Source: Archaeoglobales archaeon (GTDB lineage: Archaea > Halobacteriota > Archaeoglobi > Archaeoglobales > Archaeoglobaceae). Taken from it: a stretch of DNA of 64,000 bases. The first letter of the stretch is position 1, and the number at the start of each line of letters is the position of its first letter. This document shows positions 1 through 64,000 of the stretch, in pieces. The notes beneath the pieces were generated by a model. It searched no databases and was not told the origin of the DNA. It worked only from the letters and a program-made list of their open reading frames with translations. The stretch is taken from NCBI GenBank assembly GCA_030055525.1, contig JASFYJ010000006.1, positions 49,486 to 113,485 of the forward strand, given 5' to 3'. Made by a program: the position numbers and the translations under genes.

Positions 1-1094
1 GTTATGCTCAGATCTAAGTTCAGCTCTTTAATGCAAGCCAGAGCCTGAGCAGCGAAAGCTTCATTCAGCTCTACAAGTCCGATATCACTTAAATTTAAAT
101 TCGCTTTACTTAGAACTTTCCTTATTGCTGGAATCGGGCCGAGCCCCATGTATGCGGGATCTATGGCTGCAGAAGAGAAGGCAACTATCTTAGCTTTTGC
201 ATCGAGTCCAAATTCTTTAGCAGCTTTTTCATCAGCTATTAGCACAGCTGAGGCACCATCGTTAACTCCGCTAGCATTTCCTGCAGTTACAGTCCCATTC
301 TTTTTGAAAACAGGAGGGAGAGAAGCTAATTTTTCCAGACTTGTATCCCTTCTCGGATGCTCATCCGTATCAACAATCCTATCCTTCAGCTTCACCTGCA
401 CTATTTCATCTTTGAATTTTCCACTGTCTATCGCTTTTACAGCTCTCATGTGGCTTTCGTAGGCAAGTTTATCCTGCTCCTCTCTGCTTATCCTATATAG
501 CTCAGCTATGTTCTCCGCAGTAAATCCCATGTGATAACCGTAGAACTTCTCCCACAACCCATCGAAGACCATCACATCTACAACCTCATCGAATGCATTC
601 ACACTCATTCTGTAGCCCCATCTCGCTTTTCTAAGCGCATAAGGAGCGTTGCTCATGCTTTCCATTCCTCCAGCAACGATGAATTTCGCATTTCCAGAAT
701 CTATGCTCTGCGCAGCTAAAGCTAAAGCCTTCATTCCACTCGCACATACCTTGTTCACGGTAAATGCCGGAACCTCTTTTGGTAAACCAGCAAAGATCGT
801 TGCCTGCCTTGCAGGATTCTGCCCTTGAGCTGCCTGCAGAACGTTACCCATTATAACTTCATCCACTGGAACCTCAATTCCATCGAAATCTTCAAACTTT
901 TCGAGCGGTATTTTTCCCTTTGGTAGCTTTTCAGGGTAGAAATCAATAGATTCCTTAGTTGGAACAGGCTTTATTTTCACTTTCTTCATCAGTCCATTTA
1001 TAGCTACAGCCCCAAGCTCAAAAGCTTGCAGATCCTTCAAAGCTCCTCCAAATCTGCCTACCGGAGTTCTGACTGCATCTATTATGACTGCCAT
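1..1094 (-). CDS. Thiolase (acetyl-CoA C-acyltransferase), 3' end cut by window edge
   Basis: The minus-strand frame opens at an ATG (reading MAVIIDAVRTPVGRFGGALK) and runs off the left edge without a stop. About 364 residues are visible. The thiolase start signature (RTPVGRFGG), the nucleophile region (VNKVCASGMKAL, active-site Cys) and the NEAFAAQA motif are present; the C-terminal GHP and CxG motifs would lie outside the window. Thiolases condense or cleave acyl-CoAs, and members of this order use several in beta-oxidation. One oddity is about 30 extra residues (around 38-70, rich in Lys/Pro) between the first helix and the DEVIMGNVLQ strand, where canonical thiolases have a short turn. 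The ubiX gene ends 34 nt upstream on the same strand. Substrate specificity cannot be read from the sequence. Confidence 0.9.
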   Translation of the reverse strand, partial: MAVIIDAVRTPVGRFGGALKDLQAFELGAVAINGLMKKVKIKPVPTKESIDFYPEKLPKGKIPLEKFEDFDGIEVPVDEVIMGNVLQAAQGQNPARQATIFAGLPKEVPAFTVNKVCASGMKALALAAQSIDSGNAKFIVAGGMESMSNAPYALRKARWGYRMSVNAFDEVVDVMVFDGLWEKFYGYHMGFTAENIAELYRISREEQDKLAYESHMRAVKAIDSGKFKDEIVQVKLKDRIVDTDEHPRRDTSLEKLASLPPVFKKNGTVTAGNASGVNDGASAVLIADEKAAKEFGLDAKAKIVAFSSAAIDPAYMGLGPIPAIRKVLSKANLNLSDIGLVELNEAFAAQALACIKELNLDLSI

Positions 1095-1127
1095 GTGATC
1101 AGTTTTTCTGTAACCTAAAAAGCTTTT

Positions 1128-1676
1128 TTATTTCCATCTCTCATATTCAACATCCAACCCAAGGTGTTCCATAATTCTTGAAACCGTAAAATCGACCATA
1201 TCTTCTATCGTCTTGGGCTTTGTATAAAAACTCATAACAAGTGGAAAAACTATAGCACCGAGTTCACACAACTTTAGGAGGGTTTTAAAATGTCCAGCAT
1301 GCATTGGAGCTTCTCTAACGGCCAATACTAATTTTCTTCTCTCCTTTAAAGCAACATCTGCAGCTCTTGTTACAAGATTGTCTGCTATTCCGTTTGCTAT
1401 AGCTGAAGCTGTTTTGATGCTACAAGGAACGATCGCCATACCATCGAACTTGAAACTTCCACTAGAGAATGGTGCATATATCTCATCCTCGTCGTAATAC
1501 TTCGTTGCTAATTCTCTGATCCTGTATTCATCGTATTCTGTTTCTGCTTTCAAAGTTATTCGAGCAGCCCTCGTAGAAACCAAATACACTTCAGCACCTA
1601 TCTCTCTAAGCCTCTCTACAAGCCTAATACCAACTATCTGTCCCGAAGCCCCCGTTAATGCTACGATGAATTTCAT
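1128..1676 (-). CDS. ubiX: UbiX-family flavin prenyltransferase
   Basis: The 182-residue protein starts with the flavodoxin-like UbiX signature (LTGASGQIVGIRL, residues 7-19). It has the family's PCSIKTAS segment and the RAADVALKERR...REAP stretch that binds FMN and the dimethylallyl phosphate. The family makes prenylated FMN, the cofactor of UbiD-type decarboxylases; no ubiD is visible in this window. Length is normal for the family. Its ATG overlaps the stop of the upstream CetZ gene by 4 nt, so the two are probably co-transcribed and translationally coupled. Confidence 0.92.
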   Translation of the reverse strand: MKFIVALTGASGQIVGIRLVERLREIGAEVYLVSTRAARITLKAETEYDEYRIRELATKYYDEDEIYAPFSSGSFKFDGMAIVPCSIKTASAIANGIADNLVTRAADVALKERRKLVLAVREAPMHAGHFKTLLKLCELGAIVFPLVMSFYTKPKTIEDMVDFTVSRIMEHLGLDVEYERWK

Positions 1677-2839
1677 ATCAGTGGCTCGATATCTTCATCA
1701 AAAAGCTCAACCGTCTTCTCCATTCTCATTTTTTCTGCAGCCTCAACTCCTTCCTTAGCTTCTGCAGCCAGTCTTTGCAGCTCTTTTACACGTGGTATTT
1801 CGGTAACGTTGGCCAAAACGACGAGAGCTGCAACGTACTTGGTTCTTCTTGTTGGGTAATCTCCAGCCCTAACTTCTACACCAGAAATCTGCTCCTCTAT
1901 CCACAACTTTGCTTTTTCAAGTCCTTTTCTGTCTAACTGTTCTGGAGGGCCAGCAATAAGTATCAAAGCCCTTTCAGCACTCCTTATATCACATGGAATT
2001 GTCAATCTCCCTAAAGCAGCCCTTTTTACTAGAGTTGCAATCTTCATTGGCTTATCGTTCTCTAATGCTTCTATCTCTTCTTTCTTTTTCCCAATTGGAA
2101 GTAATTTTCTTTTTGGAGCAGATTCGGCAAGGGTTGTTGCATAGCCGATCGAAGATATTCCACCCCCTCTTAAGGTGTTTATAACCTCACTGCTGTCAAC
2201 GACCATCTCTCCTACTATGTCCTCTTCTATCGGTTCACCAGCCCTAGCTAGTACTCCTAACCTTCTTACAATCTCTTCGTTGATCTTTGCAAACGATTCC
2301 TTTAAACTTAACCCTTCAAACTTCCAAGCTCCATTGTCGACCAGTATTAGGTTGTCAACGTACTTCAAGAGAGATACCATACTTCTTGCAGCATTTAAAG
2401 AATAAAGTTTTCCTTCTTCCGGAGCTGGTAGTATTCCCACAGCGTAAACAGGTTCAGAATACATTTCAGAGAGATATTTAGCGATAACCGGGGCACCACC
2501 ACTTCCAGTACCGCCACCAAGGCCAGCTATTATAAGAAAAGCGTCCATGTCGTGTGTACCCCTTTCATCTATTGCATTCAAAATAGTTTCAATCTCCTCC
2601 TCAGCAATTTTGGCTCCGAGCTTGTTGTCTGTACCAACTCCGTGGCCCTTAACGATTGTCTGACCTATTAGAATTCTATCTTCGATTGGAACGTATTTTA
2701 AACCTAGAAGATCTGTTCTTGCTGTATTTATAGCAAGATGTCTCAGCCTTATATTCGATCCTCGTCTTTTTTCGCTTTCAAGAAACATGTCGAGTACTTT
2801 TCCACCTGCTTGTCCGAAGCCGATAATGAAGAATCTCAA
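1673..2839 (-). CDS. cetZ: CetZ-type tubulin/FtsZ-superfamily GTPase
   Basis: An N-terminal nucleotide-binding loop (FIIGFGQAGGKVLD) and the tubulin signature GGGTGSGG near residue 110 identify a tubulin/FtsZ-superfamily GTPase. The body (ILPAPEEG, LVDNGAW, GISSIGYA) fits archaeal CetZ better than cell-division FtsZ. In haloarchaea CetZ1 controls cell shape and motility; a comparable role here is inference. The best-supported start is TTG at 2839, because AGGTGAT lies at the right spacing before it. The upstream in-frame GTG at 2848 is inside that ribosome-binding site. The product is about 388 residues. It is followed by ubiX with a 4-nt overlap and is divergent from purE. Confidence 0.85.
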   Translation of the reverse strand: MRFFIIGFGQAGGKVLDMFLESEKRRGSNIRLRHLAINTARTDLLGLKYVPIEDRILIGQTIVKGHGVGTDNKLGAKIAEEEIETILNAIDERGTHDMDAFLIIAGLGGGTGSGGAPVIAKYLSEMYSEPVYAVGILPAPEEGKLYSLNAARSMVSLLKYVDNLILVDNGAWKFEGLSLKESFAKINEEIVRRLGVLARAGEPIEEDIVGEMVVDSSEVINTLRGGGISSIGYATTLAESAPKRKLLPIGKKKEEIEALENDKPMKIATLVKRAALGRLTIPCDIRSAERALILIAGPPEQLDRKGLEKAKLWIEEQISGVEVRAGDYPTRRTKYVAALVVLANVTEIPRVKELQRLAAEAKEGVEAAEKMRMEKTVELFDEDIEPLI

Positions 2840-2888
2840 GTTTATCACCTTTTTCCACTACTAACGATTTTTAAACCTGCACAAGAGA

Positions 2889-2896
2889 ATATAAAA
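2889..2896 (+). promoter_or_regulatory. Candidate TATA box of the purE-larB operon
   Basis: An ATATAAAA element lies in the 115-nt divergent spacer between cetZ and purE, about 70 nt before the purE ATG. A second A/T element (CTTAAAAG near 2911) is closer. The purE start is preceded by a clear GGAGG ribosome-binding site. Which of the two is used cannot be decided by eye. Confidence 0.45.
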
Positions 2897-2962
2897 CTTG
2901 TGAGCAAAAGTCTTAAAAGCTTACAGATGATGAAACAAGTTTAAAGTGTTTGGAGGGTAAAA

Positions 2963-3433
2963 ATGAAAGCTGTAATTGTTATGGGTTCTAAAGCTGATTT
3001 GGACTATGGAAAGGAAATAAAAGAGAAACTTAAAACTTTTAACATCGAGACTGAACTAAGAATAGCTTCAGCTCACAAAACCCCGGAGTACCTTATTGAA
3101 ATTTTGAAGAGTTACGAAAAAGAAGACGTCGTTTTTGTTACAGTAGCAGGAAGAAGTAACGCGCTGAGTGGTTTTGTTGATGCAAATACTGTAAAGCCTG
3201 TAATAGCATCCCCTCCCTACAGCGACAAATTTGCGGGAGCGGATATATTCTCAAGCATAAGAATGCCATCAGGTGTGGCACCGATGCTTGTACTCGAAGC
3301 TGAAAATGTAGCCTTGGCTGTTGCAAAGATATTTGCGATGAAAGATGAGAAAGTAAGAGAGGCCGTTGAAAGATACCAGAAGAAAAAGAAAGAAGAGATA
3401 GTTAAATCTGATAAAGAGGTGGGTTATGGGTAG
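2963..3433 (+). CDS. purE: PurE, phosphoribosylaminoimidazole carboxylase (class II-like)
   Basis: This 156-residue PurE family protein has GSKAD (residues 8-12), SAHKTPE (about 37-43) and a strongly conserved core. It acts in de novo purine synthesis at the AIR to CAIR step. The active-site loop reads VAGRSNALSG rather than the GGAAHLPG of bacterial class I N5-CAIR mutases. The AGRSN form is typical of class II PurE, which carboxylates AIR directly with CO2 and needs no PurK. That class assignment is inferred from the motif. A GGAGG ribosome-binding site precedes the ATG. The gene overlaps purC by 8 nt, a pairing that matches the fused animal PAICS enzyme. Confidence 0.92.
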   Translation: MKAVIVMGSKADLDYGKEIKEKLKTFNIETELRIASAHKTPEYLIEILKSYEKEDVVFVTVAGRSNALSGFVDANTVKPVIASPPYSDKFAGADIFSSIRMPSGVAPMLVLEAENVALAVAKIFAMKDEKVREAVERYQKKKKEEIVKSDKEVGYG

Positions 3434-4418
3434 TGTAAAGGATTTGATAGTTCTTAAAGCTCCAAATAGTGGACTCGGAGAAGGGATCTTTGAATTTTCC
3501 GACCGATATTCTGTCTTCGACTACGGAGAGATGCCCGACAAGATCGATGGAAAGGGAGCATCACTTTGTCTAATCTCCGCATTCTTCTTCGAAAAGCTCG
3601 AAGAAGAGGGGATAAAAACGCATTACATTGGGCTAATAGATGAGAACAAAGTCAAGAAGTTTGAGGAAATAGATAACGTCACAAACAAAATGAAGATAAA
3701 GCTTGTGAGAGTTTTAAGGCCTTTTGGCAGAGATTACTCAATTTTTCAAAAAGAAAGATCAAACTTCTTAATACCTCTCGAAGTGATCTACAGAAACAAG
3801 ATTCCAGAAGGGTCATCTCTGCTTAGAAGAGTTGCAAGTGGGGAAGTGAAGCCTGAAGATTTTGGTTTGAAAGAGATAAAAGTCAACATGAAGCTTGAAA
3901 AACCCATAGTCGACTTCAGTACAAAACTTGAAGATATAGATAGATATCTCAGCCACGAGGAGGCGAAAAAAATTTCTGGACTGAGCGATGACGAGTTTGA
4001 ACTGCTAAAGGACATCGTTTTAAAGGTTGATGAACTCATAACTTCTGAAGTCGCAAAAGCGGGCTTAGAGAACGAAGATGGAAAAATAGAGCTTGCTTTT
4101 GATGAAAAAAGAGATCTTATAGTTGTGGATGCAGTTGGAACCCCAGATGAATGCAGATTCAGCTTTGATGGATTTGAAGTAAGTAAGGAGATTCTTAGAG
4201 GGTACTACAAGAAAACAGAATGGTACGAAAAGGTAAAAACCTATAAAGGTAAAGAAGGATGGAGAGAACTCGTAGGCAAACCACCAAAACTTAGCCAGAA
4301 TGTAAAAACAGCCACCTCAAAGCTTTACATGGCTCTCTGCAACGAAATAACTGGTAGAAGGTTCTTCGATGTACCAAAGCTTAAAAAGGTTGTTAAGGAG
4401 TTGAGGGAGCTGATATGA
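3426..4418 (+). CDS. purC: PurC, SAICAR synthase
   Basis: The 330-residue protein carries SAICAR synthetase landmarks: FSDRYSVFDYGEMPD near the N-terminus with the following KG, a PLEVIYRN segment, DGKIELAFD and DAVGTPDECRF. The enzyme joins aspartate to CAIR using ATP. It is longer than typical bacterial PurC (about 240 residues), with the extra length mainly in the middle helical part and the C-terminus. The start overlaps purE and the stop overlaps carA, so the genes look co-transcribed. Confidence 0.92.
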   Translation: MGSVKDLIVLKAPNSGLGEGIFEFSDRYSVFDYGEMPDKIDGKGASLCLISAFFFEKLEEEGIKTHYIGLIDENKVKKFEEIDNVTNKMKIKLVRVLRPFGRDYSIFQKERSNFLIPLEVIYRNKIPEGSSLLRRVASGEVKPEDFGLKEIKVNMKLEKPIVDFSTKLEDIDRYLSHEEAKKISGLSDDEFELLKDIVLKVDELITSEVAKAGLENEDGKIELAFDEKRDLIVVDAVGTPDECRFSFDGFEVSKEILRGYYKKTEWYEKVKTYKGKEGWRELVGKPPKLSQNVKTATSKLYMALCNEITGRRFFDVPKLKKVVKELRELI

Positions 4419-5485
4419 AAGCAGGTTTAGCTTTGGAGGATGGTACGTATCTTGAGGGCAAAGCCTTTGGAGCGGAGAAGATAGGAGTAGGAGAAATCGT
4501 CTTTTGCACTTCGATGACTGGCTACGTTGAAGCTTTGACCGATCCTAGTTACAAAGGGCAGATTCTGATGATGACTTACCCATTAATAGGAAACTACGGT
4601 GTTTGCAGAGAGGATTTTGAAAGTGATGGAGTTAAGGTTGAAGGCTTTGTTGTTAGAGAACTTTGTAAAAACCCTAGCAATTGGAGAAGCGAAATGAGTG
4701 TCGATGAATTGCTGAAGCAGTATGAAGTTGTTGGAATTGAAGGCGTAGATACAAGAATGCTGACCAAGAAGATCAGGATGTATGGATCGATGAAGGCTGC
4801 AATAGGTGTTGATGTAGATAAGGAAAAACTGATAAAGATTGCAAGAGATCAACCTTTCATCTCTGATATCGATTTGGTAGACAAAGTTTGCGTCAAAGAG
4901 CCAAGGAGAATCGACGTAAAAGGAAAATTTGAAGTCGTTTTGATAGATTGTGGAGTTAAAATGAGCATAATTAGGCAGCTTTTAAAGAGAGGAATAAACC
5001 TAACGCTCGTTCCATACAATTATCCCGCTGAAAAGATTTTCGAAATGAATCCAGATGGTATTTTTATCTCCAATGGCCCAGGAGATCCGGCAAGAGTGAA
5101 GGAGACGATTGATACCATTAAAAAACTTGCTGGAAAATTTCCGATTGCTGGTATATGCCTTGGACATCAGCTTACGGCACTCGCCTTTAATGCAAAGACG
5201 TTTAAATTGAAGTTTGGCCATCATGGAAGTAATCAGCCAACAAAGGATCTTGAAAGCGGTAGAGTGTTCATATCTAGTCAGAACCACAATTTTGCCGTTG
5301 ATGAAAAAACTTTGCCAAATGGTTTTGAGGTCACTCAGATAAATTTGAACGATAAAACAGTAGAAGGGTTGAAGCATAAGGAGTTGCCGATTATAACCGT
5401 CCAATATCACCCCGAAGCAGGTCCGGGGCCACATGATACTTACTTCTTCTTCGATAGATTTGTAGACATGCTTAAAGAGTGGTGA
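4415..5485 (+). CDS. carA: Carbamoyl-phosphate synthase small subunit
   Basis: The 356-residue glutaminase subunit has the CarA N-terminal domain ([20 protein letters not shown]) and a class I amidotransferase domain. The nucleophile is Cys248 in GICLGHQ, and the catalytic His/Glu sit in [10 protein letters not shown] near the C-terminus. It supplies ammonia to CarB for carbamoyl phosphate, the precursor of pyrimidines and arginine. The start overlaps the purC stop by 4 nt and the end overlaps the beginning of the carB frame. Confidence 0.95.
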
Positions 5486-5487
5486 AG

Positions 5488-8400
5488 ATGCCAAAAAGGG
5501 AGGATATTAAGAAGATAATGGTTATAGGTAGCGGGCCAATAGTCATTGGACAGGCTGCAGAGTTCGATTATTCAGGAAGCCAGGCCTGTAAAGCCCTACG
5601 CGAGGAAGGATACGAAGTTGTGCTTGTGAATTCAAATCCAGCAACCATAATGACAGATCCGGAAATGGCAGATAGAGTTTACATTGAACCACTTGAAGCT
5701 GAAATCGTGGCGAAGATAATTGAGAGAGAGAGGCCAGATGCTTTACTCCCAACACTTGGTGGCCAAGTTGGGCTAAATTTGGCTGTCCAGCTTCATGAGA
5801 TGGGGATTTTAGACAAATACGGAGTCGAACTTATAGGTGCAAAGGTTGATGCGATAAAGAAGGCTGAGGACAGGGAGCTTTTTAAACAATGTATGCTCAA
5901 GATAGGTCTGGAAGTACCTAGAAGCGTTGCTGTAAACGATTTAAGCGAGGCTTTAAGTTTTGCTGACGAAATTGGTTTTCCGATAATAGTTAGACCTGCG
6001 TTTACTTTAGGTGGAACTGGAGGCGGAATAGCATACAACAAAGAAGAACTGAAAGAGATAGTAACAAAAGGGCTTAAATTATCGATTATAAAGCAAGTAC
6101 TCGTTGAAGAGAGCGTTATTGGCTGGAAAGAATTCGAACTTGAAGTTATGCGAGATTTGGCTGACAATGTTGTCATAATTTGCCCAATAGAGAACTTCGA
6201 TCCAATGGGTATCCATACTGGAGACAGTATAACTGTTGCTCCAGCCCAGACACTTACAGATTACGAGTATCAGCAACTTAGAGATGCCGCGATAAAGATC
6301 ATTCGCGAAATAGGAGTTGAAACTGGGGGTAGCAACATCCAATTTGCAGTGCATCCGAGGGATGGAAGAATATTTGCAATTGAAATGAATCCAAGAGTAA
6401 GCAGATCTTCAGCTTTAGCTTCAAAAGCAACTGGATTTCCGATTGCAAAGATTGCTGCAAAACTTGCAGTCGGTTATACATTAGATGAGATTCCAAATGA
6501 TATAACAAAGGAAACTCCTGCAAGCTTCGAACCCACGATAGATTACGTCGTAGTAAAAATACCACGTTTCGCTTTCGACAAATTCCCCGCTGCTAACCCC
6601 ATTTTAGGAACACAGATGAAAAGTGTTGGCGAAGTGATGGCGATCGGCAGAACCTTTGAAGAGGCTCTACAGAAAGCTCTAAGGAGTCTTGAAATCGGCA
6701 GATATGGGTTGGGTTGCGATGGAAAAGATAAAAATCCGAGTAGAGAAGAGATAATTCGGAAACTTAGATTTCCAAGCCATGATAGAGTTTTTTACATACG
6801 GTATGCATTCCAGAACGGCTTCAGTGTTCAAGAGATATACGAATTGACAAAGATAGATCCCTGGTTCCTTGAAAAGATCAAAAATATCGTTGAATTTGAA
6901 GAAAAGCTTAAGAAACTTGCAAAAGAGAAGAGGATAGAAGATTTGCCAAAGGATGTTCTGCTCGAAGCTAAAAAACTTGGATTTAGTGATAGACAGCTAG
7001 CAAATATTTTCAAATGTAATGAGAGAGATGTTAGGAAAGTTAGAAAAGAAAAGGGCGTAGTAGCAGTGTTCAAAATGGTAGACACGTGTGCGGCGGAATT
7101 TGAAGCAAAAACTCCGTACTTCTATTCCACTTACGAAATGGAGAACGATGCAGTCCCAACAAAGCGTAAAAAAGTTATGATCCTTGGCAGTGGACCAAAC
7201 AGAATTGGTCAAGGCATTGAGTTTGACTACTGCTGCGTTCATGCTGTTAAAAGCTTAAAAGAAGACGGCTACGAGACAATAATGGTGAACTGCAATCCCG
7301 AAACCGTCTCAACAGATTATGACACCTCTGATAGACTCTACTTCGAACCAATAACCCACGAAGACGTTATGAACATCTGGGAAAACGAGCAGCCCATTGG
7401 TGTAATGGTGCAATTTGGTGGTCAGACTCCATTAAATATTGCAGAAGAGCTCGAAAAGAGTGGAGCAAAGATATTAGGTACCTCAGTAGATTCAATAGAT
7501 ATTGCAGAAGATAGAAAAAGGTTCGAAGAGTTGATGAAAAAGCTTGGCATACCAAGACCACCAAATGGGATAGCTTTCAGTGTTGAAGAAGCTAAGAGAA
7601 TCGCAAAAGAGATCGGCTATCCTGTACTTGTACGTCCAAGTTACGTTCTAGGTGGTAGAGCAATGGAGATCGTATACGATGATGAAGAGCTTGAGAGGTA
7701 CATCAACGAAGCTCTAGAAGTCAGTCCTGAAAAGCCTGTTCTGGTTGATAAATTCTTAGAGGATGCTATAGAGCTTGAAGTAGATGCACTTTGTGATGGA
7801 GAGGATGTCTACATTGGAGGAATAATGGAACATATTGAAGAGGCGGGAATTCACAGCGGTGATTCTGCGTGCGTTTTGCCGCCAGTTTCCCTTTCTCAGG
7901 ATGTTATAGAGAGGGTTGTTGAGTATACGAAAAAGATAGCTTTGGCTTTAAAGGTTGTGGGGCTGGTAAACATCCAATACGCTTTGAAGGATGATATCCT
8001 TTACGTCCTTGAAGCAAACCCGAGGGCAAGCAGGACTGTTCCGTTTGTAAGCAAAGCAACTGGCGTTCCTTTAGCTAAGATAGCCGCAAAACTAATGATG
8101 GGTGCAAAGCTTAAAGACTTCAAGCTTAAAAATCCGAATTTAAAACATGTATCTGTAAAGGAAGCGGTTTTCCCGTTTATAAAACTTCCAGGCGTTGATC
8201 CAGTGCTTGGGCCAGAAATGAAATCCACTGGAGAAGTTATGGGCATAGATTATGACTTTGGTGTTGCCTTCTACAAGGCAGAACTAGCCGCTGGCATGAA
8301 ACTGCCAATCTCAGGCTCGGTTTTAGTCAGTTTAAGAGACAAAGATAAGAACGAAAAAGCCATAAAGCTCGTCAAAAAATTTGAAGAGCTGGGTTTCAAG

Positions 8401-8724
8401 ATCCTTTCAACAAAAGGTACGGCAGAATTTTTACAATCCAACGGCATAAAAACAGAAGTAGTTATGAAGATAAGCGAAGGGAGACCGAACGTTGTGGATA
8501 TGATAATAAACGGTCAAGTTAGCCTGATAATAAACACACCAAGTGGGAGAAGGGGTAGAAGCGAGGGTTATGAGATAAGAAGAACTGCTGTGGATTTTGG
8601 TGTGCCCTACATAACAACCTTGGCCGGAGCTTACGCGGCTGTTAAAGCAATTGAGGCTATAAAGAATAGATCTATAACAGTTAAGTCCTTACATGAGTAC
8701 CATGAAGAGATTGGTCAATCCTGA
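5488..8724 (+). CDS. carB: Carbamoyl-phosphate synthase large subunit (full length)
   Basis: This is an undivided CarB of about 1078 residues with two homologous ATP-grasp halves. Each half starts with a glycine-rich segment ([19 protein letters not shown] and [19 protein letters not shown]), and an MGS-like regulatory domain lies at the C-terminus. Some archaea carry carB split in two, but here it is intact. The ATG at 5488 is preferred over two in-frame GTGs at 5479 and 5482. CarB and CarA form the channelled synthase. The larB frame begins inside the last 32 nt. Confidence 0.95.
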
Positions 8725-9364
8725 CTTTGATAGATTTGAAAGAATTGGCAAACCAGAAGCAGTATACGCCGAAGGAAAGAGCATTGAAGATCTGGTAGAA
8801 ATAGTCAAAACTTACATAGATACCAAAAAACCACTTTTGATTACAAGGTTGAACAACGAACAGATGGAGGTTATGAAAAAACTTGGAATGAGAGTAAACG
8901 AAAAAGCAAGAACGGCTTCGATGGGGAAGATTGCAGAAAATTCTGGAAAAACAGTTATACTTACAGCTGGTACTTCAGATATACCGATAGCTGAAGAAGC
9001 TTTTGAAACCGCCACCTTTTTAGGTCTTGAAGCTGAAAGATTCTACGATGTAGGCATCGCCGGGATCCACAGAATAAATGAACCAATCAATTATATAAAA
9101 AATAACGATGTTGATTCAGTTATAGTTGTTGCAGGAATGGAAGGAGCTTTGCCTTCAGTCATTGCAGCTTTAGTTGATTTACCAATAATAGCGGTTCCAA
9201 CATCGGTTGGATACGGTGTAAACTTTAAAGGTATTACAACGCTATTTTCAATGCTACAAAGCTGTCCAAGTGGCGTAGCGGTTGTTAATATAGACAATGG
9301 ATTTGGAGCTGCAGTATTTGCTTACCTGATCTCAAGAGTTAGAAGAAAAAATCAAATCCGCTAA
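8693..9364 (+). CDS. larB: LarB, nickel-pincer cofactor biosynthesis (PurE-like carboxylase/hydrolase)
   Basis: The 223-residue protein has a PurE-like C-terminal domain ([42 protein letters not shown]) after an N-terminal extension, the architecture of LarB. LarB carboxylates nicotinic acid adenine dinucleotide and hydrolyses its phosphoanhydride, the first step to the nickel-pincer nucleotide of lactate racemase and relatives. It is easily mistaken for a second PurE. The start (8693, or an ATG at 8702) lies inside the end of carB. LarE is encoded at 24.3 kb; larA and larC are not in the window. The stop overlaps that of the convergent methyltransferase gene. Confidence 0.88.
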
Positions 9365-10074
9365 ATTTTTTCCTTCTTTTCTTCAAGGCTTTTTCTAATA
9401 AAAGATGTCGTTTTGTTGAAGATACCATGTATCGTCATCATTTCATCTTTTCTAATCTTTGCCCTCCCCAGAACTCTCCTAAAGACTACCAAAGTTCTTT
9501 GCAATCTGTGCTTCGGAAAATCTATCAACTCGAGCAACTCCTTTAGATTTCTAACTGCAACTTCTATCTCCATGGAGGTTGCAAATTCTTCTTTCTTTTC
9601 AATTCTAAATTTATTTTTGGATAGAACGTAAAGAATTACAGCTACAGCGTGGCTAACGTTCATTATTGGATATTCTTCACTAGTTGGGATTTTTACAAGA
9701 AGATGACACATCTCTATTTCTTCTCTTGACAAACCAAAATCTTCTCTACCAAAGAGTATTGCTACTTCACCCTTTAAAAACCTCCGTAACTTCTCTGGTC
9801 TAACGATTGGCTTTCTTAGGAACCTGTAATCTCCCCCCTCAACTCCCGTAGTCCCAACAACAAGGTTCATAGAAGATAAAAAAGACAAGTCGTTAACTAT
9901 CCTTGCATTTTCAAGCAGATCCTTTGCATGCGCAGCTGTATGAAAGCTAACTTCAGTCAAATTGCAGTTGTAAAGGACTATACTTTTGACTCCAAAGTTC
10001 TTTGCAACCCTTGCTATGAAACCTATGTTCTCAGGAACCTTCAGACCAACTAATACTAAGTGGATCATGGGCAT
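9361..10074 (-). CDS. SpoU/TrmH-type RNA 2'-O-methyltransferase (TrmJ-like)
   Basis: The 237-residue SPOUT-class protein has the N-terminal LVGLKVPENIGFIARVAKNFG motif in two readable parts and the cofactor-knot motifs LFGREDFGLS and MNVSHAVAVILY. This order resembles TrmJ, which methylates the ribose of position 32 in tRNAs; the archaeal target may differ. The C-terminal helical part (residues 160-237) is typical of TrmJ-like proteins. Two close ATGs (10074, 10068) are possible starts. The start overlaps the end of the cytochrome gene on the same strand. Confidence 0.85.
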   Translation of the reverse strand: MPMIHLVLVGLKVPENIGFIARVAKNFGVKSIVLYNCNLTEVSFHTAAHAKDLLENARIVNDLSFLSSMNLVVGTTGVEGGDYRFLRKPIVRPEKLRRFLKGEVAILFGREDFGLSREEIEMCHLLVKIPTSEEYPIMNVSHAVAVILYVLSKNKFRIEKKEEFATSMEIEVAVRNLKELLELIDFPKHRLQRTLVVFRRVLGRAKIRKDEMMTIHGIFNKTTSFIRKSLEEKKEKI

Positions 10075-10567
10075 CGTGGCAAACCACGCATTTTACTCCC
10101 GGATAGTGATTTTCATCAACCGTCACAATTGCCTCTCTACCGCTTACATTCAAATGGCAAGACATGCAGGCGTCTCTTGATCTATCCACCACTATACTCC
10201 ATGCAGTCCTCAGCTTGCTGTGCTCCTCCCCCACTCCATGGCAGCTTTCGCAGGCGAGCGATGAATGATTACTCGAAATTATTAGATCCAAGTATTCCTT
10301 ATGACATTCTCCGCATACTTCATTCTCCTTATATTTGGCTTTTTTTGAGAGCTCTTTTTCAAACCAGTTTGAAATGTAACCTTTCTCTACTCCAGCGACG
10401 ATATCACGAACGATTGGCAGTTCTTTGATCTGCACAGGAACTATGCTTCCGATCCAAGGAACACCCTGTTCAAGTATTATAGGGGAAATCAGAAATATAT
10501 AGGAAAATGCAAGCGCATACACTATCGCTGTTATACCGATTCCTATTAAAAGTGCCTTTTTCCTCAT
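10031..10567 (-). CDS. Membrane-anchored tetraheme c-type cytochrome
   Basis: The start is an ATG one base after the FeS protein stop, giving 178 residues. A single N-terminal membrane helix (about 5-30) anchors an exported domain with four CxxCH heme c sites: CGECH (85-89), CESCH (106-110), CMSCH (134-138) and CVVCH (160-164). It ends in a short tail. The layout resembles small cytochromes of the NrfH/DsrJ kind, but it is not close enough to name. As the last gene of the NrfD-FeS-cytochrome set it probably exchanges electrons with those subunits at the outer face of the membrane. The 3' end overlaps the methyltransferase start. Confidence 0.85.
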   Translation of the reverse strand: MRKKALLIGIGITAIVYALAFSYIFLISPIILEQGVPWIGSIVPVQIKELPIVRDIVAGVEKGYISNWFEKELSKKAKYKENEVCGECHKEYLDLIISSNHSSLACESCHGVGEEHSKLRTAWSIVVDRSRDACMSCHLNVSGREAIVTVDENHYPGVKCVVCHDAHDPLSISWSEGS

Positions 10568-10568
10568 A

Positions 10569-11285
10569 TTACTCCACCACCGTTGTATCAAGGTTTATAT
10601 AGAAGACCCTCGGATACGTACCCATTTCAGGCTTCAACACTGCAACCCTGCTTTCCTTTAGAAGTCTATATACCTCACTGTTTTTATCGTTTATATTTCC
10701 AAACTTTCTAGCTCCGGTTGGACAGACAAGAACGCAAGCCGGTTTTAGGCCTTTGCTTATCCTGTGGTAGCAGAAAGTGCATTTATCCGTAACCTTCTGC
10801 TCTGGATGGACAAAGGTAGCTCCATACGGACAAGCTGTTACGCAGTATTTGCAGCCTATGCAGCTATCCTTGTCTACCAATACAACACCCTCCTTTGTAT
10901 AAAACCTCGCATACACTGGACAGACCTGAACGCATGGTGCTGAACTGCACTGATTACAAAGTTTTGGAACGTAAAAGACTGTTTTATACTTCCACTTCAT
11001 CTTTATAAACGGATTCTCGGTGGTGTTCATAACAACCTTTTGCACTTGAGTTCTGCTGTAAGGAGAGGAGTAATCCGCCGAATAACCCTCTATCCAAGTT
11101 CTTGAGATCGGCATTTCTTTTGGAACGTCGTTTTCGATTTTGCAGGCTACAACACATTTTCCGCAGCCGATACATTTACTAACATCCACTACCATTGCGT
11201 AGCTTACACCCTCCTTACCTAAGCTTGCCAGCAACGAAAGGCCTGGAAGTATCAGAACACTTTTAAGAAAATCCCTACGCTTCAT
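10569..11285 (-). CDS. Four-cluster ferredoxin-like subunit (NrfC/DsrO/PsrB type) with Tat-like leader
   Basis: The ATG at 11285 gives 239 residues beginning MKRRDFLKS, a twin-arginine-type leader with a hydrophobic stretch (residues 10-21). Cysteine sets follow: C38-x2-C-x2-C-x3-C, CNQCSSAPCVQVC, CIGCKYCVTAC and a CTFC...CVLVC group, enough for four [4Fe-4S] clusters. This is the electron-transfer subunit pattern of NrfC, PsrB and DsrO. The start lies inside the end of the NrfD-like gene (11-nt overlap) and the cytochrome gene begins 1 nt after its stop, so the three are a tight unit. Confidence 0.9.
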   Translation of the reverse strand: MKRRDFLKSVLILPGLSLLASLGKEGVSYAMVVDVSKCIGCGKCVVACKIENDVPKEMPISRTWIEGYSADYSSPYSRTQVQKVVMNTTENPFIKMKWKYKTVFYVPKLCNQCSSAPCVQVCPVYARFYTKEGVVLVDKDSCIGCKYCVTACPYGATFVHPEQKVTDKCTFCYHRISKGLKPACVLVCPTGARKFGNINDKNSEVYRLLKESRVAVLKPEMGTYPRVFYINLDTTVVE

Positions 11286-12504
11286 GCTCCACCTCCACTG
11301 GTAATAGTTTATACAGAACATAGTAGAGTAACACTACAAGCGCACCTGCACCAATAGCCGTCATAACTTCGAATGGATGGATTGGCGTATTACCGACGTT
11401 TACACCGCTTATCAGCTTCACAACCTGTCCGCCAAGCACCAAGTCTATCCTTGAAAAGATTATTCCTGTTATGGCCAGTATTGCCGCTAACAAAATTCCC
11501 GAGATGCTTTTACCAGCAGGGCTTACAAGTAGCAGTAGGGGTATCAACATACCTATCCCTACTTCGATTATCCAGAAGTTGAAGGCGAATTTTCCCGTAA
11601 TATATGCAGCCATCGCTTTACTGGCAAGTTCACCTGCAGTAGGATAAGCAGTTATGAGCATCTTCCACCCAACGAAGAAGGCCTGAACAATTAAAGCAAA
11701 ACCCAAAAGGAACTTTAAAGCCTGCAGAGATTCGTATCTCTTAAGAACATCTCCCCTTACCCAATCAGAGGCTACAGTAGTTATTATAGAGAGTGAAGAA
11801 CCCGTTACAACTGCTGTAACGACGAATAAAATCGGAAGTAGTGGCCCATGCCAGGCAGGTAGATAATTTGCAGCAAACAGTGCACCCAGATTACTGTAGG
11901 CAATAATTGCTGTGAAGAGGGTTGCAAATCCCATGACTACTGCTATTTCATGGTTCAGTCTTTCATCCTCAAGAAACTTCAGTCTTAGAAATCTCAGAGT
12001 TACGATCTTTGCAAATATACCTCTCAATCCCCTCTCCTCGCACTGCTTCAACAATCTGTTACGGAAATGGAACCACATCTCTATTATCAAAAGCACAACT
12101 TCGATTATGTAGAACATTATCATCCAGAACATTACACTCCCCGCATTTACGTGGCCTAAGGTGGCGTAGGCTCCCCTTTCTACCCTTTCGAGATCAAGTG
12201 CTATAACTGTAAGTCCGACAACTACAGTTACGAGAGAGAGTATTAACGCTTCATCTGCTATAGCAGTAAATTTCTTAATTCCAAAGACCTCACTGAGCGA
12301 TGCAATTATGCATAGCCCCGAAAGAACAAAGAAAAGATAAGTAGCGACAAGTAACCTCCATGGAATACCTATAGCTGATTCAAATGGCTCAATTGGTACA
12401 ATTGGTTCCGTATGCATCTGTATAACGCCAAACGCACCTATACAGATTAAAACGATCATCAAACCTACGAAGATAGCTTCCCTCAAGCTATCACCCGTGG
12501 CCAC
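11275..12504 (-). CDS. NrfD/PsrC-family quinone-interacting membrane subunit
   Basis: This 409-residue, strongly hydrophobic protein with eight or more membrane helices belongs to the NrfD/PsrC/DsrP family, which oxidises or reduces menaquinone in the membrane and passes electrons to a ferredoxin-like partner. The GTG at 12504 is the longest start. A TATA-like TTTAAAATA near 12516-12524 and a GGTGAT site at 12490-12495 argue for TTG at 12486 instead, because transcription would start near 12494. No molybdopterin or other catalytic subunit gene is adjacent. The nadE gene is divergent. Confidence 0.85.
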   Translation of the reverse strand: MATGDSLREAIFVGLMIVLICIGAFGVIQMHTEPIVPIEPFESAIGIPWRLLVATYLFFVLSGLCIIASLSEVFGIKKFTAIADEALILSLVTVVVGLTVIALDLERVERGAYATLGHVNAGSVMFWMIMFYIIEVVLLIIEMWFHFRNRLLKQCEERGLRGIFAKIVTLRFLRLKFLEDERLNHEIAVVMGFATLFTAIIAYSNLGALFAANYLPAWHGPLLPILFVVTAVVTGSSLSIITTVASDWVRGDVLKRYESLQALKFLLGFALIVQAFFVGWKMLITAYPTAGELASKAMAAYITGKFAFNFWIIEVGIGMLIPLLLLVSPAGKSISGILLAAILAITGIIFSRIDLVLGGQVVKLISGVNVGNTPIHPFEVMTAIGAGALVVLLYYVLYKLLPVEVEHEA

Positions 12505-12565
12505 ATATGTAAGGGTATTTTAAAGTTTTCCAGAATTTTTTTATCCCCCGCACGAATTTGTAATT

Positions 12566-13309
12566 ATGTGGAACAAAGTTGCAAGTACAATAGAAGAGTT
12601 CATAAGAAGGAAAGTATATGAAGCAGGGGTTGATGGTGTTGTTTTTGGTTTAAGTGGGGGTATTGATAGTACAGTTGTAGCTTATCTGTGCAAAAGGGCT
12701 TTAGGAGCTGAAAAAGTTTTAGCACTTATAATGCCAGAAAAGGGAGTAACCTCTGAAGAAGATATTTTAGATGCTATAAGCATAGCGGAGAGCCTTCAAA
12801 TAGATTACAAGATCGTCGAGATATCTGAGATCTTGAAAAAATTTGTCGAGTTGGTTGGAGATGGGAGTAGAAATGCTATCGCAAACATAAAGCCCAGAAT
12901 CAGAATGGCCATCAACTATTACTTTGCAAACAACCTGAAAAGGCTAGTAGTTGGTACTTCAAATAAAAGCGAACTGATGGTTGGTTACTTCACGAAGTAC
13001 GGGGATGGAGGAGTAGATATAATGCCAATCGCCGACCTTTACAAAACAGAAATATTTGAATTTGCTCGCTATTTGGGAGTGCCTGAGAAGATAATAAAGA
13101 AAAAACCAACCGCAGGCTTATGGATAGGACAAACGGATGAAGATGAGATGGGAATAACTTACCAGCAACTCGATAAAATACTTAAGAAGATTGAAAGAGG
13201 TGAAAAAGAGGATAGCGAAGAGTTTAGGAAAGTCGAAAGGATGGTGGTAACATCAAAGCACAAACGAGAGATGCCAGAAATTGCAAGAGTAAGGCATTTA
13301 CTATCCTAA
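12566..13309 (+). CDS. nadE: NAD synthetase
   Basis: The 247-residue NadE carries the ATP-pyrophosphatase P-loop SGGIDS near residues 29-34. Other family segments are VVGTSNKSELMVGYFTKYGDGGVDIMP (read in parts) and KKPTAGLWIGQTDEDEMG. It amidates nicotinic acid adenine dinucleotide to NAD. The length matches ammonia-dependent forms with no glutaminase domain. A TTTTTTAT element about 25 nt upstream of the ATG suggests a leaderless transcript. The following membrane-protein frame overlaps its 3' end. Confidence 0.94.
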   Translation: MWNKVASTIEEFIRRKVYEAGVDGVVFGLSGGIDSTVVAYLCKRALGAEKVLALIMPEKGVTSEEDILDAISIAESLQIDYKIVEISEILKKFVELVGDGSRNAIANIKPRIRMAINYYFANNLKRLVVGTSNKSELMVGYFTKYGDGGVDIMPIADLYKTEIFEFARYLGVPEKIIKKKPTAGLWIGQTDEDEMGITYQQLDKILKKIERGEKEDSEEFRKVERMVVTSKHKREMPEIARVRHLLS

Positions 13310-13911
13310 TTCTGTTTTTATTATTCATAAATGTCTCCTCTGCTGACGAGATCTACGGATACGTCTACCGGTGGGATACGCTTGAAGAGATAAACGCCAT
13401 TGTAGAATTACATGATGGTGTTACCCAGAGGGTGATAGCTAAGAATGGATTCTACAGCTTCAACGTCAGTTCTGGTGATTACAAGATCGTTGCTAAATGG
13501 AAGAATCTTGTTGCCGAAGAAAAAGTCAGTGTAAAAGGTAGCGTTCAATTCGACTTGATCCTTTTTCCGGAGATAGCATCGGAGCCGGAACCCGTAATTG
13601 AGGAGCCTAAATTTGATGAACCGCCATATTATCTACTATCCATTGCAGTAAGTGGTGCTTTAGTTCTGTTTCTCGTTTATCTCAAAAGAAGGGATAAAAA
13701 GGAAGACCTAAAAGTGCTACCAGAAGATCTGGCAAAAGTAGTTGAGGTAATTAAAAAGGATGGGGGAAGGATCACGCAAAAGGATCTAAGAAAAAAGCTC
13801 GGCTACAGTGAGGCAAAGATGAGTTTGATAATTGCAGATTTGGAGAGGAGGGGTATAATTGAAAAGGTTAAAAAGGGGAGAGGAAACATAATATTCTTGA
13901 AGGGGAAATGA
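13291..13911 (+). CDS. Membrane-anchored winged-helix protein with exported domain; start codon unclear
   Basis: In this frame the coding potential extends upstream of the first usual start (GTG at 13432). It encodes a lysine-bearing segment, a hydrophobic signal-like stretch (FTILILFLLFINVSSA) and then DEIYGYVYRW, a beta-sandwich opening. A transmembrane helix (LLSIAVSGALVLFLVYL, 13633-13683) is followed by a MarR-like winged helix (about 13730-13905). No ATG, GTG or TTG is in frame before the signal stretch, and a stop sits at 13225. The 5' end given is therefore approximate. The gene overlaps nadE upstream and DUF166 by 4 nt downstream. The topology suggests a surface domain linked to a cytoplasmic DNA-binding domain. 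Confidence 0.7.
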   Translation, partial: KAFTILILFLLFINVSSADEIYGYVYRWDTLEEINAIVELHDGVTQRVIAKNGFYSFNVSSGDYKIVAKWKNLVAEEKVSVKGSVQFDLILFPEIASEPEPVIEEPKFDEPPYYLLSIAVSGALVLFLVYLKRRDKKEDLKVLPEDLAKVVEVIKKDGGRITQKDLRKKLGYSEAKMSLIIADLERRGIIEKVKKGRGNIIFLKGK

Positions 13912-14687
13912 AGTTTGCAGTACTCTATGGCAACGAGTTCGGAGAAAGGATAATATGTAACCTTGCTTATCCAGAATCCTGCCCCCAGTTTGGAGCATGT
14001 GGTATAGATTTTTGTGATCTTTGTAAGAAATACGATAACTCGAAGGACCTAGTACTTGCAGCTAAGCTTCCAGAAGCTAATTCAAACGAGCAGATAGAAG
14101 ATATCAAACAGTATTTGGACGATTTTAGCTGTGATGTAGTTGTAGCAATAAACATACATCCAGACATACTACTCGATCTTCATAAGATTGCAGAATTCAA
14201 AGCTTTGATAACTCCTGCCGAAAATCATCGCTGGATATTACCGGGATTAAGAAACCAGCTTTTCGAAAGATACAGAGAGTTAGGGATTGAGTTCTGCTCA
14301 CCTAAACCATTTTGCTCTCTTAAAGGTGATGGAGTTATAGGGAAATTTTGCGAGGAGCTTAAAATAGGAATGCCAGAATTCAGGGTTAAAATGGAAGATA
14401 ATGTAATTTTGAACGTTGAAATAATTTCCAGCGATCCCTGTGGATGCTCCTACTATGTAGCTAAAAGGATGAAAGGCTATTTCATCGATGAAATAAGTGA
14501 TTTTTATAAAACAATCCATCAATATCAATGCGCATACCCCTGCATGGCCAGCATGGATAGAGATCCAGAACTTGGCGAGGCGCCTTTCCACTTAGCTGGC
14601 TATATTACGGTATACAAATTCGCTGAAGCTTGCGGTATAGATGCAAAGCACTTTGTACCCCAAAAGTTCTGGAAGTATATTCTTTGA
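13908..14687 (+). CDS. DUF166 family cysteine-rich protein
   Basis: The 259-residue protein matches the archaeal DUF166 pattern. Cysteines cluster at the N-terminus (YPESCPQFGACGIDFCDLCKK), and later segments read FCSPKPFCSL, DPCGCSYYVAKR and YQCAYPCMASM. About a dozen cysteines could bind metal or iron-sulfur clusters. The family occurs mostly in methanogens and Archaeoglobales; its function is not established, and old 'thymidylate synthase' annotations are not supported by anything visible here. The start overlaps the previous stop (ATGA), which suggests co-expression with the membrane winged-helix protein. Confidence 0.75.
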   Translation: MKFAVLYGNEFGERIICNLAYPESCPQFGACGIDFCDLCKKYDNSKDLVLAAKLPEANSNEQIEDIKQYLDDFSCDVVVAINIHPDILLDLHKIAEFKALITPAENHRWILPGLRNQLFERYRELGIEFCSPKPFCSLKGDGVIGKFCEELKIGMPEFRVKMEDNVILNVEIISSDPCGCSYYVAKRMKGYFIDEISDFYKTIHQYQCAYPCMASMDRDPELGEAPFHLAGYITVYKFAEACGIDAKHFVPQKFWKYIL

Positions 14688-14740
14688 GTTTTGATCTTCA
14701 AGCGAAAGCCTTATTAAACTAAAAACTCTAAAACTCTTAA

Positions 14741-14815
14741 GCGCCGATGGTGTAGCCTGGTCTAACACAGGGGCTTGCCGAGCCCCTGCCCCGGGTTCAA
14801 ATCCCGGTCGGCGCA
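14741..14815 (+). tRNA. tRNA-Gly (anticodon GCC)
   Basis: A complete cloverleaf is present. The acceptor pair is GCGCCGA/TCGGCGC with discriminator A. The anticodon stem GGGGC/GCCCC encloses the loop TTGCCGA (anticodon GCC). The T arm is CCGGG-TTCAAAT-CCCGG. CCA is not encoded. A TTATTAAAC element centred about 26 nt upstream (14711-14719) is the likely TATA box, and a T-run follows the gene. Confidence 0.96.
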
Positions 14816-14897
14816 TGTTTTTTGTTGAAATTGAAATAAATAGTGGCCTGATTTGGCTTTTGAGGACCTAAAAATTTTAAGAATTAAAATACCTTCT

Positions 14898-15371
14898 TCA
14901 CTCGATTTTTAAATTGAGAATCAAGATTGCAAAGTTCAAGATAGTCGCAAAGAGAATCCAGAAGAGATACGGGATCATAAGAAATGTCGCAACTCTGGAA
15001 TGCTTCAAAATGAGAACCAAAGTTATGACAACTGCGATATCAAGAAGCAAGATGTCTATGAAACCGAGCAGGGGACTTTGTAGACTAAAGAAAAGTGGAG
15101 ACCAGAGGAAGTTGAGGGTGAGCTGTAGAAAGAAGAAGAACCTTAGCTTTGAATTGTTCCAGAAATTATTTTGCCAGCAAACGTATAAAGCTAAACCTAT
15201 AAGAAAGTAGATTGCTGCCCACGCCGGTGCGAAAAGCCAATCTGGTGGTGTAAAGAAGGGTTTTTGCAGTTGTGGATACCAAGTTTTAACGGATTGCGAA
15301 GTAAAATAGGAACCCGCAAGCCCAAAAAGTAGAACGAATATGACCGACGCTACAAGACGAAGTAGATTCAT
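14898..15371 (-). CDS. TspO/MBR family membrane protein
   Basis: The 157-residue protein has five hydrophobic helices and the aromatic-rich TspO pattern: WYPQLQKPFFTPPDWLFAPAW (in two readable parts), the FLIGLALY helix and LNFLWSPLFF. TspO proteins bind porphyrins and other hydrophobic ligands in membranes; the archaeal role is unknown. A predicted heme-pathway gene lies at 31 kb but is not linked to it. The gene stands alone between tRNA-Gly and purS. Confidence 0.9.
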   Translation of the reverse strand: MNLLRLVASVIFVLLFGLAGSYFTSQSVKTWYPQLQKPFFTPPDWLFAPAWAAIYFLIGLALYVCWQNNFWNNSKLRFFFFLQLTLNFLWSPLFFSLQSPLLGFIDILLLDIAVVITLVLILKHSRVATFLMIPYLFWILFATILNFAILILNLKIE

Positions 15372-15480
15372 AGAAATAGCTGCATTTAGTAATTATAAAT
15401 TTTTTCTCCATACCTAACGGGTGGCTATTTAACGCAGCCAGCCCGCAAGATTTATGAATTTCCAAAGATGACCGCCAAAC

Positions 15481-15488
15481 TATTTTAA
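15481..15488 (+). promoter_or_regulatory. TATA box of purS-purL, leaderless spacing
   Basis: TATTTTAA lies centred about 26 nt before the purS ATG, and no ribosome-binding site is seen. Transcription should therefore start at or next to the start codon. Confidence 0.55.
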
Positions 15489-15510
15489 ACCCAAGATCCA
15501 GTCCACCAAT

Positions 15511-15768
15511 ATGATCGCACATGTTTTTATCGAGCTAAAAGAGGGGGTCGCAGATCCTGAAGGAGAGTCGACGCTGAAAGCTCTACGCCTTTTAGGATTT
15601 AGGAAGGTTAAGAAGGTTTCAAGCATAAAGGTTTTTAAAATAGACATAGAAGCTAAAAGCAAGGAAGAGGCGGAAAAAGTAATTTCCGAGATGTGTGAGA
15701 AGTTGCTTGCTAACCCCGTGATCCATAGGTATTCGATAAGGTGGTTGGAAGATGTACAGGAAGGTTGA
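15511..15768 (+). CDS. purS: PurS subunit of FGAM synthase
   Basis: This 85-residue protein has the PurS pattern: an N-terminal strand ([15 protein letters not shown]), [11 protein letters not shown], the [14 protein letters not shown] strand and a C-terminal NPVIHRYSI. PurS bridges PurL and PurQ in the three-part formylglycinamidine synthase. It overlaps purL by 17 nt. PurQ is not in the window; the PurQ-like amidotransferase at 42 kb is PdxT. Confidence 0.92.
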
Positions 15769-18043
15769 TGTTCCGTTTCCACTTTACGAGATCGACTTGA
15801 TCAACGCTAACGATGATGAACTAAATAAGATAAGTGAGGAGAACGGTTTAGCTTTAAGCTTGGATGAAATGAAACTGATAAAAGGCTACTTCAAAAAGCT
15901 TGGAAGAAATCCATATGATATAGAACTGCAATCCATTGCTCAGGCTTGGAGCGAGCATTGTTGCTACAAAAGTTCAAAGTACTATCTAAAGATGCACGTT
16001 TTCGATGATTTTTCGAAGTATCCATACGTCATCTCAGCAATAAAGGAAGATGCAGCCGTAGTTGAATTTGATGATGAGCACGCTTATGTTATAAAAATAG
16101 AGAGCCACAACCACCCTTCAGCAGTCGAACCATACGGTGGGGCTGCAACTGGTATTGGAGGTATAATAAGGGACGTTCTCTGCATGGGGGCTAAGCCTGT
16201 AGCTCTAGTCGATCCACTCTTCTTTGCTCCTCTTGATACAAAATACGAAGAGCTGCCAAAGGGAACTAAACACCCAACCTATCTACTCTCGGGCGTAGTT
16301 TCCGGAATAAGAGACTACGGGAATAGAGTTGGAATACCAACAGTAGCAGGGATGATATTTTTTGACGAATCGTACCTTACAAACTGCCTTGTTAATGTCG
16401 GTTGTGTTGGAATAGCCAAAAAAAAGAATATCCTACCAAGCAAAGTCGGTGGTGCTGGTGATCTCTTGGTGCTGGTTGGTGGAAAAACCGGAAGAGATGG
16501 GATACATGGCGTAACTTTTGCATCTTCAGAACTTAGAGAAGAGGAGGATTCGAGAGGTGCTGTTCAACTTGGAAATCCTATAATAAAAGAGCCGCTGATC
16601 CACGCATGCTTGGAAATTGCTGAAAAAGGTCTAGCTACTGGATTGAAAGATCTTGGAGGTGGAGGTTTGAGCTGTGTCGTAAGTGAGATGTGCTATGCTG
16701 CGAACTGCGGAGCAGAGGTTTATTTAGATAAAGTCCCGTTGAAAGAGGAAGGAATGGCTCCCTGGGAGATATGGGTTTCTGAGAGTCAAGAGAGAATGAT
16801 GGTTTCCGTAAAGCCAGAGTACGTTGACGAAGTGCTTTACATCTTTCAGAAGTGGGATCTACCGGCTGTAGTTATTGGAAAATCGACTCCTGATAAGGTT
16901 CTCAGAATATACTACAGAGGGTACAAGATATACGAGTTAGACCTAGAATTTCTGCTGAATACCGTAGAATACTGCAGAAGCTATGTGGTAAGAAAAGTTC
17001 AGCCAACTGAAGAGAGTTTAACCGAGCCTAAGGACTATCTAGAGATCTTTCTTAAAATGCTATCTCATCCAAACGTTGCAAGCAAGGAGTGGGTGATAAG
17101 GCAATACGATCATCAAGTAAAGGCCAGTACCGTACTTAATCCACTGCAAGGAAGGCCAAACTTTGAAACCCATGGCGATGCAGCTGTGATCAGGCCGACA
17201 AAATCTTGGAAAGGGCTTGCAATTACAGCAGACGTTAATCCATGGATGTGCAAAACTGATCCATTCTGGGGGACTGCAAGTAGCTTTGACGAGATGGTCA
17301 GAAACCTCGTTGCTGTTAATTCAGTACCACATTCATTTGTAGATTGTTTAAATTTCGGAAATCCAGAAAAACCTGAAAGGATGGGAGAGTTTGTTGAATG
17401 TGTTAAAGCTATGGGTTGGATGGCTAGAGAGTATGGCCTGCCCTGTGTGAGTGGAAACGTCAGCCTTTACAATGAAACTCCGTATAGAGCGGTTGCACCT
17501 ACACCAACACTTATGGGCGTTGGTATCGTTGAAGATGTTAGAAAAGTAATTTCGAGCTATTTCAAAGGTGGAGCAGTAATTTTAGTTGGAGAGACAGATG
17601 CTGAATTTGGTGGAAGTTTGTATGCTGCAGTGACATCATCTTTCAGCAAAAACGTTCCTAAGACGTCACCTCAAAAGCTTAAAAAATATTCAAATGCTAT
17701 GCTTGAATCTTTTAGAAATTTCAAAGTTTTAAGCTGTCACGATCCAGCAGAGGGAGGAATTGCAGTTGCTATAGCTGAGATGAGCTTCGGAAAAATGATC
17801 GGCTTTGAGGCTGTGAAGAATTTTAGCTTCGTAGATCTCTTCAGTGAAAGCAACACGAGATGGATAGTTGAAGTCAGTGAAAAAGATGTGGAAAAATATA
17901 TTAATTTCTTAGCATCGAAAGGTTGCAAGGCTGAGTTGATAGGTTATAGCGATGGAGAAAAGCTTGACTTTGGTAGATTCAAAGTTGATTTGGTTGATGC
18001 TGAGAAAAGGTGGCGTAATGGTATGTCTAGATATCTAATCTAG
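15752..18043 (+). CDS. purL: PurL, FGAM synthase large subunit
   Basis: The 763-residue 'small' PurL works with PurS and PurQ to make formylglycinamidine ribonucleotide. Visible landmarks are [16 protein letters not shown], the ATP/Mg segment [20 protein letters not shown] with the following [12 protein letters not shown] in the second half, and [16 protein letters not shown] near the C-terminus. Length and two-half AIRS-like architecture are normal. Its start lies inside purS, so the pair is translationally linked. Confidence 0.95.
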
Positions 18044-18051
18044 AATTTTTT

Positions 18052-18675
18052 ATGAGGTTGGATACTCTTCTCGTTAAGAGGGGCTTTTTTTCTTCACGAA
18101 ACAGGGCAAAAGAGAGTATAAAGAGAGGACTCGTGTTTGTAAATGGCAAAGTCGCATCAAAACCCTCCCAAGATGTAAGTGAAGATGCCGAGATAGTCGT
18201 TCTCGCTTTAGATGTTCCTAGAGGTTACTGGAAGCTGAAGGAGATAGATTCAAGATTTAGGCTTTTCAATGGAGATGAGGTTGTACTTGATCTTGGAAGT
18301 TCAGCCGGAGGATTTTTGCTATACTCGAGCGAAAGAGCCAGATTTGTTTATGGAATAGAATTCAGCAAGGAATTTGAAAAAAATTTGAGGGAAATAGAGC
18401 GATTAAAAAAGAACGTAAGAGTCTTCATAGCTGATGCCTTCACATTCGACGTTGGTGTATTACCAGAACTCGATTTAATTTTGAACGATTTAACTTTACC
18501 ATTTCAGTCCTCCATGAAGGCTTTGCAGAGGTACATCCCGAAGTTAAAAAAGAATGGAAAAATCCTCTTTGTCGTAAAAAATAGTGAGGCGGAACTTTCA
18601 AATTTCGAAATATTGGACTTTTTTGAGGCCGAAGATAGAAAAGAAGCGTATTATTTAATTGGACTAAAAAATTAG
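18052..18675 (+). CDS. S4-domain / FtsJ-like methyltransferase (TlyA family)
   Basis: The 207-residue protein joins an N-terminal S4 RNA-binding domain (residues 1-60; RLDTLLVKRGFFSSRNRAKE) to an FtsJ-like fold with the SAM motif VLDLGSSAGGF near residue 85 and NDLTLPF further on. TlyA-family proteins methylate rRNA ribose in bacteria; the archaeal substrate is unknown. It begins 8 nt after purL and its stop overlaps the convergent oxidoreductase stop by 4 nt. Confidence 0.85.
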   Translation: MRLDTLLVKRGFFSSRNRAKESIKRGLVFVNGKVASKPSQDVSEDAEIVVLALDVPRGYWKLKEIDSRFRLFNGDEVVLDLGSSAGGFLLYSSERARFVYGIEFSKEFEKNLREIERLKKNVRVFIADAFTFDVGVLPELDLILNDLTLPFQSSMKALQRYIPKLKKNGKILFVVKNSEAELSNFEILDFFEAEDRKEAYYLIGLKN

Positions 18676-20573
18676 ATCCTCAAAGCTAGTTCTGCAGCTT
18701 CTCTTGTGGCATCTATCGCTTTTCTTGGCTTTACACAGTCTCCAACTTTATAGATCTCCTTTACCTTATTTTTAAGTTCTTCGTACAGCCCATCGTTCGG
18801 CTTCGTTCCTACAGCTATAACTACAGTATCGCATTCAATTTCTTTTTTCTGTCCATCTGATTCTACTATGACTGCATTTGGCTTTATCCCTATAGCCTTG
18901 GTGTTCGTCAATATCCTCACCCCTTTCTCGTTTAGGTACATTAGAACAGTCCAGCGAGTGCTTATCCCAACATCCTGTGCAATTTTTGGTAGCATTTCAA
19001 CAATCGTAACCTCTTTACCTTCACTTGCAAGTTTCGCTGCAACATCGCAACCAACTCCTCCACCGCCAATAACAACAACTTTATTTCCAACCTCAGCTTT
19101 ACCGAGTAAAACATCAAAACCCGTTACAGCATTTTCAACTCCAGGTATGTTTGGGATAAGTGGCGAAGCACCTACAGATATTATCACTGCATCTGGATCT
19201 TCTGCAAGAACTCTACTCGCATCTGCTACTGTTCTGTACTTTACCTCTACACCCAATTTTGGAAGTACAGTCATGAAGTATCTTCCAAGTTCAGCAAACT
19301 CATACGCAAGTGGAGATTTTGCAGCTATGTTCATCTGTCCGCCCAATTTGTCTGTTTTTTCGAACAATATTACCTTATGTCCTTTCTTTGCTAGAAGTTC
19401 TGCAGCTGTGCATCCAGCTGGACCACCACCAACTATTACAACTTTTTTAACTCTTTCAGCCCTTAGATTCCTGAACTCAGATTCTCTACCAGCCGTTGGA
19501 TTTACCAAGCATGTTATCGGCTGCCCTTGCATAACCATGTCCATACAGCCTTGATTGCAAGCTAAACATGTTCTGATCTCGTTAAATCTCCCCTCATTTG
19601 CCTTTTTTGGAAGTTCAGGATCAGCTACTAGTGGACGGAACATTGCAACCATATCTGCTAAACCATCCCGAAGTATCTTCTCCGCAACTAGTGGATCATT
19701 TATTCGATGTGAAGCTATAACAGGAACGCTAACTTCTTTCTTTATTTCTCCAGCAAGATAGGCAAATCCACCTCTTGGAACTAGCATGGTTATTAGAGGT
19801 CTCTTTGATTCATGCCAGCCAGCCATTACATGAATTGCTGCTACACCAGCATCTTCTAAAATCTTTGCAATCCTTTTCATCTCTTTCACAGTATTTCCGC
19901 CTTCAATAAATTCATCTCCTGGAATTCTAATCGTTACTGTGAATTTGCCGCATTTTTCTTTGATTCTTTCTAATATCTCTACAGCAAATCTCGTTCTGTT
20001 TTCCAGACTTCCACCGTATTCGTCGGTTCTTTTATTCGTAGCAGGGCTGAAAAATTGAGATATCAAATACCCTGCAGAACCTATCAACTCAACTGCATCG
20101 AAACCTGCCTTCTTCGCTCTTAAAGCAGCATCAGCAAATTCTTCTTCTATCTTCAGAATCTCTTCCTTACTAAGTTCCTTTGGTGTTCTCCTTGTAAAAA
20201 TCGGGGATGGAATTGGCGATGGAGCTACGGGTTGTCTTTCAGGATCTAAAGAAATTTCGTATCTTCCCGGATGCCAGAGCTGAAGAGCGCATTTGACATC
20301 GTACTCATGAAAAACATCTGCTATCTTTTTCAAATCCGGAATGTACTTGTCATCATAAGCAGCAATTCCACCAAGGAAGTATTTTTCAACCTTCGCCACT
20401 CCAACAACTGCAAAACCGATTCCACCCTTGGCTCTTTCTCTATAAAATTCCAACAATCTCTCCGTAACACCTCCATCTATCGTGTGGTAATTGGTCTCCC
20501 CAGCAGCCATTACAATGCGGTTTTTTATCTCCAAATCTCCAATCCTTATAGGCTCAAACAACAGCATGGTCAT
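18672..20573 (-). CDS. OYE-type FMN/FAD/4Fe-4S oxidoreductase (dienoyl-CoA reductase-like)
   Basis: This 633-residue protein has three parts: an Old Yellow Enzyme FMN barrel (1-330; FEPIRIGDLEIKNRIVMA, ALQLWHPGR), a CLACNQGCMD...C iron-sulfur site, and a two-dinucleotide-fold FAD/NAD module (VVIVGGGPAGCTAAELLAKK, VVVIGGGGVGCDVAAKLA). The layout is that of 2,4-dienoyl-CoA reductase (FadH), trimethylamine dehydrogenase and enoate reductases. A role in unsaturated acyl-CoA reduction is plausible given the thiolase, but it is an inference. A thioesterase gene is divergent. Confidence 0.88.
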   Translation of the reverse strand: MTMLLFEPIRIGDLEIKNRIVMAAGETNYHTIDGGVTERLLEFYRERAKGGIGFAVVGVAKVEKYFLGGIAAYDDKYIPDLKKIADVFHEYDVKCALQLWHPGRYEISLDPERQPVAPSPIPSPIFTRRTPKELSKEEILKIEEEFADAALRAKKAGFDAVELIGSAGYLISQFFSPATNKRTDEYGGSLENRTRFAVEILERIKEKCGKFTVTIRIPGDEFIEGGNTVKEMKRIAKILEDAGVAAIHVMAGWHESKRPLITMLVPRGGFAYLAGEIKKEVSVPVIASHRINDPLVAEKILRDGLADMVAMFRPLVADPELPKKANEGRFNEIRTCLACNQGCMDMVMQGQPITCLVNPTAGRESEFRNLRAERVKKVVIVGGGPAGCTAAELLAKKGHKVILFEKTDKLGGQMNIAAKSPLAYEFAELGRYFMTVLPKLGVEVKYRTVADASRVLAEDPDAVIISVGASPLIPNIPGVENAVTGFDVLLGKAEVGNKVVVIGGGGVGCDVAAKLASEGKEVTIVEMLPKIAQDVGISTRWTVLMYLNEKGVRILTNTKAIGIKPNAVIVESDGQKKEIECDTVVIAVGTKPNDGLYEELKNKVKEIYKVGDCVKPRKAIDATREAAELALRI

Positions 20574-20658
20574 GCTTCTTGCTGTTAAGCAGAATATTAA
20601 TTCCTTTCGATTTTAAGTTGATCGAATCTGTTAAAAATAGCATTATCGCTTGAGAGTC

Positions 20659-21078
20659 ATGGGTGAAGATTATCTAAGAAGGTTTAGAGAGTACATGGAA
20701 AAAAACGATAGACTTTTCAGTCTGCTTGGAGCGAAGATAGTTGAGGTGTCAGCCGGATACGCCAAAGTAGCTCTTAAGGTTCAGGAGAAGCATTTAAACG
20801 CTCTAAACGTTTGTCAAGGCGGAGTAATATTCACTTTAGCAGATTTGGCATTCGCTTTAGCAAGTAACAGTCATGGAAAGGTTGCTGTTGCGCTAGATGT
20901 TAGTATAACCTATCTTAAATCCGTCTTGGAAGGGGAAGATATTTTTGCTGAAGCTAGGGAAATTCACTTGGGTAACAGAACTGCAACCTACATCATGACA
21001 GTCAAAAACAGTAAAGAGGAGATAGTCGCGATAGCTAAGGGGACAGTATTTAGGATAGAAAGACCATTCAACGTTTAA
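20659..21078 (+). CDS. PaaI-like hotdog thioesterase
   Basis: A protein of about 139 residues with the PaaI thioesterase pattern: [34 protein letters not shown] and the [21 protein letters not shown] strands (each read in part). It likely hydrolyses acyl-CoA thioesters. ATG at 20659 is preferred over an in-frame TTG at 20650. It is divergent from the OYE-type oxidoreductase. Confidence 0.85.
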
Positions 21079-21086
21079 TTAACTTT

Positions 21087-21857
21087 TTAGAATTTCCATC
21101 CTCCCTTCCTGCTATAGAAGAACATGAAGATACCGGCTGAAGCTAGAATGATTCCCACTACTGGCAGAAAGTTAGGTGATTTCTGCGTTAGATGCAATTT
21201 ATATACTGAATCCTTGCCAGCATAAACTGAAAATGTACTTCCCTGAAAACTTCTATCGCCTAGGTAGTCTATGCCTTCAAAACTTTTTACTTCGAGGTTT
21301 GTAAATAAAACATAGTTTGAATTTCTACCATCTCTGTAAAAAACATCTGAATTCAACCTGTAACTTAAAATCATCTGCCCTTTTCCGTTTGCAGGTATTA
21401 AGATGTCAAAAAATCTCAAGCTATTACCGCTAACCTCATAACGAAGATAACTCAGAGAGGACGAGATTTTAAGATCGTAAAAATCTGGCATTGGAATGAC
21501 TATATCCCCCTCGAAGTTTTCATTTGCCGTGTTGTTCAGAAAGACTACTTCGCTGACCAAGAACCCGTTTGAATAGTACAAGACCGTATGATAATAAATT
21601 TTTATAAATTCTGTAGAATTTGTAAACCGCAAGTTGAAGTAAAGTTCCTCAACTTCACTTGTATTTATCTTCCTGTAGAAGCTCTTGTTCATCGCTAAAA
21701 GCCAGCAATCGTAATTTCCTGGACTAAGATCCAAAAGGCTACCGTTTTTAACAGTAAAATTCCCACTAAAGTTTTCACCCACAACCATAAGGTTAGCAGA
21801 ATCATCGTATCCTTCGAGCACTATCGGAAGCAGTACAAACACCAGTTCGAACATCAT
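21087..21857 (-). CDS. Exported, C-terminally membrane-anchored protein of unknown function
   Basis: No family is recognised. The 256-residue protein begins with a short hydrophobic signal-like segment ([16 protein letters not shown]). A long beta-rich exported region with many N-x-S/T sequons follows, then one C-terminal helix (LPVVGIILASAGIFMFFYS) and a basic tail. It would lie outside the cell, tethered by the C-terminus. Its start overlaps the stop of the glycosyltransferase gene by 4 nt. The pairing suggests it works with, or is modified by, that enzyme, but this is inference. Confidence 0.7.
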   Translation of the reverse strand: MMFELVFVLLPIVLEGYDDSANLMVVGENFSGNFTVKNGSLLDLSPGNYDCWLLAMNKSFYRKINTSEVEELYFNLRFTNSTEFIKIYYHTVLYYSNGFLVSEVVFLNNTANENFEGDIVIPMPDFYDLKISSSLSYLRYEVSGNSLRFFDILIPANGKGQMILSYRLNSDVFYRDGRNSNYVLFTNLEVKSFEGIDYLGDRSFQGSTFSVYAGKDSVYKLHLTQKSPNFLPVVGIILASAGIFMFFYSRKGGWKF

Positions 21858-22822
21858 ATCCTCTTAACTTTCGTATTTAAAAATTCTGCTTTTCTTCTCA
21901 TCTTCCCCCAACTCACATCTCTCCCAAAAACGTAACTTAAAAAAGCATCCAAGGCTGCAAGCTGGAGAATTAATGTATGGATCGCAAGTCCGAAAACCAC
22001 TTTAAGCTTCGAAAATTTTCTGTAATGATATAGAATCAGGGGAGGCGAAAGAAGCAGTAATGGCAAAGCTATTATAACTACGTAGCTTAAAGTTAACGCC
22101 ATTATCCAAGAAAATTTAACCTTTCCCTTTAGCTTTTTTCTGTGTTTCCAAAGCTGTAAACCACCGAAATACCATCTTTTACGCTGCAAATATAGTTCCT
22201 TCCAGCTCATTGGAGCTTCCTCATAAAGCTTTGTTGTTTTTACCATCTCAGCCCTTAAACCCTCAGCGTACATCTTTGTAGAAAACTCTGCATCTTCGGT
22301 AATTGCACCCTCTTCAAGCCCCCTCTTCAGATATTCGTATCTTAAAACACCAATAAGTCCATTAAACTGCTTCCAAGAAAGTTTATTCAGAAAAAAGTTT
22401 ATAAGATGATATTCAGCTTCTACAGTCTCAGAGGGTAGGTTTATACCGTTGTTTACGTATCTCTTCGATGATGCAATAAAAATCTTTTCATCCTTTTCAA
22501 GCACTTTTATACATTCCAATACGAAATTCCTTTCCGGCCTTGAATCTACATCAAAAATGGCTACGTATTTTGGATTAAAATCGCTAAAAAATTTTACTGC
22601 ATCGTTTATAGCTCCGGCCCTCCTCCCTCTGGCCTCTTCGCGATAGAGGACCTCAACTCCCTTTTTTTTCAGTTCTTCGGCACATTCTAAATTCTTGTCT
22701 ACAACATAAACTATCTTAAATTCATGTTCTCCAAAATCCAGCGACTTTATACATTCTAAACTCTCCAAAACAACATCCAAACTCTCAAATGGTGAAACAG
22801 GGATTAAAACCCCTATCTTCAT
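21854..22822 (-). CDS. Family 2 glycosyltransferase, processive (QxxRW) type
   Basis: The 322-residue GT-A enzyme has [18 protein letters not shown], a DVDSRP (DxD) site, TEDAEFS and QRKRW. The last is the QxxRW signature of processive beta-glycosyltransferases such as cellulose and hyaluronan synthases. Two or three C-terminal membrane helices (about 225-300) follow. It may build or export a surface polysaccharide or glycan. It overlaps gatB upstream and the exported protein downstream by 4 nt each. Confidence 0.85.
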
Positions 22823-24240
22823 TGTTTATTTAGCATTTCTTCCAAAATTTTCGCTGTATCTGCTGGATCTGCTCTACCTCTCGTCTTTTTCATTACCTGT
22901 CCAACTAAGAAGTTTAAAGCCTGTTTTTTGCCAGCAAAGTAATCTTGAACAGCCTTTGGATTTTCTTCTATAGCTTCCTTGCAAAACTGGATTATCTGAC
23001 CTTTTGGTATTGCGAAGAGGCCTTTTTTGTTTATTATCTCATCTATCTTCCCACCAAGATCAAGTTTCGTCCTTAAGACTTCCACAACTCCTTTTTCAGT
23101 TATTTTCTCCTCTTTAAAGTAATTCAAAAGTTTTGCAAAGTCTTCTGGAGTTAAAATTTCGAAGCATTTTGCGAAATTCCAGTTTCTGTAATTTAGCTCT
23201 CCTCTCAAAACATCTACCACCCAGCTTGCAGCTAACTTTGGCTCAACAAGCTTTGCAACTCTCTCGAAATATTCAGCCATCTTCAAATCCATGACTAGGA
23301 CTTTTGCATAGTTATCTGAAATACCGTACTCTTTTTTCAATCTCTCTCTCTTTTCTTCTGGCATCTCCGGTAGAGTCCCTTTTACCTCCTCCAAAATTTT
23401 TTCTGTATATATGGGCACGAGATCCGGTTCCGGAAAGTAGCGATAATCTTGTTCCTCTTCCTTGCTCCTCAGAGATACCGTTATATTCTGCGCTTCATCG
23501 AAATGTCTTGTCTCTCTTACAACCTTTTTTCCAGCCTTCAAAAGGTTTTTCTGTCTTATAATCTCGTAGCTTAAAGCCCTCTCGACACCCTTAAATGATG
23601 ATATGTTCTTTATCTCCACCCTACCGCTTCCAGCTATAGATATGTTAGCATCAACCCTCATTGCCCCCTCCAACTCGGCATCAAACACATCAAGATATTC
23701 GAGAATTATTCTAAGCTTGTTTAGAAAGGCTCTTGCTTCCCTAGGGGAGTTCATCACAGGTTCTGTTACAATTTCAAGCAAAGGAGCACCACTTCTATTG
23801 TAATCGATCAGAGAATACTTTGCAGTGGTAATTGATCCCTTGTATGCAAGCTTCCCTGGATCTTCTTCCATGTGTATCCTTTTCAGTGTTACCTTCTTTT
23901 CAACTCCGTCTAAATCTATCGTCACGTAACCGCCCAAAGCTAGAGGTTTATCATACTGACTTATCTGGAAACCTTTCGGCAAATCTGGATAAAAGTAGTT
24001 CTTTCTATCAAAAACTGTAAAAGGCTGAATTTGAGAATTTAAAGCCAAAGCTACCTTAATTGCCGCTCTTACTGCTTCTTTATTAACAACAGGCATAGCT
24101 CCAGGCATCCCTAAGCATACCGGACAGACATGCGTATTTGGAGGGCTATCATGGTAATTTAGGGGACATGAGCAGAACAGTTTGGTTTTCAGCTTGTTGA
24201 GCTGCACGTGAACTTCCAGTCCAATTATTACATCATCCAT
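22819..24240 (-). CDS. gatB: Asp/Glu-tRNA amidotransferase subunit B
   Basis: The 473-residue protein opens [20 protein letters not shown] and holds a zinc site (CSC...CPVCLG, residues 23-43) and [18 protein letters not shown]. It ends in a YqeY-like tail ([20 protein letters not shown]). GatB transamidates Asp-tRNA(Asn) or Glu-tRNA(Gln) together with GatA and GatC. The length and lack of the large insertion separate it from archaeal GatE. gatA and gatC are not here. The downstream glycosyltransferase overlap by 4 nt is probably incidental. Confidence 0.93.
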
Positions 24241-24283
24241 GATTTCAGTGTGTGGTGGTATTAAAAAACTTGTCAGTAAGAGT

Positions 24284-25090
24284 TCACTTTAGGAAATTCC
24301 ATAGCGTAGCTTTTCCGCTCTTATAACCTTCCAAATCCAGAAATATTGCTTCAAATCCAATTTCTTTGAATTTTTCTACGATTTTTTCTCTTTTCTCGAA
24401 AACTTTCTCCTCTAAACCCTTTGGAACTTCTATGATGGCTAAAGAATTGACGTTTCTAACTCTAACGTTTTCAACTTTGCAGAGATCTATTACAAAGTTT
24501 TCGGCCTCATCGATCATCTTTAAAACCTCTTCTGTGATCTCTATCCCAAAAGGAATACGAGTTGCTATACACGAAAGTGAAGGACTGTTAGCTACGCTCA
24601 GATTTAATTTTTCTGCAATTCTTCTGATTTCGTCCTTTGAAAAACCGAATTCAACCCATGGGCTGTAAACTTTTTCAAATTCCTTTATAGCTTTATATCC
24701 GGGTCTGTATTCTTCAAGATCACTGTAGTTCGTCCCTTCAAAAACAGCATCACAACCTCTCCGCTCTGCAATTTTTAAAAGCTCTTCAATCATCTTTTTC
24801 TTGCATAAATAGCACCTCTCAAATGGATTTCTTCTGAATTCAGGACTTAAAATATCGAGTTCTATTACTTCATGCTTTAATCCAATCTCCTTCGCCAACT
24901 TTAAAGCTTGATTAAGCTCTCTGCTGGGAGTAACCTGAGTCTTAAAGGTAACTGCAAGAACTTCGGTTTCATATTTGCACAAAGCTGCAAGCGTTGCACT
25001 ATCAACACCTCCACTGAACGCTAAAACTACTCTTTCAAATTTTGATGCAAACTCTTTCAGCTTTTTAAATTTTTTCTCAAGCTCCCACAT
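24284..25090 (-). CDS. larE: LarE, sulfur-inserting enzyme for nickel-pincer cofactor (three-Cys type)
   Basis: The 268-residue PP-loop enzyme has SGGVDS at residues 26-31 and a central [15 protein letters not shown]. Cysteines sit at 93 and 96 (RCYLCKK) and at 174 (LSCIATR). In the Lactobacillus enzyme a single Cys at the position of 174 gives up its sulfur. Enzymes with three cysteines carry a [4Fe-4S] cluster and can pass on sulfide catalytically. This protein therefore fits the cluster type. ATG 25090 is preferred to a TTG at 25099. It matches larB at 8.7 kb functionally but not by location. Confidence 0.88.
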
Positions 25091-25184
25091 TGATCTCAAA
25101 AACTTTTTGGAAACTTTTTAATTTTTTCAACACTTCAAGACTACTTTACGAAAGATATTTATAATTTTGTAATCACTACAATGC

Positions 25185-26102
25185 ATGCTTGATCCCATGG
25201 CTGCATATGTAATAAAGTTCTTCGAAAACATCCCACCACCCGATCCAAGAGTTTCTGTAAAAGAGTACAGAGAAAAAGTGAACAATATTTTCAGAGAGGC
25301 TGCATCCACTTTGAAGGAAGAAGTAGCAAATGTCGAGGATAAAACAATAAAAACAAAGGACTCGGAGATAAAAATCAGGATCTACCAGCAGAGACCTTGG
25401 AGTCCAGTAATGATCTACTTCCATGGAGGTGGATTTGTTTTTGGGGATCTAGAAACTTACGACTCGATTTGTAAAAGGATAGCAAGAATTTCGAACGCAA
25501 CCGTAGTTTCTGTAGATTATAGACTAGCACCGGAGTACAAGTTTCCATGCGCCGTAAAAGATGCTTACAATGCTTTAAAATTCGTCGTTGAAAATGCTGA
25601 CGATATCAGAGTTGATGCAGACAAAATCGTTGTTGCTGGTGACAGTGCTGGAGGAAACTTAGCTGCTGTAGTTAGTATACTTTGTCGAGATAATGGAGAA
25701 AGATGGATTAAAAAACAGGTGCTCATTTATCCAGTAGTAAACTTTCTAGCTCCGACGCCGTCTTTAATCTACTTCAGAGATGGATACGGACTTTTATCCT
25801 CTCAGCTAATGGAGTGGTTCACAAAACAGTATCTGAGAAACGACAATGACAGGTCAAACCCTCTTGCATCCCCAATAATCGCCAAATTGAACGATCTTCC
25901 ACCAGCTTTAATAATAACTGCTGAATACGATCCACTTAGGGATGAAGGAGAGATGTATGGTATTTTAATGAGGAAATACGGAAGCGAAGCTTCAATAGTT
26001 AGATACAACGGAGTAGTGCACGGTTTCGTAAATTTCTACCCAATTTTAAGAGCTGGAAAAGAAGCTATAAGTCAAGTAGCTGCATCTCTTTTCGATCTTT
26101 AA
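25185..26102 (+). CDS. HSL-family carboxylesterase (alpha/beta hydrolase)
   Basis: The 305-residue hydrolase has the oxyanion HGGGFVFGD motif near residue 85, VDYRLAPEY, the nucleophile elbow GDSAGG near 155, EYDPLRDEG (acid) and VVHGF (His) near the C-terminus. This is the complete catalytic set of hormone-sensitive-lipase type esterases such as the thermostable AFEST of Archaeoglobus fulgidus. It hydrolyses short acyl esters. A TTTATAATT element about 25 nt upstream suggests a leaderless transcript. Confidence 0.93.
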   Translation: MLDPMAAYVIKFFENIPPPDPRVSVKEYREKVNNIFREAASTLKEEVANVEDKTIKTKDSEIKIRIYQQRPWSPVMIYFHGGGFVFGDLETYDSICKRIARISNATVVSVDYRLAPEYKFPCAVKDAYNALKFVVENADDIRVDADKIVVAGDSAGGNLAAVVSILCRDNGERWIKKQVLIYPVVNFLAPTPSLIYFRDGYGLLSSQLMEWFTKQYLRNDNDRSNPLASPIIAKLNDLPPALIITAEYDPLRDEGEMYGILMRKYGSEASIVRYNGVVHGFVNFYPILRAGKEAISQVAASLFDL

Positions 26103-26163
26103 ATTCTCTCTGGAGATCTAAAAAGGTCACAAAATTTTATATTTCGCACATAGATGCAAAAGT

Positions 26164-26907
26164 ATGCTAACAAAACGTGAGTTAATCTCTTCCGCCTTAG
26201 TAGTGGTATCGATTGCTGTAATTTTGCTTTTGGAGATTGTAAAAGACTCAAATTTACTTTTGTTATACGTCATCGATTTTGGTATATCGCTAGCATTACT
26301 CTACGACTACGTTTTAAGAGTTAAAGAGAACGGCAAAAAATACCTGATCTCAACCTGCTATGAAGTTATAGCCTACATACCTGCAGTTATTTTAAGTTTA
26401 TTCGTTCCTGTGTACTATGGAGCCGTTTTAAGGCTTCTAAGAATTTTAAGATTACTAGCTCTTGGATTGAGGTTGATGAGAGAGATTCAGTCAAGATCTA
26501 CAAGATTGTTAGGGACTGCCTTGGCTATCTTCTTTATAACTGTTTTTTTAGGTGCCCTGAGTTTCTATTTTGCAGAAAAAGATGTTCAGAATCTCGATTT
26601 TTTTAATTCAGTATGGTGGGCAGTTGTTACGATAACCACCGTAGGTTATGGAGATATATATCCCGTCACACCTCTAGGAAAGCTGATTGCCATGGTCATA
26701 GTACTGATGGGGGTTGCGGTTGTGTCCCTCTTTACTGCAAGTGTTCTGAGTGTTGTAATGACAGAAAAGGAAAGAAACTTGAAGAAAGACTTAGAGACTT
26801 TGCTTAAGAAGTATGCAGAAACAAAGGATGAAAGAGAAAGGGAACTTCTAGCTAAAATTTCAGAACTGCTTTACAACGACGATTACGTGAAATCTAAGAA
26901 AAATTGA
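26164..26907 (+). CDS. Voltage-gated potassium channel (KvAP-like)
   Basis: The 247-residue protein has an S1-S4 voltage-sensor region and a pore. S4 reads LRLLRILRLLALGLRLMR with arginines about every third position. The selectivity filter is TTVGYGDIYPVTP, and a C-terminal coiled-coil tail (KERNLKKDLETLLKKY) follows. It should form a tetrameric K+ channel in the membrane. A TTTTATATTT element about 25 nt before the ATG suggests leaderless transcription. Confidence 0.93.
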   Translation: MLTKRELISSALVVVSIAVILLLEIVKDSNLLLLYVIDFGISLALLYDYVLRVKENGKKYLISTCYEVIAYIPAVILSLFVPVYYGAVLRLLRILRLLALGLRLMREIQSRSTRLLGTALAIFFITVFLGALSFYFAEKDVQNLDFFNSVWWAVVTITTVGYGDIYPVTPLGKLIAMVIVLMGVAVVSLFTASVLSVVMTEKERNLKKDLETLLKKYAETKDERERELLAKISELLYNDDYVKSKKN

Positions 26908-26978
26908 ATTTTCATTTTTAGGTAGAGAACAAACAGAAAGTAAAAAATAGATCTAGACTTCTGCAAAGAGATTTTAAA

Positions 26979-26996
26979 AGCCCGGAAAACCGGGCT
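26979..26996 (-). terminator. Hairpin sharing the tRNA-Lys acceptor 3' strand
   Basis: A perfect 7-bp inverted repeat, AGCCCGG-AAAA-CCGGGCT on the plus strand, overlaps the last six bases of tRNA-Lys. On the transcribed strand it is followed by TTTT. It could stop transcription right after the tRNA, or compete with folding of the acceptor stem before 3' processing. Confidence 0.45.
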
Positions 26997-27064
26997 CGAC
27001 GGGATTTGAACCCGCGACCGACGGGTTAAAAGCCCGTCGCTCTGCCTGGCTGAGCTACGAGCCC
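26991..27064 (-). tRNA. tRNA-Lys (anticodon TTT)
   Basis: Read on the minus strand it has acceptor GGGCTCG/CGAGCCC with discriminator G. The anticodon stem ACGGG/CCCGT carries the loop CTTTTAA (anticodon TTT). The T arm is GCGGG-TTCAAAT-CCCGT, with one G-T pair. CCA is not encoded. Confidence 0.95.
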
Positions 27065-27088
27065 TTACTACCCCTTAATGTGGATGGG

Positions 27089-27096
27089 ATATAAAT
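27089..27096 (-). promoter_or_regulatory. TATA box of tRNA-Lys
   Basis: The minus strand reads TTTATATC centred about 28 nt before the tRNA 5' end. The rest of the 215-nt spacer up to rps2 (27065-27279) is A/T-rich; nothing else was recognised there. Confidence 0.55.
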
Positions 27097-27279
27097 TTTT
27101 TTCGTGGAGTGTTGACGACTAGGAAATGCTGGACCATCTGTAATATTCTTCCTGAAGAATTTTATACCATTCAATATAGTAAATTTGTAATTAAGAAAGC
27201 CCCCGCAAGTTATAGCTATATTTAAGAATTTTTAAGCTTCAGAAACCGTATAAATAAAAATACGAGGTTGCAGACAGAT

Positions 27280-27876
27280 TTAAAGCTCGGCTTCGAAGTC
27301 TTCGATAGTGTAGGTGAAATCAATACCTTTTATTTTAGCTATCTCTCTCGCCATTAGCCAGTAGATCAAAGCCAGCGCTTTTCTACCTTTGTTGTTTGTC
27401 GGAATAACGAGATCTATGTCTGATATAGAGTTATTAGTATCGCAAAGAGCTACAACAGGGATACCGATCTTTGTAGCCTCAACTACAGCTTGCTTGTCGA
27501 TCGCCGGATCATTCACAAAAACAACATCCGGCTCCACGTACTCCTTTAGACTTGGATTTGTAAGTGTCCCCGGAACAAACCTGCCAGTAATGTACATAGA
27601 TCCAACAACCTTGGAAAACATTTGAACGGGCTTGTATGCATACTGCCTTGCAGCTACTAGTAGGATCTTCGAAGGTTCGTAGCGGGCCAAGAACTTCGAC
27701 GCTACCTTCAGCCTCTCATCCAGTTTCCTTATATCTATAATGTACAATCCATCTTGCCTTACTTTAAAGACGAAGTTTTTCATATCGCTAGTTTTTATCT
27801 GTGTCCCTATGTGTACTCCTGCAGCCAAATAATCATCCGGTGGAATCAGATACTCATACTCTACCTTTTCCATCAT
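27280..27876 (-). CDS. rps2: 30S ribosomal protein S2
   Basis: The 198-residue archaeal S2 (uS2) has [20 protein letters not shown], the [18 protein letters not shown] helix, [19 protein letters not shown] and [20 protein letters not shown] (each read in part). It is the last gene of the L18e-S2 operon, and its ATG overlaps the enolase stop by 4 nt. Confidence 0.96.
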
Positions 27877-29072
27877 AATCTCACCATTCTCGGATTTTCC
27901 ATCATTTCTTCAATCCTAATGAGTTCGTTAAGTTTGACTACTCTTTCCCCTCCTACAACCCCTGTCTTTATTAACTTTGCGTTAAAAGCAATAGAAAGGT
28001 GAGCTAAAGCCTCATCTTCTGTTTCACCACTCCTGTGGCTCACTACAATATCGTAACCGTTTTCTTTTGCTAACTTCACAGCATTGTAAGTGTCGGTAAG
28101 TGTCCCTACCTGATTTGGCTTTATAAGTACCGTATTTGCTGCACCCAATTCGATCCCTTTTTTTATCCTCTCCGTATTTGTTACGAACAAATCATCCCCG
28201 CATATCATACACTTAACCTGTGCTGTTAGTTCTGCAAACCCTTCAAAATCTTCTTCCTGCAGTGGGTCTTCGACATACAAGAGATCATAATCCTCGATCA
28301 GTTTGGAAATATAGGCAATCTGCTCTTCTTTACTGAGCTTCCTGCTCCCATAAACGTACTTTTCTCCATTCCAAAGTTCAGTTGCTGCAACATCGATTCC
28401 CATTCTAACTTTTACTCCAAGTTCGCTTTCAACTGAATCTATTGCATTTTGCAGGATTTCAAAAGCTTCCTCATCGCTTATCTTTGCAGCCCACGCTCCT
28501 TCATCGCCTTTAGCTGCAAAAATTCCCCTTCTACTGAATTCCTTCTTCACATTTTTATGTACTGCCGTGTTTACCTTTTGAGCTTCAAAAAAACTTTTTG
28601 CACCAACTGGGATTACAAGAAACTCCTGAATGCTCGTAGATCCCTCAGCATGTTTTCCACCACCGATTACGTTACCTAGTGGATATGGAATCTCTCTAGC
28701 AAAAAGACCACCTACGTATGTATAAAGAGGGATCCCTAAAATATTCGAGGCTGCTTTTGCAACTGCTATACTGCACGAAATGGCAAAATTTCCACCTATG
28801 TTCGAAAAGTTACTTGTTCCATCTAATTCTCTCAGTGTCTTGTCTATCTCTTCCTGATCAAAGACACTCATACCTATTAAAGCCTTAGAAACTTTCTCTT
28901 CAACTTCCTCACATTTGTATGGATCAACTACTGCGGCTTCATAGGTGCCCTTAGAGGCTCCGCTTGGGGCTATAGCTCTGCTAACAACATCTGAAGTAAA
29001 CAAAACACATTCAACAGTCTCATTTCCTCTCGAGTCAAAGACTATACGATAGTGAACGTCTTCGATTATCAA
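27873..29072 (-). CDS. eno: Enolase
   Basis: The 399-residue enolase has the [14 protein letters not shown] opening, the flexible loop [25 protein letters not shown], metal ligands in [13 protein letters not shown] and CGDDLF, and the catalytic IKPNQVGT with SHRSGETED near the C-terminus. It interconverts 2-phosphoglycerate and phosphoenolpyruvate. Being slightly shorter than bacterial enolases (about 430) is normal for archaea. Its place between rpoK and rps2 is the conserved archaeal arrangement. Confidence 0.96.
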
Positions 29073-29081
29073 AATACCACC

Positions 29082-29309
29082 TCAGAACATATCATACTTT
29101 TCGAGCCAGACAAAAGAGTCCCTTTTTCTTCTAACGGTTATAGGTATCACACCCTTTTCAAATTCCTCAATTGCAATTTCTAAAGGCTCATTTTTGCTAG
29201 TTTCAATCAATATCGGCGCTCCCATTGCTATCTGGAGCGCTCTAGCTCCGATTATTCTTGCCCTCTCAAATCGAGTATACTCAAACGGAAATTTCTTGAT
29301 AATTATCAC
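29082..29309 (-). CDS. rpoK: RNA polymerase subunit Rpo6 (RpoK)
   Basis: The 75-residue RpoK/omega-like subunit has [21 protein letters not shown] and [18 protein letters not shown] (each read in part). It stabilises the catalytic core of RNA polymerase. The only usual start is GTG at 29309, part of a GGGGTGAT stretch that also looks like a ribosome-binding site. The coding start lies only 12 nt after the 3' end of tRNA-Pro on the same strand. Confidence 0.92.
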
Positions 29310-29320
29310 CCCTCAAATAT

Positions 29321-29381
<61 letters not shown>

Positions 29382-29396
<15 letters not shown>

Positions 29397-29600
29397 ATGG
29401 AAGCGAACTATTTCTTTAATTATAGACTTATGAGTCAGGAACATTCTTCTGCAACAATAACGATTGATTTTTAATTCATCCAATGCTTCTTTTGGTGTTT
29501 TTCCATTCTTTAGTAGCTCTTTGTACTTTTCGTATAAGTGACCTATCACAGTCCCGCAGGAGAAACAGCGGACTGGAAAATCGGATGAATTTTCGTCCAT
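29382..29600 (-). CDS. rpoN: RNA polymerase subunit Rpo10 (RpoN, RPB10-like)
   Basis: The core FPVRCFSCGTVIGHLYEKY (read in part) and YCCRRMFLTH hold the CxxC and CC zinc ligands of the Rpo10 subunit. ATG 29600, preceded by GGAG at good spacing, gives 72 residues. The GTG at 29621 would add seven residues and lies in a GGTGATC sequence. The frame ends HGAVG and a TAG stop, all encoded by the first 15 bases of tRNA-Pro, so the true C-terminus depends on that overlap. Confidence 0.92.
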
Positions 29601-29617
29601 GGGTATCTCCAATTCGA

Positions 29618-30016
29618 TCACCTGTAAGAAGTCTGACCTCTCTTTCTTGCTCCTCTTCCACCCTGTATTTTTGGTAGCTTTCTTCTTATATCGTTTACCA
29701 ACAGTGTTCTGTCATACTCAAGAAAAGCTTTCTTTAGTTCCTCATCACCACTGAACTCCAGCAAAGCCCTCGCAATAGCTGTGCGTGCTGCTTCAGCCTG
29801 AGCCATAAATCCACCACCGTTTACTTCCACATCAACATCGACCTGCTTTGCTAGGTCTTTCGCCATAACTATCGGCTCCAATATCTTCAACCTTGCCATC
29901 TCAGGCTGATATATTTCAACCGGTATTTTGTTTACTCTGAACCTTCCCACACCAGGCTTTATGACTGCTTTTGCAACAGCAGTTTTTCTTTTACCACTCG
30001 TTACTACTATCTTCAT
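29618..30016 (-). CDS. rps9: 30S ribosomal protein S9
   Basis: The 132-residue uS9 has [19 protein letters not shown] at the start, [19 protein letters not shown] in the middle and the basic [14 protein letters not shown] tail that reaches the P-site tRNA. The ATG at 30016 follows the L13 stop after one base. Upstream in-frame codons overlap L13 and are not needed. Confidence 0.96.
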
Positions 30017-30017
30017 T

Positions 30018-30488
30018 TTAGACACCCCTATAACCAAGGAACTCGCTTATCTCGGCTAGAGTAACATACTTCTCAGTTTTTGATACCTTTTCAAGCATAG
30101 CATCCTCAACAACTTCAAAGTTTCTACCTATTAACTGTTCAGGTATACCCATAAATACTCTGAGATTCCTAAAGGCTTCTCTACCCCTTCTACTTTTCCA
30201 AGGTAACATACCTCTTACCGTCCTTTTGAATATTCTTTCTGGATGTCTTGGAAAGTAAGGACCTTTTTCTTTGCTTCCTCGATCGTACTTTTCTTTATAC
30301 CTTGAAAAAACCATGTGCTTATCGCCAGTCACTACAGCTTTTTCAGCATTAACAACAACTATCTTTTCTCCCTTCAGCAGCCTTTTAGCAACCACGCTCG
30401 AAAGTCTTCCAAGTATATGCCCTTCTGCATTGATGATCGCATAGCTGTCACCAAGAGTTTTAAGGACTCTTTCAACGTTCAAGGTCAC
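30018..30488 (-). CDS. rpl13: 50S ribosomal protein L13
   Basis: The 156-residue uL13 has the [21 protein letters not shown] start and [21 protein letters not shown] (each read in part). The GTG start is preceded by GAGGTGG. In archaea L13 always neighbours S9 and L18e, as here. Confidence 0.96.
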
Positions 30489-30497
30489 GAAACCACC

Positions 30498-30875
30498 TCA
30501 CACAAGGATCCTGACGTTGCTACCTTCAGGATTCAGACTCATAAGTTCTTTTATATTAAGGCACTCTCCTCCAGCTTCAAGAACTTTTTGTCTCGCAGTT
30601 TCTGAAAAATTGAGTGCCGCAACTTTTACCGACTTCGTTATTTTTCCACCGCCTAATACTTTTCCAGGCACCAAAACGAATTCTCCCTGTTTAGCATATC
30701 TTTCGATCTTTGATACATTAACCACTACTTGCATCCTTCTTGGAGTACTCAATTTTTCAGCTACGTATCTCCAAACTGGAGCCTTCTTTTCAGCTGCCGC
30801 TTTTAACAACTCATCTATGAGCGTTACAAGGTTCGGATTTGACTTTTTCATCTGTAGCTTTCTAATCTTACTCAT
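30498..30875 (-). CDS. rpl18e: 50S ribosomal protein L18e
   Basis: The 125-residue eL18 has an ATG at 30875 (MSKIRKLQMKKSNP), VWRYVAEKLSTPRR and VLGGGKITKSVKVAALNFS. An A/T-rich TTTAAATC lies about 35 nt upstream and could give the ribosomal operon its own promoter, separate from the radical SAM gene before it. Confidence 0.95.
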   Translation of the reverse strand: MSKIRKLQMKKSNPNLVTLIDELLKAAAEKKAPVWRYVAEKLSTPRRMQVVVNVSKIERYAKQGEFVLVPGKVLGGGKITKSVKVAALNFSETARQKVLEAGGECLNIKELMSLNPEGSNVRILV

Positions 30876-30910
30876 ACGACCACCGTGTGATGAATGCAAG
30901 ATTTCTGAAT

Positions 30911-32035
30911 TTAAATCTTTGCTGCAATCTCATCCATCTGCAGATAGCAACTAGGGTCTTCACCCCAAACGTCACCGTATCTGTAAGCCCTAACTCTAAA
31001 ACCACCACAAATTTCTTTGTATTTACAAATTCCGCACTTTCCCTTTAGAAATTCCTTTTTCCGCCTAAGCATAACAAAGAGTTCATCTTCACTCATAATT
31101 TTAAGGAGATCATCTTTAAGTATATTTCCCGCCGTGTAGTCCCACCAGAACTGATTTGGATGGATTTGACCTTTGAAATCTACGCAGATTATCCTTTGCC
31201 CGCTTCCATCTCCACCCCTGTACTTTAAAAATTCAAGTACGTCTTCATCCTTAGTTTTTAGATACGCATAAACACCATCAGCCGGATTGTCAACCGTCAG
31301 AATCTCCAATCCATCCTTTTCTGCTTCACAGATAAGAAAATCCATCAGCTTCCTACGAGTCTTGTTGTCTATATCATCGCTAAATTCTGCTCTACCTGAG
31401 GGTACGAGATGATAAAGGCAAAATCTTGGAATATCGTTCTCTCTTGCAAGTTTTAATATCTCACCTAATTCGCTGTAGTTGTATCTTGTAACTGTGAACC
31501 TTATACCGGTCAATGTAACTTCTCTTGCCAGCTTTAGTCCATTTAAAGCTGCTTCAAACGCATTTTCGACACCTCTAAAAAAGTCGTTTACTTTTCCAAC
31601 TCCATCCAAACTTACGCCAACGTAATCGAATACCTTGAGGTCTTCGTAGTTTTCTTTGTTTATCAAAGTTCCATTAGTTGATAAAACACATTTAATACCT
31701 TTTCTTCTCGCATAAGCTGCGATCTCAAATATATCCTGTCTTAAAAGCGGCTCACCACCACTGAATAAAATTACAGGAACTTTAAAATCTGCAAGCCTGT
31801 TGACTACCTCAATGCAGCTTGCAAAATCCAGTTCCTTCGAATTTTCATTTTCCGCCGATGCGTAGCAGTGGATGCATCTTAGATTGCATTTTTTTGTTAA
31901 ATTCCACACAACTATTGGCCTACCACTTCTTACGAAATTCACAAGCTTTTCCGGTATTTTTTGGTCTTCTTTACCATAAAGAAGTATGCTGCTAACTGTC
32001 GCCTCGTTGTGAATCATTTTGCTTAAGCTTATCAT
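30911..32035 (-). CDS. ahbC: Radical SAM/SPASM protein, probable AhbC (siroheme-route heme synthesis)
   Basis: The 374-residue protein opens with an ISLSKMIHNEATVSS segment and VWNLTKKCNLRCIHCYASA, which holds the radical SAM CxxxCxxC cluster. A SGGEPLLR motif follows. The C-terminal SPASM-type cluster is CGICKYKEIC with PSCYL after GDVWGEDP. The start and the YRYGDVWGEDP end resemble AhbC/NirJ, the 12,18-didecarboxysiroheme deacetylase of the alternative heme pathway used by Archaeoglobales and methanogens. AhbD is the main alternative. Such a route would supply heme to the cytochrome at 10 kb. Confidence 0.75.
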   Translation of the reverse strand: MISLSKMIHNEATVSSILLYGKEDQKIPEKLVNFVRSGRPIVVWNLTKKCNLRCIHCYASAENENSKELDFASCIEVVNRLADFKVPVILFSGGEPLLRQDIFEIAAYARRKGIKCVLSTNGTLINKENYEDLKVFDYVGVSLDGVGKVNDFFRGVENAFEAALNGLKLAREVTLTGIRFTVTRYNYSELGEILKLARENDIPRFCLYHLVPSGRAEFSDDIDNKTRRKLMDFLICEAEKDGLEILTVDNPADGVYAYLKTKDEDVLEFLKYRGGDGSGQRIICVDFKGQIHPNQFWWDYTAGNILKDDLLKIMSEDELFVMLRRKKEFLKGKCGICKYKEICGGFRVRAYRYGDVWGEDPSCYLQMDEIAAKI

Positions 32036-32112
32036 CCAAAGTCTTCTTCTCTAATACACTATAAAATGTTTTTGCGGAAAATTAATATTCCAAAATTTGA
32101 ACTAATCTCTGA

Positions 32113-32196
32113 GCCGGGGTTGCAGAGTCCGGCCACTGCGGCGGACTCGAGATCCGCTGGGCTTTGCCCGCGTGGGTTCAAATCCCACCCCCGGCG
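32113..32196 (+). tRNA. tRNA-Ser (anticodon CGA)
   Basis: The class II tRNA has acceptor GCCGGGG/CCCCGGC and discriminator G. The anticodon stem GCGGA/TCCGC bears the loop CTCGAGA (anticodon CGA). The long variable arm is GGGC-TTT-GCCC and the T arm is GTGGG-TTCAAAT-CCCAC. TTAATATT about 27 nt upstream is the probable TATA box, and a TTTTTT run follows. Confidence 0.95.
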
Positions 32197-32209
32197 TTTT
32201 TTAAAAAAA

Positions 32210-33208
32210 TTATGGAAACAGAGGTGGAAAGTCGAGTCCCGTTTTCTCATCCAACCCAAACATTACGTTCATGTTCTGAATAGCTTGCCCACTAGCTCCT
32301 TTAACCAGGTTATCTATTGCTGAGACTATCACAACTCTTTTTCCAGCTGAAAAGATAGCTATATCACAGAAATTGCTTCCTCTAACTTGAGAAAGCGAAA
32401 CTTCGTCCTGCAACCTTACAAAATAGCAGTTCTTGTAGAAATCTTCGTAGATCTTATAAAGTTCCTCGTTGCTGAGTTCACCTCGCAAAAACACGTGGGC
32501 TGTACAAAGTATCCCTCTTGAACCTGGAAAAACCTGCGGAGTAAAAGAGATCTCTAAATCCCTCTGGAATCTGCCCAATTCCTGAACAATTTCATAGTAG
32601 TGTCTGTGTTTGTTTATGTTGTATGGAACTATTGACTCGTGGAGGTTTGGATAGTGTGTAAAACTGCTTGGCGACTCTCCAGCCCCAGTTATTCCGCTTT
32701 TACAATCAAATATAACTTTTTCTATCAATTCAAGCTTCGCAAGTGGTGCTGCAGCTAAAATAGTGGCAGTTGGATAACAACCAGGATTTGCAACTAAGTT
32801 ACTTTTTGCTATCTCATCCCTGTGAATTTCTGTCAAGCCATATACTGCTTTTCTATATCCTTCATGCTTTTTTCCATAAACTTTCTCATAAGTTTCCCTG
32901 TCAAGTCTGTAATCTGCAGAGATATCGATAACCTTGATTCCTGCATCCAGCAACTGCGGGACATACTGCATTGCTTCTCCATGTGGTACTGGTGTGAAAA
33001 CTACATCACAGTTTTCAAAGTTCTTCAGATTTGTATCACAGAATTTCAAATCATAAAATCCCTTAAGAAATCTGTGTAATTTCCATATCTCCTTTCCCTC
33101 ATACCTCCTTGAAGATGCTGCTACAACCTCAGCTTCCGGATGCTTGTACAAAATCCTGAGTAGTTCAGAACCAGTGTAACCACTGGCACCGATTATTCCA
33201 ACCCTCAT
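32210..33208 (-). CDS. argC: N-acetyl-gamma-glutamyl-phosphate reductase
   Basis: The 332-residue ArgC has the NADP-binding GIIGASGYTGSELLRIL start, DVVFTPVPHGEAM, IDISADYRL, the active-site Cys in VANPGCYPTATILAA and VFPGSRGI. It reduces N-acetylglutamyl phosphate in arginine synthesis; a LysW-linked relative (LysY-type) is less likely. It ends 13 nt from tRNA-Ser on the opposite strand and is divergent from the FAD dehydrogenase. Confidence 0.92.
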   Translation of the reverse strand: MRVGIIGASGYTGSELLRILYKHPEAEVVAASSRRYEGKEIWKLHRFLKGFYDLKFCDTNLKNFENCDVVFTPVPHGEAMQYVPQLLDAGIKVIDISADYRLDRETYEKVYGKKHEGYRKAVYGLTEIHRDEIAKSNLVANPGCYPTATILAAAPLAKLELIEKVIFDCKSGITGAGESPSSFTHYPNLHESIVPYNINKHRHYYEIVQELGRFQRDLEISFTPQVFPGSRGILCTAHVFLRGELSNEELYKIYEDFYKNCYFVRLQDEVSLSQVRGSNFCDIAIFSAGKRVVIVSAIDNLVKGASGQAIQNMNVMFGLDEKTGLDFPPLFP

Positions 33209-33252
33209 AGCCTAAAGTACGCAGCGAATTTAAGAACTTAATCCTCCTTCAG

Positions 33253-34599
33253 GTGCTAAGGAAAAAATTAAACTCGCTTCCACGAGTCAGATCTGTGTTG
33301 CCAGAAAGTTTGAATCGTTTGGAAGAAAAGTTTAGAATTTATAGATCGAAACTCTATGCCACAGACGAAACACCAAAGCTCATCGCACCGAGAGCTTCCA
33401 GTGATTTTGTAGTACTAAAGCCTCAAAATACCCAAGAAGTTGCAGAAATACTAAAATTTGCGAATGAAATGAAAATTCCTGTTTTTGTTCGTGGCGGAGG
33501 TACTGGACTGAGCGGAGGTGCAGTTCCGATATCTTCAGGAATAGTTCTCAGTACTGAGCGTCTAAAGGAAATAAAAATCGACGAAAAAAATAGATTTGCT
33601 GATTGTGGAGCTGGAGTGACTCTTTACGAGCTTGAAAAAGCTGCTGAAAGGCATGGTCTGAGTTTTCCACCGCATCCTGGTGCTGAGACGGCTACGGTTG
33701 GTGGAATGATAGCTACGAACGCAGGAGGTATGAGAGCTTTGAAGTACGGAACCATCAGAAACTATGTTTTATGCTGTGAAGTGGTTTTAGCTGATGGCAG
33801 TATTTTAGAAGTTGGAAGCAGAACTTTAAAGAACTCCACTGGCTATAGCTTACTTCATCTGTTCATCGGCAGTGAGGGGACGCTGGGGGTTATAACTAAA
33901 GCAACATTAAAACTTTTTCCATCGATGAGAGGGTCTGTAGGGGTGGTTGCAGCATTTGAAAGCCTTGAAGAGGCTGCTGAAAAATCCCTAGAATTGACAA
34001 AACTTCTACCTTTGTCCTTAGAACTTGTAGAAGATAGAGCTGTAAAGATCGGTGAAGAGGTTACAGGAAAAAGATGGCCGGGGGAAGGGAAAGCGTATAT
34101 TTTTGCTATATTTGAAGATTTTGAGGATTCTGAGATGGCTTCAGACGTCCTGCGGATGGATGTCTATGTGGCAACAAAAAAGGAGTTAAAAGATTTGATG
34201 AGTATAAGGGGTTCGATATACGAGGGAATTAAGGATAAGATCATAGAGATACTCGATGTTTGCGTACCTCCAGCTGAAGTTCCAAAATACATCAAGATGA
34301 GCTCTCAAATAGCCAGAAAGTACGGTGTAGATGTTATAACCTACGGACATGCTGGAGATGGTAACATCCACCAGCATCCGCTTATTTACGATGGATGGGA
34401 AAAAAGCTACTTCAATTTTAGAGACGAAATTTTTAACGTTGCTCTAAGTCTTGGAGGAGTTATAAGTGGAGAACATGGGATTGGTACGGTGAAAAAGGAA
34501 GAATTCAGAAGATACTATGCAAAGCAGTACGAATTGATGAAAAAAATTAAAAACCTGATGGATCCAAACGGAATTCTTAATCCAGGAAAAATATTTTAG
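33253..34599 (+). CDS. FAD-linked D-2-hydroxyacid dehydrogenase (D-lactate/glycolate type)
   Basis: The 448-residue PCMH-type flavoprotein has VFVRGGGTGLSGGAVP, PPHPGAETATVGGMIATNAGG (read in part), GSEGTLGVITKATLKLFP and the C-terminal GHAGDGNIHQHP, SGEHGIGTVK and DPNGILNPGK segments of GlcD/D-lactate dehydrogenases. A. fulgidus has a characterised D-lactate dehydrogenase of this type and length. It would feed lactate electrons into the quinone pool. The GTG start has an AATTTAAG element about 25 nt upstream, so it may be leaderless. Confidence 0.9.
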   Translation: MLRKKLNSLPRVRSVLPESLNRLEEKFRIYRSKLYATDETPKLIAPRASSDFVVLKPQNTQEVAEILKFANEMKIPVFVRGGGTGLSGGAVPISSGIVLSTERLKEIKIDEKNRFADCGAGVTLYELEKAAERHGLSFPPHPGAETATVGGMIATNAGGMRALKYGTIRNYVLCCEVVLADGSILEVGSRTLKNSTGYSLLHLFIGSEGTLGVITKATLKLFPSMRGSVGVVAAFESLEEAAEKSLELTKLLPLSLELVEDRAVKIGEEVTGKRWPGEGKAYIFAIFEDFEDSEMASDVLRMDVYVATKKELKDLMSIRGSIYEGIKDKIIEILDVCVPPAEVPKYIKMSSQIARKYGVDVITYGHAGDGNIHQHPLIYDGWEKSYFNFRDEIFNVALSLGGVISGEHGIGTVKKEEFRRYYAKQYELMKKIKNLMDPNGILNPGKIF

Positions 34600-34929
34600 T
34601 ATTTATTTTTTGTAATCTTAAATTTCCAATTTGCCTACATTAGTAGTTCATTAATATACCAGAATTCCAGTGGCAAAGAAGCTATAAGCTCAATAAATCT
34701 CCGAACTGAAACCATACTTCGCGTCATGTACGCTATTACCTTCTAGATTTAACTTTCCACTTGCTATTGAGGGTTGTGGTAGCAGCTTTCCTTTTACAAG
34801 GTCTTTTTTACTCTTCCATCTATTCTTTCGAAAGAACACAACCATTAGCCATGATAACGATGGATTTTTACAAGCTTGAGGAATTTAAATGCCCATCTTG
34901 GATAGCTATCATCCATCAAAACATGAAGT
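34600..34929. other. A/T-rich spacer with possible decayed coding remnants
   Basis: This is the longest gene-free stretch in the window. A 68-codon plus-strand frame from 34761 has no family features. On the minus strand, short protein-like runs occur in all three frames and break at frameshifts or stops, for example KSKKDLVKGKLLPQ, NSVHDAKYGFSSEIY and RFIELIASLPLEFW. That is the look of a decayed gene, perhaps a transposase, but no family can be named. Confidence 0.3.
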
Positions 34930-35250
34930 TTACAACTCCTTCACTACCTCAAAATGAACCACCGTAAAGAATTCCGTATCCTTAACATCACCATATATCC
35001 TTCTTAGCGTCCTCACTAGATCTTCCTTACTTTCAAAGCCATCAAGTTTTGCATCCTCATCACTTATCTCTTTCAACCTCTTCACAACGACCTTCTTTAT
35101 CCTAGCGACTGCAAAGCTTTTCGAATTTTCAACTGTCAGTTCAACCAGCTGACCTACGGGGTAGCTCTTTATGCCTTTCCTAAGGGTTGTCTTCTTTTTA
35201 TTGCTGAGTATCAGAGGAACAAAATCTGGATCGAAGTTAATCTTCTCCAC
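34930..35250 (-). CDS. ASCH-domain protein
   Basis: The 106-residue protein starts FDPDFVPLILSNKKKTTLRKG and continues YPVGQLVELTVE and ARIKKVVVKRLKEIS, the small beta-barrel of the ASCH/PUA-like superfamily. Such proteins are thought to bind RNA; some hydrolyse N4-acetylcytidine. Its GTG start overlaps the end of tmcA, which makes N4-acetylcytidine in RNA. The shared substrate chemistry is suggestive but unproven. Confidence 0.82.
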   Translation of the reverse strand: MEKINFDPDFVPLILSNKKKTTLRKGIKSYPVGQLVELTVENSKSFAVARIKKVVVKRLKEISDEDAKLDGFESKEDLVRTLRRIYGDVKDTEFFTVVHFEVVKEL

Positions 35251-37543
35251 AGTACCACCTCCATATCTTTTTCACCGCAACCATCAAATTTCTATACTTT
35301 TTGAACCCGTCTCCCGGCAATTCCCGCCAGCTTTTTAGCTGCAGGCATTTCGCAACTAAGATGTACATTTCTTCATCGCTTAACTCAATCTTCTCTTTTC
35401 GCAGGAAATAGTACTTCACGAGGGGTCTGATTATGTCGGAGTTGTATTCGTAAAGGCTAACACCCTGGAAATACTTTCTCATCCTTTTTCTTTCAATTTT
35501 ACCTATCCTTGGAATTTCACACTCAACGTCTGTTTGAAGAGATTTTAGAAGTAGGATTGCTGTCTCTGTCTCAAGATCTCTCAATTCATCTGCCAGATAC
35601 TCTAAAAGCCTTCTTATGAACTCAGCATTTAGTTCGATTACAACGCTTTCTACATCCAATTTTAGAGCTTTCAAAACTATCACCGAATACTCTCCGCTGA
35701 TCTCATTCCTCTGCGGAGTGATATGGACCGGAACAAATCCATTTTTGATCCAAAAATTAAGTAGTTCGAATGAAACTCCAAATCCTGATCCTACCCACTC
35801 TAAATTTCTAGATTTGCTCCACTCGATCGTTTTCTGAAGAGCAAAACTTCCAACACCCAGATCCATCGCATCTGGATGTACGGCGATTCTTACTATTCTA
35901 ACTCCAGAAAGTTTTGGAAATTCGAGGTTCCAGAAGTGTTTTAATATCAGATCCGGAATTATCTGGCCCCTTGGCCTGTAGCCTTCTTCCTTTATCTTTT
36001 CGATCACTTCATCATTCATACTTCCCTCAATAGCTACATGCAAAGAGCAAACAACTTTTCCATTAACAAAAACAGCTAGTGGAATATGATTCGGCATATC
36101 GGATAAAATTACGAGGTCCGAGGGTCTGTTGCGGTAATGTGCAAGAACATATATACCAAAGAATTGTTTCAGCAGGCTATCATTTTCTATCAGTTCATCC
36201 TTTCCAATCTCTCGGAATTCAAAATTTTTGTTCTTTATCGCTTCTATATCCTCGCTGCTAAGCTCCTCCGGCTGAGCATTTAAGAGGAGAACATCGTAAA
36301 GCCAAGCCTCTATTGGATCCCCCTTTCCATACCTGATCGGTTCCTCAAGGTGAACTTTGGTTATATCCACGTTCTCATCCTTCTCAATATTTTTCAGGAA
36401 TCTGATCGCAAATCCGCGCCCATTACCTTCGTAGCCGTGGATCGTTGATGAGAATATAGCATAACGAACACCTTCAAATATCTTCCAGAGCACTGGCACT
36501 TCAATTGCTGCTGCTTCATCGACTATAATTATATCCGCAAAATCCTTTTCAACCATTGCTCTCCTTGGAACCGCATATTCTACTCGAGCATACTTGCTAT
36601 TGACTACTGTTATCATTCCGGAAGTTTCCTTGACATAGTAGTCTTCCAACCCTTGCCTTACCATGCCTTTAAGTAAGAACTTAAAATAAGTCTGAACCGA
36701 CTGCGGTGTTGGAGCTACTACCAGTATTCTGACGGGCCTCTTTAATATGTAATTCATCCTTGAGATCAGATAGGGTGTTGCTATCCCCAGTACAGCCGTT
36801 TTACCTCTTCCTCTATCAGCCGTAATAACGAAAGCCTTTCTTTGCTTTCCAGACTTTTCAAAAAATTTTTCAAACGCTTGTAAAACTCTTATTTGGTCTT
36901 GTGTTGCACAGAGCTTGTAGAGTTTCCTCTTTATTTCGATCTCCTGAGGTATACTAAGCTCCTCCCTTGAAACTACTCTGGGAGTGAAGGAGTAGCTTTT
37001 TATTACTTCCCTTTTATCTACGTCGAATATAATTATACCCTCGGCCTCAATCGTTTTCCTTATAAATCTCCTGTAAAATCTGCCAATCACATCATCTACT
37101 GTAAAAGGTTCGCTTACAAGTTCTTCATGCCATTTGCTTTTTAAATTTTGCCATTTTTCCAACTCCGGAGAAATTGCTATTATCATACCTCCCTCAGATA
37201 CGGTTTCGACGATGATACCAAGATCGTTAGGATGAAAACCCTCAGTAAGGTCGATTAGTAGGGAAGAGTAAGTCTCCCCGAGAACGTTCTGGGAGTCTTT
37301 GTAATGGATAAACTTACCCTGAAAGTACTTCTGGGCCATTTCAAGGAACTGGCTTCTTCCAGCAATTAGCAGATTTTCTTCTCCGCTTACCTCATCTCTG
37401 TATTTTTTATAGATCTTTCTTGCCAGTTTTATCACTTTCTCATCTGGATTTTTAGTGCACAGAATAACCATAAATCTGTGCCTGTTTGAAAGGGCCACCC
37501 TTGCAGCTTTAACAACTTCCGAAACTAGACTTCTAACTGTCAT
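35237..37543 (-). CDS. tmcA: TmcA, RNA cytidine N4-acetyltransferase
   Basis: ATG 37543, preceded by AGGTG, gives 768 residues. The N-terminal domain is followed by a RecD-like helicase domain with Walker A TADRGRGKTAVLG and Walker B IIVDEAAAIEVP, a GNAT acetyltransferase domain (RIAVHPDAMDLGVGSFAL) and a C-terminal tRNA-binding region. It acetylates cytidines in tRNA and, in hyperthermophiles, widely in other RNAs. The frame continues upstream through the antisense of tRNA-Trp, which gives a spurious 100-residue extension. Confidence 0.94.
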   Translation of the reverse strand: MTVRSLVSEVVKAARVALSNRHRFMVILCTKNPDEKVIKLARKIYKKYRDEVSGEENLLIAGRSQFLEMAQKYFQGKFIHYKDSQNVLGETYSSLLIDLTEGFHPNDLGIIVETVSEGGMIIAISPELEKWQNLKSKWHEELVSEPFTVDDVIGRFYRRFIRKTIEAEGIIIFDVDKREVIKSYSFTPRVVSREELSIPQEIEIKRKLYKLCATQDQIRVLQAFEKFFEKSGKQRKAFVITADRGRGKTAVLGIATPYLISRMNYILKRPVRILVVAPTPQSVQTYFKFLLKGMVRQGLEDYYVKETSGMITVVNSKYARVEYAVPRRAMVEKDFADIIIVDEAAAIEVPVLWKIFEGVRYAIFSSTIHGYEGNGRGFAIRFLKNIEKDENVDITKVHLEEPIRYGKGDPIEAWLYDVLLLNAQPEELSSEDIEAIKNKNFEFREIGKDELIENDSLLKQFFGIYVLAHYRNRPSDLVILSDMPNHIPLAVFVNGKVVCSLHVAIEGSMNDEVIEKIKEEGYRPRGQIIPDLILKHFWNLEFPKLSGVRIVRIAVHPDAMDLGVGSFALQKTIEWSKSRNLEWVGSGFGVSFELLNFWIKNGFVPVHITPQRNEISGEYSVIVLKALKLDVESVVIELNAEFIRRLLEYLADELRDLETETAILLLKSLQTDVECEIPRIGKIERKRMRKYFQGVSLYEYNSDIIRPLVKYYFLRKEKIELSDEEMYILVAKCLQLKSWRELPGDGFKKYRNLMVAVKKIWRWYCGED

Positions 37544-37586
37544 CCTTTCAGCACCTATATTGGATACAACAGCCGACTCAAAAATG

Positions 37587-37593
37587 TTATATT
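37587..37593 (+). promoter_or_regulatory. TATA box of tRNA-Trp
   Basis: TTATATT is centred about 27 nt before the tRNA-Trp 5' end, the usual archaeal spacing. tmcA is divergent from the same 73-nt spacer. Confidence 0.5.
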
Positions 37594-37616
37594 CCGATCC
37601 ACACAACACCAACTTA

Positions 37617-37752
37617 GGGGTCGTGGCGTAGCCAGGAAGCGCGGCGGGCTCCAGCGGCGTGATGATAAACGGGTCTGCTGATGAGTGATGACCCGTTGGA
37701 GCACTGACCCGAAGAGACCCGCAAGTCGTGGGTTCAAATCCCACCGGCCCCA
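37617..37752 (+). tRNA. tRNA-Trp (anticodon CCA) with a 62-nt intron
   Basis: The acceptor is GGGGTCG/CGGCCCC with one T-G pair and discriminator A. The D stem is GCGT/GCGC, the anticodon stem GCGGG/CCCGC and the T arm GTGGG-TTCAAAT-CCCAC. The exons join to the loop CTCCAGA (anticodon CCA). An intron of about 62 nt (37655-37716) sits after position 37, the canonical archaeal site, leaving a 74-nt mature tRNA. Removal needs the archaeal splicing endonuclease. Confidence 0.94.
37655..37716 (+). ncRNA. Box C/D guide RNA within the tRNA-Trp intron
   Basis: The intron holds box C GTGATGA (37659-37665), box D' CTGA (37678-37681), box C' GTGATGA (37685-37691) and box D CTGA (37704-37707), with CGG/CCG at the ends able to pair. 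Upstream of D, TTGGAGC pairs with the exon GCTCCAG (one G-U) and places C34 at the fifth position. Upstream of D', CGGGTCT pairs with AGACCCG and places C39 at the fifth position. Pre-tRNA-Trp introns of Haloferax and other euryarchaea are known to guide 2'-O-methylation of C34 and U39. Here position 39 is C. Confidence 0.88.
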
Positions 37753-37857
37753 TTTTTATAGATACTTCTTTAATTACAAGAAGCTTCAGCTGCAAATGAA
37801 CCAAAAGCGCTTGTGAAGTGTTGGCAATTAAAAAAATTTTTAAAGTTCTATACAAAA

Positions 37858-38133
37858 ATGGATTTAATGCGTTGTATTGAAGTTATTGTAAAGGGGAAAG
37901 TTCAGCGTGTAGGTTTTAGATACTTCGTATCTAGAGCTGCAAAGGAACTTGGGATCAAGGGATTCGTAAAAAATATGCCGGATGGAAGTGTATATATCCT
38001 AGCCACCGCCGAAGAATTTGCGATAGATAAATTCTTATCTCTCCTGCCCACATACAAGAACGCCGTTGTGAAAAAAATTGAGGTAAGAGAGATTCAGGAT
38101 CTCCAGATGTTCGAAAAGTTTGAGGTGAGATGA
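37858..38133 (+). CDS. Acylphosphatase
   Basis: The ATG at 37858 gives 91 residues with the acylphosphatase signature [21 protein letters not shown] (read in part; catalytic Arg in VGFR) and [11 protein letters not shown]. It hydrolyses acyl phosphates such as carbamoyl or acetyl phosphate. Upstream in-frame codons extend into the spacer and lack family character. The 3' end overlaps hisF by 4 nt. Confidence 0.93.
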
Positions 38134-38948
38134 TGCTAACAAAGAGGATAATACCATGTTTGGATGTCACCCTAGATGAGAAGGGGGCGAGAGTTGTTAA
38201 GGGTATCGAATTCGTGAACCTTCGTCACGCAGGTGATCCAGTTGAGCTTGCAAAAAGATATAATGACGAGGGGGCTGATGAAATTGTATTCTTAGATATA
38301 ACTGCTTCAGCAGAAGGGAGAGAGACGATGGTAGATGTGGTAGAAAGAACGGCGGAAGAAGTTTTCATACCCCTAACTGTGGGTGGAGGGATAGGAAGTA
38401 TAGAGGAGATAAGTAGAATTCTTTCCGCCGGAGCGGATAAGGTTTCTATAAACACTGCTGCAGTAAAAAATCCCGATTTTGTTAAAAAAGCAGCTGAAAT
38501 TTTTGGTAGCCAATGTATAGTTGTTGCAATAGATTGCAAACGGAACTTCGATTTAAGCAAAGGAAAATATATAATTGAGCTCGAAGATGGTAGAAAAGCT
38601 TGGTATGAAGTAGTAATATATGGGGGAAGAAAAAGAACCGGCATTGATGCAGTTGAGTGGGCAAAAAAAGTTGATGGGCTAGGAGCAGGAGAAATACTTC
38701 TAACTTCAATGGATAGAGATGGAACCAAGGAAGGCTACGACATTCCCGTAACAAGGAAGATCTGTGAGGAGGTGAGCATACCCGTAATAGCGTCCGGTGG
38801 TGCAGGAAAACTTGAACACTTTTATCAGGGATTTGTTTATGGAAAGGCTGATGCCTGTTTGGCTGCAAGCCTTTTCCACTTCAGGGAACTGACAATTCAA
38901 GAAGTTAAGAGGTACCTTGCTTCAAAAGGAATTCCCGTTAGATTATAA
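38130..38948 (+). CDS. hisF: Imidazole glycerol phosphate synthase subunit HisF
   Basis: The 272-residue TIM-barrel has the [20 protein letters not shown] start, catalytic Asp in CLDV, the phosphate-binding [11 protein letters not shown] and [11 protein letters not shown], and [14 protein letters not shown] with the second catalytic Asp. It closes the imidazole ring in histidine synthesis together with HisH, which is not in the window. Confidence 0.95.
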
Positions 38949-39004
38949 AATTTTATTATTAATTTTTGTTTAAAAACTTTAAAATTCCCCGCCTATTGAG
39001 GCGC

Positions 39005-39835
39005 TTATATCCTTCTGTGTGCCTTAATATAGCTGCTAACTTTAACAACCTCCAAAGTTTCTTTAATATCGTGAGTCCTTATTATATCAGCCCCGTTGAA
39101 TACCGCTATGGAAGTAGCCGCCAAACTTCCATAAAGTCTTTCCGCTGGATCTTCCTTCTTTAGTATCGCACCAATAAAAGATTTTCTCGAAACCCCTATG
39201 AGCAGCGGATAACTGAATTTTTGCTTTAAAAATAACAAATTGGCAATTATTTTTGAATCCCATTCATACCATGGCATCCAGCTAGGGCGGAAGAATCCTA
39301 TCGCTGGATCTATTGCGATCTTCTCTTCATCAACTTCAAATTTTTTCGCAATTTTGATACTTTCTTCTATACAACTAGAAACTTGCGTTAAAGGATCCAC
39401 GTTGTCCAAAATGTTTCCATGAGCACATAGAATTGCGCTGCAATCGTAATCTTTTACAACCTTTGGCATCCTTGGATCGTTTTTAAAACCGGTAACGTCG
39501 TTCACTATCATTGCTCCCGCCTTTATTGCAGCCTCAGCAACCGTCGCTCTCGTAGTATCTATACTTATCGGTACTTTTACCGAACTTTTCAAGATGCTTA
39601 CTGCCCAAAAAGCTCTTCTTTTTTCTTCATCTTCACTTATCTGGTTTTGTAAGTAAGGTGCTGTGGATCTCGCTCCCACATCTATAAAAGATGCTCCAGC
39701 ATCTACCATCTTCAAAGCTACATCTAAAAGTTCATCTTCATCTCTAGCAACACTTCCTCTGTAAAAGCTTTCTGGAGAGACGTTTATAACACCCATTATT
39801 TTTGGTTCATTCAGTTCTATTCCAGCGAACTTCAT
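39005..39835 (-). CDS. Dihydropteroate-synthase-family protein
   Basis: ATG 39835 gives 276 residues with the pterin-binding barrel motifs: MGVINVSPESFY, DAGASFIDVGARSTAP, ISIDTTRATVAEAAIKAG, VNDVTGF, IDPAIGF and VSRKSFIG. The family couples a pterin diphosphate to an arylamine. Beside the beta-RFAP synthase gene it is likely the enzyme that joins beta-RFAP to the pterin in tetrahydromethanopterin synthesis. That assignment comes from context, and archaeal members are diverse. The two genes diverge from a 37-nt spacer. Confidence 0.82.
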   Translation of the reverse strand: MKFAGIELNEPKIMGVINVSPESFYRGSVARDEDELLDVALKMVDAGASFIDVGARSTAPYLQNQISEDEEKRRAFWAVSILKSSVKVPISIDTTRATVAEAAIKAGAMIVNDVTGFKNDPRMPKVVKDYDCSAILCAHGNILDNVDPLTQVSSCIEESIKIAKKFEVDEEKIAIDPAIGFFRPSWMPWYEWDSKIIANLLFLKQKFSYPLLIGVSRKSFIGAILKKEDPAERLYGSLAATSIAVFNGADIIRTHDIKETLEVVKVSSYIKAHRRI

Positions 39836-39872
39836 GAAAAAGATTTTAAAAGATCGCATAAAAATTGTTGCG

Positions 39873-40802
39873 ATGTTGATTGAGACACCTAGAAGGCTCC
39901 ATCTCGGTATAATAGACCCCTCAGGTACCTTGGGCAGAAGGTTTGGATCACTTGGCGTAGCTATAGACGATGGCTACCTTTTAAAGCTCGAAAAAAACGA
40001 TCGAATGAAGATAATTGCCGAGGAAGAGGACAGTAGAGATGTTCTTCAAGTTTTAAAGATCTTGGATGAAAAACTCGGTACGGGTTTTGATTACCTCGTT
40101 GAGGTAAAGAGATTCATTGAAAGGCACGTTGGATTCGGATCAACAACTCAAATTAAGCTTGCAGTAGGGTTTGGAGTGGCAAAAATTAATAAAATCGAGA
40201 TTGAAGTAGAAAGACTGGCTGAAATTCTCGGAAGGGGAAAAAATTCCGGTGTGAGCACTTACATATTTAAATACGGAGGTTTTGTTGTAGATGGTGGTGT
40301 AAAATCCGGATTTCCACCGCTTGTTATAAGAGAGGAGTTGCCAAAAGATTGGGGATTTTTGTTGATAATACCTGAGCTTAAAAGGGGGCTTGATGAGGAA
40401 GAGGAGAAGCCAATAATGAAATCCGTATACGGCAAACCGGAGTGTGCTGAAAAGATAGCTCATAGAATAATTCTCGGACTAATCCCTGCAATAAAAGAAA
40501 GAAACATCGAAGATTTTGGCAGATATCTTACCGAAATTCAAAGCTTTGTTGGTAAACATTTTGAAGAATACCAAGGGGGAGAATTCCGAGAAGATTTGAA
40601 ATTTATAACCGACTTTTTGAGACAAAAAACCTACGGTTTTGGGCAGAGTTCTTGGGGGCCAACAATATACGGTCTGATATATAAAAGCAGTTTTGAAAAT
40701 CTAAAAGCAGAAGCTGAGGATTATCTGAGAGAATACGGTATCAAAGGGAAAGTTGAGCTTGGAAATCCACGTAATTTCGGTTCAAGGATCTTAAATTTCT
40801 GA
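39873..40802 (+). CDS. Beta-ribofuranosylaminobenzene 5'-phosphate (beta-RFAP) synthase
   Basis: ATG 39873 gives 309 residues. The GHMP-kinase-like fold shows ETPRRLHLGIIDPSGTLGRR, HVGFGSTTQIKLAVG, LGRGKNSGVSTY and FGQSSWGPTIYG (first read in part), a pattern specific to beta-RFAP synthase. It joins 4-hydroxybenzoate (or aminobenzoate) and PRPP in the first committed step to methanopterin. A TTTTAAAA element about 26 nt upstream supports this start over the in-frame codon at 39834. Confidence 0.9.
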   Translation: MLIETPRRLHLGIIDPSGTLGRRFGSLGVAIDDGYLLKLEKNDRMKIIAEEEDSRDVLQVLKILDEKLGTGFDYLVEVKRFIERHVGFGSTTQIKLAVGFGVAKINKIEIEVERLAEILGRGKNSGVSTYIFKYGGFVVDGGVKSGFPPLVIREELPKDWGFLLIIPELKRGLDEEEEKPIMKSVYGKPECAEKIAHRIILGLIPAIKERNIEDFGRYLTEIQSFVGKHFEEYQGGEFREDLKFITDFLRQKTYGFGQSSWGPTIYGLIYKSSFENLKAEAEDYLREYGIKGKVELGNPRNFGSRILNF

Positions 40803-40830
40803 ATTTATTTTTTGCCTCTCACCGCATGTG

Positions 40831-40838
40831 TTATATAT
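40831..40838 (+). promoter_or_regulatory. TATA box of pdxS, leaderless spacing
   Basis: TTATATAT is centred about 26 nt before the pdxS ATG, and no ribosome-binding site is visible, so the transcript probably begins at the start codon. Confidence 0.6.
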
Positions 40839-40859
40839 CCTAGCGGAAACAATTAAGAG

Positions 40860-41864
40860 ATGAAACTTGAAGAGCTAAGGTTTGGTACAGAGCTACTTAA
40901 AAGAGGATTTGCAAAGATGCAGAAGGGAGGAGTTATAATGGATGTTACCAACGCAGAGCAGGCGATGATAGCAGAAGAAGCTGGAGCTGTCGCTGTAATG
41001 GCTTTGCACAAGGTTCCGGCAGATATCAGAGCAAGCGGAGGAGTTGCAAGGATGGCAGACCCGAAAAAGATCTTAGAAATAATGGATGCAGTAACTATAC
41101 CAGTTATGGCAAAGTGCAGAATAGGTCATATAGCCGAAGCCAGAGCTTTGGAAGCGCTTGGGGTAGACATGATCGACGAAAGCGAGGTTTTAACACCAGC
41201 AGATGTGTTCTTCCATATAGACAAGAGGAAGTTCACAGTTCCGTTCGTCTGTGGTGCAAGAAGTCTTGCTGAGGCTGTTCGTAGAATATGGGAAGGAGCG
41301 GCGATGATTAGAACTAAAGGCGAAGCAGGAACTGGAAATGTTGTTGAAGCTGTTAAGCATATGAGGTTGATAAATAAAGCCATAAGCGAAATTAAAATCC
41401 TTCCCGAAGAGTCTATCTACTCTATAGCCACGAAGTTTGCTTCCCGTTACGTTGAGCTATCGAAGATCGTTAGAGATGAGCTTGGTTTAGCTGATGTCGG
41501 GAAGAAAGATGTAGTTTACGAGAACTATACTCTAGGAGAGATAATAGATGGTTTGTTTGAGATAATACTCGAAATTAAAAATATTGGCCGTTTACCAGTC
41601 GTGAATTTCGCTGCAGGAGGTATTGCTACGCCAGCTGATGCTGCTTTGATGATGCAACTTGGTGCAGATGGTGTATTCGTTGGCTCTGGAATATTCAAGT
41701 CTTCCAACCCGGAAGAGTATGCAAGAGCTATAGTTGAAGCTGTTCAGCATTATGATGAACCAGAAGTTGTTGCTGAAGTCTCCAAAGGGATTGGAGAGGC
41801 GATGAAAGGGTTAGATGTATTTAAGCTCCCTGAAGAGGAGAAATTGCAGGAGAGAGGAGCTTAA
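40860..41864 (+). CDS. pdxS: Pyridoxal 5'-phosphate synthase subunit PdxS
   Basis: The 334-residue barrel carries the near-invariant PdxS segments [64 protein letters not shown] and [16 protein letters not shown]. It makes PLP from ribose 5-phosphate, glyceraldehyde 3-phosphate and ammonia supplied by PdxT. It is slightly longer than bacterial forms through a middle segment (about residues 185-220), as in other archaea. Confidence 0.97.
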
Positions 41865-41940
41865 ACCTAAAATTATTTAATTTGTTAAAATTTTTCTTTT
41901 CTGCAGAAGTTTAATATCTCGCCGCAAAAAATGCAACCAA

Positions 41941-42534
41941 ATGAGGGTTGCAGTAGTTGGAGTACAAGGAGATGTGGAAGAACACGTTCTTGCTACAAAG
42001 ATGGCAATGAAAAAGCTGAATATAGACGGAGAAGTTGTTGCAACCAGAAAAGCTGGTGTTATATCCAAAAGTGATGCATTAATAATTCCAGGTGGCGAAA
42101 GTACAACGATAAGTCGACTAATAACCAGCGATGGGATGGATAGAGAAATAATTAAACTGGCGGAAAGTGGAAAACCGGTGATGGGTACATGTGCAGGTTT
42201 GATCTTACTTTCGAAGCACGGAGATGAACAAGTGGAAAAGACAAAAACAAAATTGCTCGGTTTGATGGATATATGGGTGAAAAGAAACGTCTTTGGGAGG
42301 CAAAGGGAGAGTTTTCAAGTGAAGCTGAAAGTGAAGTACGTTGGAGAATTTGAGGCAGTTTTTATAAGAGCACCAGCCATAGTTAAAGTTGATAAAAACG
42401 TTGAAATACTTGCAACCTTCGAAGATTTCATAGTTGCTGCAAAGCAAGATAACATCCTAGCCTTAGCCTTCCATCCCGAACTTACGCAAGATACGAGAAT
42501 GCACGAGTACTTCTTATCCCTTTCCAAAGTCTAA
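41941..42534 (+). CDS. pdxT: Pyridoxal 5'-phosphate synthase glutaminase subunit PdxT
   Basis: The 197-residue class I amidotransferase has VGVQGDVEEHV, LIIPGGESTTISRL, the nucleophile in GTCAGLILLSK, RQRESFQ and the His/Glu of ALAFHPELTQD. These distinguish PdxT from PurQ. It feeds ammonia to PdxS, encoded 76 nt upstream. The 3' end overlaps the convergent nnr gene by 21 nt. Confidence 0.95.
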   Translation: MRVAVVGVQGDVEEHVLATKMAMKKLNIDGEVVATRKAGVISKSDALIIPGGESTTISRLITSDGMDREIIKLAESGKPVMGTCAGLILLSKHGDEQVEKTKTKLLGLMDIWVKRNVFGRQRESFQVKLKVKYVGEFEAVFIRAPAIVKVDKNVEILATFEDFIVAAKQDNILALAFHPELTQDTRMHEYFLSLSKV

Positions 42535-43923
42535 ACATTTTTTGATTGCAATTGGGATCTCTTCAATAAGCTGGGTTGCTGTGTAATTGTAGCCGTACTT
42601 TTCAAAGCATAAATCTCCAGCAAAACCGTTCAGAAAAGCTGCTGCACATGCTGCATGAAAAGCGTCATCGTTGCAGAAGAATGCTGCACAAACACCTGCA
42701 AGAACGTCTCCGGTTCCACCTACTGTCATTCCTGCGTTCCCACTTCTGTTCACCTTCAATCTTTCGCCATCGGTTACAAAATCTTCTCTGCCTTTGAGCA
42801 GTATTACGCTTTTTGCCCTCTTTGCAGCCGTTTTTACATCGCTATCCCCAAAAACTCTCCTGAATTCTCCTTTGTGCGGGGTCATTATGCATTCAACACC
42901 ATCTGGTACTTCTTTTATCAGACCCTGTGCATCGAGAACAACCTTTTTACAAGATTTGATAACTTCCAGAACAACAGCTTCAAACTCCTCATTCTCTCCA
43001 ACACCCATACCCATTACTACAACATCGTGAAGTTTGGCAAGTTTTCTAATTTTTTCAACGTGCTTTAATCCTATCTTCTCCCCCTCGAGTCCCCTAACTA
43101 TCATATTGGGGCTAAATGATGCGATGACGTTTTTTATCGTCTCCGGAACCAAAGTTGTGACTATATCCGCTCCAGCTGCATAAGCTGCCAAACTCGCTAA
43201 AGCTGGTGCGCCGGTGTATTCTCCACCTCCAACAACCAAAACTCTACCATGATCCCCTTTATGTCCCTCCGGAAAGCGTTTGTAGGTAAAGGATACATCT
43301 CCAACACCGCACTGCTTCTCTATACCTTCCGGAATCCCGATATTTGCAACAACTATTTCTCCACATATTTCAGGGGCTTTTAGTAGCCCGGGCTTCATCT
43401 TATGAAACGTAACTGTAAGGTTTGATACTACAGCTTTTTTATATTCTCCCGTATCAGAATTTAAACCGCTTGGAACATCTATCGCCACTACGAAAGCTTT
43501 ACTTTTGTTTATCGAGTCTATCGCAGTAGCTATAGGTTCTTTCGGTTCTCCCCTTATTCCTGTTCCAAGCAAACCATCAACAACCACATCGCCGAAATCT
43601 TCTGGAATTCCTTCCTTAATCTCCAAACCAGCTTTTTCAAGAATTGAAAGGTTTATTCTTGCCTCCCTTGTTCTAACTTCGCTTCTCTTCCCTACGAGGA
43701 ATACTTCCACATCAAAATTCCTCAAATGTCTGGCAGTAACGAAGGCATCCCCTCCATTGTTCCCCAATCCTGCTACGATTGTCACTTTACAATTTTTGAA
43801 CCTTTTAGAGATTTCATCGGCAACAGCTTTGCCAGCATTTTCCATTAGCTGAAGCCTACTTAAACCGAAAAATTCGCAGTTTAGATCGAGTATTTGCATG
43901 TCCCTTGAATTTATTGTTTCCAT
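42514..43923 (-). CDS. nnrDE: Bifunctional NAD(P)HX epimerase/dehydratase
   Basis: ATG 43923 gives 469 residues. The N-terminal YjeF epimerase domain (1-210) has LMENAGKAVADEI, GLGNNGGDAFVTARHL and DGLLGTGI. The C-terminal ADP-dependent dehydratase domain (220-465) has GHKGDHGRVLVVGGGEYTGA, MGMGVG, LDAQGL, TPHKGEF and GGTGDVLAGV. The enzyme repairs hydrated NAD(P)H. Coding potential upstream of 43923 overlaps glyA and is not used. Confidence 0.94.
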   Translation of the reverse strand: METINSRDMQILDLNCEFFGLSRLQLMENAGKAVADEISKRFKNCKVTIVAGLGNNGGDAFVTARHLRNFDVEVFLVGKRSEVRTREARINLSILEKAGLEIKEGIPEDFGDVVVDGLLGTGIRGEPKEPIATAIDSINKSKAFVVAIDVPSGLNSDTGEYKKAVVSNLTVTFHKMKPGLLKAPEICGEIVVANIGIPEGIEKQCGVGDVSFTYKRFPEGHKGDHGRVLVVGGGEYTGAPALASLAAYAAGADIVTTLVPETIKNVIASFSPNMIVRGLEGEKIGLKHVEKIRKLAKLHDVVVMGMGVGENEEFEAVVLEVIKSCKKVVLDAQGLIKEVPDGVECIMTPHKGEFRRVFGDSDVKTAAKRAKSVILLKGREDFVTDGERLKVNRSGNAGMTVGGTGDVLAGVCAAFFCNDDAFHAACAAAFLNGFAGDLCFEKYGYNYTATQLIEEIPIAIKKCLDFGKG

Positions 43924-43971
43924 GGAATAAGTTCGCAGAAGTCTTAAATAATTTCTGCATAAACAAAGGCT

Positions 43972-45231
43972 ATGCAACCATCTGACGTTTACAGTATAAT
44001 AGAAAAACACAACCAACTGTTTGCTGAGTCTATCTCATTGATCGCGAGCGAAAATGTGACTAGCATGGACGTTAGAAGATGCTACCTGAGTGATCTGGGA
44101 CATAGATATGCTGAAGGAAAGGTTGGGAATAGATACTACGAAGGTTGTAGGTATATAGATGAAATAGAACAGATGGCGATCGATCTGACGAAGAAGTTGT
44201 TCAACGCCGAACACGTAAACGTCCAACCGATTTCAGGAGTAGTAGCAAACCTTGCAGCCTTTTATGCTACAACAAAGGTGGGAGATAAGATTATGAGCAT
44301 TTCTGTACCATGCGGTGGGCATATAAGCCATGAAAAAGTTTCTGCTGCAGGCGTTAGAGGTTTAGAAGTGCACCATTATCCTTTCAACATTGAAGAGATG
44401 AACATAGACGTTGCTGAGACTGAAAAACTTGCAAAAAAAGTTAAGCCAAAGCTCTTCGTTTTAGGTTCAAGCTTGATACTATTCCCACAACCAGTGAAAG
44501 AGGTAAAAGAGATTGCAGATCAGATTGGAGCTAAAGTTTTGTATGATGCAAGCCATGTGCTCGGACTGATTGCAGGTAAAAAATTCCAAGATCCACTTAA
44601 AGAGGGGGCAGACGTAGTGACTGGTTCAACCCACAAAACTTTCTTTGGTCCACAGAGAGCAATAATACTTTGCAGGAAAGAGCTTGCTGAAAGTATAGAT
44701 AACGCCGTTTTTCCCGGTGTGGTTAGTAATCACCATCTCAACACCTTAGCAGGTTACGTCGTTGCTGCGATGGAGATGCTTGAAGTTGGAGAAGCTTATG
44801 CAAGTCAGGTTGTAAAGAACGCAAAAGCTTTAGCAGAAAGACTTTTCGATCTTGGTTACAAAGTCTTAGGGGAGAAAAATGGATTTACAAAGTCCCACCA
44901 AGTTGCCGTTGATGTAAGAGAGTTTGGGGGTGGAGAGAAAGTTTCCAAAAAACTTGAAAGCGCTGGAATTATTCTCAACAAGAACCTTCTACCATGGGAC
45001 AGTTTAAAGAGCACTTCAAACCCTTCAGGAATCAGAATCGGAGTTCAGGAGGTAACAAGGCTCGGAATGAGGGAAGAAGAGATGGAGAAAATTGCTGAAC
45101 TGATGGATTCCGTCCTTAGAGATAGGAAGAGTATTGATTTTGTTAGAAGTGAAGTTAAAGCCATGAAAAAAGATTTTTGCAAGATAAAATTCGCGTTTAA
45201 CGAATGTAATCCGTATTCGATGCAGGTATGA
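43972..45231 (+). CDS. glyA: Serine hydroxymethyltransferase
   Basis: The 419-residue PLP enzyme has the SLIASENVTS start, EGKVGNRYYEGC, YDASHVLGLI and the PLP lysine in GSTHKTFFGPQR near residue 222. It interconverts serine and glycine with a one-carbon carrier, probably tetrahydromethanopterin in this organism. A CTTAAATAA element 25 nt before the ATG suggests leaderless transcription. It overlaps the next gene by 4 nt. Confidence 0.95.
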   Translation: MQPSDVYSIIEKHNQLFAESISLIASENVTSMDVRRCYLSDLGHRYAEGKVGNRYYEGCRYIDEIEQMAIDLTKKLFNAEHVNVQPISGVVANLAAFYATTKVGDKIMSISVPCGGHISHEKVSAAGVRGLEVHHYPFNIEEMNIDVAETEKLAKKVKPKLFVLGSSLILFPQPVKEVKEIADQIGAKVLYDASHVLGLIAGKKFQDPLKEGADVVTGSTHKTFFGPQRAIILCRKELAESIDNAVFPGVVSNHHLNTLAGYVVAAMEMLEVGEAYASQVVKNAKALAERLFDLGYKVLGEKNGFTKSHQVAVDVREFGGGEKVSKKLESAGIILNKNLLPWDSLKSTSNPSGIRIGVQEVTRLGMREEEMEKIAELMDSVLRDRKSIDFVRSEVKAMKKDFCKIKFAFNECNPYSMQV

Positions 45232-46154
45232 GTAGGAAAATTATTGAATCTCTGAATCCAGAGCTTTACGAGAGGTTAAGGAAGATAGAAGACAGTGATG
45301 AATTTTTTGAGTACTTTATCAGACCCTTAAGAGTCAGCATTAGAGTAAACACTCTCAAAGCTGATCTGAGCTACGTTGTTGAAAGACTTTCAGATTACAT
45401 ATGTGGAGAGGTTCCCTGGTGTAGGGAGGGATTTTACTTCAAAACAGACGATTTTTCAAGAATCCCCGAACACCAGCTCGGAGTTATAATTTCTCAGGAG
45501 GCATCTTCAATGATCCCAGTGCAACTTATGGAACTCAAACCAGGTATGAAAGTTTTAGATCTCGCCGCGTCTCCAGGAGTAAAAACGACCCAGATTGCAC
45601 AGTATATGGAAAACGAGGGATGCATAGTTGCAAACGATGTTAAAATAGATAGAGTTAACATTCTAATTTCGAACCTGCAGCGTTTAGGGGTTTTGATAGC
45701 TACAGTAACTATGGGAGATGGCAGGTACTTCAGGAGGTATGAAGATCACTTCGATGCCGTTCTGGTAGATGCCCCCTGCAGCAATATAGGCATGATAAGG
45801 AAGAACTATAAATATGCAAAGCTTTGGAATTTAAACGAAACAAAAGCCCTATCTAAATTGCAGAAAGATCTGATTTTTGCAGCTTACAAGGCTGTCAAGC
45901 CGAAAGGCATTATCGTTTACTCCACATGCACGGTTGATCCGCTTGAGAACGAGGAAGTTGTCGACTACTTGTTAAGAAACGCTGAAGTTAAGGTTGAAAA
46001 GATAAATATCCCTGTAAAGAGTAGTGAAGCAATTTTAGAGTTCGAAGGCAAGACCTACGATGAAGAGGTGAGAAAATGTCTTCGAATTCATCCTCAAAAC
46101 AACGACAGCGAAGCGTTTTTTGTGGCAAAGTTGAGGAAATTAGAGAGCTCTTAA
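45228..46154 (+). CDS. NOL1/NOP2/Sun-family RNA cytosine-C5 methyltransferase
   Basis: The 308-residue enzyme has an N-terminal RNA-binding part (FFEYFIRPLRVSIRVNTLK), the SAM motif LDLAASPGVKTTQIA, DAPCSNIGMIR (PC catalytic helper) and the catalytic TCTVDPLENEEVVDYLL. It makes m5C in tRNA or rRNA. No PUA domain is attached; a PUA-like protein is encoded immediately after, overlapping by 79 nt. Confidence 0.92.
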   Translation: MSRKIIESLNPELYERLRKIEDSDEFFEYFIRPLRVSIRVNTLKADLSYVVERLSDYICGEVPWCREGFYFKTDDFSRIPEHQLGVIISQEASSMIPVQLMELKPGMKVLDLAASPGVKTTQIAQYMENEGCIVANDVKIDRVNILISNLQRLGVLIATVTMGDGRYFRRYEDHFDAVLVDAPCSNIGMIRKNYKYAKLWNLNETKALSKLQKDLIFAAYKAVKPKGIIVYSTCTVDPLENEEVVDYLLRNAEVKVEKINIPVKSSEAILEFEGKTYDEEVRKCLRIHPQNNDSEAFFVAKLRKLESS

Positions 46155-46537
46155 AAAAACAGTTTAATGCAGATGTAGATTTAAAGTTCTTTTTTGGTGG
46201 AAAAAACAGAATATACGCATACAAGAACTGTGAATTTAAAGGAAAGAAGGGAATATACTTTGGAACCCTTGAAAAAGATGGGATAAGGCTTTCGATAGAG
46301 GGTAGTTTTATTGTAGGTAGGGTTGCAAAGAGTGGAATTATCGAAGTTGATGAAGAAAAAGCGCTCAGATGGTTGAAAGGAGAAGATCTAGAAGTTCAGA
46401 AGGATCTTAAGGGGTACTACATAGTGAAGTGGGGTAACTACTTTTTGGGTTGTGGAAAGGCATCCAACGGGATCATTAGAAACTACGTGCCAAAGGATAG
46501 AAGGATAAAAAACTCAAACTCCGAAAGTGATCCTTAG
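46076..46537 (+). CDS. PUA-like RNA-binding protein paired with the m5C methyltransferase
   Basis: The 153-residue protein has a polar start (SSNSSSKQRQRS) in the methyltransferase overlap. A region (FFFGGKNRIYAYKN) follows, then a PUA-like C-terminal part, DLKGYYIVKWGNYFLGCGKAS and IRNYVPKDRRI (read in parts). Similar modules are fused to NOP2/Sun methyltransferases in other organisms, so it may act as a separate RNA-binding subunit. Only ATG 46076 is available in frame. The end overlaps the convergent DUF63 gene by 24 nt. Confidence 0.72.
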   Translation: MSSNSSSKQRQRSVFCGKVEEIRELLKKQFNADVDLKFFFGGKNRIYAYKNCEFKGKKGIYFGTLEKDGIRLSIEGSFIVGRVAKSGIIEVDEEKALRWLKGEDLEVQKDLKGYYIVKWGNYFLGCGKASNGIIRNYVPKDRRIKNSNSESDP

Positions 46538-47302
46538 CGAGTTTCTAATTCCTGGAGATAAGCCAAGAACGAAAAGGGCAAACTTCAGAAAATCTACAAA
46601 CTTTTTGTCATCTTCGCTTCTATCCAAAATATATAAAACAGCTGAGATTACAAAAAATTTCGCAATAGGCAGTACTTCTATTCCGAAGTTCTCTATAAGA
46701 TACCTCGGAAGTACATGCAATTCCCAGTAGTCAAAAAACTTGATCCCGATGTAGCTTGAAAAGGCATCAAGCATGTGTGAAAATATCACTACAAGGCTAT
46801 GAAAATTCCTACATATTTTCACTGCAGAGTAAAAGATAAAAGATGCTAAAGCAGCCAGAGATATTGACAACGGTAAAACAGTGGGATTTTCAATTTTTAG
46901 GTTAAAAAGAAGCCAAAAAACCGTAGATATTGCAAGTAAAGACCCCACAGCGGCGCAGTGGTAATGGTAGTTCTCCCTAAACTTTAAAGAGAAGATCAAA
47001 GTTGGAAATGCTATAAGAAATACCATCACGTATATGAACGGGGTCATAAAGAAGTATGAAAGCGGTGGCATCAAAAACCCCGCATCCTCCACAATTCTTA
47101 TCGCCGATCCAAACACTATGAATGGAAACATTGCTAAAAAGAACCTTTTATCAAACTCCAATCTCTTGCTTAAATATCTGTAAAGCAGAACAACGGCTAA
47201 GATCAAAATAATTGCCCAAGTTAGAGTATTAACGATGTTGTAACCTTCTTTATAAACAATAGAATCTATGTAGTACTCCTTCACAAATTTCCAGAGATCC
47301 AT
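46514..47302 (-). CDS. DUF63 family membrane protein
   Basis: The 262-residue archaeal membrane protein has about eight helices. The FGSAIRIVEDAGF motif (R and D in the second helix) and the HMLDAFSSYIGI segment are characteristic of DUF63. The function is unknown. It starts 75 nt before argS on the opposite strand. Confidence 0.85.
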   Translation of the reverse strand: MDLWKFVKEYYIDSIVYKEGYNIVNTLTWAIILILAVVLLYRYLSKRLEFDKRFFLAMFPFIVFGSAIRIVEDAGFLMPPLSYFFMTPFIYVMVFLIAFPTLIFSLKFRENYHYHCAAVGSLLAISTVFWLLFNLKIENPTVLPLSISLAALASFIFYSAVKICRNFHSLVVIFSHMLDAFSSYIGIKFFDYWELHVLPRYLIENFGIEVLPIAKFFVISAVLYILDRSEDDKKFVDFLKFALFVLGLSPGIRNSLRITFGV

Positions 47303-47377
47303 TGAGTTTGTAAGCTTTGAGATTTATCTTCTTTGCTTCTCCGATTTATTTTTAAGCTGAGTTGCAGTTGAACTTTG

Positions 47378-49024
47378 ATGTTCCTGAAGTTCATAGAAGA
47401 TGTTAAGAGAGCGCTTAAGGATTATGGAGATGAGAAGTTCATAAAAGAGAGCGAACACGCAGATCTATGCACGACGATAGCCTTTAAGCTCGCCAAAGAG
47501 ATGGGAAAAAGCCCAGATGAAGTTGCAAGTGAAATAGCGGAAAATATAGAGATGACAGACTACATTTCAAGTGTTCACGTCGTAAATGGATACGTGAACT
47601 TCTTCGCAAGCGATGAGTTTCTGAATGATACCATGGAAGTTATTCTTTCGCAGGACGAGAACTACGGTAACGTCAACCTTAAGGGAGAGATCCTTGTCGA
47701 GCATACATCTGCAAATCCAGACGGACCTTTGCACATAGGACACGTAAGGAACGCCGTAATAGGAGATACACTTGCGAGGATATTAAGAAAAGCTGGCTAC
47801 GATGTGAGAACACACTACTACGTCAACGACATGGGAAGGCAGGCTGCAGTTACTGTTCTCGGTTACGAACTTTTCGGTTTAAGCGACAAAAAACCCGACC
47901 ATGCCGTTGCTGACTCATACATAAAGGCGAACGTTGAGCTTGAAAAGAACCCTGAACTTGAAAAGAAGGTTGAAGAACTGATGCTTAAATACGAACAAGG
48001 GGATGCTGAAATTGAGAAGAAGTTCAAGTTTGTAATTGGTAAAGGGCTTGAAGGGATCAGGCAGACTTTGAAAAGGATGAACGTTGAACACGACGAATTT
48101 GTCTGGGAGAGTGAGTTCGTTAAAAACGGTTATGTGGAGAAAATTTTGAAGATGTTGGATGAGAAACAAAAAGTGGAGAAAGATGGGGCATGGATAATTA
48201 GGCTTGAAGGATTTGAAAAAGAGGTTGTACTGAAAAGAGAAAATGGAACCACACTTTATATCACAAGAGACTTAGCCTACCACATGTGGAAAAACGAGAA
48301 GTTTAAGAGTTTTGTAAACGTTCTTGGAGCTGACCACAAGCTTTACGCTGCACAACTTTCAAAGTTACTCGAAATTTTGAATTTGAAACCACCAGAAGTG
48401 GTTATATTTGAGTTCGTCTCGCTGCCAGAGGGTAAGATGAGCACAAGAAAGGGTAGATTCGTTTCCGCAGATGAGCTAATCGACAAAGTTAAAGAAGAGG
48501 CAAAGAAGATCTTAGCAAATAGAGAGATGGACGAGAAAAAGAAAGATGAGATTGCCGAATCTGTTGCTATCGCGGCAATACGCTTTGATTTCGTTAAAGT
48601 TGCACCGGAAAAGCACATGTTTTTCGACTGGAATCAAGCTTTGGATTTTGAAAGGCAGACAGCAAGCTATATACAGTATGCACATGCAAGAGCTTGCAGC
48701 ATTTTAAGAAGGGCTGTTGATTCAGGGATGCCAGAAATAGAGTTCAACGCCGAAATGTGCAACAAAGAAGAAAGAAAACTTGTCATGCTCCTATCTAAAT
48801 TCCCCTACTGGATCTACAAAGCTTCAAAGGATCTGCGCCCGCATTACATAGCTGAATATCTGCTAAGTGTTGCAGGAGCTTTTAACGACTTTTACAGGCT
48901 ACACCCAGTTTTGAAGAGCGAAAGCGCTGAAAGGATGCACAGACTTGCAATAGTTGATGCGACGAGGATAGTTTTAAGGAACGGGCTAGAACTGCTAGGA
49001 ATAAAACCGCTCGAAAAAATGTAA
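47378..49024 (+). CDS. argS: Arginyl-tRNA synthetase
   Basis: The 548-residue class I synthetase has an N-terminal Add-1 domain, the HIGH motif in DGPLHIGHVRNAVIGD, the KMSK equivalent KMSTRKGRFV, and a DALR anticodon-binding C-terminus (YIQYAHARACSILRR, LLSVAGAFNDFYRLHPV). ATG 47378 is preferred over TTG 47375. A TTATTTTTAA element about 27 nt upstream suggests leaderless transcription. Confidence 0.96.
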   Translation: MFLKFIEDVKRALKDYGDEKFIKESEHADLCTTIAFKLAKEMGKSPDEVASEIAENIEMTDYISSVHVVNGYVNFFASDEFLNDTMEVILSQDENYGNVNLKGEILVEHTSANPDGPLHIGHVRNAVIGDTLARILRKAGYDVRTHYYVNDMGRQAAVTVLGYELFGLSDKKPDHAVADSYIKANVELEKNPELEKKVEELMLKYEQGDAEIEKKFKFVIGKGLEGIRQTLKRMNVEHDEFVWESEFVKNGYVEKILKMLDEKQKVEKDGAWIIRLEGFEKEVVLKRENGTTLYITRDLAYHMWKNEKFKSFVNVLGADHKLYAAQLSKLLEILNLKPPEVVIFEFVSLPEGKMSTRKGRFVSADELIDKVKEEAKKILANREMDEKKKDEIAESVAIAAIRFDFVKVAPEKHMFFDWNQALDFERQTASYIQYAHARACSILRRAVDSGMPEIEFNAEMCNKEERKLVMLLSKFPYWIYKASKDLRPHYIAEYLLSVAGAFNDFYRLHPVLKSESAERMHRLAIVDATRIVLRNGLELLGIKPLEKM

Positions 49025-49927
49025 TTATTTTTCTAAAATTCTTTTTATCTTTTCAATGTCCTTCTTTAGCTCTATGTTCCTTCTGAATATGAAATCTGCT
49101 ATGATGCCAAACATTATTATCTGCAAACCGGCGATGATCAACAAGGCTGTAAGTATTGCCAAAAGGTAGTGAGTTACTCCTTCAAGCCATCCTGAGATTA
49201 CTTTTATACCGCAAAGAATCCCAAAAATTTCAAATGCCAAACCTATAAAGTAAAGGTGTCTTGCCGGGCTGTAGCGGCTTATAAGCTCATATATGGTTTT
49301 TCCAATCCTAAATCCATCCTTCAGGGGATTAAGCTTTGTCTTGCCTTCCCTTTTTCTGTAAGTTATCGGAACTTCCACAATCTTAAAGCCCTTTGCCAAA
49401 GTTTCTACTGTAAGCTCAGTTTCGACTTCAAAACCCGGTTTTCTGAGCTCGACGCTCTTATACACTTCCTTTTTCATCGCTCTGTAGCCGGAGAGGATAT
49501 CGTGAAGCTCGTAACCGTAGGCAAATCGAAAAAAGGTGTTTAAAATTTTGTTTCCCAGAAGGTTCAGCCTTGTGAAAGCTCCTTTTTCGAACTTTCCAAA
49601 CCTGTTTCCAACTACATGATCTGCTGCTCCGCTTTTTATCGGTTCTATCAGCCTATCGACCTCTTCTGGCAAATAACTTCCATCTCCATCAATTAAAACA
49701 AGAATGTCGCCATCAACGATTTTAAATGCTTCACTAACGGCCTGTCCTTTTCCCTTTCCGGACTGGATTACAACTTTCGCACCACACTTTTCCGCGATCT
49801 CCCTCGTTTTATCTGTGCTTCTACCGTCTATAACAAGAACATCAAATCCTCTACTTACAAAGGCCGATACAATCTCCCCTATCGCCTTCTCCTCGTTGAG
49901 CGTTGGAATTACTACACTTACTTTCAT
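49025..49927 (-). CDS. Family 2 glycosyltransferase, polyprenyl-phosphate sugar transferase type
   Basis: The 300-residue protein has the VVIPTLNEEKAIGEIV start, LVIDGRSTDKT, LIDGDGSYLPEE (DxD) and ILSGYRAMKKEV, then two C-terminal membrane helices (about 222-275). It resembles dolichyl-phosphate mannose/glucose synthases, which make lipid-linked sugar donors for protein N-glycosylation. This would suit the sequon-rich archaellins 1.2 kb away, although the gene is transcribed with gfcR and nob1. Confidence 0.88.
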   Translation of the reverse strand: MKVSVVIPTLNEEKAIGEIVSAFVSRGFDVLVIDGRSTDKTREIAEKCGAKVVIQSGKGKGQAVSEAFKIVDGDILVLIDGDGSYLPEEVDRLIEPIKSGAADHVVGNRFGKFEKGAFTRLNLLGNKILNTFFRFAYGYELHDILSGYRAMKKEVYKSVELRKPGFEVETELTVETLAKGFKIVEVPITYRKREGKTKLNPLKDGFRIGKTIYELISRYSPARHLYFIGLAFEIFGILCGIKVISGWLEGVTHYLLAILTALLIIAGLQIIMFGIIADFIFRRNIELKKDIEKIKRILEK

Positions 49928-50509
49928 TCAGATCCTCAAAACCTTAAGCAAGCTGTAGACCTGTACTGAGTTTATCTCATCACTTCCCCTCTTATCAGCA
50001 ATTACCGCAGCACAGATTACTTTTCCTTCAGCAGCCTCGATGTTTTCAGCAGCCTCCTTTATCGTTCTCCCAGTTGATACGACGTCGTCAACAATCACGC
50101 ACTTCTTCCCAGCCACCTTGGCAAAGTTCTCACTGAAGATGCCGATCATTTTTCCCTCACTTATCTTGAACTTTCTTGGGTAATAGATCGCAAAATCTGT
50201 CCCAAGCTCCTCAGCCACCATCGTTGCTAACGGAATTCCACTTGTTGCAATCCCTACAACAACATCAATACTGTCGTCCACTTTCTCTCTAACCATATCC
50301 GCCAGAGCTGCTGCTATCAATCGTAGCCTGGAGGGGTTTGTTATGTTTCTCAGTTCGATGTATATATCACTCGGCGGTACTTCGGTTGCCCTCGTTAAAA
50401 GCCAGATCGCAGTATCTACTGAAACGTTCAACTCATCAGCTATCTCTTCAGTACTCATTCCCTTCTCCTTCAACTTCCTAGCTTTCTCAACTAGGCTTTC
50501 CACCCTCAT
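49928..50509 (-). CDS. gfcR: GfcR-like regulator (HTH plus orotate phosphoribosyltransferase-like domain)
   Basis: The 193-residue protein joins an N-terminal HTH (KEKGMSTEEIADELNVSVDTA, in parts) to a PRTase fold with the PRPP-binding loop CVIVDDVVSTGRTIKEAAEN. This is the GfcR architecture, an activator of sugar catabolism genes in haloarchaea. Catalytic OPRT activity is doubtful. The start overlaps nob1 by 4 nt and the glycosyltransferase begins right at its stop. Confidence 0.87.
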   Translation of the reverse strand: MRVESLVEKARKLKEKGMSTEEIADELNVSVDTAIWLLTRATEVPPSDIYIELRNITNPSRLRLIAAALADMVREKVDDSIDVVVGIATSGIPLATMVAEELGTDFAIYYPRKFKISEGKMIGIFSENFAKVAGKKCVIVDDVVSTGRTIKEAAENIEAAEGKVICAAVIADKRGSDEINSVQVYSLLKVLRI

Positions 50510-50976
50510 TTTCTCACCCTTTTTACCACAGCCTCGCTACCACAGATCGGACACACATCGCTATCAATCTTTCTTCCACATCCCCTGCAGATCTTAACCC
50601 ACCTAACTTCCCTAGATATCTTTCCCATTATTATACTTTCGAACTTTATATTTAAAGTCATTGCAACGTTTTGAATTGCATAATCATCCGTAACCAGAAT
50701 GACCTCGTTGCCCTTCTTGATCTCATCGAGAGCTTTGGCGATCACCTTTATGTCTGTATTTGAGAGCTTGTGAATATCTCCGGTTTTTTCAGCTGCTTTT
50801 ATAACCTCTTTAATACTATCTTCGCTAGCCTCCTCAACACGCAGATTTTTTACACTAAAATAGAGCGAAGATGCTTCATCGATTATCTCTGCTACAACTT
50901 CCGGAACTGTAACCATGTTTTCATAAACAGCCTTCCTCTGAAATATGGCACTTGAATCTATTACATATACCCGCAC
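50506..50976 (-). CDS. nob1: Nob1, rRNA maturation endonuclease
   Basis: The 156-residue PIN-domain nuclease has acidic residues in YVIDSSAIFQ, NTDIKVIAKALDE and LVTDDYAIQN. The C-terminal zinc ribbon is CRGCGRKIDSDVCPICG. Nob1 trims the 3' end of 16S rRNA. The archaellum operon is divergent from its 143-nt upstream region. Confidence 0.93.
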   Translation of the reverse strand: MRVYVIDSSAIFQRKAVYENMVTVPEVVAEIIDEASSLYFSVKNLRVEEASEDSIKEVIKAAEKTGDIHKLSNTDIKVIAKALDEIKKGNEVILVTDDYAIQNVAMTLNIKFESIIMGKISREVRWVKICRGCGRKIDSDVCPICGSEAVVKRVRK

Positions 50977-51071
50977 CGCTCATACTTGAAAACCTCTGCA
51001 TATAATCTCTTACCGTTTTGAAAGTTCAAAGCAGAAGTTCAAAAAAAGAAATTTCATCATATACAAAAAAA

Positions 51072-51079
51072 TTTATATA
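51072..51079 (+). promoter_or_regulatory. TATA box of the archaellum operon
   Basis: TTTATATA lies about 45 nt before the first archaellin ATG. A GGGGTGAGG ribosome-binding site sits 4 nt before that ATG, leaving a short 5' leader. The upstream TACAAAAAAA stretch could be the BRE/activator region. Confidence 0.65.
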
Positions 51080-51119
51080 TTTTTCAAGTTAGCGATTAAA
51101 CGCCGAAAGGGGTGAGGTT

Positions 51120-51731
51120 ATGAGATTTAGAAGGAATGAGAAGGGTTTTACAGGACTTGAAGCGGCAATAGTGCTAATAGCCTTCGTAGTGGTTGCAGCG
51201 GTTTTCAGCTACGTCATGCTCGGCGCAGGCTTCTTCACCACACAGAAGTCGAAACAAGTGGTTGACACTGGCGTAAAGCAGGCTTCGAGCTCATTGACAC
51301 TTGATGGGCAGTATATATATCTAAGGGCAAGTCCAACTGGTTCTGACGGTAAGGCAACTAAAATATTCTTCTACGTGACACAGACCGCAGGTGGAAGCCC
51401 GGTAGACTTGGAAAAAACTTCTATTGCCATAACGACCGCAAGTGGTTATAAGCAGGTGTTCTTCACTGATGGATGCAATGACAAGGATGAGAGTAGTATA
51501 ACAGGTTGCCCATGGGCATACAAGCAGACCGTTGGAGATGATAACGACAACGTCGTGGAGATGAATGAGAAATACAAGATAACGATCGATGTTGAAGATA
51601 GTAACTGGACAGGAATAGGCGATATCAAACCCAACGACGTCATCACAATCGAAGTCCGCCCACCAATCGGAGCACCGCTGTCGATAACGAAGCAGTTGCC
51701 ACCAAGCTTTACCGATCTAACTTACGTGTGA
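51120..51731 (+). CDS. arlB: Archaellin, type A (first copy)
   Basis: The 203-residue class III signal-peptide protein begins RFRRNEKG|FTGLEAAIVL, where the bar is the expected ArlK/FlaK cleavage site. The hydrophobic N-terminal helix that forms the filament core follows, then a beta-rich outer domain. Two cysteines (near 119 and 130, DGCND...TGCPW) are unusual for archaellins and may form a disulfide. A sequon (NWT) is present. It is followed after 10 nt by a type B archaellin. Confidence 0.95.
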   Translation: MRFRRNEKGFTGLEAAIVLIAFVVVAAVFSYVMLGAGFFTTQKSKQVVDTGVKQASSSLTLDGQYIYLRASPTGSDGKATKIFFYVTQTAGGSPVDLEKTSIAITTASGYKQVFFTDGCNDKDESSITGCPWAYKQTVGDDNDNVVEMNEKYKITIDVEDSNWTGIGDIKPNDVITIEVRPPIGAPLSITKQLPPSFTDLTYV

Positions 51732-51803
51732 GGTGATCGAAATGAAGTTCTTCAGAAATGAGAAAGGTTTTACGGGCTTGGAAGCTGCGATCGTGCTAAT
51801 AGC
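51621..51803 (+). repeat. Archaellin-junction repeat, copy 1
   Basis: This 183-nt block spans the 3' end of archaellin A1 and the 5' end of B1. By eye it is identical to 53176-53358, where A2 meets B2 (offset 1555 nt). It indicates duplication of an A-B gene pair or recent gene conversion. Confidence 0.85.
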
Positions 51804-52341
51804 CTTCGTTACAGTAGCTGCAGTGTTTAGCTACATCCTGCTTGGTGCGGGCTTCTTTGCAACGCAAAAGAGCCAAGAAGTAGTGCATACTGGAGTTAAG
51901 CAAGCTACGAGTAGCATGGAATTGGTTGGTTCAGTAGTTGCTACTGGAAATACGACGGGCGACAAGATAAAGAATGTAACTTTCACACTTCAGCTTGCAG
52001 CGGGTGGACAGCCAATAGATCTGAACAAAACTCTGATCACAGTGCTCGTTCCCGCGGATGGTAGCTATAAGGAATTTAAATATGAAACGAATCTTTCGAA
52101 TATCGATCAAGCCAGTGAATACTATGTTAAGTGGGTCTACTCTCTACAGGGATCGTCACCAGACAACTATCTCGAGGAGTTTGAAAAAGCTGAGGTGACA
52201 GTATACTTAGAAGGTGCGGAACTGAATGTTAATCCAAACGATAACTTCATCATAGAAATCAAGCCACCAATAGGCGCAACTTACCCAATTGAACTCAAAG
52301 CACCGCCAAGCATCGATACTATGATGGTGCTGTTGCGTTAA
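51742..52341 (+). CDS. arlB: Archaellin, type B (first copy)
   Basis: ATG 51742 gives 199 residues, starting KFFRNEKG|FTGLEAA. It differs from type A in the core (VTVAAVFSYILLGAGFFATQ, in parts) and in the outer domain, and ends MMVLLR. Several sequons (NTT, NVT, NKT, NLS) are present and there are no cysteines. An upstream in-frame GTG is part of the GGTGATC ribosome-binding site and is not the start. Confidence 0.95.
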   Translation: MKFFRNEKGFTGLEAAIVLIAFVTVAAVFSYILLGAGFFATQKSQEVVHTGVKQATSSMELVGSVVATGNTTGDKIKNVTFTLQLAAGGQPIDLNKTLITVLVPADGSYKEFKYETNLSNIDQASEYYVKWVYSLQGSSPDNYLEEFEKAEVTVYLEGAELNVNPNDNFIIEIKPPIGATYPIELKAPPSIDTMMVLLR

Positions 52342-52362
52342 AGCCAATTTTAGGTGAGTGAG

Positions 52363-53286
52363 ATGAGGTGCGAGATTAAAAAATTTAAATTTTTAAGGAA
52401 CGAAAAAGGATTTACAGGACTTGAAGCGGCAATTGTGCTAATAGCCTTCGTAGTGGTTGCAGCGGTTTTCAGCTACGTCATGCTTGGCGCAGGTTTCTTC
52501 ACTACACAGAAGTCAAAGCAGGTCGTTGACACAGGCGTGAAGCAGGCAAGCAGTAGTTTAACGCTGGATGGACAATACATTTACCTCGATGCAAGTGAAA
52601 ACGCTGGCGGAAAAACAGGTTCAGACGGTATAGTTGGAGAGATAAATTTCTACGTAACACAGACCGCAGGCGGTAGTCCAGTTGACTTGGAGAAAACTTC
52701 TATTGCCATCACGACCGCAACTGGTTATAAGCAGTTGTTCTTCGAACCATTGATAAAAACAAACGACAAAGTTATAGTAAGTAGTAATATAGAATCCTCG
52801 GGCTTCAAGGTTCAGGGAGGCAGTAGTAATGTTAAAACCATAGGGCAGATCGATGGTGTGCTTAAGATTGGCAACACGGTTAATGTCTCTTATGATACTA
52901 ATCAATGGTGCAACGGAACTGTAGAAAACTTCGTGAGCGGTTACGCTTACAATGGAGCGAATTACACACCAGCGGTTGGCGTTGTTATAAATGGTAATAA
53001 CGATTGCACAATAGTTGCAGGCAAGGCGTGGTGGTATGAATCAGTGGTTGGCGACAAGGACAACGTCGTAGAAATGAACGAAAAATACAAGTTGGTCTTA
53101 GCAGTAAACGTAAACAACACTGCTTGGAAAGACGTATGGAACACAAGTGCTAATTCGCCATGGGATGGAATAGGTGATATCAAACCCAACGACGTCATCA
53201 CAATCGAAGTCCGCCCACCAATCGGAGCACCGCTGTCGATAACGAAGCAGTTGCCACCAAGCTTTACCGATCTAACTTACGTGTGA
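52363..53286 (+). CDS. arlB: Archaellin, type A (second copy) with about 100-residue insertion
   Basis: ATG 52363 gives 307 residues. The leader is longer (MRCEIKKFKFLRNEKG|FTG). The first 110 and last 60 mature residues closely match type A copy 1. In between is an insertion (about 52740-53050) with sequons NVS, NGT and NYT and two cysteines (QWCNG, NDCTI). Further sequons (NNT, NTS) follow. It likely makes a larger, more glycosylated outer domain on the filament. Confidence 0.93.
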   Translation: MRCEIKKFKFLRNEKGFTGLEAAIVLIAFVVVAAVFSYVMLGAGFFTTQKSKQVVDTGVKQASSSLTLDGQYIYLDASENAGGKTGSDGIVGEINFYVTQTAGGSPVDLEKTSIAITTATGYKQLFFEPLIKTNDKVIVSSNIESSGFKVQGGSSNVKTIGQIDGVLKIGNTVNVSYDTNQWCNGTVENFVSGYAYNGANYTPAVGVVINGNNDCTIVAGKAWWYESVVGDKDNVVEMNEKYKLVLAVNVNNTAWKDVWNTSANSPWDGIGDIKPNDVITIEVRPPIGAPLSITKQLPPSFTDLTYV

Positions 53287-53358
53287 GGTGATCGAAATGA
53301 AGTTCTTCAGAAATGAGAAAGGTTTTACGGGCTTGGAAGCTGCGATCGTGCTAATAGC
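53176..53358 (+). repeat. Archaellin-junction repeat, copy 2
   Basis: Second copy of the 183-nt block at 51621-51803, covering the end of archaellin A2, the intergenic GGTGATCGAA and the start of archaellin B2. Confidence 0.85.
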
Positions 53359-53887
53359 GTTCGTAACAGTGGCTGCAGTGTTTAGCTACATACTGCTTGG
53401 TGCGGGCTTCTTTGCAACGCAAAAGAGCCAAGAAGTAGTGCATACTGGAGTTAAGCAAGCTACGAGTAGCATGGAATTGGTTGGCAGTGTTGTTGCTGGT
53501 GGCGAAACGGTCAATAAAGAGATTAAAGATGTAACTTTCACACTTCAGCTTGCAGCGGGTGGACAGCCAATAGATCTGAACAAAACTCTGATCACAGTCG
53601 TTGTTCCTGCGAAGGGTCAAATGGGTCAGTTCTTCTACAGCAAAGACACACCTGATTCTACGCATTACAAAGTTACCTGGATCTACAGTCTCCAAGGGGA
53701 CCAAAATCAGGCTGATGACTATCTCGAAGAATTCGAGAAGGCAGAAATCTTTATAGACCTCAGTAGTTTCGACATAACCCCCAATACGAACTTCGTCATT
53801 GAAGTCAAGCCACCAATAGGCGCAACTTACCCAATTGAACTCAAAGCACCGCCAAGCATCGATGCTGTGATGGTGCTGTTGCGTTAA
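53297..53887 (+). CDS. arlB: Archaellin, type B (second copy)
   Basis: ATG 53297 gives 196 residues. It is nearly identical to the first type B archaellin over the N-terminal third, the central FTLQLAAGGQPIDLNKTLIT stretch and the C-terminus. It differs in the exposed segment around residues 65-75 and 105-165. A T-rich tract follows, then the accessory archaellum genes. Confidence 0.95.
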   Translation: MKFFRNEKGFTGLEAAIVLIAFVTVAAVFSYILLGAGFFATQKSQEVVHTGVKQATSSMELVGSVVAGGETVNKEIKDVTFTLQLAAGGQPIDLNKTLITVVVPAKGQMGQFFYSKDTPDSTHYKVTWIYSLQGDQNQADDYLEEFEKAEIFIDLSSFDITPNTNFVIEVKPPIGATYPIELKAPPSIDAVMVLLR

Positions 53888-53891
53888 AAAT

Positions 53892-53911
53892 TAAAATTTT
53901 ATTTTTTTAGG
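53892..53911 (+). terminator. T-rich tract between archaellins and accessory genes
   Basis: TTAAAATTTTATTTTTTTAG lies directly before the ribosome-binding site of the ArlC/D/E gene. U-rich runs cause termination in archaea, so partial termination here would give more archaellin than accessory mRNA. This is inferred from base composition only. Confidence 0.4.
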
Positions 53912-53919
53912 TGATCTCC

Positions 53920-54678
53920 ATGGCTGACGTTAATCAGGCGGTTGTAGACGAGATTCTCGCAAAAGCAGCAGAGGAAACCGAAGAAGGAAGACTTGAGAAG
54001 CTTGAAAAAGAAGTTGAGACGCTAAAGGGCTCTATAAAAAGACTACTTTTGGATATCAGAGAGATGATGAACAACCTCGAAAATCCCTTCCAGAACCTAC
54101 AGAGCTTAACGGAGGTTTCCTCGAAATCAAAAGCTCCACAGATTCAGCTTATATCTGCAATTCCCGAAAAGCCAGAAGAAAAAAAAGAGGAGAAAAAAGA
54201 GGAGGAAAAGGAGGAGATTAAAAAACCCAAGGAGGAGGATTTGAAGAAAGAAGAGGTTGTCGCAAAGGAGGATTTAAAAGAGGATTTTGTTCCGAGCGTT
54301 AAGCCTGAAGTTGGTAAAAATGAGGGATTGATGATGCAGCAGATCCAGACTGAAAAAGTTGAACCGCTAAAAAAACCCGAAATTGCATTAACAAAGTACG
54401 ACATCGTTGTTCTTTACAAGCTGATGAATTGGGTGAAGGGTATGCTTGAGAAGTACGATGCAAACTCCCTTCGCCTAATGCTTGAAGTGTTCAGCATCGC
54501 AGGTTACATAAGTTCTGAAGCTAAGGAATTTCTCCACATGCTTACAGAATTGCTTTCAGCAAACAACGGATTTGAGGAGATGTTGCTCGAACTCTACAGA
54601 CTCCATAAGATAATGAACCCAGCAGACAAAGCAATGGACTCGCAGCTTTTGGCATTGATTTTAGAAAAGAAGTTGTAA
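53920..54678 (+). CDS. ArlC/D/E-type archaellum protein
   Basis: ATG 53920 gives 252 residues. An N-terminal coiled coil (AEETEEGRLEKLEKEVETLK) is followed by a Lys/Glu/Pro-rich linker (about 70-150) and a compact C-terminal domain (YDIVVLYKLMNWVKGMLEKY, FSIAGYISSEAKEFLHML) like the FlaD/E domain. In euryarchaea these proteins link the motor (ArlH/I/J) to chemotaxis signalling through CheF. The single gene may stand for the separate ArlC, D and E of methanogens. Confidence 0.8.
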   Translation: MADVNQAVVDEILAKAAEETEEGRLEKLEKEVETLKGSIKRLLLDIREMMNNLENPFQNLQSLTEVSSKSKAPQIQLISAIPEKPEEKKEEKKEEEKEEIKKPKEEDLKKEEVVAKEDLKEDFVPSVKPEVGKNEGLMMQQIQTEKVEPLKKPEIALTKYDIVVLYKLMNWVKGMLEKYDANSLRLMLEVFSIAGYISSEAKEFLHMLTELLSANNGFEEMLLELYRLHKIMNPADKAMDSQLLALILEKKL

Positions 54679-54690
54679 GCATGGTGAAAA

Positions 54691-55164
54691 ATGTCCAGGG
54701 AGGTGATAACAACATCAATTCTGCTCATCGCTTCAGTTGTAGCTGTGTCTGTAGTTATAATGACGATGATTCCCTCGATTAGGGATCTTTCTAATTCCTA
54801 CACTTCAGTATCTGTTAAGCTTAACGAGAAGGTTACGACAGATATAGAGATAATATTTGTTAAAGCCTCTCCTTCTGACGATTCTAAGGTAAAGGTTACC
54901 CTTTGGGTTAAGAATACTGGAAGAACTTTGAATCTTGCTCTTGTTGAGAAGAGCGATCTTTTCATATCTTCAAGCTTAGACTTTGTTCACCTAACCTTGA
55001 AAGATTGCTTCTACAGCATAGAGAACGGAGATGGCGATGAATACTGGGAAAGAGGAGAGACACTGAAAGTAGTTACCGGTGATCTAGCCATATCTAGAGG
55101 AGAATACGAGGTTACGCTGGTACTTTACAACGGTGTAAAGGCTACAGATTATTTCTCATGGTGA
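54691..55164 (+). CDS. arlG: ArlG, archaellum stator-associated protein
   Basis: The 157-residue protein has one N-terminal membrane helix (ITTSILLIASVVAVSVVIM) and an exported beta-sandwich (VKVTLWVKNTGRTLNLALVE). ArlG forms a filament capped by ArlF that anchors the motor to the S-layer. It is named from its position before arlF and its beta-domain; ArlF/ArlG are similar folds. Confidence 0.78.
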   Translation: MSREVITTSILLIASVVAVSVVIMTMIPSIRDLSNSYTSVSVKLNEKVTTDIEIIFVKASPSDDSKVKVTLWVKNTGRTLNLALVEKSDLFISSSLDFVHLTLKDCFYSIENGDGDEYWERGETLKVVTGDLAISRGEYEVTLVLYNGVKATDYFSW

Positions 55165-55168
55165 CACT

Positions 55169-55636
55169 ATGGGCTTCGAGAACATAGTTACAGCTGTGAT
55201 CCTAACAATTGCACTACTATTTGCAGCATACACATTCCTTAGTGGGACAAATTTGCTTGCAGAGACAACAATAGAGAGTTACAGGATAGCTGCGGAAAAA
55301 ACAATAGAGAAAATTACAAGTTCCATTAAAATATTGACGGTTTCTTATTCTCAAGGAACACTCATAGCTGAGATCAAAAACGTTGGAGAAAAGAAGTTCT
55401 TGGATTTTGAATGCTTCGATGCGATCGTTTACGGACTTAGCGATAGCGGAAACAACTTCGTCACATACCTTGATGCAAACTACTACATTGAATCCGAGAT
55501 AATAAATCCAGGCATATTCGATCCACACGAGGTTGCAAAACTCATTTCTCAACTCGATCTTGAAAGTGGACGTTATGTTTTGTTGATCTGTACACCAAAT
55601 GCTGTTTGTGATAGTTACGAATTTTACGTGAGGTGA
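55169..55636 (+). CDS. arlF: ArlF, archaellum stator protein
   Basis: The 155-residue protein begins MGFENIVTAVILTIALLFAA, an N-terminal helix with the MGF start common in ArlF, then an exported beta-sandwich (ILTVSYSQGTLIAEIKNVGE). ArlF binds the S-layer and with ArlG holds the motor still. The order G-F-H-I-J is a known archaellum operon order. It starts 4 nt after the arlG stop. Confidence 0.78.
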   Translation: MGFENIVTAVILTIALLFAAYTFLSGTNLLAETTIESYRIAAEKTIEKITSSIKILTVSYSQGTLIAEIKNVGEKKFLDFECFDAIVYGLSDSGNNFVTYLDANYYIESEIINPGIFDPHEVAKLISQLDLESGRYVLLICTPNAVCDSYEFYVR

Positions 55637-55640
55637 TGGG

Positions 55641-56366
55641 ATGATAGATGAAATTGAGGAAGAGTTGAAGAAGAATATTCTGACGAGTGGAAATTCGGAG
55701 ATAGATAAAAGACTTGGAGGTGGCATACCTCTAGGTTCGCTAACACTTATAGAGGGAGAAAACGATACAGGAAAGAGTGTTCTCTGTCAGCAATTCACCT
55801 ACGGCGGTCTCGTGCAGGGGCACAGGATTGCGTACTATACAACTGAAAACACAATTAGAAGTCTTCTAAAGCAGATGGAGTCTTTAAGTTTGGATGTCTC
55901 AGATTTCTACGCGTGGGGTTATCTGAGAATATTTCCGGTGCATCTTGAGGGAGTAGAGTGGAGCTCAGAGCAGATGAAGAACATCCTCAATTTGGTGGCT
56001 GATCACGTGAAGGCGATAAAGGAGAACGTTGTGATAATCGATTCACTAACAATGTTTACCACCTATTCAACAGAGGACGATATACTGGAATTTCTGACGA
56101 GGTTGAAAAACCTGTGCGACAGTGGAAAAACGATACTTTTAACTCTGCACCAGCATGCATTCAAAGAAGATACCCTCGTAAGAATAAGAGCCGCGTGCGA
56201 TTGTCACTTGTTCTTAAAGAAGGAACAAGTTGGAGACAGATACGTTAGTGTTCTTGAGGTTTCAAAGGTAAGAGGGGCTAGAAAAACTACTGGAAACATA
56301 GTAAGCTTCGAAGTGACACCCGGATTTGGACTGAAGATAATTCCAATTTCGCAAGCACAGGCTTGA
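55641..56366 (+). CDS. arlH: ArlH, KaiC-like ATP-binding archaellum motor protein
   Basis: The 241-residue RecA/KaiC fold has Walker A EGENDTGKSVLCQQF, IAYYTTENTIRSLLKQM and Walker B VVIIDSLTMFTTY. ArlH binds ArlI and regulates motor assembly through nucleotide binding. It follows arlF by 4 nt. Confidence 0.92.
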   Translation: MIDEIEEELKKNILTSGNSEIDKRLGGGIPLGSLTLIEGENDTGKSVLCQQFTYGGLVQGHRIAYYTTENTIRSLLKQMESLSLDVSDFYAWGYLRIFPVHLEGVEWSSEQMKNILNLVADHVKAIKENVVIIDSLTMFTTYSTEDDILEFLTRLKNLCDSGKTILLTLHQHAFKEDTLVRIRAACDCHLFLKKEQVGDRYVSVLEVSKVRGARKTTGNIVSFEVTPGFGLKIIPISQAQA

Positions 56367-56408
56367 AAGAAAAGCTAAAATGTAGATGATGCTAATTACT
56401 ATGAGCAT

Positions 56409-58277
56409 ATGAGTGTGCAATCAAAGATCGATTTGAGCTTCAAACCAAGTGGAATAAAAAGTGGAGTAGCTGCCAACTTCCCATTCAAGCTTAGGGAGGT
56501 TGAGGAGGGTCACGATCACTCCAACTTGAAAAAATGCGGAATATACAAATTATTGCCCGATGCAATGAAAAAAGAGGTTGAGAAGAACCTCCATCTGCTT
56601 GAATACCTCCATATACTTCCAATAGATAAGCTCGGAATCCCAAAGTTCATTCCTAAGCTTGAAAAAAAGCACGGAGAGATGGATTCTCCTAACATAATCT
56701 ATCCAGCCGATGAAAACATCTACATCCACATATATCCCGACAAGAATGATGTCAGAAACTACTATATCCCAATAGAGCCAATTTTACTTACTGGAGTTGA
56801 CGAACTGCTGAAAGAAGTGGAGATAAGGCTTGTAGATTATATCACAGACATAGATTTCGATCCTGAGGATAGAGAAGCTAAGATAAGAATCCTGAAGGAT
56901 GCTCTAGGAAAGATATGTGAAGTTGTCGACAAAAAAGAAGTCAGCGATGCTGAAAGTGGAAAGCTGAATCTTTTGCCTGTTCAGAAGAAAAATATAAAGC
57001 TGTTAAACAGAAGATTTTTTGATAGTAATCATACCGGGAAGCTTAAAGTGACAATGCAACAGTATAAAGCTTTAGAGTACGCTTTGATAAGAGATAAAGT
57101 CGGTTTGGGAGTTCTTGAGCCTTACATAAAGGACAAGTATATCGAAGATATATCCTGCAGCGGTTTGGGGCCGATATTTATAGAACACAAGATATTCAAA
57201 GGTCTGAAGAGCGTAATAGAATTCAGAGACGAGGAGACACTAAACAGATTTATTATAAAGCTTGCTGAAAGAATTGGAAAGCCAGTAACCTACAAAGACC
57301 CAATCGTCGATGCCACCTTGCCTGATGGAAGCAGAATTAATATCGTCTATGGAAACGATATCAGCAAAAATGGTAGCAACTTTACAATAAGGAAGTTCAA
57401 CGAGACTCCGTTCAGCATTTTGGAACTTATTGAATTTGGATCCCTCGACTACATGGTTGCTGGCTATCTATGGCTGCTTATAAGCGAGGGAATGAGTGGA
57501 TTTGTTTGTGGTGAAACTGCAAGCGGTAAGACAACGCTTTTGAACGCTCTAACAGCATTCATACGACCTGAAGCAAAGGTTGTTTCCATAGAAGATACTC
57601 CAGAACTCCAGGTTCCACATAAAAACTGGACAAGGGAGGTTACGAGAGGTACGACAAGGGGTGCTAAGATAGGCGAAGGTTCTGGGAGTGATGTGACCAT
57701 GTTCGATCTGCTAAAGGCAGCTTTAAGGCAGAGGCCTAACTACATACTCGTGGGTGAAATTAGAGGCGTCGAGGGGAACATAGCTTTCCAAGCTATGCAA
57801 ACTGGTCATCCTGTGATGGCTACCTTCCATGCTGCAAGCGTAGACAAGCTCATCCAGAGGCTTACAGCGGAACCCATAAGCGTTCCGAAAACTTTCATCG
57901 ATAATCTGAACTTTGTTGTCATTCAGAGCGCTGTTCGTCGCCCGGATGGTAAGCTCGTAAGGAGAGTAATAAGCGTAAATGAACTCGTGGGTTACAACCC
58001 TCAGAAGGGTGGTGTAAGCTACATCGAAGTATTCCAGTGGGATCCTGTAACCGACAAGCATGTATTCACAGGTTTCGGCAGTTCTTATCTTTTAGAGCAA
58101 AAAATTGCAACCAGATTAGGCATACCGCCAAATAAGAAGAAGGTGATCTACAAAGAGGTTGAAAAGAGGGCAAAGATACTTAAAACTCTGCACGATCAGG
58201 GAGTAAAGAACTTCTATGACTTCTTCGCAGCGATATCGAAGATAACAAAGAGTGGCGTGCTGAACGTAAAGGTGTAG
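56409..58277 (+). CDS. arlI: ArlI, archaellum assembly and rotation ATPase
   Basis: The 622-residue secretion-type ATPase has a long N-terminal region, VDATLPDGSRINIVYG, Walker A CGETASGKTTLLNAL (about 366), the Asp box SIEDTPELQVPH, Walker B ILVGEIRGVEGN and the His box MATFHAAS. It powers filament assembly and rotation as a hexamer under ArlJ. Length is at the upper end for the family because of the extended N-terminus. Confidence 0.95.
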   Translation: MSVQSKIDLSFKPSGIKSGVAANFPFKLREVEEGHDHSNLKKCGIYKLLPDAMKKEVEKNLHLLEYLHILPIDKLGIPKFIPKLEKKHGEMDSPNIIYPADENIYIHIYPDKNDVRNYYIPIEPILLTGVDELLKEVEIRLVDYITDIDFDPEDREAKIRILKDALGKICEVVDKKEVSDAESGKLNLLPVQKKNIKLLNRRFFDSNHTGKLKVTMQQYKALEYALIRDKVGLGVLEPYIKDKYIEDISCSGLGPIFIEHKIFKGLKSVIEFRDEETLNRFIIKLAERIGKPVTYKDPIVDATLPDGSRINIVYGNDISKNGSNFTIRKFNETPFSILELIEFGSLDYMVAGYLWLLISEGMSGFVCGETASGKTTLLNALTAFIRPEAKVVSIEDTPELQVPHKNWTREVTRGTTRGAKIGEGSGSDVTMFDLLKAALRQRPNYILVGEIRGVEGNIAFQAMQTGHPVMATFHAASVDKLIQRLTAEPISVPKTFIDNLNFVVIQSAVRRPDGKLVRRVISVNELVGYNPQKGGVSYIEVFQWDPVTDKHVFTGFGSSYLLEQKIATRLGIPPNKKKVIYKEVEKRAKILKTLHDQGVKNFYDFFAAISKITKSGVLNVKV

Positions 58278-58279
58278 CC

Positions 58280-59905
58280 ATGGAAGTTAAAGAGAAGTTT
58301 GCTTTAAAAGGTGCTAAAATCGAATTCAACTTTTTTAAAAAATTAGCTGAAAAAATCAGGCATCTTTCAGAGAACAGTCTAATGGACAACGATCTCCTTT
58401 TTACTCTAACATACATGGCCTCCCTTTCAACTGCAAAGCTGAGCAGAGATAAGATATTCGAGATGGTATCTGAGAGGGACTACTTGCCAAGCAAATACTT
58501 CAGAAAGATAAAGGATCTAACTCAAAAATGGCATTACGATTACGCAACTGCCTGCAGCCTTATGGCGGATAAGGTCAGGCATGAAAGACTCAAAAGTTTG
58601 TTCAACAGACTGGCCAATGCTATATCTGCTGGAGAGCCAGATGAAGAATTCTTGGCGAGGGAATGGAAGCATTTCAAGACGGTAAGAAAGGATGAATATG
58701 AACGATCACTTGAAAGCTTAAGAAAATGGACCGACGCTTACGTATCTCTTCTGGTCTCGGCATCGCTTATATCCATCGTCATACTGCTTTCAGTGATAAT
58801 CTACAGCCCTGGAGATGCTGCTGCTACACTATATGGTGCGGTTTTGGCGAACGTTTTTATATGCGGATTTGGAGTTTTTATGCTCTGGAGAGCGGTTCCA
58901 AAGGATAAGAAGGTTCATAACTACTACATAAAATCTAAAGAACAGGTTCTGGTTTCAAAACTCTCAAAAATTATAATTCCCCTCGGCATCCTCGTACTTG
59001 TAGCCTTCGTAATTGTTCCAACACTTCTAGGTGGCTTTTCAATTACTGGAAACGTTTTAATCAGCATTAAGGAACTCAGAGGATATGGTTTTGTATTTGC
59101 AGGCTTGCTACTTCTACCAATAGCCATAATCGCAAAGATAGATGACTCAAAGATATCTGGAAGAGATGAAGCATTCACATCGTTCATCAGAAGCCTTGGA
59201 GCGATAAAGTCTGGAGCTGGTGTTTCGATAGCTGAGGCTATATCGAGGATAGATGAAAAAAACCTCGGTGCTTTGAAAGATCTCGTTGCTCAGCTTTATC
59301 GAAGACTTTCTTTGGGCTTGGATGCAAAACTCAGCTGGGCAAGGTTTATAGGGGAAAGCGGTAGCTATCTTATACACAAGTTCACAAACATCTTCTTAGA
59401 TGCCACAGACCTCGGTGGAGATGCAGATGTTGTTGGCGAGATAGTTTCATCATCCAATCTAGAGATGGTACTACTAAGGTTGAAAAGGAATCTGATATCT
59501 TCGGGCTTCATAAACCTGCTGATTCCTCTGCATCTTTCAATGGTCGGACTGATAATATTCATAACGGAGATAATGAACATATTCACGAGCTACATAACCC
59601 AGCTTTTTGAAACACAGATCGGTGGAAATTTAGGTGGCATAATGTCTAACTTACCCGGAGGATTGAGTGGTATGAACATTGGAATTTTTAGCGCTATACC
59701 CTTCGAGCTAATGAACCAGTTTACGGTATTTTCAATTCTTTCTCTTACTATTGCTAATACGATTGCTGCAAACATCGTCAAAGGCAGTGGAGTTTATATG
59801 TATGTGTTTTATGGTTCGATTTTTGCCCTGCTTTCTGGAGTCTTATTGTTAGTTATTCCACCGCTTGTTGAGTGGCTGTTTAGCTTTCCCTCGTTTGTTG
59901 AATAG
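58280..59905 (+). CDS. arlJ: ArlJ, archaellum platform membrane protein
   Basis: The 541-residue protein has a soluble N-terminal part with helical bundles, about seven to nine membrane helices (about 150-540) and the T2SSF-like cytoplasmic domain (FTSFIRSLGAIKSGAGVSIA) between them. It is the membrane platform on which ArlI and ArlH act. It begins 2 nt after the arlI stop. Confidence 0.93.
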   Translation: MEVKEKFALKGAKIEFNFFKKLAEKIRHLSENSLMDNDLLFTLTYMASLSTAKLSRDKIFEMVSERDYLPSKYFRKIKDLTQKWHYDYATACSLMADKVRHERLKSLFNRLANAISAGEPDEEFLAREWKHFKTVRKDEYERSLESLRKWTDAYVSLLVSASLISIVILLSVIIYSPGDAAATLYGAVLANVFICGFGVFMLWRAVPKDKKVHNYYIKSKEQVLVSKLSKIIIPLGILVLVAFVIVPTLLGGFSITGNVLISIKELRGYGFVFAGLLLLPIAIIAKIDDSKISGRDEAFTSFIRSLGAIKSGAGVSIAEAISRIDEKNLGALKDLVAQLYRRLSLGLDAKLSWARFIGESGSYLIHKFTNIFLDATDLGGDADVVGEIVSSSNLEMVLLRLKRNLISSGFINLLIPLHLSMVGLIIFITEIMNIFTSYITQLFETQIGGNLGGIMSNLPGGLSGMNIGIFSAIPFELMNQFTVFSILSLTIANTIAANIVKGSGVYMYVFYGSIFALLSGVLLLVIPPLVEWLFSFPSFVE

Positions 59906-59916
59906 GAGGTGAGAAA

Positions 59917-60651
59917 ATGGAGTTCCCTATAGAGCTCATTCTTGGAATTCTGCTTGCGTTTATATTTATTGCATTATCGAACGTTTTTAATGCTGTTAGA
60001 AGAAAAAACAGCAAATCGAAAGAGTCTACTTCCGAAACAGGTGTTGTTTCGGAGTCTAGAAGATTTAAAGTTCCAAAAAGCTTAAGTATTTTTTCAAAGA
60101 TTAAGCTCGGTTCTAAAGAGAAAAAAGAGGAGAAGCTGAAAGAGATAGACAAAAAACTTGAGGAAGCTATTTCAACTGTGCCAACAAAAAGCGTTGAGAA
60201 AACGGTTGTTTTGGAGGGAGGAGATGAGTTATCGAAGGAGGCGTCGGAAAAATTCAGGGTTGAAGAGAACCTGCTCGAAGAAATGCAATCTGGCTTAAAG
60301 GCTGAAGCATCTAATATCGAAATCAAAGAACCTGAAAACAAGACGGTTCAGGAGTTACCAGATTTGCCAGAGGAGGATTTAAATATGAACATGGACAGCG
60401 TTGATGAACAGTTCAATTTAGAAGCGGAATCTGAGGAGAAGAATGAGGAAAAAAATGAAGAAAAAGTTGAGCTTGATGAGGAAGATGATCTCGTTTCAAA
60501 GATAGTCAAAGTTGCAGAAACTGAAGAGGAAGAGGAGGTAGATCTGCTGAGAGATCTAAAAGGGCAAAAATTCAATGTTGAAGAACTTGAGAAGGATCTG
60601 AGCAGCGTTTTGAATAAATTACGGGGGATGAAGAATGCCAGAAGCGAATGA
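59917..60651 (+). CDS. Membrane-anchored acidic protein linked to the archaellum operon
   Basis: No family is recognised. The 244-residue protein has one N-terminal helix (MEFPIELILGILLAFIFIAL), a short basic stretch (RRKNSKSK), about 150 residues dominated by Glu/Lys/Asp/Ser that are probably disordered or coiled, and a short conserved-looking end (VDLLRDLKGQKFNVEELEKD). A strong AGGAGGTGA site precedes the ATG, 11 nt after arlJ, and the next gene overlaps it. It faces the cytoplasm with its acidic tail and may tether motor or signalling proteins to the membrane; this is inference. Confidence 0.65.
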   Translation: MEFPIELILGILLAFIFIALSNVFNAVRRKNSKSKESTSETGVVSESRRFKVPKSLSIFSKIKLGSKEKKEEKLKEIDKKLEEAISTVPTKSVEKTVVLEGGDELSKEASEKFRVEENLLEEMQSGLKAEASNIEIKEPENKTVQELPDLPEEDLNMNMDSVDEQFNLEAESEEKNEEKNEEKVELDEEDDLVSKIVKVAETEEEEEVDLLRDLKGQKFNVEELEKDLSSVLNKLRGMKNARSE

Positions 60652-61282
60652 TGTTTTCTACATCGCCCTATCCATAGCTACCCAGATATGGATGCTTGAG
60701 GAAAGAAGGCAGATGGTTGAATTCGTATGCTCACAACTTGCAGAGCTTGAAGAGTGTTCAGCGGTGGTGATGGTAGATAAAGAGGGAGAGTTCTATAGCA
60801 TGAAGGAGAATGTCTTAGCATGCGAATTTTTGAGGTACCATCCGAGATCTCTGAGCATAGTAGATGCAAATAGATGTAAATGCGAAAAAAGAGAACACGA
60901 ACTTTTAGTAGCTTTGTCTTACAACTCCGGCTGTGGAGCATATGTTTTTCTGAAAAAAGCAAACGAAGAGACAATTCAGGTGATAAAAGATGTTTTTGAC
61001 ATCCTATCGAGAGCGATAGCGTTGAAAAAGATACAGGATGAAAGAGTCAAGATAATTGAAAGGCTGCAGAAAAACCTTGAATATTTTGCGCACCTTTCGG
61101 ACAGAATTAGAAACCCTCTAGCGGTAATAATGGGTGCGATAGAGATAGGCGATGAGATAGGAAAAGAGAAGGTTTATGAACTGGTTTGGAAGAATGCTTT
61201 AAAAATCAAGGAAACGCTCGACGAGCTTTCGGATGCAGAGTTAAAGACGAAAACGTACGTCAAAAAGTATCGTGAAAAATAA
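60635..61282 (+). CDS. GAF-like / degenerate histidine-kinase dimerisation protein
   Basis: The 215-residue soluble protein has an N-terminal GAF-like half (20-130) with six cysteines, including CKC at 81-83. A linker helix follows, then a HisKA-like segment, EYFAHLSDRIRNPLAVIMGAI. At residue 156 it has Asp where histidine kinases carry the phosphorylated His, and there is no ATPase domain. It may be a signalling scaffold or phosphotransfer decoy. It overlaps the acidic protein gene by 17 nt and ends the archaellum transcription unit. Confidence 0.65.
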   Translation: MPEANDVFYIALSIATQIWMLEERRQMVEFVCSQLAELEECSAVVMVDKEGEFYSMKENVLACEFLRYHPRSLSIVDANRCKCEKREHELLVALSYNSGCGAYVFLKKANEETIQVIKDVFDILSRAIALKKIQDERVKIIERLQKNLEYFAHLSDRIRNPLAVIMGAIEIGDEIGKEKVYELVWKNALKIKETLDELSDAELKTKTYVKKYREK

Positions 61283-61301
61283 AATTAAATTAAAATTTTA
61301 T
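61283..61301. terminator. Shared A/T-rich 3' spacer between convergent genes
   Basis: The 19-nt gap between the convergent pseudo-kinase and winged-helix genes, with its flanks, reads as alternating A- and T-runs (AAATTAAAATTTTATTT). It could end transcription in both directions. Confidence 0.4.
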
Positions 61302-61589
61302 TTAAACAATCGAAAACAGTCTCTGCAGAACCTCAGCCACTTCCAAGCCCTTCTTTGTCAGTTGGTAAAAATCTTCGGATTTTTCTACGATCTCAAGTTT
61401 TGCCAAAGCTTTTAGGTGCCTGTCTAAGATTCCGGGATTCAAACGGGTTTCGAACATTATTTCTGAAAACCTCTTAGGACTTCTTTCAAGACAGAAAACT
61501 ATACTGCTTACACCACTCCTTGACAGAACCTTCAAAACTGTAACATCCACATTAGTTTCGAAGAGTCTTCTTGCCTCTAGGGCAGACAT
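61302..61589 (-). CDS. Small winged-helix DNA-binding protein
   Basis: The 95-residue protein is a single winged helix: VTVLKVLSRSGVSSIVFCL, KRFSEIMFETRLNPGILDRH (recognition helix region) and LEIVEKSEDFYQLTKKG (wing). It resembles HxlR/ArsR-like archaeal regulators. Between the archaellum operon end and a chemoreceptor gene, it is a candidate regulator of either, comparable in position and size only to EarA of methanococci. The 167-nt divergent spacer to the chemoreceptor holds several TATA-like stretches. Confidence 0.75.
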   Translation of the reverse strand: MSALEARRLFETNVDVTVLKVLSRSGVSSIVFCLERSPKRFSEIMFETRLNPGILDRHLKALAKLEIVEKSEDFYQLTKKGLEVAEVLQRLFSIV

Positions 61590-61719
61590 ATTGTGTTGTT
61601 AAAAATTACCAGATATAAATGTTTCGAAATATTGTGAAATTCGTTTTTTGCAATTACTCCCTGCGAAAAATTTCAACTCTGCATTTCCAAAAAGGAAATT
61701 TTATATCACAAAGAAAATT

Positions 61720-61727
61720 TTATAATT
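61720..61727 (+). promoter_or_regulatory. Candidate TATA box of the chemoreceptor gene
   Basis: A TTATAATT-type element lies about 34 nt before the chemoreceptor ATG at 61757. Another (TTTTATATC, near 61699-61707) is further upstream. A GGTGGTG ribosome-binding site precedes the ATG. Confidence 0.45.
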
Positions 61728-61756
61728 TAAGAGTTTTGTATCATTTTGGTGGTGTT

Positions 61757-64000
61757 ATGGGTGTTGAAGAGCTCACGTCACTTCTTCAAAATGAAGAGAC
61801 GCTAAACAAGCTAAAAATTTTGCTTGAAAGTGTGAAAGAAAGAGAAAATGATAAAAAATTGGAGGAGAGAGTAGCAGAACTTGAAAAAAAACTTGTAGAA
61901 AAAGAAAAAGAACTTGAAATAAAGAACAGGGAAGCTGAAAGGCTGAGAAAGTTTGTAGAAACGATATTCTGGAGCGTGCCCAAGCCCATATGTATATACT
62001 TCCTAGACAAAAATGGGAAGCTTAGATACTTCAACGAGTACGTACTTAAGCTCTTCAACAAGAAGAAAGAAGATGTAATCGGTTTTGCACCTTCAGAGAT
62101 ATTCTACGCTCCAGATGGAAAAAGAAGGCTTGCTGATGTTGGCTTGAAGACGAACATAGAGATAGCACTTGAAAAGGGTGGATTGACAGTAGAGGGTATA
62201 GAAGCTGCGCTGAATACTGAAATCGGTAAGATCCCTATTCTCACTTCATGCGGCCCAGTTCGAATCGATGGAGAGTTAGAAGGAATGGTTGGATTCTTTG
62301 TGGATATAAGCTCAATAAAGGAGAAAGAAGAAGAAATTAAAAAAGCTTACGAGCTTGTAAACAACATCTTCAAGAATTTACCAACCTACGTGATATTCGT
62401 TGACGAGAATGGAAAAATAAAGTTTGCAAACGATAACGCAGCCAAGCTTGCAGGTTATTCGAGGGCTGAGGAGATAATAGGACTCAAACCTACAGATATA
62501 GCTAAGATCCACTCTGAATACAGTGAAAACGCGAAGATTATTGTTGAAGCTGTTAAAAATAGACAGAAGGTGGAAAACGTTGAAGTTAAGTTGGTTTCTA
62601 AGATAGGGGAGATATTCACGAACGTTTCGATATACCCAATATACATAGGAAACGACTTCGCAGGCTACATAGAGGTCTTCACCGACGTTACCGTATACAA
62701 GGAAAAGGAGTCTGAACTTAAACAGATCTTGGATGGCATACCGGTTGCGACCTTCGTGATAGATGCAAACCACACTGTTGTTCACTGGGATCAATCGATG
62801 GAGGAGATAACAGGAGTTAAGGCTGAAGAAGTGGTAGGTACAAAGGATGCCTGGAAGGGATTTTATAGAGAAAAGAGGCCGACATTAGCAGATATCGTTG
62901 CAGACCATCCAAAAGATGCTGACAGATTTGACAGCAAGATCCTTAAATCCGAAATGGTTAAAGGGGCCTACTACGTAGATATCCACGAAGCAAACTATCC
63001 AAGAGCAAGCAAAAAGCGCTGGGTGAGAACTACAGCTACGCCAATATTTGACTCTAAAGGTAACCTCGTAAAAGTCGTGGAAACTATTGAAGATTTCACC
63101 GAAGTCAAGATGAGAGAAAAGCAGCTTGAAAGGATACTGAACTCCCTACCGGTTGCAGTTTTATTGATGGATGCTAGCAAAACTGTTAAGTTCTGGAACA
63201 AGGCTTGCGAAGATCTAACAGGAGTTAAGGCTGAAGAAGTGGTAGGTACAAAGGATGCCTGGAAGGCTTTTTACAAGGAGAAGAGGCCGACAATTGGAGA
63301 GATAATAATAGACAATCCAAAAGATGCTGACAGATACTACGATAAGGTTTACAGATCTTCCATAGTTGATGGAGCGTTTGTTGTGGAAGCAAGATTTGAA
63401 CTTCCAAGAAACAGAAGATTGGTCCACTTCAGAACAACTGGAACTCCGATATTAGATGAAAATGGCAAAGTTGAATCAGTCGTAGTTGCAATGGAGGATA
63501 TAAAGGAGTTAAAAGACAGAGAAATGGAGATTCAGCAGAATCTAAAATATATAAGCGAATGTTTATCAAAATTAAGCTACGGAATTCGTGAACTTGAAGC
63601 TGGTAACCTCAACGTAAAGCTCCAGAAGATCAAAGATGACGAGTTCGGGAAGACTTTTGAAGAGTTCAACGAGTTCGTGGATAGGCTAAGGCAGATAATA
63701 GTTAAGCTTGCTGGAGATATGAAGGAGACTTCGAAGATAGTGGCACAGGCTAAAGAGGCTATAGCGCAGGTTAACGCCGGGATGGAGCAGATAAGCAGCG
63801 CATCTCAGCAGATAGCGACTGGTAGCGAGAACTTATCGAGACTTGCGAACACTTCCTCGGCTGAGCTTAAGGAGTTGCAGAAGTTGATGACGAGGATAAG
63901 TGAAGATGTAAACTCATCCGCAAACTTCGCCGCCGAAGCTTCAAAGAGCGCTGCAAGTGCAAGGGAGAAGGGTGGAAAGGCTATTTCTATGCTAAACGAG
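61757..64000 (+). CDS. Soluble methyl-accepting chemotaxis protein with four PAS domains (3' end cut)
   Basis: 748 residues are visible from ATG 61757. An N-terminal coiled coil (25-65) leads to four PAS domains: about 70-190, 195-320, 325-455 and 460-590. A HAMP-like linker (LSYGIRELEAGNLNVKLQKI) and the beginning of an MCP signalling coiled coil (MEQISSASQQIATGSENLSR) follow. No membrane helix is seen, so it should sense cytoplasmic signals (redox or ligand) and control CheA. PAS 3 and PAS 4 contain the same GVKAEEVVGTKDAWK segment. The gene continues beyond the window. Confidence 0.93.
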   Translation, partial: MGVEELTSLLQNEETLNKLKILLESVKERENDKKLEERVAELEKKLVEKEKELEIKNREAERLRKFVETIFWSVPKPICIYFLDKNGKLRYFNEYVLKLFNKKKEDVIGFAPSEIFYAPDGKRRLADVGLKTNIEIALEKGGLTVEGIEAALNTEIGKIPILTSCGPVRIDGELEGMVGFFVDISSIKEKEEEIKKAYELVNNIFKNLPTYVIFVDENGKIKFANDNAAKLAGYSRAEEIIGLKPTDIAKIHSEYSENAKIIVEAVKNRQKVENVEVKLVSKIGEIFTNVSIYPIYIGNDFAGYIEVFTDVTVYKEKESELKQILDGIPVATFVIDANHTVVHWDQSMEEITGVKAEEVVGTKDAWKGFYREKRPTLADIVADHPKDADRFDSKILKSEMVKGAYYVDIHEANYPRASKKRWVRTTATPIFDSKGNLVKVVETIEDFTEVKMREKQLERILNSLPVAVLLMDASKTVKFWNKACEDLTGVKAEEVVGTKDAWKAFYKEKRPTIGEIIIDNPKDADRYYDKVYRSSIVDGAFVVEARFELPRNRRLVHFRTTGTPILDENGKVESVVVAMEDIKELKDREMEIQQNLKYISECLSKLSYGIRELEAGNLNVKLQKIKDDEFGKTFEEFNEFVDRLRQIIVKLAGDMKETSKIVAQAKEAIAQVNAGMEQISSASQQIATGSENLSRLANTSSAELKELQKLMTRISEDVNSSANFAAEASKSAASAREKGGKAISMLNE
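62808..62858 (+). repeat. Intragenic PAS repeat, copy 1
   Basis: This 51-nt stretch in PAS domain 3 is identical by eye to 63216-63266 in PAS domain 4 (408 nt, 136 codons, apart). Confidence 0.85.
63216..63266 (+). repeat. Intragenic PAS repeat, copy 2
   Basis: Second copy of the 51-nt stretch at 62808-62858. The surrounding PAS sequences have diverged more, so the identity is local. Confidence 0.85.

Follow-up and report, generated by a model that had tools for sequence, protein, structure and literature searches.

The intron of the tRNA-Trp(CCA) gene in the window, by which we mean the whole 64-kb stretch of DNA analyzed, very probably acts as a dual box C/D guide of the sR3 family that directs fibrillarin to C34 and C39 of its own tRNA, probably on the unspliced precursor. 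The intron is placed between positions 37 and 38 of the tRNA, after G37, and scored 61.7 bits in cmscan with the sR3 model RF01133 (gathering score, 41), the match spanning model positions 1 to 55 of 55. A preliminary description of this DNA had named boxes C, D′, C′, and D in a 62-nt intron together with targets at C34 and C39 by the D+5 rule. All four boxes were located in this order and both guides fit the two targets (Table 1). The guide lengths had been given as 7 nt, which was confirmed for the D′ guide, whereas the D guide is longer and forms a duplex of 10 pairs (9 Watson-Crick and one G-U; 7/7 at +2 to +8). The locus is thus still best read as a tRNA gene whose intron encodes a dual box C/D guide directed at positions 34 and 39 of that tRNA, a mechanism already known from euryarchaeal tRNA-Trp introns.

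Table 1. Features of the tRNA-Trp locus, in positions of the window
Feature	Position	Strand	Remark
TmcA gene (tRNA-Met C34/cytidine acetyltransferase, Pfam)	35237-37543	-	adjoins the tRNA-Trp gene; divergent, gene start 73 bases away
TATA-like stretch TTATAT, possible archaeal promoter	37587-37592	+	25 bases 5′ of the tRNA start; found by eye
tRNA-Trp(CCA) gene	37617-37752	+	RF00005 match of 49.8 bits over the whole gene (cmscan)
tRNA-Trp exon 1	37617-37654	+	anticodon CCA at 37651-37653; C34 = 37651; G37 = 37654
D guide target	37648-37657	+	G31-G37 and intron +1 to +3; spans the 5′ splice junction
Predicted Cm34	37651		D+5 rule
Intron, dual-guide box C/D sRNA (sR3), 62 nt	37655-37716	+	RF01133 match at 37655-37709
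Box C, GTGATGA	37659-37665	+	
D′ guide CGGGTCT (+8 to +2)	37670-37676	+	+5 = G37673, facing C39; 7/7 pairs
Box D′, CTGA	37678-37681	+	
Box C′, GTGATGA	37685-37691	+	
D guide CCGTTGGAGC (+11 to +2)	37693-37702	+	+5 = G37699, facing C34
Box D, CTGA	37704-37707	+	
D′ guide target AGACCCG	37715-37721	+	last two intron bases and A38-G42; spans the 3′ splice junction
tRNA-Trp exon 2	37717-37752	+	RF00005 match and border analysis
Predicted Cm39	37718		D+5 rule

That an ordinary tRNA intron carries C/D-like words by mere chance has a negligible probability. Short boxes are common in sequence of mixed AT and GC content, but the ordered C-D′-C′-D pattern occurred a single time on both strands of the 64 kb, and a looser form of it likewise once. 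When the intron was shuffled 200,000 times with dinucleotides preserved, a guide to C34 arose in 860 shuffles, a guide to C39 in 609, and both together in none. These counts, the RF01133 score, and the conservation in relatives, 34 of 40 of which contained RF01133 matches, refute chance as an explanation.

The tRNA-Trp gene was missed by ARAGORN, which listed four other tRNAs. A bulge-helix-bulge (BHB) splice motif can be drawn in the precursor, with pairs 32:−3, 33:−4, and 35:−6 and pairs +2:−7 and +3:−8; C34 is unpaired opposite A(−5), the single C-A opposition of the motif. A scan of the locus with sigma-70 promoter and terminator models, which are unsuited to archaea, gave no match. A long open reading frame across the tRNA was rejected, being the mechanical extension of the TmcA reading frame.

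From the sequence, the intron would be included in the precursor transcript. By analogy to known C/D ribonucleoproteins (RNPs), L7Ae may then bind both C/D motifs and be joined by Nop5-fibrillarin. The D guide would pair across the border of exon 1 and intron and the D′ guide across that of intron and exon 2; the complementarity is visible in the sequence, and occupancy of these sites is presumed. Methyl transfer at the D+5 positions is predicted to yield Cm34 and Cm39, in cis or in trans, before the splicing endonuclease would cut the BHB motif and the intron would perhaps be ligated to a circle, as in Thermococcus and Haloferax. L7Ae-, Nop5-, and fibrillarin-family genes, as an archaeal C/D RNP requires, are all present in the same genome: the fibrillarin and Nop genes adjoin each other on contig C4, and either of two L7Ae-family genes is a candidate for L7Ae. 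A tRNA splicing endonuclease gene is present as well. Methylation of C34 and C39 in the organism of the window is a prediction.

In the phylum, RF01133 matches at E ≤ 1e-4 were obtained in 225 of 392 genomes (195 above the cut-off; 167 without a match). The model largely misses the introns of one order, that of genome G061, which we infer to be the haloarchaea; of its 78 genomes, 63 matched a pattern for the D-guide arrangement with box D CCGA, and 15 gave no match. Loci gathered by RF01133, by patterns requiring the D guide, or by anticodon-stem patterns were parsed in 276 of 357 cases and gave 211 distinct precursors. A D guide was found in 210 of the 211, which is not a frequency because the D guide was partly a condition of entry, and RF01133 itself favors a GGGUCU guide. 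One of the D-guide pattern searches returned at least 119 loci, of which 70 were parsed and the other 49 include bacterial chance matches and some Methanobrevibacter contigs. The unparsed loci also include 16 loci and 7 protein loci that were never intended for tRNA-Trp parsing; the pattern matches L224, L225, L226, and L232 did not parse as tRNA-Trp genes, and the expected tRNA-Trp regions L321, L322, L325, L326, and L330 lie outside the parsed set. All counts given below are of distinct precursors and not of independent changes on a tree. Second, weaker RF01133 matches in relatives were rejected as extra tRNA-Trp guides, since they are other C/D sRNAs with other guides, for example GGGCGA. 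RF01133 also weakly matches a conserved stand-alone C/D sRNA of relatives (loci L035-L040, L042-L044, L046, and L048-L050), which carries ATGGGCGA before D′ and a GAGAGTC-like sequence before D.

The preliminary description had regarded C39 with a matching guide as new. This claim fails, and within its well-known family the intron is nothing out of the ordinary: the sR3 consensus itself contains a C39 guide, and the combination of C39 and guide G, present in 129 of the 211 distinct precursors, outnumbers every other state. A review table entry for Cm39 also counters the novelty (2018, PMC6313347). The remaining precursors had U39 with guide A (50), U39 with guide G, i.e., a G-U pair (5), or no D′ guide (27); as the D′ search required pairing at the base-39 site, only the choice between A and G in the guide is informative in these counts. 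The idea that guide and base 39 have changed together was borne out as such. Among the precursors with a D′ guide, pair 31-39 is G-C where base 39 is C and A-U where it is U. All 50 U/A and all 5 U/G precursors belong to the G061 order; in four further precursors of this order (L223, L227, L228, and L300), C39 is combined with guide G. C39 thus predominates in the sample, and the Haloferax-type Um39 is probably derived.

By the criteria used, the 27 precursors without a D′ guide comprise 18 U39 precursors of the Methanobrevibacter type, 3 U39 precursors from one family of the G061 order, 2 from Woesearchaeota, and 4 with C39. This indicates that the position-39 guide is dispensable. The Methanobrevibacter-type precursors (L076 and 17 more, among the matches listed) kept the C34 guide and end their introns in A, U, or C; they are titled Methanobrevibacter, Methanosphaera, Candidatus Methanoflexus, Candidatus Methanovirga, or Methanobacteriaceae, and one only "archaeon." The G061-order family (L229, L230, and L231 from genomes G400, G413, and G392, each near 1 Mb) combines U39 and the intron tail AU with a D guide and no D′ guide. 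The four C39 cases are L166 (N at A38), L122 (spacer 1 nt longer), and L154 and L341 (under the threshold). In L122, the extra base precedes the D′ box, and under the D+5 rule the target would move by one position. The tRNA-Trp introns of the two Woesearchaeota loci, L191 (Woesearchaeota archaeon ARS1199) and L108 (Woesearchaeota archaeon CSBr16_197), measure 38 and 51 nt; in both, by eye, a TTGGAG guide and CTGA box come first, followed by a short stem-loop and a box-C-like (G)ATGA. With this permuted order, a C/D RNA would form only after circularization; TTGGAG could equally be just the splice helix, and the box C of L108 is poor.

Bases +3 and +2 of the D′ guide lie opposite the two final bases of the intron in the precursor, but opposite G37 and A36 once the tRNA is spliced. 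The preliminary description had noted that AGA occurs both at the intron end and as A36-G37-A38, and had concluded that the D′ guide could act before or after splicing. The identity is correct, and the sequence of the window by itself is silent on the order because both contexts read AG; in the relatives, by contrast, the guides follow the precursor. In all 184 precursors with a D′ guide, D′+3 forms a Watson-Crick pair (G:C, U:A, or A:U) with intron base −1, whereas against G37 of the spliced tRNA it gives 127 Watson-Crick pairs, 2 G-U pairs, and 55 mismatches. When the −1 bases were redealt in 2,000 shuffles, which ignored kinship, at most 126 of 184 paired. At the other junction, D+9 and intron +1 form 209 Watson-Crick pairs and 1 G-U pair in 210 precursors, D+10 pairs with intron +2 in 206/210, and D+11 with intron +3 in 202/210; D+9 pairs with A38 of the spliced tRNA in only 65/210. 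Sliding D+9 to +11 by one to three intron bases lowered the counts, except for +10 slid by one (183; here G follows G). Even within the genus of the window, the combination of intron +1 and guide +9 is C/G in 2 and T/A in 6 of the 8 distinct precursors. The bases used for these junction counts (intron +1 to +3, −1, and −2) are part of none of the D-guide search patterns, and −1 and −2 lie outside the RF01133 match. Duplexes across both splice junctions are therefore conserved, in 210 precursors for the D guide and in 184 for the D′ guide, and since D′+3 and D+9 to +11 pair with intron bases, both guides follow the precursor as it is before splicing. A comparable statement from fewer species, that both duplexes span an exon-intron junction and are conserved in euryarchaeotes, reportedly appears in the abstract of Clouet d'Orval et al. 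2001.

The reading in which only the D guide works, so that C34 is methylated and C39 is not, with the D′ guide being a relic or an aid to RNP folding, is unlikely. In its favor, no methyl group was detected at C39 in P. furiosus by mass spectrometry (PMC7668247), and the D guide is kept without a D′ guide in the 18 Methanobrevibacter-type precursors (among the matches listed) and in 3 others. Against it, a relic would be expected to drift, but D′+3 pairs with the intron tail in 184/184 precursors by way of three different base pairs, guide position +5 follows C39 and U39, and Um39 has been reported in Haloferax (PMC7994747, PMC11408192). Far less probable still is that the complementarity serves splicing, with a hairpin of guide and exon 1-intron border shaping the splice substrate and methylation being secondary. 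The minimum-energy fold of the precursor does pair the D guide with this border in cis (−60.9 kcal/mol, z = −2.62), and part of the covariation could serve splicing because, in the splice motif, intron bases +2 and +3 have −7 and −8 as their partners. Such a hairpin would nevertheless break the anticodon stem and the BHB motif that the endonuclease needs, and it leaves the fixed-distance boxes C, D′, C′, and D and the D+5 fit unexplained. Moreover, intron +1 sits in the BHB bulge and still covaries with guide +9.

Returning to the dual guide acting on the precursor, a more far-reaching interpretation has, in our estimate, an even chance of being right. Both guides would be selected to read the unspliced junctions, full methylation at 34 and 39 would be achieved only before splicing, and the intron would thus time its own removal. 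In the presumed haloarchaea, C39 would have changed to U39 via the G-U pair still present in five precursors, with intron −1 and guide +3 changing together, and the other U39 groups would have dropped the D′ guide.

The boxes and the C39 and C34 guides of the sR3 consensus (RF01133, class snoRNA CD-box) are those of the window intron, and outside them there are only scattered substitutions. A close counterpart, the intron of Haloferax volcanii tRNA-Trp (Clouet d'Orval 2001, Bortolin 2003, Singh 2004, and Joardar 2008, as cited in PMC7994747, PMC4090602, PMC11408192, and PMC7714728), guides Cm34 and Um39 (PMC7994747); like the window intron, it encodes guides to both position 34 and position 39 of the tRNA whose gene it interrupts. 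It differs in having U39 and a length of 103 nt (PMC7714728), compared to C39 and 62 nt here; introns of the G061 order mostly have CCGA or CAGA as box D′ and end in AU. The two Haloferax methylations were described as sequential and guided in trans (PMC5372725, PMC7994747), and deletion of the intron abolished both and left growth unaffected (PMC11408192). The 103-nt intron is circular (PMC7714728), and an abundant circular tRNA-Trp intron was found in Thermococcus kodakarensis (PMC9014305); Cm34 is present in tRNA-Trp of both species (PMC7668247).

Regarding Cm39, the 2018 review lists "Cm34 and Um39 (or Cm39)" and attributes their formation to the intron box C/D RNA together with L7Ae, Nop5, and archaeal fibrillarin (PMC6313347); among the matches listed for Cm39 in archaeal tRNA, it was the one paper seen to deal with this site. 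For P. furiosus tRNA-Trp, C32, C34, and C39 are predicted guide targets according to PMC7668247; in its mass spectrometry, the listed positions were undetected except for Cm34, Am38, and m22Gm26 in some tRNAs. Because the C39 methyl group was not detected there, lineages with C39 may fail to form Cm39. Guided methylation in the tRNAs of mesophilic archaea is considered unlikely in PMC7668247.

The Pyrococcus tRNA-Trp intron sRNA is named sR50 (PMC7994747). Two loci of the Thermococcus group, L109 and L139, have C39 with guide G as in the window; their introns end in AA and have U at guide position +3, in contrast to AG and guide C. The Methanobrevibacter-type introns agree with the window intron in the tRNA site and the D guide to C34, but have U39 and no 39 guide in place of C39 with a D′ guide. 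Taken alone, the locus of the window extends the sR3 family by a single intron. The comparison contributes a natural record of guide-target co-change at three sites, i.e., base 39 and the first and last intron bases. With it, both the question of whether methylation precedes splicing and the value of Nm39 become testable through the choice of species, from those with C39 to those in which U39 is accompanied by guide A, by guide G, or by no guide. This three-site covariation sharpens a question that the earlier work on these systems had framed.
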